Shown one piece after another: positions 1 to 24,401 of a stretch of DNA of 24,401 nucleotides. Positions within the stretch are counted from its first letter, which is position 1; each line of letters begins with the position of its first letter. The notes below the pieces were generated by a model. The model made no database searches. It saw nothing but the letters and a program-made list of their open reading frames with translations, and had not been told where the DNA came from. This stretch comes from a virus. The stretch covers positions 1 through 24,401 of IMG/VR virus record IMGVR_UViG_3300032304_000629; one strand, 5' to 3'. The position numbers were made by a program, and so were the translations under genes.

Positions 1-996
1 ATTACGCAGACAAGCATCCCCGACTACGCAAAGCCGTACGTTGAGAAACTGTTGGGTAAGTCTGAGGCGCTGACAGAAACCCCGTACCTGACCTACGATG
101 CCAACCGTATCGCCGGGTTTACCCCAATGCAGCAGCAGGCGTTCCAAGGCGCTCAGGGTATGCAGACTTCGGGCCTCAGTGGCCTTGGCGGACAGTACGC
201 TGGCGCAGCTACGCTGGGCGCTCTGGGTACAAACTACGACCCAACCCAGTTTCAAGGCGGGCAGTTTGGCCAGCAAGACGCGCAGCAGTACATGTCCCCG
301 TACATGCAGAGTGTTGTTGACATCCAACAGCGGGAAGCCCAGCGGCAGGCAGATATTGCCGGTACACAGCTATCCAGCCAAGCCACTAAGGCAGGCGCGT
401 TCGGCGGTGGCCGTCAAGCCATCATGGGTGCCGAAGCTGCCCGGAATCTGGCGATGCAAAAAGGCGACATCCAAGCGCAGGGTTTGCAGTCCGCATATCA
501 GCAGGCACAGGCCCAGTTCAACGCGGACCAAGCACGCCGCATGCAAGCAGCGCAGCTCGGAGAGCAGTCCAAACAGTACGGCGCGGGTCTTGGCCTTCAG
601 GGTCTCCAGACAGCGTTGCAGGGCGCGGGTCAGATGGGCACGCTTGGCGGTCAGCAGTTTGCTCAGGGCATGGACATCAACAAGCTCCAGCAGTCTTACG
701 GCACGCAGCAACAGCAGCAAGAACAGAACATCATGTCGCAGAAGTATCAGGACTTCCTGAACCAGCAGAACTACCCGTACAAGCAGTTGGGCTTTATGTC
801 TGACATGCTGCGCGGTCTGCCGCTGTCTCAGTCAGCAACGCAAATTTATCAGGCCCCGCCATCGGCCTTGTCTACCGCAGCGGGTCTGGGTACGGCAGCG
901 CTCGGCGCGTCTAAACTCGGGCTGTTTGCTGGCGGCGGCGCAGTAACACAACGCCCTGCGGGTCTGGCTGAGTTGGCAATCTCAAGAATGGCGTAA
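1..996 (+). CDS. Putative internal virion / DNA-ejection protein, 5' end cut by the window
   Basis: The reading frame is open from base 1, so at least 331 residues are present and the true start lies upstream. A TTG at 52 is only an internal codon with no ribosome site. The protein is rich in Gln, Ala and Gly, has a helical middle, a Gly-rich block GAFGGGRQAIMG near base 400, and a hydrophobic C-terminus with LFAGGGAV. There is no catalytic motif. Such Gln/Ala/Gly-rich proteins just upstream of two larger coiled-coil proteins are typical of podovirus internal core or ejection proteins (compare the T7 gp14-gp15-gp16 order). The role is inferred from composition and position, not from a recognised domain. 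The next gene starts 9 nt after the stop, so the two are probably co-transcribed. Confidence 0.8.
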   Translation: MTQTSIPDYAKPYVEKLLGKSEALTETPYLTYDANRIAGFTPMQQQAFQGAQGMQTSGLSGLGGQYAGAATLGALGTNYDPTQFQGGQFGQQDAQQYMSPYMQSVVDIQQREAQRQADIAGTQLSSQATKAGAFGGGRQAIMGAEAARNLAMQKGDIQAQGLQSAYQQAQAQFNADQARRMQAAQLGEQSKQYGAGLGLQGLQTALQGAGQMGTLGGQQFAQGMDINKLQQSYGTQQQQQEQNIMSQKYQDFLNQQNYPYKQLGFMSDMLRGLPLSQSATQIYQAPPSALSTAAGLGTAALGASKLGLFAGGGAVTQRPAGLAELAISRMA

Positions 997-1005
997 GGGT
1001 AAACC

Positions 1006-2673
1006 ATGATTAACGTCAACCAGATTACGGCGCAACTGGCCAAGATGCCAGACCAAGCGTTGCAGCAGTACGCCATGATGCACAAGAACGACCCGTACAC
1101 GGTGTCGCTGGCGCTGTCCGAGTCCAACCGCCGCAAGCAGATGCGCGATGCCGCGCAGGGCCAGCAAGGTATGGCACCGCAGCCCAAAGTGGTCGATCAG
1201 GGTATTGCCGGTATGGCGGCTCCGGCTCCCCAGCCCATGCCGGAAGATGTGGGTATTGGCGCTCTCCCAGCTCCCAACATGCAGGGCATGGCCGGTGGCG
1301 GCATCGTGGCTTTTGGTGATGGTGGCGAAGTTCAGCGCTTTCAAACCGGTGGTGTTCCCCGTGTTGGATCACACGGATTGGCCGCAATAATTCCAGACAA
1401 AACAGGCTACGAAGGCATGGGGATTTTGGAATTCTTGCAAGCCTTTGGAACGGACATGCTGAACAAGCTGCCTACCGAAGAAAAAGTGCGTCTTCAGCAG
1501 AATCAGGCTAAAAAAGAAGCCGCTGCCGCGCCAAGTATGCAAGCGTACAAACCTCGCCCAACTATGGAAGCCGGACAGGAAGCCGCGTTGTACGAAAAAG
1601 CGGGATTGATGCCCAGCGCTCCTGTCGTTATTCCCACGCCTGATGGTACGGCTCCCGCTGCGAGTCCTGTTGTCCCCCCTGTCTCGGCTCCCGGCGCGGT
1701 TCCCGCTGCGGGTGGCCCTCGTCCGGCTCCTGCGCCTGCGGCTCCCCGTGCGCCTGTTGTTCCAGACAAAGACTATTTAACGCAACTAGAAGACATGCGA
1801 AAAAAACGTGGAGCTGTTGTTGATCCTTACGCCGAAGCTACCAAAGCTATTACAGCAGAGGATATTAAAGGCCGTGAAGAAGGCATCGCCGCGTTAAAAG
1901 CTGACCAAAAAGCTGAAATGGAGTCCATGTTTAAAGGCCGCGAAGAACGTATTGGCAAGCGCGAAGCCGAACTGGGCAAGTCCAAGGACACCAACACCGG
2001 CATGGCGTTCCTCGAAGCAGGTCTGGCAATGATGCAGGCGCGTGGCCCCGGACTTGCAGGTATTGCGCAGGGTGCGGGAGTTGGCCTCAAACAGTACCAG
2101 TCTGGTATCAAAGACATAAGAGCTGCGCAAGAGAAGCTGGACGATGCCCGCGACCGCATGGAAGAGTTGCGTCAGAACCGAGAGTCTATGAACAAGAGTG
2201 AAATCCGCACTGAACAAAAAGGCATCCGCGACACAGTTTTGGCAGGTAAGCGCGACCTTCTTACCGGAGTAAAAACCGCAACGGGTGTAAGTGATGCGGA
2301 TTTCCGCACAGCAGTGGCAAGTAATATAACTGTGGCTGAGGCAGGAAAAACAAGAGCGTTTCAAGCACAACAGGGTGGACTGGACCGCGCATCCCGCGAG
2401 AAAATTGCCAGCATGCCCCCTGCGGAAATTCAAAAGATTTCGCTGCTTGGCGGTGGCGACTTTGCCAAAGGGTACGAAATTTACAAACAAGAGGCGGCTA
2501 TTCCGCGCTTGTACGAGTCGTACACCAAGATGGCCTCTGATCCACTTAAAGGTGCGGAATTCCAAGCCAAATACCCCACGTTTGAAACGTACCGTGCCGG
2601 TATGGGCACTGGTAAAGGCGGAGCCATTCTTGACATCCCTGACGCCACCGCAGGCGCTGTACGCACGCGTTGA
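1006..2673 (+). CDS. Putative structural / ejection protein with Pro-Ala linker and coiled coil
   Basis: 555 aa. The ATG at 1006 follows the previous stop by 9 nt, with a purine-rich AAGGGTAA just upstream. The N-terminal ~60 residues are helical. A Gly-rich motif (GGGIVAFGDGG, about residues 97-107) follows; it echoes the AGGGAV at the C-terminus of the preceding protein. Residues about 204-255 form a Pro/Ala linker. After that comes a long charged helical region (about 260-420) likely to be a coiled coil, containing a Gly/Ala stretch MQARGPGLAGIAQGAG. I recognise no enzyme motif. Its place between a small Gln-rich and a giant polyvalent protein suggests the middle member of an ejection-protein trio (T7 gp15-like position), but this is inference. 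Confidence 0.82.
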   Translation: MINVNQITAQLAKMPDQALQQYAMMHKNDPYTVSLALSESNRRKQMRDAAQGQQGMAPQPKVVDQGIAGMAAPAPQPMPEDVGIGALPAPNMQGMAGGGIVAFGDGGEVQRFQTGGVPRVGSHGLAAIIPDKTGYEGMGILEFLQAFGTDMLNKLPTEEKVRLQQNQAKKEAAAAPSMQAYKPRPTMEAGQEAALYEKAGLMPSAPVVIPTPDGTAPAASPVVPPVSAPGAVPAAGGPRPAPAPAAPRAPVVPDKDYLTQLEDMRKKRGAVVDPYAEATKAITAEDIKGREEGIAALKADQKAEMESMFKGREERIGKREAELGKSKDTNTGMAFLEAGLAMMQARGPGLAGIAQGAGVGLKQYQSGIKDIRAAQEKLDDARDRMEELRQNRESMNKSEIRTEQKGIRDTVLAGKRDLLTGVKTATGVSDADFRTAVASNITVAEAGKTRAFQAQQGGLDRASREKIASMPPAEIQKISLLGGGDFAKGYEIYKQEAAIPRLYESYTKMASDPLKGAEFQAKYPTFETYRAGMGTGKGGAILDIPDATAGAVRTR

Positions 2674-2746
2674 ATGACGGCATAATGTAGACGTGCGCAA
2701 AAATAACCGCTTACGCACGGGCGGATTAAAATTCAAGTGATACACG
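2674..2746 (+). promoter_or_regulatory. Intergenic leader with mutually exclusive hairpin arms
   Basis: This 73-nt gap precedes the giant gene. The hexamer CGTGCG at 2692-2697 can pair with CGCACG downstream (2714-2719, 16-nt loop) or with CGCACG upstream (2662-2667, inside the end of the previous gene, 24-nt loop). The two pairings exclude each other. A CATAAT at 2681-2686 resembles a -10 box but has no good -35 at normal spacing. No U-tract follows either hairpin. A regulatory role is unproven. Confidence 0.25.
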
Positions 2747-5700
2747 ATGGCCAAGTACATCAAGCTCCCCGACAACTCTTTGTTTCCTGTCGCAGAGGGC
2801 GAGGATTACTCAGCGGCCATGCGTGCGGCGTACGCCAAATACCCCGAAGCCTTTGGGGCAGCTTCCACCCAAGCCGCTCCCAAAGAAGGCCTCATGGCCG
2901 ATGTCATGGGAGCCGGTGCCGACCTGATGAACATTGGGCGTACAGGTATTGCAGCCCTAACGGGTGACACTACCCAAGCTGCACAAGCAGGCGTTGCCCG
3001 CCAAGAAGAACTCAAGAAAAAGTACAAGTCTGGGTTCGACCCCGAGAAAATTACCGCCCCGTTCGAGCAAGGCCAGTACGGCACCGCTGCGGGCGAAGCA
3101 CTCAAACAAGTCCCCAGCGTTGTAGCTACTGTTGCACCTTCTCTAGCGCAAACCGCAGGGCTTCTGGCTGCGGGTCGTTTGGGTGGCGGTGCTTTGGGCT
3201 CTTTTTTTGGCCCAGTCGGCACTGTTGCCGGGGCGCAAATCGGGCAGTACGCACTCCCCGCTGTTGTTGGTTTTATTCAAGCACTGGGCGGTCAAGCACA
3301 AGACAAAGTTCAAACACAAATAGAAGCCGGTGAAAAGCCCGACGTTAATGCACTGGAGCTTGCCCCATACGCAGCAGGCAGTGCGGCTTTTGATTTGATA
3401 GGTGCAAGAATCGGTATGCCAAGCCTCTTTAAAAAGATGGGCGGGGTAAAAGTTGCAGAAGAAACCGCCGATGCGGCAGCAGCGGCAGCACGAAGCGCAT
3501 TGATTGCTGACGCCCGCAAGGTCGCCGGACGTGGGACTTTTGACACCATCTTGCGCGGCACAGGCGGCTTTGCTTTGGGCGAGTTGCCAACCGAGGTTTT
3601 GCAAGAGGTTCTTGATCGTGCTGCTGTAGGCAAGTCCCTGACGGACGACGAAGCCATTAAGAGTTATCGGTCTACGGCGCTGATGACCGTTCTTGCCGCC
3701 CCGATTGGTGCAGGCGTAGGGGTAGCCGGACGTTCAGGTGCGCGGACTACAGTCGAGCAAGAAGACAAACAGATCGCAGCCAAAAACGCAGCAGACGCCG
3801 CAGCCGCAGAAGAAGCGGCCCGAACCACGCCTGAAGCGCTGACTCGACTTGATGCCGCATACCGCGCCGCAACGCAACAAAAGACTGCGCTGGATCAACA
3901 GATTGAAGCGACCAAGCCCAAAAAGGGTTCGACCCCAGAAGAGCGCGAGGCACACCAGCAACTCAAGGACACACGCACAAAGCTGGTCGAGAAGGAACTG
4001 CGCCCTCTATCGCAGGAATACAACAAACGCAAAGACGCCATCAGCGCAATGCAAGACGCGCAGCTTGCCGATATTGAACAGAAAGCCGCCGTAGGACAGC
4101 CCACCGCAGCAACCGTTGTGTCTACAGCAGAACCTACGCGTGACGTACAAAAGCTCATGCTGGAGCAGGACACGTTGCGCAGGCAACTGGAAGCACTCGA
4201 AGGACAACTTGGGCAAGCCGCTCCAGAACAGTTCGACACCTTGAATGCCCAGCGCCAAGAACTGCAACGTCGCATTGATGCCCGAGCAACGCTTATTGAA
4301 GAGGCGGGGGGTTCTCCGTTGGCGCAAGCGGAGTTTGAACAGGCTACCTCCGCCAAAATGCAGGGTATCGACTCCCGCATGGAAAAACTGACGGCGACTT
4401 ATGCCGCTGCACTGGAAGCCAAGGACTACGACGCCGCTGCAAAAGCCAAAGACGAGTTGCTGGCTCTGCGCCAAGAGCGCACCGCGTTTACTGACAAGAC
4501 CTCGCAGCAGATGCAGGCTATGCAAGAAAAACAACAAGGCTTGGAGCAGCGTGGGCAGACCCGCGAGCTGGGGCTTGACGAACCGGCGCAGCCGCCCCAA
4601 GAAGGACTGACGTTCACCGCGCCTACCACGGCTGCGGCTCCTGCGGAAGAGCCAATTAAATCTAAGCAGCTTACATCGCTGGTAACGGCGCAGCAAAAAG
4701 TAGCCGCTGCACAAGAGGAACTGGACGCTGCCGTTCAAAACAAAACTGCACAAAATCCTGCCGAGTTGTACCCGCTTCTTGACAAACTTAACCAAGCGCA
4801 GAACGCGTCTTTGCGTGCCAGCGAGGATGTGGGTCGCCCAACACTCAAGCCCACAATTCTGGACATTTTCAGTCCGGCCAACCTGTTCAACACCGCGTAT
4901 GCCAACGGCGATACAAACCTGCTCAACGCACTGGCTCGCCAGACGGACAGCGCTACGCTCAAGACAACGCTGGATGAGAAAGCCAGTGAGCGTGAAAAAC
5001 TAACGACGCTGCTGGATACGCGCCTCGATCTTGCCGGGCAGTCACGCAAACGCGCCGATCTATTTTCTAAGCAGTACGAACCCAAACAGCAAGCGCTGTT
5101 TAAAAACGGAACGTACCCAGACAAAGAGCTACAAGACCTGTACGATAAGGGTGGCCCTGCCGCTGTTGAGTATGAGAATGTCATGCAGGCTGTTGAGGCG
5201 TTGTCCAAGAAAGTAACGACCAAACAAGGCAACGCCAAGAAGTCCTTGTACGAGCAGCTTGTTGACTTAGCCGAACAGCATGCCGAACTTACCGCTCAAA
5301 TGGAAACGGGAATTGCTGTTCCGACAAAAGGGGAGAAAGTCGCCACACTGCAAGCCAAGCTCGGCAAAGGTGAAGCCCCCGCAGCGCGGCAAATGGATGC
5401 GGCCGAAAGGAACAACCTTCAGCGTCGGATTACTACCATTGAGAACAAGTACAAACTGACCGAGGGCAAAGTTGCCCCAATCCGCGATCAAGTGGCAAAT
5501 ACTTACGCCAGCTTGTACACCACCAAACTGCTGGAAAAAGCCAGCGTGCTCGAAGCACGTAAAGAAGCTGCGGCAGATGCCGAAGCTAGAGCACCTAAAA
5601 CTGTTACTCGCGCATCCAAGACCGCTGCGCGTATCAACAGAGGCGATGTGCGCAAGGAAGCCGAAACGTCTGAAAAGATGCGTGACTTGGCGCGGGCTTT

Positions 5701-8700
5701 AGGCCGTAAAGAACCAGAGTACAGCACTTGGTTGTTGGAACAGCAAAAACGTCTACGAAAACTTGAAGCCAGATATGGTGTGGGCGATCCGCAAATTCAA
5801 AAGTTTCAAGAAGACATGCGGTCTGCTATGGTGGACAAGGCTGTTAATCTTGGCAAGAAAACGCCCGAATACAAAGCCACGCTGAAAGAGCAAATCGCGT
5901 ACTTCCAAGAAGTGTTGCCAACGGCGGGCAAGCAAGTAGCCGCGACCAAACGCTCGACACAAGCAACGCGCAAACAAACCACAGCACCCAACCGCCTTGT
6001 TACATCATCGCCCGAGAGCCGTAAAGAAACCGAAGCCGAAGTCTTGCGTGAAAAGCGCCGGATGTTTCGAGATTTCCAAGAAGCCATCAACGACGAAAAG
6101 AACAATACCGCGTACCGCTTGCGTGAAGGCGACACCAGCAAGACTGTTGACCCCGCAGAGGCCCAGAAAGTAATTGACGGCTTGAAGCTGCCAGAGAACG
6201 TCAAGTTTGTGTACGCGCCGACCACAGGCAAGATTCCCGTGCGCCTGCTCAACATGATGGCCGCTGAAGGCGTTGATCCGAACGAAGGCATGGTGCAAGG
6301 CGCTGTGTTTTCTGACGGCACCGTACTGGTTGTTGGAGATCAGCACACAGATGTCACGGACTTGGAAAAGACAATTGCCCACGAGATCATTGGTCACTAC
6401 GGCGTCGATACCGTTATCGGCCTTGACAAACTCAACGCGTACGCCAAGAAGACAGATGTGATTGCTTTGGCGGAACAAATAGGCGGCAAGGGGTTGGTTG
6501 CAGACGTCATGCAGACTGTTCGGGCCAACGCCGCAATGGGTCGCAGCGAAGAAGTCCAGAAGCTCCAAGCCCTGCGCGAGATCATTGCGCACACCGAAGA
6601 AGCACGCGTAACAGAAGCGTTTAGAGAAAAAGCCGGTCGCTGGATGAAAGAGCTGGTTGGCATGGTTCGCGCTGGTCTGCGGGCAATGGGTTTGCAAAAT
6701 GCGGGAGCGCTTTCTACATCTGACGTTTTCTACATGCTCAAGCAGTCTCGCAAAGCGTTTGAGAACAAGACTATTGGCGTGTACCGCGACAAGGCGGGGC
6801 AGATTGCGTTTCGCAGCCGCCGTACCCCCGGTGAGTTTGATGCTGATCCCGAACCGTCCGCAGTAGACACGCTCTTGGGCAACGTCATGGGTTTGGCTGG
6901 GCGCATGCAGCTTGTGGACAAATACGCGGCGGTCTCTCAGGCTTTTAAAACGGGCATGAGCAAAGGCGTGCTGACGGACGTGGAGGCAGGTAACGCCGAG
7001 TTTCTGTTGCGCTTTAGCGAACACCGAAGCCAGTATGCAAATCAGTTCCTTACCAACGGCCCCGTATCGCTGGTCACGACCAAAACAGACAAAGGCGTTG
7101 AGCACACATACAAGAGCACCAAAGGGGCCAACCCGTTGGAGATGGCCGAGGCGCTTAGCAAAGGCGGGTTTGCCAACGACTCCGAAGCTGAAGGCTTGCT
7201 GACACTGGTTACATCCGGTGAACGTGCCAAACAAGTTGGTTGGGAAAAGCTAAACTACTCCGACCCTGCCGGAGCCAAAGCCAAGTACGAACGCGCACTG
7301 GCGCATCTTGAGGCAAACCCCAAGCAGAAAGACGCCATCAAGGAAGCAATGGCGATCTATCAGAAGTTTAACAACGGGCTGATGGACTTTCTTGTACAAG
7401 TCGGTGAGTTGACCGCAGCCAAGGCAGCGGAACTCAAAGCCATTACCTACGTTCCGTTCTACCGTGTGAACGCCAACGGCGAAGTCCAGTTGATGGTTGA
7501 CAAAGAGCGCCCAGTGCGTATTGGCAACATCAAGGACGAGCCGCAGCTTCAGCAGCTTGTTGGCGACAACAAACAGATCATGCCGATCTTTGCCAGCATG
7601 GTGCAGAACACGTTTATGCTGACCAACTTGGGCCTGCGCAATCAGACCGTTAAAGAAACCGCGTTTACGCTGCGCAAGATTGGCATCGCTTCGCGGATTG
7701 GCCAAGGCCCCGGTCCTGCAAGCCCCAACATTGTGCGCTTCAAGAAAAACGGCATGGACATGCACGTTGTGATTGACACCGACATGTACGGCATCCCCGC
7801 CAAGTACATTGTTGAGGGCATGGAGGGTATCAAGACCACCATCCCTGCGGTGGTCAGGTTGCTTGGCATTCCCGCCGACATATTGCGTAAGTTTGTAACC
7901 CGCGCTCCCCCATACGCTATTCGGCAGACAATCCGCGACCCACTCAATGCGTGGTTGACTACCGGCACGGATGCGTTCCCGGTGCTGAGTTCTTTCAAAG
8001 AGCTGGGCAGCATGGTGGCGGGCCGCAGCGAAACCGAGCGCACCCTGATGGAGTCAGGCGCGGTGAGCAGCAACGTCTTCACGGGCGACGAGCGCGACAT
8101 GAGCAAAGTGCTGCGTGAGATTACCTCGGGCAAGGCAGGCTGGACCAAACTGCTGGCCAAAGCGGATGCGTTTGCTTTGCAAGGCGATACGGCGACCCGC
8201 GCTGTGATCTACAAGGACTCGATTGCCAAGGGCATGAGCCACCAGCAAGCGCTGCTCCGTTCTGTGGAGTCAATGAACTTTAGCCGTCGCGGCTTGTCGC
8301 CCAGCATCCAGATGCTGTCTACGATGATTCCGTTCTTCAACGCACAGATTCAAGGTCTGGACGTGTTGTATCGCGCTTTCAAAGGCGACATGTCCTACAA
8401 CGAGCAGCTCAAAATACGCGAGAAACTCTTTCAGCGCGGTATGCTGCTGGCAATCGGCACGATGGCATACGCTGCGGCAATGCAGGACGACGAGGCGTAC
8501 AAACGCGCCAAGCCTGAAGAACGCTACGGTAACTGGTTCGTGTATGTTCCCGGTGTGTCAGAGCCGTTGCGCATCCCGATCCCGTTTGAGTTGGGCTACT
8601 TGTTCAAGGCACTCCCGGAAGCGGTCTACAACTTGGCCGCTGGTGACGAAAAGGCAAGCGATGCGGCCAAAGGTATTGGCAAACTGCTGGGCCAGTCCAA

Positions 8701-9370
8701 CCCATTTGCGTTGCCGCAGGCAGTCAAGCCCCTGACCGAAGTGGTGCTGGGCAGCTCATTCTTCAGTGGCGACATTGAGTCTGAGCGGGAGAAAAACGTG
8801 CTGGCAACAGACAGGTATCGTGACAGCAGCACAGAAGTGTCCAAGCTCCTTGGCTCAGTCACCGGTAATGTCGGTTTGAGCCCCATCAAGATTGATTACC
8901 TCATCCGTGGCTACACGGGCGGTCTGGGTATTGCGCTGGTGCAACTGGCCAACCCGCTGCTTAATACGGAGGCCGAGGCGGGAGTCGAGAAGCCCTCCAT
9001 GAAGCCAAGCAAGATTCCGTTTATTGGTGGGTTGTTCCAGCCAGTAGAAGGACGCGGCACGTTGGACTCAGCCTACGACAAGATGCTGGAGATTCAGCAA
9101 GTTAAGGGCACGTACAACGACCTGATCGAGAAGGGCAAGCGTGCGGAAGCACAGGCGTTTGCGCAGCAGTATTCAAACCAGTTAGCGCTGGCGTCCACTT
9201 CCGGCTCAGTTCAGAAAGCGCTGGGGGAAATGGCTAAGCAGGAGCGGTTCATCCGAAACTCTAAGATGACCACGGAACAGAAAGACGCGGCGCTGGAGCG
9301 GCTTGACAAGATGAAGGTAGCCTACGCACGGCAGTTCATCAGCCTAGCCGATAGAACCACACCCCGATGA
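2747..9370 (+). CDS. Giant virion-type polyvalent protein with zincin motif
   Basis: 2207 aa, starting at ATG 2747; the ribosome site is weak. Residues 1-40 (IKLPDNSLFPV, Ala-rich helix, YPEAFG) form a conserved-looking N-terminal module. A Gly/Ala hydrophobic stretch spans about 118-182. Long Gln/Lys/Glu coiled coils run from about 340 to 640 and again near 900-1090. H1212-E-I-I-G-H1216 is a zincin HExxH motif, preceded by a beta-rich FSDGTVLVVGD strand, as in metallopeptidase domains of phage polyvalent proteins. The C-terminal half (about 1700-2000) contains PPYAIRQTIRDPLNAW and MIPFFNAQIQGLDVLYR, then a possible membrane segment at about 1897-1913; I associate this with the LPD38-type large polyvalent domain, from memory. 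It is far larger than T7 gp16 (1318 aa). The likely job is packaging in the virion and injection with the DNA, with peptidase activity on a host or virion target. Function is inferred. Confidence 0.88.
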   Translation: MAKYIKLPDNSLFPVAEGEDYSAAMRAAYAKYPEAFGAASTQAAPKEGLMADVMGAGADLMNIGRTGIAALTGDTTQAAQAGVARQEELKKKYKSGFDPEKITAPFEQGQYGTAAGEALKQVPSVVATVAPSLAQTAGLLAAGRLGGGALGSFFGPVGTVAGAQIGQYALPAVVGFIQALGGQAQDKVQTQIEAGEKPDVNALELAPYAAGSAAFDLIGARIGMPSLFKKMGGVKVAEETADAAAAAARSALIADARKVAGRGTFDTILRGTGGFALGELPTEVLQEVLDRAAVGKSLTDDEAIKSYRSTALMTVLAAPIGAGVGVAGRSGARTTVEQEDKQIAAKNAADAAAAEEAARTTPEALTRLDAAYRAATQQKTALDQQIEATKPKKGSTPEEREAHQQLKDTRTKLVEKELRPLSQEYNKRKDAISAMQDAQLADIEQKAAVGQPTAATVVSTAEPTRDVQKLMLEQDTLRRQLEALEGQLGQAAPEQFDTLNAQRQELQRRIDARATLIEEAGGSPLAQAEFEQATSAKMQGIDSRMEKLTATYAAALEAKDYDAAAKAKDELLALRQERTAFTDKTSQQMQAMQEKQQGLEQRGQTRELGLDEPAQPPQEGLTFTAPTTAAAPAEEPIKSKQLTSLVTAQQKVAAAQEELDAAVQNKTAQNPAELYPLLDKLNQAQNASLRASEDVGRPTLKPTILDIFSPANLFNTAYANGDTNLLNALARQTDSATLKTTLDEKASEREKLTTLLDTRLDLAGQSRKRADLFSKQYEPKQQALFKNGTYPDKELQDLYDKGGPAAVEYENVMQAVEALSKKVTTKQGNAKKSLYEQLVDLAEQHAELTAQMETGIAVPTKGEKVATLQAKLGKGEAPAARQMDAAERNNLQRRITTIENKYKLTEGKVAPIRDQVANTYASLYTTKLLEKASVLEARKEAAADAEARAPKTVTRASKTAARINRGDVRKEAETSEKMRDLARALGRKEPEYSTWLLEQQKRLRKLEARYGVGDPQIQKFQEDMRSAMVDKAVNLGKKTPEYKATLKEQIAYFQEVLPTAGKQVAATKRSTQATRKQTTAPNRLVTSSPESRKETEAEVLREKRRMFRDFQEAINDEKNNTAYRLREGDTSKTVDPAEAQKVIDGLKLPENVKFVYAPTTGKIPVRLLNMMAAEGVDPNEGMVQGAVFSDGTVLVVGDQHTDVTDLEKTIAHEIIGHYGVDTVIGLDKLNAYAKKTDVIALAEQIGGKGLVADVMQTVRANAAMGRSEEVQKLQALREIIAHTEEARVTEAFREKAGRWMKELVGMVRAGLRAMGLQNAGALSTSDVFYMLKQSRKAFENKTIGVYRDKAGQIAFRSRRTPGEFDADPEPSAVDTLLGNVMGLAGRMQLVDKYAAVSQAFKTGMSKGVLTDVEAGNAEFLLRFSEHRSQYANQFLTNGPVSLVTTKTDKGVEHTYKSTKGANPLEMAEALSKGGFANDSEAEGLLTLVTSGERAKQVGWEKLNYSDPAGAKAKYERALAHLEANPKQKDAIKEAMAIYQKFNNGLMDFLVQVGELTAAKAAELKAITYVPFYRVNANGEVQLMVDKERPVRIGNIKDEPQLQQLVGDNKQIMPIFASMVQNTFMLTNLGLRNQTVKETAFTLRKIGIASRIGQGPGPASPNIVRFKKNGMDMHVVIDTDMYGIPAKYIVEGMEGIKTTIPAVVRLLGIPADILRKFVTRAPPYAIRQTIRDPLNAWLTTGTDAFPVLSSFKELGSMVAGRSETERTLMESGAVSSNVFTGDERDMSKVLREITSGKAGWTKLLAKADAFALQGDTATRAVIYKDSIAKGMSHQQALLRSVESMNFSRRGLSPSIQMLSTMIPFFNAQIQGLDVLYRAFKGDMSYNEQLKIREKLFQRGMLLAIGTMAYAAAMQDDEAYKRAKPEERYGNWFVYVPGVSEPLRIPIPFELGYLFKALPEAVYNLAAGDEKASDAAKGIGKLLGQSNPFALPQAVKPLTEVVLGSSFFSGDIESEREKNVLATDRYRDSSTEVSKLLGSVTGNVGLSPIKIDYLIRGYTGGLGIALVQLANPLLNTEAEAGVEKPSMKPSKIPFIGGLFQPVEGRGTLDSAYDKMLEIQQVKGTYNDLIEKGKRAEAQAFAQQYSNQLALASTSGSVQKALGEMAKQERFIRNSKMTTEQKDAALERLDKMKVAYARQFISLADRTTPR

Positions 9371-9524
9371 TGCCGTCACGGATGCCCGCAATAGCGCGGG
9401 CATCTCGGTATCTCAACGCTTGGTTCAGCCCCTTGATGCGCACGGCTTCCGTGTCGAGGCAGGGGACAAAGAACCCCTGTCCCCGCTCAGTCTTTTCCCA
9501 CGGAAACCGAATTGAGTAGCTCAT
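9339..9524 (-). CDS. Small conserved-looking protein at the convergent junction
   Basis: 61 aa, beginning MSYSIRFPWEKTERG with the central motif GFFVPCLDTEA, then a basic helix and a GIIGVWFYRLG tail. The start ATG (9524) has AGAAGGA a few bases upstream. It overlaps the 3' end of the primase-helicase gene by 38 nt and the 3' end of the + strand giant gene by 32 nt. Short phage proteins with an F-F-V-P motif after an acidic or aromatic lead are something I have seen often, but I cannot attach a function. The clean ribosome site, protein-like composition and position at the end of the leftward operon support a real gene. The overlap with coding DNA on both sides is the reason for caution. Confidence 0.62.
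   Translation of the reverse strand: MSYSIRFPWEKTERGQGFFVPCLDTEAVRIKGLNQALRYRDARAIAGIRDGIIGVWFYRLG
9381..9404. other. Perfect 9-bp hairpin in the convergent gene overlap zone
   Basis: GATGCCCGC (9381-9389) and GCGGGCATC (9396-9404) are exact reverse complements around a 6-nt loop, 10 nt after the stop of the giant + strand gene. It could act as a bidirectional terminator between the convergent blocks. However, neither side is followed by a T-run, and on the - strand it lies within a probable 61-aa coding region, where it encodes the DARAIAGIRDG part. The terminator reading is therefore weak. Confidence 0.35.
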
Positions 9525-12423
9525 TGTCCTTCTCAGTAATAAGGCGTGAAATCTTCAGAACCGCCACACGCATCTGGGGGCCACGGGTCTTGGCGGTCAT
9601 GTCCTTCTTGGAGATTTCGGACACCTTGAACAGCGCCCCAAGCTGGCGCTTGAAGTCCGCGTAGCCAAAGCTCATGTTGGCGCAGCAAGCCTTGAGCATA
9701 CTCTGCTCGATGAAGTAGTCAATGTACCCCGGCGTTGCGCCGTGCTCAATGCGCCCCATGATGCGTGATCTGGTGGTCGAGTCATCGACCTCCTTGCCGT
9801 TGCCAAGTTCTGCCAGTACGCGGTTGCCCTCGATATGACGGATGACGATGAAATGCCCGTAATGCTCGCGGGTATAGGCGTTCAGGACATCTTCGGCGCT
9901 ACGGGCGTTGCCTTTGATATTGTTGCGCATGCCGGTGACAATCCCGTGCAGGAACTCGATGATCTTGCCCATCGGTATGTCGATGATACCGGCATGGGTG
10001 CTCGACATGAGGATGCCAGCGCCGACCAGCTCGGCAATACCCGCCATCCAGAAGCGCTCGTCATTGGTGGCGTTGAACTCCTTGTACATGTTCGACACGA
10101 TCTCGGGCACCATTGTCTTGAGCAGCTCGACGTTCTTGGCCATGTACTCGACCAGCATGTGGCCAGCGACTGCGTAGTTGTGCTGCAAGGACTTGACGAT
10201 CTCGATCTCGTGCGGCTCCCATGTCAACGGCTGGTCCATGATGAACTCCAGCAGGCGGCGAAGCTCGCCCTCAGACGCATGGTTGCGGCCCCCAGTGAGC
10301 ATATCCACGGCGTGAGTGTTGGACGACATAATCGCCACGGTCATCCATGTGGACAGGTTCAAGCGCTCTTTATTGGAGCCGGACTCCATACGCTCCTTGC
10401 CACGACCCTCGGTCATGTCCAGCAGGAACTCGGGGAACCACTCGAAGTTGTTGCGGTTCTTGCTGGTGATCTCATCCGTAATCAGCGGGTTGCTGTTGAG
10501 CAGGCCCAAGCGCTGCTGCATGGCTACGGGGGATGTACCCTTGCCTGTGCGGTAGTGTGTGGGGTGGCCCCAAACGGATGCGGCTGCTTCCAGTGCCAGC
10601 GTCTTGCCTGTACCGGACTCGGTTGAGCCGCAGTGGTAGGTCATGCCATAGATACCCGTGAAGCGCATCAGGGGTGCTCCAGCACCGGCAAGCATGACGG
10701 CCAAGTGGGCGTACATCTTCTTGTGGATAAGTAAGTTGATGAATGCACGCCACGCCTCGATGGTGCCGGTTGGTTTGGTGTTCGCCACGATGTTCTCAAG
10801 TCCGGCCATAGGCACGGAGATGGGCGCTGCTGCCTTGCTGTAAATCTTGCCAGCGAAGACGTAGGTATCGTCTTCTTGCCAGCCATAGTTCGATGGCACT
10901 TTAACGGCTGCCTTGCCGGTACTTGCTTGTTCCACGCATGCCCTCACATATTCAAAAAGGTTCTTGTCATTACCAGCGCCGAAAGCGGCGATGATGTTTT
11001 GTTGAGCCAGTGCTTTGACTGTCTCGTCTTTGCTCACCACCGCTCTTTGCGGGATGGTGATTGTTGCTGGGCCTTCCGGCCGCAGCGCTAGCATGTGAAC
11101 AGTGTGTTCACCGCCGCTGTTCAGGATGTCCACCACGAACAGATCGTATGGCAACAACATTACCTGCTTCTTGGTTGTGTTGCCGTCAGCATCTTCCATC
11201 GACTTCTCGGAGAACACGCCGCCCTTGCTGCCGTAGCCGAACCCACGCGGAGGCGTAGGACGCAGCAGTTTCTTGACCTCGGGCGCGATGCTAGGGCTTT
11301 CCGATGGGATAACGATCTCGATCTCTTTCTCAGCCACGTCTACCGCGATCTCACGGCCAAGCGCAAGCGGGTTGGTGATCTTGCCAAAGTGTTGACACCC
11401 GTCACAGCCGCCCGGGTTCTCGCTCTCAAACTTCACGCACGGGTACGGCCCCTTGATCTGCGCCTGCTTCTCACGCATGCGCTGCTCGTCATAGGGATGC
11501 AGCCCACTGAGCCACGCCGCTGCACGCTCGCCGTCCGAACACTTCTGGGCAATGCTCAGCCAGCCACGCCACAAGGGCTCCATGCCGTCCTCTTCGGCGT
11601 TCTCTACGAAGTGCTTGAGCTGAGCGCAGCCGGTGCCGTTCTTGGTCTTCAGGAAGATCGTGCCGAACTTGGTCGTGCTGTTCTCAAACAACTTGGCTCC
11701 GGCCATCGTGGCAGGGACTGCTGGCGCTGCATCTGGGCGCTTCCCCGGCAGACTCAACGCAGACGTTGCCGCTGCTGGAGCCGTCGTAGTTAGCTTGGCT
11801 GCAATGGCTTGGCTGATGGTGTCGAAGTTAAAGCGGTCGCCCTCGGTCAGCAGCTTGACCTGCTTAGGCTCCCCGTACTTCCACGAGCCGTCCTCTTTGT
11901 TCTTCTTGAAGTTGAACGTGTTGGGGATGCGTAGCACCCGTGCAGCGTCTGCTGTCACAGTCATGTCGATGTTGAGCTTTTGCTGCTTGCACAGGCGCTT
12001 CAAGTTCTCGGCAGTGGGCTTCCACACAGCCACATCGATGTCTTCAGTAAACGGCCAGTAGCAGTGCAGCCCACCGCCAGAGAACACAATCCACGGAGCG
12101 CCCAGCGCATCCAAGCCAGTATCGGCAAGGAACGCACCAAGCGCCAGTGCAGCTTGCTTCTTGGAAGCGTAGCCGTCCATGTCGATGAACAGTGACCTGA
12201 TGAAGCGGGAGTTCTCCGCAGTGCGCTTGCCCGATGTCTCGAACGTAGCCAGCGCGAAGTAAACGTCCTGCTGTGCCTCGACCCAGTTGTCTACGGCAGG
12301 GTAAATGTCTTCCAGATTCTCGACATACCGATGCTCTTTCTTTTTTGTGCTCAGTTCCGCCGCGCAGTACAACCCGTTATCCGGGGACGGCAAAACCACC
12401 GCAAGGAATTCAAGCGGGTTCAT
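9487..12423 (-). CDS. Primase-polymerase (AEP type) fused to helicase
   Basis: 978 aa. The N-terminal ~200 residues show the archaeo-eukaryotic primase pattern: metal ligands in FIDMDG (D81, D83), SGGGLH with H120, and DAARVLRIPNTFNFK (159-173). A cysteine cluster (C329, C340, C343, with H345) suggests a zinc-binding linker. The C-terminal half carries Walker A STESGTGKT (600-608) and Walker B PLITDE (646-651), as in D5/SF3-like or DUF927-like helicase ATPases. The predicted role is to prime and unwind DNA at the phage fork, replacing a T7 gp4 type enzyme. ATG 12423 has AAGGAC 5 nt upstream and begins 15 nt after the stop of the small QLDLF protein gene, suggesting coupled expression. The primase and ATPase assignments are firm; the exact helicase superfamily is less sure. 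Confidence 0.9.
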   Translation of the reverse strand: MNPLEFLAVVLPSPDNGLYCAAELSTKKKEHRYVENLEDIYPAVDNWVEAQQDVYFALATFETSGKRTAENSRFIRSLFIDMDGYASKKQAALALGAFLADTGLDALGAPWIVFSGGGLHCYWPFTEDIDVAVWKPTAENLKRLCKQQKLNIDMTVTADAARVLRIPNTFNFKKNKEDGSWKYGEPKQVKLLTEGDRFNFDTISQAIAAKLTTTAPAAATSALSLPGKRPDAAPAVPATMAGAKLFENSTTKFGTIFLKTKNGTGCAQLKHFVENAEEDGMEPLWRGWLSIAQKCSDGERAAAWLSGLHPYDEQRMREKQAQIKGPYPCVKFESENPGGCDGCQHFGKITNPLALGREIAVDVAEKEIEIVIPSESPSIAPEVKKLLRPTPPRGFGYGSKGGVFSEKSMEDADGNTTKKQVMLLPYDLFVVDILNSGGEHTVHMLALRPEGPATITIPQRAVVSKDETVKALAQQNIIAAFGAGNDKNLFEYVRACVEQASTGKAAVKVPSNYGWQEDDTYVFAGKIYSKAAAPISVPMAGLENIVANTKPTGTIEAWRAFINLLIHKKMYAHLAVMLAGAGAPLMRFTGIYGMTYHCGSTESGTGKTLALEAAASVWGHPTHYRTGKGTSPVAMQQRLGLLNSNPLITDEITSKNRNNFEWFPEFLLDMTEGRGKERMESGSNKERLNLSTWMTVAIMSSNTHAVDMLTGGRNHASEGELRRLLEFIMDQPLTWEPHEIEIVKSLQHNYAVAGHMLVEYMAKNVELLKTMVPEIVSNMYKEFNATNDERFWMAGIAELVGAGILMSSTHAGIIDIPMGKIIEFLHGIVTGMRNNIKGNARSAEDVLNAYTREHYGHFIVIRHIEGNRVLAELGNGKEVDDSTTRSRIMGRIEHGATPGYIDYFIEQSMLKACCANMSFGYADFKRQLGALFKVSEISKKDMTAKTRGPQMRVAVLKISRLITEKDNELLNSVSVGKD

Positions 12424-12438
12424 TAAAGTCCTTGGGGT

Positions 12439-12633
12439 TTACGCGAACAGGTCGAGTTGCTTAGGGTCTCGTACTGGATACTCGTCAATCGGGGCGAGGC
12501 GGCAGAAACGGCAATACAACTCAAACTGAAGATTAGCGGGCAGGCCCGCCTCAGTCCACGCGTTGTCGCAAGCCAAGATTAGCTCGCGGTTACTTAGGCT
12601 TGAAGGTTGTAGTGATGACATATTTTTTTCCAT
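12439..12633 (-). CDS. Small protein with C-terminal beta-clamp binding motif QLDLF
   Basis: 64 aa from ATG 12633, or 60 aa from the in-frame ATG at 12621. The first has GAGG only 1-2 nt away; the second has GGAAA at about 7 nt, so the shorter form may be the real one. The body is helical (LSNRELILACDNAWTEAG, then a Cys/Arg-rich segment). The protein ends DPKQLDLFA: QLDLF matches the consensus pentapeptide QL(S/D)LF by which bacterial proteins dock on the DnaN sliding clamp. The gene overlaps the HTH gene upstream and lies directly before the primase-helicase. By inference it either tethers the phage replisome to the host clamp or blocks host use of the clamp. No other domain is recognised. 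Confidence 0.78.
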   Translation of the reverse strand: MEKNMSSLQPSSLSNRELILACDNAWTEAGLPANLQFELYCRFCRLAPIDEYPVRDPKQLDLFA

Positions 12634-12872
12634 GCCTCATCGGCAGAGCGTGAATTTTGAAGGAACTTGAGCAGCGTTTCTACGCGGTGCTCGTACGCAG
12701 GGAAGATGTCTCCACCTGCGAACCAGTTGTATGCGGTCTGGCGTGTAACGCCCAGCGCCTTGGAGATGCGAACGACAGAGAAGTCGTGGTGAACTGCCCA
12801 ACGTCCGAGCTGATTGCCCGGAGTCTTCGGCGCACGCATAACCATGTCGATAGTTTTTTGTGAGTAAGCCAT
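12594..12872 (-). CDS. Small helix-turn-helix DNA-binding protein
   Basis: 92 aa. A helix-turn-helix spans about residues 31-52: FSVVRISKALGVTRQTAYNWF has the typical A-L-G-V-(T/S)-x-x-x-(A/V)-x-x-W pattern of Cro/CI or excisionase-like folds. The rest is helical (YEHRVETLLKFL) and may dimerise. The ATG at 12872 has no strong Shine-Dalgarno. It is the first gene after conserved intergenic element A (12883-12955), which could be its leader or operator. Its overlap with the QLDLF gene suggests they are made together. A regulator of the phage operon, or an origin-binding helper for the downstream primase, are both possible; neither is shown. Confidence 0.8.
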   Translation of the reverse strand: MAYSQKTIDMVMRAPKTPGNQLGRWAVHHDFSVVRISKALGVTRQTAYNWFAGGDIFPAYEHRVETLLKFLQNSRSADEAWKKICHHYNLQA

Positions 12873-12882
12873 AGTGGTCTTA

Positions 12883-12955
12883 AAGGTGGGGGTACTCGCT
12901 GCACGGGTCGGTTACCGATTTGTCTCGTTGCCGCATCCGCTTTCCCCCCGAAACT
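12883..12955 (-). repeat. Conserved intergenic element, copy A
   Basis: Read on the - strand, the element opens with AGTTTCGGGGGGAA shortly after the stop of the 94-aa gene and closes with AGTACCCCCACCTT, 10 nt before the ATG of the HTH gene. The same two 14-nt blocks occur identically in copy B (13582-13668). The G6 and C5 runs could pair to close an RNA stem of 5 bp. Inside is UCGG-UAA-CCGA, a small hairpin. The middle differs in sequence and length from copy B (73 against 87 nt overall). It may be a structured leader, an operator pair, or a recombination boundary; no known family is recognised. Confidence 0.6.
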
Positions 12956-12962
12956 TACTTGT

Positions 12963-13247
12963 TTAGGTCTTGGCAGGGAACAGTTGGGCCAGCACGCCTT
13001 CGTACTGGGTCTTGCGGCGTTCCAGCAGCGCTACCTTGTCCAGCTTGTCCAACAGGCTCGGGAAGTTGATGTCTTCCTTGGCGCACTGCTCTTGGATGTC
13101 GGCCTCAAGGCGAATGAGTTCATCGTCCAGCTTAGCCATCTCCAGCTCAGCTTGGCTGCGAACCTTGCGTGCTCGGATGGGTGCCAGTGCTTCGGACAGT
13201 TTCTCCTTGGACATGGCGATGATTTCTGCGAATGGTTTGAGTTTCAT
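12963..13247 (-). CDS. Unknown coiled-coil protein
   Basis: 94 aa, almost entirely helical with heptad-like spacing (AELEMAKLDDELIRLEADIQE, about residues 33-53), ending in VLAQLFPAKT. The ATG at 13247 overlaps the upstream stop as ATGA and has AGGAGA 6 nt before it, so it is translationally coupled to the 107-aa gene. I recognise no catalytic or metal-binding motif. The two genes form a small cassette lying between the two copies of the conserved intergenic element. A structural adaptor or a partner of the neighbouring ssDNA-binding protein is possible but not supported by any residue pattern. Confidence 0.82.
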   Translation of the reverse strand: MKLKPFAEIIAMSKEKLSEALAPIRARKVRSQAELEMAKLDDELIRLEADIQEQCAKEDINFPSLLDKLDKVALLERRKTQYEGVLAQLFPAKT

Positions 13248-13567
13248 AGTGTTTCTCCTGTGAGTAAAAGTTTGTTGTCTGGTTTGTTGAGAAATGCCAA
13301 CGGGCTTTTTGGATCGTGTTTTGGTTTTTGGCTCTGTTCCTGACCTAGCTGGCCCTGAAAAATCTGGCTCTGACCTAGCATGCCCCCCTGATGATGTGCG
13401 CTCTGGCCAAAAAGTGCTTGGCCGTACGGCGACGCGTTGTTCTGCTGTCGGAGATAGTCTTCCTCTTTCATGCGGTAAAGCTGCATCTCACGCTCGCGCT
13501 CGTACCTCTCTCGCTCGAGATATACGTCACGGTTGGCATCGTAAATCTGGTTCGTTGTTATTGCCAT
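13244..13567 (-). CDS. Unknown Gln-rich protein with charged N-terminal helix
   Basis: 107 aa. Residues about 14-42 are a strongly charged Arg/Glu/Tyr helix (YLERERYEREREMQLYRMKE), the centre (43-82) is Gln/Gly-rich and probably disordered, and the C-terminus is KSPLAFLNKPDNKLLLTG. The ATG at 13567 has a strong AAGGAG 7-8 nt upstream, which sits immediately after conserved element B. The end overlaps the start of the 94-aa coiled-coil gene by 4 nt. I do not recognise it. Low-complexity composition makes homology hard to judge; the good ribosome site, tight coupling and lack of a better frame support a real gene. Confidence 0.8.
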   Translation of the reverse strand: MAITTNQIYDANRDVYLERERYEREREMQLYRMKEEDYLRQQNNASPYGQALFGQSAHHQGGMLGQSQIFQGQLGQEQSQKPKHDPKSPLAFLNKPDNKLLLTGETL

Positions 13568-13581
13568 GTCTTTCTCCTTGT

Positions 13582-13668
13582 AAGGTGGGGGTACTGACGG
13601 TGCTCTCCTTGTGACGGCACCAGTTTATTGGTAGAGAGCGAGGCGACTCCCGCGTTCCCCCCGAAACT
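13582..13668 (-). repeat. Conserved intergenic element, copy B
   Basis: The - strand blocks AGTTTCGGGGGGAA and AGTACCCCCACCTT are the same as in copy A, here enclosing a longer and different centre. That centre can form GCUCUC/GAGAGC, with an inner ACCA/UGGU hairpin, or alternatively GGUGC/GCACC. The element starts 2 nt after the stop of the ssDNA-binding protein gene and ends 14 nt before the ATG of the 107-aa gene. Same position, same ends and different inner hairpins suggest conserved structure rather than chance. Confidence 0.6.
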
Positions 13669-13670
13669 AA

Positions 13671-14657
13671 TTATTCGTCATCCCAGTCGGCAACGACATC
13701 GGCCAGCGCTTTCTTGCCGGGCACAGCCGTTGGCTTTGCCGCTGCTGCCTTCTTCACGACTGGCTCTTCGTCATCTTCGGCTTCTTGCTCGGGAGGGGGC
13801 GCTCCTTTGGCCTTGGCTTTAGCCTTGGTAATCTTGGCTCGCTCAGCCGCAATCGCCGCTTCCTCGTCTTCGTCCATCATCTCGCCCATTGGCCTAGCCT
13901 TCGGTGCTGCACCCTTGAGCGCATCAGCAGGCTTGCCCATGTCCATACCAGTGGAGTCCATCGTGATGGCCTTCTTGGCTTCGGCGGTGTCGCCCTGCTT
14001 GGTGGCTTCAGCGAACTCGTCATCAGTCAACCAGCGCATAGCCTTGAAGAACAGCTTGGGGGACTCGCTGGCAGTGTCGAACTTCATGCGGGTCACAACA
14101 GTGCTCGGGTCAACGCCTTGGGCCACGAGCCAGCGTGCGTACGCTTGCAGTGGGCGGTTGTCGCCTTCGTCCTTACCGAAGATCGAGGTGGCTGGCAGGG
14201 ACAACTGCATCACATCGCCTTCAATGTTGTTGGCCAAGACGACTGCCAAGCGCTGCTGGTAACGGCAAGCGCGGGTATTGCCAGTACCGGAACCGGCTAC
14301 GTTCTGTGGGCAGGAGGCGCAGGTGTCGGACTGCTTGTTCTTGCTCTTGGAGTCTGGCGTGTCGCCATCATTGGACTGACAGTCAGGTGCGGAGGCAGTT
14401 GCGTCCTTGTCGTACTTGGCTGCGTAGAACACACGGGCCACTTTCGGTGCGGCCTTGACAATCACCACATCAAGGAAGCGCTCATCAACGGCTGCGATTT
14501 CTTTGCCATCAGAGATCAGACGGAACACACCGCCTTTGATTGACACACGTTTGCCACTGGCTGCACCACCCGCAAGGGCTTTGGCAATGTCAGACATCTC
14601 GGCCTTGCGTGCGAAGGCGGGTACTTGGGCGGGGTTAAACAGAGCTACATTACTCAT
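13671..14657 (-). CDS. Putative phage ssDNA-binding protein with Cys cluster and acidic tail
   Basis: 328 aa. The N-terminal half is beta-rich and holds four cysteines (C93, C113, C116, C131) in a C-x19-C-x2-C-x14-C array that may bind zinc, followed by RLAVVLANNIEGDVMQLSLP. The C-terminal ~110 residues are Ala/Lys/Glu-rich and disordered, ending DVVADWDDE. An acidic tail with an aromatic residue is the hallmark of replicative ssDNA-binding proteins (T7 gp2.5, bacterial SSB), which use it to contact polymerase and helicase. I recall phage proteins with this Cys pattern being annotated as ssDNA-binding. The start at 14657 has only a weak purine run (AAGAAAGAAG). It sits between a helical protein and the primase region, fitting a replisome role. 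Confidence 0.72.
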   Translation of the reverse strand: MSNVALFNPAQVPAFARKAEMSDIAKALAGGAASGKRVSIKGGVFRLISDGKEIAAVDERFLDVVIVKAAPKVARVFYAAKYDKDATASAPDCQSNDGDTPDSKSKNKQSDTCASCPQNVAGSGTGNTRACRYQQRLAVVLANNIEGDVMQLSLPATSIFGKDEGDNRPLQAYARWLVAQGVDPSTVVTRMKFDTASESPKLFFKAMRWLTDDEFAEATKQGDTAEAKKAITMDSTGMDMGKPADALKGAAPKARPMGEMMDEDEEAAIAAERAKITKAKAKAKGAPPPEQEAEDDEEPVVKKAAAAKPTAVPGKKALADVVADWDDE

Positions 14658-14668
14658 GGTCTTCTTTC

Positions 14669-15073
14669 TTACTTGCTTGGTTTGCGAACGGAAATATCGT
14701 ACTCAGCGTTGGAGTTGAGTCCGGGTGGCAGAACGCCGGGGTTTTCTTCGAGGAACTGCTTCATGTTGGTCTGAGCAATTCGTTTCTCGAACAGGTCGAG
14801 CGCGTCATGCTGCGTCACAAAGGTCTTGAACGAATCCCAGTCCGATGTTGAGTAGCGTGTCTTGATCGACATGACAACAGTGCCTTGCGGCGTGTTGACA
14901 GATGTGACACCAAGCGCTTGCATCTGGTCTTTCATTGCATGCTTGATGTCGTCTTGCGTGGCCTTGAGCAACTCCACTTTCGTGTCGTACTCTCTGGTCA
15001 GGGTTTCGATTTCGCTGCGAATCTTTCGGTAGACCTTCGCTAACTTGTCGAGTGGTATGACTGTTGTAGTCAT
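14669..15073 (-). CDS. Unknown helical phage protein next to the SSB-like gene
   Basis: 134 aa. Residues 1-55 form a charged helix (KVYRKIRSEIETLTREYDTKVE), probably a coiled coil. Then comes a short beta unit (TPQGTVVMSIKTRYS), a W-D-S-F segment, and a C-terminal part NPGVLPPGLNSNAEYDISVRK. This helix, then beta, then 'PPG' layout is common among small phage proteins encoded beside SSB or recombination genes, but I cannot name a function. The ATG at 15073 has AGGAGA 5-6 nt upstream. It is the first gene after a 68-nt gap with a candidate promoter. It ends 11 nt before the SSB-like gene. Confidence 0.82.
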   Translation of the reverse strand: MTTTVIPLDKLAKVYRKIRSEIETLTREYDTKVELLKATQDDIKHAMKDQMQALGVTSVNTPQGTVVMSIKTRYSTSDWDSFKTFVTQHDALDLFEKRIAQTNMKQFLEENPGVLPPGLNSNAEYDISVRKPSK

Positions 15074-15141
15074 GGGCTTCTCCTATTTTGTTTTGTCTAA
15101 GGTTGGACAGTGTACACAGGTTTCTGGTCTTTGCAACTCCT
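15074..15141 (-). promoter_or_regulatory. Candidate sigma70-like promoter with overlapping palindrome
   Basis: In the gap after the helicase gene, the - strand carries TTGCAA (15131-15136) and TACACT (15109-15114), separated by 16 nt: four of six matches each to -35 and -10. The 8-bp palindrome GTGTACAC (15110-15117) overlaps the -10 and could be an operator. Transcription would start about 30 nt before the ATG at 15073. This is pattern matching only. Confidence 0.35.
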
Positions 15142-16704
15142 TTATTTTTTAATTTCCATGTTGAACATCTCAGTCAAAAGTGAGTGACTGCTTACATTAC
15201 TTTGCAAGGCTTTGAACATCTTCTTCTCGATGGGGCTACCCTCGATGTGAATGACCGTCACCTTGTCAGAGTTCTGACCCTTCCTGTCAGCGCGTGCAAT
15301 GCACTGCACGTACTGCTCAACAGACATCAACGGTCCATAGAACACCACAGTGTCCGCAGCAGTTAGGGTAATCCCGTGTGCCGATGCTTGCGGTTGCATC
15401 ACAAGGACTCGCGGAGCAGCTTCGGTTTGAAAGCGCTTGATGATGTCCGCACGCTTGGGCGCTGTGATGCCGCCGTGTATGCACTCCGCGCTGATGCCCT
15501 TCTTGAGCAGGTGCGTGTGCAGTGCGTCGATGCTGGAGCGGAACAGCGCGAAGATCAGAACCTTGCGGTCAGTCTCTTCTAGGATTTCTTCAATGACGCT
15601 AAGCCTCGGGCTGGCATCAAACTCTACTACCTCATGGTCGTCCGTGTAGGCCGCACCACAACTGATCTGGAGCAGCTTGGACACGCTAGCTGCGGCATTG
15701 ACCGCGCTGATTGTTTCCCCCGCCGCATGGATCATCATGCTGTCCTTGAGCAAGTTGTAGTACTTGGCCTGCTGCGGTGTGAGCGCCACTTCACGCGTCA
15801 CGGTAACGACCGGTGGCAAGTCCAGACACTGCGCCTTGGTGAACCTGATGGCCGGTTGCAGCGCCTCATGCACGAGGTTCTTTGCGTCAGGCTTCGGTGC
15901 CCACTTGAACATGGTGATCTTGTTCATCACTTTGTCGCGCCATGCTGTGAAGAACTTTGGCACGCCGTCCGGGTTCACCAGCTTGGCCAAGCCATACGCA
16001 TCGACCGGAGACTGAGACGCAGGCGTGCCCGTCATCATCCACAAAAAAGTCTGGGGCTTGATGATTGTTGATAGGGACTTCCAGCGCTTGGTGCTCATGG
16101 TCTTGTATGCATTGGCCTCATCAACGATGACCAGATCAAACTTGCCGTTGGCCACGACCTCACTGGCGATCAGATTCAAGCCCTCGTAGTTGGTGATGAC
16201 GATCTCGTAGTTCTTCTGGATCATCTCGATGCGGCGCGATGCTTGCGGGTGGTGGGCAATGATGGCCGAGCGGTGGATGACGCTGTTGCTGATGTCCCCC
16301 ATCCAAGCGGACTGCATGATCGACAACGGGCACAGGATAAGCACGCGCCTGATCTCCCCACGCTGCATCAGATAGTCAGCAGCCCACAGCGCACTGAGCG
16401 TCTTGCCTGTGCCGGGTTCACTGAACACAAACGCCTTGCGGTTAAGCGTCAGGAACGATGCCGTCTCGATCTGGTGCTCCATCGGCGTGTAGCGTCCGGG
16501 CCAGTCGTAGTTGCGTGTGATTGGCGATGGCAAGTTCTTGACGCCGAGGTTCTTGAGAACTCTGACTTCATCCAACCCCCAGAAGACTGCCACCGAACTG
16601 GACCCGTCTTCATGCTCCTCAACTACCTTGCTTCTCGGAATTACCTGATACTTCTCAGGGCTGCGCGTACGCAAGAGCAGCGCCTTGTTCTCGATGATTT
16701 CCAT
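15142..16704 (-). CDS. SNF2-family (SF2) DNA helicase / translocase
   Basis: 520 aa with the full set of SF2 motifs. Q-like region YTPMEHQ (72-78), motif I EPGTGKT (96-102), Ia LCPLSIMQSAW, motif II DEAN (195-198), motif III TGTP (225-228), motif V QASAHGITLTAADTVVFY, and motif VI QCIARADRKGQ (467-477), the form typical of SNF2/Rad54-like ATPases. The length matches minimal phage SNF2 proteins without accessory domains. It should use ATP to move along duplex DNA; in phages such enzymes are tied to recombination, fork restart or stripping of bound proteins. GGAGAAG lies 6 nt before ATG 16704, 15 nt after the HNH-like gene. Neighbouring nucleases suggest a joint DNA-processing role. Confidence 0.92.
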   Translation of the reverse strand: MEIIENKALLLRTRSPEKYQVIPRSKVVEEHEDGSSSVAVFWGLDEVRVLKNLGVKNLPSPITRNYDWPGRYTPMEHQIETASFLTLNRKAFVFSEPGTGKTLSALWAADYLMQRGEIRRVLILCPLSIMQSAWMGDISNSVIHRSAIIAHHPQASRRIEMIQKNYEIVITNYEGLNLIASEVVANGKFDLVIVDEANAYKTMSTKRWKSLSTIIKPQTFLWMMTGTPASQSPVDAYGLAKLVNPDGVPKFFTAWRDKVMNKITMFKWAPKPDAKNLVHEALQPAIRFTKAQCLDLPPVVTVTREVALTPQQAKYYNLLKDSMMIHAAGETISAVNAAASVSKLLQISCGAAYTDDHEVVEFDASPRLSVIEEILEETDRKVLIFALFRSSIDALHTHLLKKGISAECIHGGITAPKRADIIKRFQTEAAPRVLVMQPQASAHGITLTAADTVVFYGPLMSVEQYVQCIARADRKGQNSDKVTVIHIEGSPIEKKMFKALQSNVSSHSLLTEMFNMEIKK

Positions 16705-16719
16705 TGCTTCTCCATGTTC

Positions 16720-16953
16720 TTATTTGTTGTCGCCTTGATTGGCGCTCTTGCTGCGTAGTCGCGTGTTGCCCGGTACGGTCTTGCCACCTTTGCGCAGGGG
16801 CTTGATGTGGTCGATGTCCTTGCCTGCGCGGTCTACGCCCTTCTTGTCGTACGCCCGCCGTGCCTTCTGGCGTTCGTGTTGGTCTGAACTAGGGCCGGAC
16901 TTGCCGGTTTCTAAATCGCGCTTGTACTCTTTCTTGTAGTCTCTGGTTGCCAT
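16720..16953 (-). CDS. Small HNH-like endonuclease
   Basis: 77 aa, very basic and Lys/Arg/Asp-rich. The motif DIDHIKPLRKGG followed by PGNTRLRSKSANQ corresponds to the first half (D-H) and the N-containing second half of an HNH betabetaalpha-metal core, without zinc-binding cysteines and without an obvious final His. T7-like phages encode comparably short HNH proteins. It may cut or nick DNA, or be a DNA-binding remnant. AAGAGG lies 7 nt upstream of the ATG at 16953. It is 3 nt from the end of the Cas4/RecB-like gene and just upstream of the helicase gene. Confidence 0.78.
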   Translation of the reverse strand: MATRDYKKEYKRDLETGKSGPSSDQHERQKARRAYDKKGVDRAGKDIDHIKPLRKGGKTVPGNTRLRSKSANQGDNK

Positions 16954-16956
16954 GAT

Positions 16957-17625
16957 TTACCTCTTAGTGTTGAACTCGCAGCCAGCGCAGGGGCACCAGC
17001 CGCAGAGCGGGGTTCGTGTGGGGTTCCACACATTGTTTGCTACTGACGCCTCAATCTTAGCGACTCGCTCCCGATACCGCCACCACTCAGCTTCGGCTTC
17101 GTCAACCGTCATGCTGTGCTTGACCATCGAGTTCTTGACCACGAACAAAAGCGCAGAGTTAACCTTGCGTATGTGCGGGAAGTGCTTGAACACCATCAAT
17201 GACATGAGGCGTAGCTGGTCGCGGTCTGGGTACTTGTCGTTGCCCGTCTTGTAGTCCACGACCCACGCTGTCATGTTCTCGTCGTCGATGATGAGCAAGT
17301 CGGCAATGCCCCGCGCCCATGCGTCTTTGGCTTTCCAATCACACACTCGTAAGTCTTGAGTCAGCGCCATCTGAAGCTCGGCTATCTTGCGCCCGGGCTT
17401 GGCGAGCAGCGCATCGAGCGTGTCCTTGACGTACTCGAACTCAGGGGGGATGGGCGTGCCGTCAGCCACGTACTCTTCTGCGGCCTTGTGCAGTATCGTT
17501 CCGTAGCGCGTTGCCTCAGTCTCAACGAACGGGTACTTCTTGAGAATCTTGACTTCGTGGTAGCGGCGGGCGCAGCCTTCGTAGTCCTTGAGGGAGCTGT
17601 GGCTCCACGTTACTGGTTTGGTCAT
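16957..17625 (-). CDS. Cas4/RecB-like PD-(D/E)XK exonuclease with Cys cluster
   Basis: 222 aa. The N-terminus SHSSLKDYEGCARRY matches the first motif of the PDDEXK_1 (RecB/AddB/Cas4) group. A putative motif H46, E83 (KIAELQ), D109 (GIADLL) and D124-Y-K126 (VVDYKTG) give the metal-binding nuclease core, and Q137 with the basic helix follows. C18 plus C208, C211, C213 and C216 resemble the four-cysteine arrangement that holds a 4Fe-4S cluster in Cas4 and AddB, with one cysteine extra. It should resect or trim DNA ends. The ATG (17625) abuts the stop of the upstream zincin gene (TGAATG), so translation is likely coupled. There is no adjacent CRISPR, so this is a phage recombination nuclease. Confidence 0.88.
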   Translation of the reverse strand: MTKPVTWSHSSLKDYEGCARRYHEVKILKKYPFVETEATRYGTILHKAAEEYVADGTPIPPEFEYVKDTLDALLAKPGRKIAELQMALTQDLRVCDWKAKDAWARGIADLLIIDDENMTAWVVDYKTGNDKYPDRDQLRLMSLMVFKHFPHIRKVNSALLFVVKNSMVKHSMTVDEAEAEWWRYRERVAKIEASVANNVWNPTRTPLCGWCPCAGCEFNTKR

Positions 17626-17943
17626 TCAAAATCTCGCTGAGTTGATGGCCTTGGTAAGCCGGTGTGCAAACTCGGTAACAAACTTCTCGTCTCGGTTCAG
17701 CGTGTCACGCCCCATGTCGTGCAGGATGGCGTGAGTGACTTCATGCCAGAACGACTCCTGTACTTGCTCGGGCGGAAAGACTTTCTGCGTCACATTGCTG
17801 CGCCTGCCCAGCTTTATTGTCTGCGCCGTGTAACTGATGCGTCCCATGACTCTCTTCTCAAGCATGGCCTCAACGATCTCGATTGAATACTGCTTGTTAC
17901 CCACGCGCACCTTGCGCGGTATCGGTGCTCTAACTGTTGCCAT
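17626..17943 (-). CDS. Small zinc-metallopeptidase-like (zincin) protein
   Basis: 105 aa. H67-E-V-T-H71 is a classic HExxH zinc site in the context FWHEVTHAILHDMG, with E91 of the downstream helix (FVTEFAHRL) as a likely third ligand. The small size and a preceding beta segment (YTAQTIKLG) recall SprT/IrrE-like phage zincins. The substrate is unknown; cleavage of a host or phage DNA-bound protein would fit the SprT comparison but is inference. The ATG at 17943 has AGGAGA 6 nt upstream and overlaps the previous gene by 14 nt. Confidence 0.87.
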   Translation of the reverse strand: MATVRAPIPRKVRVGNKQYSIEIVEAMLEKRVMGRISYTAQTIKLGRRSNVTQKVFPPEQVQESFWHEVTHAILHDMGRDTLNRDEKFVTEFAHRLTKAINSARF

Positions 17944-18151
17944 TTACTTCTCCTGTTTTTTGGTACGAACCCACTCGTTTGTCTTCAGGCAGCGTTAGCT
18001 CGTACTCAGCCCATACGTCTTCCAACATCTCCGCAGCCTTTCTGAGCATGTGGGTCAGCGAGTTGTGGCTGTCTTTATCAACAATCCCGTCAGCGTAGCC
18101 GCGTAAGCGGTGAGCCATCGTGTAACACTGCAATTTCTTTGGGTCAATCAC
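17930..18151 (-). CDS. Unknown small helical protein, GTG start
   Basis: 73 aa from GTG 18151 (MIDPKKLQCYTMAHRLRGYA and onward). A longer form from ATG 18184 would add 11 residues but would start inside the polymerase gene with no ribosome site, while AAAGGAG sits 8-9 nt before the GTG and over the polymerase stop. The product is helical (SLTHMLRKAAEMLEDVWAEYEL), with no catalytic motif that I can name. It is tightly placed between the polymerase and the zincin genes. Small accessory replication protein is a guess only. Confidence 0.75.
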   Translation of the reverse strand: MIDPKKLQCYTMAHRLRGYADGIVDKDSHNSLTHMLRKAAEMLEDVWAEYELTLPEDKRVGSYQKTGEVNGNS

Positions 18152-18159
18152 GTTTACTT

Positions 18160-18165
18160 CTCCTT
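18160..18165 (-). promoter_or_regulatory. Ribosome binding site that decides a GTG start
   Basis: AAGGAG on the - strand, overlapping the stop codon of the DNA polymerase gene and spaced 8 nt from the GTG at 18151. It favours the 73-aa product over the ATG-initiated 84-aa reading. Confidence 0.7.
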
Positions 18166-20135
18166 TAATTTTTAGCCAAGCCATAACGCTTGTGTGCGCC
18201 TCCGTCAGCGGCCAGTGGTATGCCCGGCATGTACTTCGGCTCCATAGTCATCTGCGCCAAAACCCATGTCTTAGCGTCAGCAACGTCCTCATCAGGCACA
18301 ACAGCAATCTGCTCGTCATGCACGGTTCCAGCCACGAAGTACCTCTTCGCGGTTCTCAGCATCCCATCAGTCATCACGCATCTCGCTACGCCCTGCGTGA
18401 CATTGTTGGTTATTTTTCCTGCATACAGTTTAGTCTCATCTGCGCCGTATGTCCACTGCAACCTGCCTTTTTCGTCTTTCCCCGGTTTCAGGTCAGGATA
18501 TAGCAGGCTCATGCCAGAAGGCAGCACGATCTCGCCCTTCTTGAAGGTCACGCACTTGTGGGTGTACTCCTTGCCTTCGTACAGGCTGTACTGGATCAGG
18601 TGCCCGAACATGTTCCACAGCGCCACCACAGGCTCGGCAGTCAGGCGGTACTTGTCGATGATGGCCTTGGCCGCGAGACAGTGGATGACCAGCTCCGTCA
18701 TGGTGCAGATGTGCGGTATCTCTTCGAGCTTCTTGAGGTTGTCATCCCAGTCCAAGAACTTCTCGGCGGTCTCGGCGGTCACCCCCAGCGTCTTGGCAAA
18801 CTCCTTGGTGTAGCGCACGGGTGGAGCACCGAGGAAACCGACGAGTAGCTGAGCGGCAAACGAAGCCCAACCGAGACCGTACCCGCATCCAAGTAAAGCT
18901 GACTTCGCAGACTGGCGAAGGTCGGGATGAGACTCTTTCGTAAGGCCCGGGATATTGAACATCTGCGCCCCGAAGGCCGCGTAAGGGTCACCACCTCCTT
19001 TGAAAATGTTGAGCATATTTTCGTAATCCGCCAGCCATGCGAGAACTCGCGGCTCAATCTGAGATAAGTCCCCAACGACCAGCGTGCTGCCTTGGGGAGC
19101 CATAATTGCTTTGCGTAGGAACGAGCCTCGTTTGAGGTTTTGCATATTGATGGCGCTGCCTTTGCTGGCCGTCCACCTACCCGTGCTGGCCCCGTAATAG
19201 CTAAGAGGAACTGGTAACGCGCCGCGTCTGCTGATGTCAAGAAAGCGCTGAGCCCGCGTCCTTTCCGTCGTTGACTTAACTGCCAGACGCGCTTCGCAGA
19301 GTAATGAGACATCCTCGTTTTCGCCATTAAGTAGCGCTTGAAACATCGCATCGTTTTTTGCCAAGGCAAGGGTGCTTTTGCCCGTCGTCTTACTAGTCTT
19401 TCTTGGCGCTGGTATGCCAAGCGCTTCAAGCGCGGCTGCAAACTTTGGGTTCGACGCGAGCACAGCTTCGTCCACGCCGAGCCGGTGTAGTAGTTGTTCA
19501 CGTTTTTCCTTTTCTTCATGTAGTGCATCGACCAACATAGCACTGTCAAGTTGTAGCACCGGGTTCGTGTACATCTTGAGCGTCATGTCTATAAGCCTAA
19601 GTTCCTTCGCTGGGTAGCCTCGTGATAGCCGTTGGAAGATTTGTTCGCATAGATATACGTCGTGTTTGCAATACTCTGCAAGTTCATGTTCCATGTTCGC
19701 GTCCAGCTCGGCCAGACCATCGGTACTGTATACGGCGGTCCCTTTGGCGGGAAGACCAAAAGCTGCTGCAAGTCGGGCGAGACTGTTGCCAACCTCAACG
19801 CCACGCAAAGCTCGCGCCATTGACAGGGTATCGAAGATGAAACAGGGGTGGGTGTCGTACTCCCATCCAAGGATGGATACGTCGAACTGTGCGTTATGAG
19901 CAAGGATGGCGGTTCGTCCCCAGTCGTACTGCTGAAGGTACTCAGATAGGTCTCGTCCTCGTACCCACTCAATTGGCTCATCGCTTCCGTATACATGGAC
20001 GCAAGCTCCGAACGCGTGGAATCTCTCATGGCGTATGTACTCCTCGGTTGTCATCATGGACAGTGAGTAGCCGGTCTTGCGGTCCCACACTGTCTCAAAG
20101 TCAATGCTTACTATCTGGTCGTAGGGGGCGCTCAA
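18165..20135 (-). CDS. Family A DNA polymerase with 3'-5' exonuclease
   Basis: 656 aa. Exonuclease motifs: D12-F-E14, AHNAQFD (N81, D85) and YCKHD (D159). Polymerase motif A DLSQIEPRVLA (D356, E361), motif B RQSAKSALLGCGYG (R407, K411, Y419) and motif C HDE (606-608) are all intact, so both activities should work. The residue equivalent to E. coli Pol I F762 is Leu415. The exonuclease-to-motif-A distance (about 197 residues) is roughly 100 shorter than in T7 gp5, so the thioredoxin-binding insertion seems absent, whereas the segment between motifs B and C is longer. The start is TTG 20135, chosen for the AAGGAG 8 nt before it and the overlap with the upstream stop. This is the replicative polymerase of the phage. 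Confidence 0.95.
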   Translation of the reverse strand: MSAPYDQIVSIDFETVWDRKTGYSLSMMTTEEYIRHERFHAFGACVHVYGSDEPIEWVRGRDLSEYLQQYDWGRTAILAHNAQFDVSILGWEYDTHPCFIFDTLSMARALRGVEVGNSLARLAAAFGLPAKGTAVYSTDGLAELDANMEHELAEYCKHDVYLCEQIFQRLSRGYPAKELRLIDMTLKMYTNPVLQLDSAMLVDALHEEKEKREQLLHRLGVDEAVLASNPKFAAALEALGIPAPRKTSKTTGKSTLALAKNDAMFQALLNGENEDVSLLCEARLAVKSTTERTRAQRFLDISRRGALPVPLSYYGASTGRWTASKGSAINMQNLKRGSFLRKAIMAPQGSTLVVGDLSQIEPRVLAWLADYENMLNIFKGGGDPYAAFGAQMFNIPGLTKESHPDLRQSAKSALLGCGYGLGWASFAAQLLVGFLGAPPVRYTKEFAKTLGVTAETAEKFLDWDDNLKKLEEIPHICTMTELVIHCLAAKAIIDKYRLTAEPVVALWNMFGHLIQYSLYEGKEYTHKCVTFKKGEIVLPSGMSLLYPDLKPGKDEKGRLQWTYGADETKLYAGKITNNVTQGVARCVMTDGMLRTAKRYFVAGTVHDEQIAVVPDEDVADAKTWVLAQMTMEPKYMPGIPLAADGGAHKRYGLAKN

Positions 20136-20410
20136 TTAAACTTCTCCTTGGGTGGTGCGCCTACTGTGGCCATGAACGACGTCAGGTTGTGTGCGTAGTT
20201 AATCATGTTGGCAGCGGGTATCTCGTCACAGTTAACGGTACACATTGCGATCTGGTTGGTGTTGTCCCTGCCGAACAGCAGCACCGCCTCGTGGTCGTCA
20301 TCTACAAAGCAGCGCACTATGCGGCTGATGAGGAGCTTGAGGTAGTCCCGCTCGGCTTCGTCCAGCTCCCCGATTGCTCTGTCAATCTCTTCTCGTGTCA
20401 TCTCATCCAT
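20132..20410 (-). CDS. Unknown small protein upstream of DNA polymerase
   Basis: 92 aa. An acidic helical N-terminus (MTREEIDRAIGELDEAERDYLK) leads into LLISRIVRCFVDDDHEAVLLFG and a central NCDEIPAANMINYAHN. There is no recognisable motif. ATG 20410 has AGGGAGAAG 6-8 nt upstream and overlaps the VRR-NUC gene by 13 nt; the stop overlaps the TTG of the polymerase. A second ATG 9 nt in is possible. Position suggests expression with the polymerase, but the role is unknown. Confidence 0.82.
   Translation of the reverse strand: MDEMTREEIDRAIGELDEAERDYLKLLISRIVRCFVDDDHEAVLLFGRDNTNQIAMCTVNCDEIPAANMINYAHNLTSFMATVGAPPKEKFN
20144..20149 (-). promoter_or_regulatory. Ribosome binding site that decides a TTG start
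   Basis: AAGGAG on the - strand ends 8 nt before a TTG that overlaps the TGA of the preceding gene. No in-frame ATG lies at the start of the conserved polymerase N-terminus (YDQIVSIDFET), so TTG is the best initiator. Confidence 0.75.
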
Positions 20411-20691
20411 TGCAGCTTCTCCCTTAGTTCCTGTATGTTTGTTTCGTTGACCACCATCGTCATGCCCCCTGCTGTACGGATGGCGGCTAACTCTCTGTCT
20501 TGCAGGGCAGTGGTGACTCCCTTACCTGCCTTGCACTCAATGGCAATGAAGCGCCCCCCGAAGCAGCAGATGATGTCCGGTATCCCCGCACGCCCGTAGC
20601 CATTGGCCGCAGGCGAGAAGTAATAGACATTGAACTCAACCAGCAGCTTACGCACTGCTGCTTTGACTTTGCCTTCGGGGGTTTGGGCCAT
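20398..20691 (-). CDS. VRR-NUC domain nuclease
   Basis: 97 aa, essentially one VRR-NUC domain of the PD-(D/E)XK superfamily. GIPDIICCFGGRFIAIECKAG gives D39, E52 and K54 of the catalytic core, and Q64 follows in TALQDREL. The N-terminal helix (PEGKVKAAVRKLLVEF) is the usual lead. Stand-alone VRR-NUC proteins in phages are structure-specific (Holliday junction-like) nucleases, the viral relatives of FAN1. It likely resolves branched DNA before packaging or during recombination. ATG 20691 shares one base with the upstream TAA (TAATG) and has AGGAAA before it. Confidence 0.92.
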   Translation of the reverse strand: MAQTPEGKVKAAVRKLLVEFNVYYFSPAANGYGRAGIPDIICCFGGRFIAIECKAGKGVTTALQDRELAAIRTAGGMTMVVNETNIQELREKLQWMR

Positions 20692-20918
20692 TATTTTTCC
20701 TGCCTTTCCCGCATTTCAATAAGACCTGCTAACCCTTGGGTAACCACATCAAAGGGGGTGTTAGAAACCCCCATAAGACGCGCCAAACAACTCATCAATC
20801 CGCTCAGGGCAATATGCGGCGGCACACCCTTCGTAGCTTCAATAAGGATGTCAGTAAGCTCTTCGACTTGCCGCATCTGCGCATGCACCCGCCGGGTTTC
20901 TTCAATATCTTTAGTCAT
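20691..20918 (-). CDS. Unknown small helical protein
   Basis: 75 aa, all-helical by appearance: a charged N-terminal part (MTKDIEETRRVHAQMRQ) and an amphipathic middle (GVPPHIALSGLMSCLARLMG). There is no metal or catalytic signature. ATG 20918 overlaps the upstream TGA (TGATG) and has GGGAG 8 nt before; the stop overlaps the VRR-NUC start. Similar small proteins of the form 'ALxGL...' occur among phage early genes, but I cannot assign one. Confidence 0.8.
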   Translation of the reverse strand: MTKDIEETRRVHAQMRQVEELTDILIEATKGVPPHIALSGLMSCLARLMGVSNTPFDVVTQGLAGLIEMRERQEK

Positions 20919-21229
20919 CAGGAAATCTCCCAGTCAATAAAAGTCCTGCCCTTGTGCTGCGCAATGGCCAGCGTGCTTTCTTTTGCACACAGCTCGCACT
21001 CAAAAGAAATGCGCATGCCTGATCGACGGCGGCTAGGGTTGGGCACAGTGTTGCTTTCGACCATCGCCGTCTTGGTTTCCTGCCATGACACTTCGGTGTG
21101 CATTGTTCGCTCATCGTCTTCGTGATAGCGCGAATACACGTTGACATTGCCGTGGTGCAGGTAGTCCCCATCGCAGTGTGGGCATTGCAGTACATCGTCT
21201 TCACCAATTTTAATTTTCTTAATTTCCAT
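20918..21229 (-). CDS. Zinc-ribbon protein
   Basis: 103 aa. Two cysteine pairs, CPHC (16-19) and CELC (about 78-81), frame a beta-rich, charged insert with HHGNVNVYSRYHED and NPSRRRSG; the tail is IAQHKGRTFIDWE. This is a recurrent small zinc-ribbon type of phages and conjugative elements whose job is not established; binding of nucleic acid is likely. TGATG overlaps join it to the neighbours on both sides, with GAGGTGAT as ribosome site for ATG 21229. Confidence 0.85.
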   Translation of the reverse strand: MEIKKIKIGEDDVLQCPHCDGDYLHHGNVNVYSRYHEDDERTMHTEVSWQETKTAMVESNTVPNPSRRRSGMRISFECELCAKESTLAIAQHKGRTFIDWEIS

Positions 21230-21444
21230 CAGATCACCTCTTTGAGTTTTTGCATGTAGTGCTTGGCCTTGCCTGCGTCATCGCTGCCGTCCTTACGGCC
21301 AGCACGCATGGCGTACTTGATGATGTTGCCCTTGAGAAATCCTTGGAACTCCTCGGGCGTCAGCACCATCTCCATGAGTGCCCACGGCTGGATGGGCATG
21401 TCTTTGTAGTGGCTACCACTGACCTGTACTTCGTCTGCTTTCAT
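21229..21444 (-). CDS. DUF3310 protein (T7 gp1.7 nucleotide kinase-related)
   Basis: 71 aa. VSGSHYKDMPIQPWALMEMV at the N-terminus, then FLKGNIIKYAMRAGRKDGSDD and KAKHYMQKLKE, are the DUF3310 signature. This family is found in T7 gp1.7, which is reported to be a nucleoside-monophosphate kinase; whether this short stand-alone domain has kinase activity is open. A role in nucleotide supply or in host interaction is plausible. It overlaps the upstream gene as ATGA and the zinc-ribbon gene as TGATG. Confidence 0.88.
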   Translation of the reverse strand: MKADEVQVSGSHYKDMPIQPWALMEMVLTPEEFQGFLKGNIIKYAMRAGRKDGSDDAGKAKHYMQKLKEVI

Positions 21445-21767
21445 TGGGCTACTCCTTTAGCTCGTTGTGCTCTGCTGTAAATGGTGAACTGCTTGGGCTT
21501 CAGCGCGATCAGGGCTTCTGTCTTGGTGGTGAACGGCACGGTGCCGTAGTTCGGGTTAGTCTCGCGCACTCTTTCGACAGTCTTGGTTGATGCTGTGCTG
21601 CGTTTGTAAGTCATGTCTTGTGTGACGGGCTTGTCGCCGCGCCTGCTGGCTTCTTCTACAACATAGCGCTTCCACTCGAACGCGTTGGCGGGGGGCTTGG
21701 GGTTTAAATCTTTCAAAACAAAACATCCTTTGATGGGGTCATAACGGGACAGGGTGGCTATTGTCAT
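21441..21767 (-). CDS. Unknown basic protein
   Basis: 108 aa, basic, with an N-terminal segment SRYDPIKGCFVLKDLNPKPP, a Trp/Lys helix (AFEWKRYVVEEASRRG), a Thr/Arg-rich middle and FTIYSRAQRAKG at the end. There are no enzyme motifs. ATG 21767 has AAGGAG 8 nt upstream, within the end of the zinc-ribbon/AT-hook gene (29-nt overlap), and its stop overlaps the DUF3310 start. Net charge suggests nucleic-acid contact, but no more can be said. Confidence 0.78.
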   Translation of the reverse strand: MTIATLSRYDPIKGCFVLKDLNPKPPANAFEWKRYVVEEASRRGDKPVTQDMTYKRSTASTKTVERVRETNPNYGTVPFTTKTEALIALKPKQFTIYSRAQRAKGVAQ

Positions 21768-21936
21768 CTACTTTCTCCTTGGTTTTCTTTGGGCGTCCGC
21801 GCTTCTTGTCGGGGATTACCCGCTCTTCGGTTGTGAATGTGTGGTCGTTAGCGCATCTGCGTCTGCGCTCTACAAAGCCACCCAAGTTCTTTGTCTGCTC
21901 GACTGTCGTCCACTCGTTACAGGTTGGGCATTTCAT
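21739..21936 (-). CDS. Zinc-ribbon plus AT-hook-like small protein
   Basis: 65 aa. CPTC at residues 3-6 and a single Cys-containing RRRCANDHTFTTEERV segment resemble the zinc-ribbon start of NrdR-type regulators, where the second pair is Cys plus His or Cys. It is followed by KKRGRPKKTKEK, a good AT-hook core (R-G-R-P). It is likely a small DNA-binding regulator. Its ATG (21936) directly follows the stop of the GIY-YIG gene and the Shine-Dalgarno is weak (GCGAG). The combination of ribbon and hook in 65 residues is unusual. Confidence 0.82.
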   Translation of the reverse strand: MKCPTCNEWTTVEQTKNLGGFVERRRRCANDHTFTTEERVIPDKKRGRPKKTKEKVDDNSHPVPL

Positions 21937-22464
21937 TTAAGCACTCGCAGCCAGTTTTAATATTTTTGTTAGGTTTAACGGCGCGCAGTTATTTTTATCA
22001 TGCCCATTAAGAACCGGATTCAGCAAATGTATATAAAGCGACTCCAACATATCGAGATGCTCTTCGGGGCAAGTAATCACTGCAAAGCTATCAAAGTTTT
22101 TATTCCCGTGACTACCTAATCTGGCGTAAACATTTACTGATTGGCCGACATACACAATCGTCTTGTTGGCTATAAGAAAGTAGACACCTGTGAAACGCTG
22201 CCACGGTTTAGCGGCTTCCACAATTGTTGCTGCCGAAATGAGTGTTTTGCCGGTAACTTTGTTTGCCAGCTCGCTCATGGCGTCCAGTTGTTGAAGGGCG
22301 TACAGTCTGTTCTCAAGCGCCTGTATCTGGTCTTTGAGTAGGTACTGGCGTTCATAGGCATCTTTCAGCGCTGCGTTGCGTGCGTCTATATTTGCACGGC
22401 GCGTAGCAACGGATTTTGCAGTTCGTTTTGCCTGTTCTTCTGGAGAGGGTCTAACGTACCTCAT
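21937..22464 (-). CDS. GIY-YIG family endonuclease
   Basis: 175 aa. The C-terminal ~90 residues hold the nuclease domain: G-V-Y (93-95) for GIY, Y-V-G (105-107) for YIG, R115, E141 in DMLESLYI, and N149-P in LLNPVLNG. These match catalytic positions. The N-terminal ~70 residues are a Lys/Arg-rich coiled coil (NAALKDAYERQYLLKDQIQA), perhaps for DNA recognition or dimerisation. The gene looks AT-richer than its neighbours, which suits a mobile or homing endonuclease picked up later. ATG 22464 overlaps the 45-aa gene stop (ATGA) and lacks the clear ribosome site of other genes here. Confidence 0.87.
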   Translation of the reverse strand: MRYVRPSPEEQAKRTAKSVATRRANIDARNAALKDAYERQYLLKDQIQALENRLYALQQLDAMSELANKVTGKTLISAATIVEAAKPWQRFTGVYFLIANKTIVYVGQSVNVYARLGSHGNKNFDSFAVITCPEEHLDMLESLYIHLLNPVLNGHDKNNCAPLNLTKILKLAASA

Positions 22465-22598
22465 AGGCGGGTGCTCTTCTTTAAGTCGGGTGATGTCTCT
22501 CCATCAGTCACGCATTTGCCGCTCGCGTTCAGCGCACTTACCGACTCGTGAGGCAATCCGTAAAAATCCTCGTTGTCGGCTGCAACTTGTATTGTCAT
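22461..22598 (-). CDS. Tiny unknown protein (45 aa)
   Basis: 45 aa: MTIQVAADNEDFYGLPHES at the start and KKSTRL at the end. It is acidic and Ser/Asn-rich with no hydrophobic segment. Support comes from position: ATG 22598 overlaps the upstream stop (ATGA), AAGGAGAAG stands 5-8 nt upstream, and the stop overlaps the GIY-YIG start (ATGA). It fills what would otherwise be the only gap in this part of the operon. Function unknown. Confidence 0.65.
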   Translation of the reverse strand: MTIQVAADNEDFYGLPHESVSALNASGKCVTDGETSPDLKKSTRL

Positions 22599-22619
22599 GT
22601 GTTCTTCTCCTTGAGTTTG
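22594..22619 (-). repeat. Gene-junction repeat (copy 1 of the 26-nt form)
   Basis: These 26 nt are identical to 24048-24073. On the - strand they encode the last residues of the upstream protein (KLKEKNT), the Shine-Dalgarno AAGGAG and the ATGAC start of the next gene. A 17-nt core (ending in GGAGAAGAACACATGAC on the - strand) also occurs at 22830-22846, and shortened forms occur at 23375, 23656 and 23876. Confidence 0.85.
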
Positions 22620-22834
22620 TTGTTTATGTTCTCGTATGTTCTCCGCAGTGACACCTCCATACTGCCCACATGCTTGGTCCCGTTCTTGTCGATGTACGGC
22701 GGGTCATACGCAAAGCCTTTGAACACGGTGCATTCCATAAGCTCCGCATCCGTCAGCCCAACCCACTTCTCGCAGTTGTGTACGCTTTTAAGCCCCATTG
22801 CGTTGGCTACGGCTCGGTCAAGCGCGGCGGTCAT
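22595..22834 (-). CDS. Small WVGLTD-family protein
   Basis: 79 aa from ATG 22834, chosen because GGAGAAGAACAC precedes it; an ATG 30 nt further upstream lies within the previous gene and lacks a site. The motif EKWVGLTDAEL (about residues 23-33) recurs in two other small genes to the right. The end KLKEKNT is shared with the 112-aa protein. The central FAYDPPYIDKNG and C-terminal helix complete it. No catalytic residues are evident. Small W-x-G-L-T-D proteins are frequent in phage early regions, with unknown role. Confidence 0.8.
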   Translation of the reverse strand: MTAALDRAVANAMGLKSVHNCEKWVGLTDAELMECTVFKGFAYDPPYIDKNGTKHVGSMEVSLRRTYENINNKLKEKNT

Positions 22835-23199
22835 GTGTTCTTCTCCGGTCTTTGTTCGTAGCAACTCATCCCCATAAAGTCATCGGGGTGGAACAGTAAG
22901 TTGGGCATAGTTTGGCACTCGCCCCGTAACATGCCATCTTTTCTTGGCTCATGCTTTACGCGAACAAGATGCTTGCAGGTATTGCAGTTAGCCTCGCTCT
23001 CGTCAAAACTGCGCTTGGACTTCTTAAAGAATGGCAGTGCAGTCGGGTGGCACACGTATGTACCGTTGACCTGTGGTACGCATGCCCCCAAGAAGATGGC
23101 CTCTTCCCGCGACACTCTCAGCCCCGTGTACTGGCATGTGTACAACCCTTCAGCGTCAGGCTCGTTGAGTATGGGCTTGCCGTTCGGTGCTCGTATCAT
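22831..23199 (-). CDS. Cys-rich small protein, putative zinc binding
   Basis: 122 aa from ATG 23199, which has AAGGAG 5-6 nt upstream. An in-frame extension to 23397 exists, but it would overlap two other genes and is rejected. The N-terminal half has CQYTGLRVSREEAIFLGAC. The C-terminal half has CNTCKHLVRVKHEPR, then GEC and FHPDDFMGMSC, a four-cysteine C-x2-C...C...C pattern seen in small phage proteins that likely bind zinc. Its end (PEKNT) and ATGA overlap repeat the local junction pattern. Function unknown. Confidence 0.8.
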   Translation of the reverse strand: MIRAPNGKPILNEPDAEGLYTCQYTGLRVSREEAIFLGACVPQVNGTYVCHPTALPFFKKSKRSFDESEANCNTCKHLVRVKHEPRKDGMLRGECQTMPNLLFHPDDFMGMSCYEQRPEKNT

Positions 23200-23375
23200 G
23201 TCTTCTCCTTGGGCAGGGAGTTGGCGTTCAGCACGGCTAAAAGAATCTTGGCGTCCAGCTTTTCTCCGTGCTCTTCTTCGTACCAGCGCATAGTTTGACC
23301 AAGCCAGATTAAACGGTTGAGCGTTTCCTCTACGGACAATCCAAACTGCTCGTTCAGTGGCTTCTGTTTTTTCAT
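23196..23375 (-). CDS. Unknown 59-aa helical protein
   Basis: 59 aa: MKKQKPLNEQFGLSVEETLN at the start, then RLIWLGQTMRWYEEEHGEKL and a C-terminal KILLAVLNANSL. It begins at ATG 23375 with GGAG 5-7 nt upstream, overlaps the stop of the 94-aa gene (ATGA), and ends in an ATGA overlap with the 122-aa gene. These two couplings and the protein-like composition (Trp, Leu-rich amphipathic helices) make it a better reading than the longer frame that spans the same DNA. Role unknown. Confidence 0.75.
   Translation of the reverse strand: MKKQKPLNEQFGLSVEETLNRLIWLGQTMRWYEEEHGEKLDAKILLAVLNANSLPKEKT
23205..23210 (-). promoter_or_regulatory. Ribosome binding site that decides the start of the 122-aa gene
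   Basis: AAGGAG ends 5 nt before the ATG at 23199. It also encodes the last residues (PKEKT) of the preceding 59-aa protein. It argues against using the far-upstream start of the same frame. Confidence 0.7.
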
Positions 23376-23656
23376 GTGTTCTCCATAATTTTTTCAAGCA
23401 ACGCAGCTTCGTTTTGTCTCCACTGCGGCACTACAGTCGGGTCGTACAACATGTAGTGGTCGTACAACATGTAGTGGTCGTACATCTTGAGCATGGTCTC
23501 TCGGTCAATGTAATAGTTGCGCGTCACAGCCAACTCAAAAATGTCTCTTGCAAGTCTACGCATTGCATTCTTGTGGAGGTGGTCATCTATGTCCCACTCA
23601 GACACCAGCTTGGCTTGCCATTTCAGGTCGTTACCGTTTCTGCGTAGCACTCTCAT
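23372..23656 (-). CDS. Unknown protein with internal YDHYML tandem repeat
   Basis: 94 aa from ATG 23656, preceded by AAAGGAG; the frame continues upstream to 23830, but that part is the 81-aa zinc-finger gene in another frame. The N-terminus is basic (MRVLRRNGNDLKWQAKLV), the centre helical (NAMRRLARDIFELAV). Residues about 67-80 contain two tandem YDHYML units caused by an 18-bp DNA repeat. The end LLEKIMENT and ATGA overlap follow the local pattern. No known domain. Confidence 0.78.
   Translation of the reverse strand: MRVLRRNGNDLKWQAKLVSEWDIDDHLHKNAMRRLARDIFELAVTRNYYIDRETMLKMYDHYMLYDHYMLYDPTVVPQWRQNEAALLEKIMENT
23441..23484. repeat. 18-bp tandem repeat inside a coding region
   Basis: GTCGTACAACATGTAGTG occurs twice head to tail (23441-23458, 23459-23476), followed by the first 8 bases of a third unit. 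The unit is a multiple of three, so the frame is kept and YDHYML is duplicated in the product. Slipped-strand expansion is the likely origin, and copy number may vary between relatives. Confidence 0.9.
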
Positions 23657-23876
23657 GTGTTCTCCTTTGTTTAATATGCGGCACACTCTCGTGGTCGGGC
23701 CAGTGGTCGAGCAGGACTCGGCAACACCTGTCACACAAGCCGTCATGGTTATGCCGCCCTTCATGTGTGTAGTGCCAGCACCGTGGGCATTTGATGTAGT
23801 CCGGATTGTTAACCAGCGACAACACCACACAGGTAGGTTGAGGACACAGCAGCGCTTCGTACTGCGCGTCAGTCAT
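23631..23876 (-). CDS. Small zinc-finger protein resembling the IleRS/FPG finger
   Basis: 81 aa. KCPRCWHYTHEGRHNHDGLC followed by DRCC gives C30-x2-C33...C48-x2-C51. The C-x-R-C-W and L-C-x-R-C arrangement is that of the C-terminal zinc finger of isoleucyl-tRNA synthetase and Fpg/Nei glycosylases. A further pair, CPQPTC (11-16), lies upstream. The tail is basic (IKQRRTHESATQKR). Nucleic-acid binding is likely; no enzyme domain is attached. ATG 23876 overlaps the previous stop as ATGA, and GGGAG precedes it. Its end overlaps the next gene by 26 nt. Confidence 0.78.
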   Translation of the reverse strand: MTDAQYEALLCPQPTCVVLSLVNNPDYIKCPRCWHYTHEGRHNHDGLCDRCCRVLLDHWPDHESVPHIKQRRTHESATQKR

Positions 23877-24052
23877 GTGTTCAACTCCCTCAACTTAGCT
23901 TGCAACGCTCGTCCAAACACCACTTGCCCGTAAGGCATTGCCGAACCCCTGTGTATTGCAACGGTCTTGTAGTAGATTTCTTCTATCTGTGAGTCACTCA
24001 GGTTTACCCACGGCTTCTTGTAGACCTGTGTGTCATCGTCATCGTCAGTCAT
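23873..24052 (-). CDS. Small acidic WVNLSD-family protein (59 aa)
   Basis: 59 aa. It begins MTDDDDDTQVYKKPWVNLSD, continues with an amphipathic helix (SQIEEIYYKTVAI) and GSAMPYGQVVFG, and ends LQAKLRELNT. The W-V-x-L-(T/S)-D core and the K-L-(K/R)-E-x-N-T end match the 112-aa and 79-aa neighbours, so the three look paralogous. ATG 24052 has AAGGAGAAGAACAC before it and overlaps the upstream stop as ATGA; the stop overlaps the next gene as ATGA. Function unknown. Confidence 0.78.
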   Translation of the reverse strand: MTDDDDDTQVYKKPWVNLSDSQIEEIYYKTVAIHRGSAMPYGQVVFGRALQAKLRELNT

Positions 24053-24073
24053 GTGTTCTTCTCCTTGAGTTTG
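24048..24073 (-). repeat. Gene-junction repeat (copy 2 of the 26-nt form)
   Basis: Identical over 26 nt to 22594-22619; it joins the 112-aa and 59-aa WVxL(T/S)D genes. It holds upstream C-terminus, ribosome site and downstream start together. Confidence 0.85.
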
Positions 24074-24387
24074 GCTTCGATGGCTTTTGTGTGGCTCTGC
24101 AATAAACTTCGGCCTTCCACAATCTGCACACTTTCTCGGATTTGCAACATATCATCATCCGTCAGCCCTACCCACGGATGTGCCACAGACCATTTGAGGT
24201 TGGCAACTTTCAGTTGGCCTAACAGGTCGTATGCCTGCTCTTCCAAGTCCTTGCACCGCGCACACTCTGGCCCTTGCTCTGGCAACTCAGACTTCATCTT
24301 GCGAATCCAGTGCTGAACAGGGCGGTCTTCACGGCACTGATCGAAGTGTTGTTGGGCCAGCCAATCAAGTGTTTGCTCTGGTGTCAT
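24049..24387 (-). CDS. Small WVGLTD-family protein with coiled coil (112 aa)
   Basis: 112 aa, complete at its start: ATG 24387 has AGGAGG 4-5 nt upstream at the window edge. The N-terminus MTPEQTLDWLAQQHFDQ, a CARC pair (about 41-44), a coiled-coil helix (KDLEEQAYDLLGQLKVANLK), then AHPWVGLTDDDM and the shared C-terminus KAIEAKLKEKNT. The WVGLTD core is typical of a group of unassigned phage early proteins. It is the first gene of the leftward operon seen here; any promoter lies beyond the window. Confidence 0.82.
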   Translation of the reverse strand: MTPEQTLDWLAQQHFDQCREDRPVQHWIRKMKSELPEQGPECARCKDLEEQAYDLLGQLKVANLKWSVAHPWVGLTDDDMLQIRESVQIVEGRSLLQSHTKAIEAKLKEKNT

Positions 24388-24401
24388 ACAACCTCCTGCG
24401 G

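Follow-up and report, generated by a model that had tools for sequence, protein, structure and literature searches.

The window analysed here is the whole 24,401-nucleotide stretch of the viral record IMGVR_UViG_3300032304_000629. An HTH protein, a small protein and a primase-helicase are encoded in succession on one strand, and a family-A DNA polymerase is encoded on the same strand further along. The features considered below, in window coordinates, are the following.

12594..12872, minus strand: HTH protein, 92 aa (Pfam HTH_23, E=7.5e-4, under the curated cut-off)
12439-12633, minus strand: longer form of the small protein, 64 aa, starting at the first ATG (12633)
12439..12621, minus strand: small protein gene, 60 aa, with the second ATG as the likelier start; stop codon at 12439-12441
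12559..12591, minus strand: predicted helix 1, residues 11-21 (AlphaFold2 model md2f01762b8a4)
12496..12537, minus strand: predicted helix 2, residues 29-42 (same model)
12460..12495, minus strand: linker from hairpin to motif, of low conservation (identity 0.34) and of a length that varies between relatives
12445..12459, minus strand: codons of the C-terminal clamp-binding motif QLDLF, residues 55-59 of 60, a predicted clamp ligand
9487..12423, minus strand: primase-helicase (DUF927; PF06048, E=3.6e-22; PHROG primase/helicase, E=1.3e-28)
18165..20135, minus strand: family-A DNA polymerase with 3'-5' exonuclease, 656 aa, with no insertion between the predicted thumb helices

The earlier note on this DNA had described an open reading frame ending in QLDLFA and tied to the primase-helicase. 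The frame was recovered at 12439-12633 on the minus strand, with the product MEKNMSSLQPSSLSNRELILACDNAWTEAGLPANLQFELYCRFCRLAPIDEYPVRDPKQLDLFA, and its tight place within the primase-helicase gene unit was confirmed. Its stop codon is separated from the primase ATG by a gap of 15 nt containing AAGGA; in most relatives this gap measures 14-18 nt, and the primase lies downstream wherever the locus extends that far. On the other side, the HTH gene, which is the upstream neighbour in relatives too, shares 28 nt with the start of the small gene.

This overlap bears on the choice of start codon. The second ATG (12621) is invariant in 130 distinct relatives, most of which present GGAG or GGAA 6-7 nt 5' of it, and the first start codon may be ATG, TTG, CTG or GTG, a variation that is expected anyway from the wobble base that lies ahead of a Trp codon conserved in the HTH frame. 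In the HTH frame, the codon from which the second ATG takes its A has A as its last base in every case (114 ATA, 10 ACA, 3 GCA, 2 CTA and 1 GTA), and ATA accounts for merely 102 of the 579 Ile codons in the rest of the HTH gene. The invariance of the second ATG, the A-ending codon and the variable first start thus make the second ATG the more likely true start, giving a protein of 60 aa.

Other parts of the window also presented features of note. The 328-aa protein encoded at 13671-14657 (minus strand), which may be a single-strand DNA-binding protein, has an acidic C-terminus (..VVADWDDE), and its positional counterpart in Pseudomonas phage Rollin has the end ..FAGWDD. Three otherwise different small open reading frames (22595-22864, 23873-24052 and 24049-24387, minus strand) have in common a stretch resembling WV.L[TS]D and an end resembling KL[KR]E.NT, outlining a repeated module.

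Chance occurrence of the QLDLF tail is ruled out. The probability of QL[SD]LF falling within the last 6 residues was estimated at ~2.6e-6 from composition, shuffled tails presented QL.LF in the last 12 residues at 6e-5 per protein, and QL.LF was absent from that position in all 1,201 other gene calls from 13 related genomes and the window. Ligands of the bacterial clamp follow the rule Q-phi-x-[L/M]-[F/L] or Q-phi-x-[L/M]-x-[F/L], in which Gln, L/M at position 4 and F/L at position 5 or 6 are important, position 2 is tolerant, position 3 is nearly free and QLxLF is the strongest form (PMC11139829).

Relatives were initially collected by a first search (20 relatives) and a profile search (best 80 of 123), and QL[DE]LF was invariant in those fetched by the first searches, for which one of two search patterns held the motif. 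Since that pattern contained the motif itself, loci were fetched again through the flanking HTH protein and primase-helicase, yielding a motif-independent set of 160 loci in which the adjoining open reading frame was read; as the best 80 matches of each search were taken, this sample favours the nearer relatives of the window. Among the matches listed, all 160 loci present a small open reading frame beside the HTH or primase-helicase gene, and the 104 distinct proteins they encode divide into 70 ending in QLxLF, 12 in QxxLF, 2 in QLxLPL and 20 without a tail. With the first set included, the 130 distinct proteins comprise 96, 12, 2 and 20, respectively. The C-terminal QLxLF, whose invariance across homologues the earlier note had put forward for checking, is hence not invariant. 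Loss of the pentapeptide with the body kept, which it had held to speak against a clamp-binding role, was indeed found in those 20 proteins, and a Q..LF or QL.LPL ending nevertheless stands in the other 84 of the 104 (motif-independent loci, among the matches listed). The motif is upheld by selection in most clades and absent in three or four, and on a tree of the HTH protein and primase the tail-less state needs four changes and is clustered.

Comparison of the 110 tailed members revealed a pattern that closely follows the published rule. Q1 and L4 are present in all of them and F5 in 98%, the remaining two being the six-residue forms QLKLPL and QLELPL, both within the rule. Position 2 is Leu in 89%, position 3 varies with a preference for Asp or Glu (Asp in 68%), and an Asp lies three residues upstream in 88%. 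No single loss at position 1, 4 or 5 was seen, so that the tail is either of the clamp type or absent. Among the 12 QxxLF variants, nine have a non-aliphatic residue (R, K, G or P) at position 2, and these are predicted to bind the clamp weakly. Codons within the motif vary synonymously (Gln CAA 51/CAG 57; five codons for Leu4; Phe TTT 20/TTC 88), indicating that the protein sequence is the conserved level. Mean pairwise identity reaches 0.86 in the motif, partly by construction because the rows were chosen by Q..LF, compared with 0.47 for the hairpin, 0.34 for the linker, 0.69 for the neighbouring HTH protein and 0.63 for the start of the primase. The aligned sequences hence indicate that the tail is kept by selection while the linker drifts, and the proposal that QLDLF represents the clamp-binding consensus was upheld: it is C-terminal, under strong selection and in agreement with the published rule.

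The AlphaFold2 model divides the protein into a helical hairpin (block pLDDT 93-94) and an extended linker and tail (69-75), placing the motif, in the last 6 residues, beyond the predicted helices in an accessible segment. Residues E13, E34 and R38 show little or no variation across 77 aligned members. No fold match for the hairpin was identified in the PDB, and the best profile-versus-PDB matches (9hnh_A, E=0.004; COE1/COE3; MafG) were rejected as short helical coincidences. The hairpin body occurs without the tail in 20 distinct proteins among the matches listed, and its persistence there suggests that the hairpin has a job of its own, as the docking part of an adaptor would.

Several loci further illustrate this modularity. 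The small protein of locus L172, which ends in QLKLPL, is 86% identical in the shared part to that of the tail-less L168, and their HTH proteins are 100% identical. At L158, a body without recognisable similarity carries the tail DPRQMRLFD. The small gene of L175 (2252-2431) is nearest to the clade of the window (58%) and was seemingly exchanged, its HTH protein being 98% and its primase mostly 77-88% identical to those of the clade of L165, L168, L171 and L172. Taken together, these loci indicate that body and tail are separable both ways, and the mismatch at L175 argues against tight co-evolution of the small gene with the HTH and primase genes.

Searches for described members of this family did not return any. 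Relatives of the small protein were detected neither in annotated phages (INPHARED, tblastn with four different members) nor in the bacterial genomes of GTDB, no Pfam or PHROG assignment was obtained for the window protein, with merely scattered weak matches among 77 members, and the open-access full-text literature on the motif strings and on phage clamp-binding proteins described no such protein. In phage Rollin, a cultured distant relative, an HTH-like open reading frame is followed directly by the primase and the small gene is absent. The small proteins thus form a family of uncultivated phages without known annotation that, to judge by their sequence, putatively works as clamp-binding-motif proteins.

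The T7-type thioredoxin-binding insertion comprises about 76 residues and lies between thumb helices H and H1. The earlier note had held that the window polymerase appears to lack it, and this was borne out by an alignment with Taq polymerase, in which gaps across the thumb span a few residues at most, and by a model of moderate confidence (mean pLDDT 69) in which the predicted helices 198-219 and 223-238 are adjacent. No DnaN-type clamp (PF00712, PF02768) was detected above the cut-off in 22 related records, many of them incomplete, with positive controls. The idea that tail-less phages possess a DnaN of their own found no support in the profile search, which gave one sub-threshold match of 40 positions in genome G005. 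The polymerases of the tail-less clades and of the window nevertheless share 68-75% identity, which implies that the clamp link is not obligatory for the processivity of this polymerase family and chiefly limits the processivity argument of the earlier note. As read from these sequences, the link is dispensable in some lineages.

The possibility that other replication proteins of the tail-less phages had gained a C-terminal QL.LF was rejected, as none was seen in the gene calls of five tail-less genomes, where one small uncalled open reading frame (G002) has one. Tail-less relatives also encode a second family of open reading frames of ~50-60 aa (L391, L404, L405 and their relatives L392-L403; G002:C1 about 8411-8563) with variable C-termini, some clamp-like (KQLRLFHL, KQQQLPLFHQ, QQCLPLSHQ) and others not. 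Tails with QLRLF or QLPLF occur on this family in the tail-less G002 and G040, and the motif may possibly have moved onto it; a relative in the tail-less G001 is without the motif, and relocation is therefore not established.

Two further observations concern larger proteins. The family-A polymerase of G011 (IMGVR_UViG_3300046357_000001, the record of L049; G011:C1:45362-48217) is a 956-aa open frame with an in-frame insertion of ~860 bp at about residue 417, probably an intein. A conserved protein of ~820-865 aa (e.g. G008:C1:13108-15573, minus strand), placed outside the replication genes, presents an internal QVSMF at ~residue 210 in most genomes read.

The pattern of the tail suggests that it very probably binds host DnaN. 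The interpretation we favour, with middling confidence, is that of a two-module adaptor. Its helical hairpin (residues ~1-44) would dock on a phage partner from the same gene unit, with the primase-helicase, the HTH protein or the polymerase as candidates, and a flexible linker of variable length would present QLDLF to the beta clamp of the host, where the motif would occupy the hydrophobic groove. In this way the phage replisome, for which no DnaN-type clamp was detected, would be attached to host clamps loaded on primed DNA; the hairpin's phage partner and the consequence for replication are both what we infer within this adaptor reading. We favour it because it explains why the hairpin is conserved and persists without a tail, why the gene keeps its position in the replication unit and why the linker varies. 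In its favour we count the pattern of the tail, the QLxLPL form, the lack of half-decayed tails, the synteny of 160 loci and the failure to find a DnaN; against it, the 20 tail-less proteins among 104, the non-aliphatic residue in nine of 12 QxxLF variants, the hairpin without a structural match and the seeming exchange at L175.

The adaptor is preferred over an inhibitor of host replication, a less probable but live reading that we rank next. The tail would here fill the DnaN groove and displace host Pol III and other clients, stopping host replication, and the hairpin would merely stabilise the peptide or make a dimer. A QLDLF tail alone can suffice for such an effect, since the peptide MGPRQLDLF is growth-inhibitory to E. 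coli when overexpressed (PMC11139829), and QLxLF is the form of highest affinity. Loss of the tail in some clades readily fits a non-essential host-takeover function, and the small gene, which seems to have been exchanged in L175, has diverged faster than the genes beside it. Fast evolution and exchange are frequent in host-facing genes. The small gene is, however, no variable accessory, being fixed in the replication unit at every sampled locus, and persistence of the hairpin without the tail is unexpected for a pure inhibitor. Twort gp168, the known phage inhibitor of the clamp, moreover uses the DNA channel rather than the peptide groove (PMC11139829).

It is improbable that the tail addresses a phage or host protein other than DnaN through a similar hydrophobic groove, the match to the motif being convergent. 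Clamp ligands seldom have the Arg, Lys, Gly or Pro that some variants carry at position 2, and DnaN binding is itself something we infer; the full match to the rule, including QLxLPL, the Asp or Glu at position 3 and the upstream Asp would then nonetheless be coincidence. Slightly more remote still is a factor acting in the manner of T4 gp33, in which the hairpin would bind either the HTH protein or the host RNA polymerase and the tail would bind the clamp, coupling transcription to replication. The anatomy is that of T4 gp33 and gp55, with a small body, a flexible linker and a C-terminal clamp motif (PMC2988020), and the HTH gene is directly adjacent with overlapping reading frames, but the small gene adjoins the primase as much as the HTH gene and no sequence or structural similarity to an RNA polymerase binding domain was found.

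Known systems offer partial parallels to the favoured adaptor. As in Pol IV, Pol II, UmuC, Hda and DnaE, a QLxLF- or QLxLPL-type motif sits in a terminal or flexible segment with the same tolerance per position, but in contrast to these bacterial proteins it is borne by a phage-encoded 44-residue hairpin of no known kin, with no polymerase, AAA+ or repair domain. T4 gp33 is likewise a small phage protein with a C-terminal clamp motif on a flexible linker that acts on another machine, although gp33 and gp55 bind T4's own clamp gp45 and the host RNA polymerase, use a different hydrophobic-acidic motif and have no sequence relation to the proteins described here. The plasmid initiator TrfA of RK2 needs its own clamp motif for recruitment of the host clamp (PMC4980987) and so represents a selfish replicon with a host-type motif, as would be the case here if clamp recruitment takes place; TrfA is, however, an origin-binding initiator bearing the motif, whereas here the motif lies on a separate small protein. 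Gp168 of Staphylococcus phage Twort is also aimed at the host clamp, as predicted here, but takes the DNA channel and blocks loading, whereas the peptide groove is proposed for the small protein. Finally, T7 gp5 with host thioredoxin is a phage family-A polymerase aided by a host protein, as proposed here, with the difference that the window polymerase has no insertion between the thumb helices and that its proposed helper is the clamp.

For phages with a family-A polymerase, the usual view is that they rely on a thioredoxin-type helper, on intrinsic processivity or on a clamp of their own. We tentatively suggest that the small protein is a stand-alone, detachable phage clamp adaptor through which clamp-less phages with such a polymerase and a primase-helicase of their own borrow the host clamp, one that can be lost, replaced by a hexapeptide form and possibly relocated. 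If the adaptor reading is true, it would explain a protein family without annotation, and attachment of the replisome to the host clamp by way of a separate tether of 60 residues would represent a further solution to processivity. If the protein is instead an inhibitor, it would be a naturally occurring counterpart, encoded by a gene, of the QLDLF peptides under study as antibacterial leads. Tailed, hexapeptide-tailed and tail-less members all occur in nature and offer ready-made comparisons.
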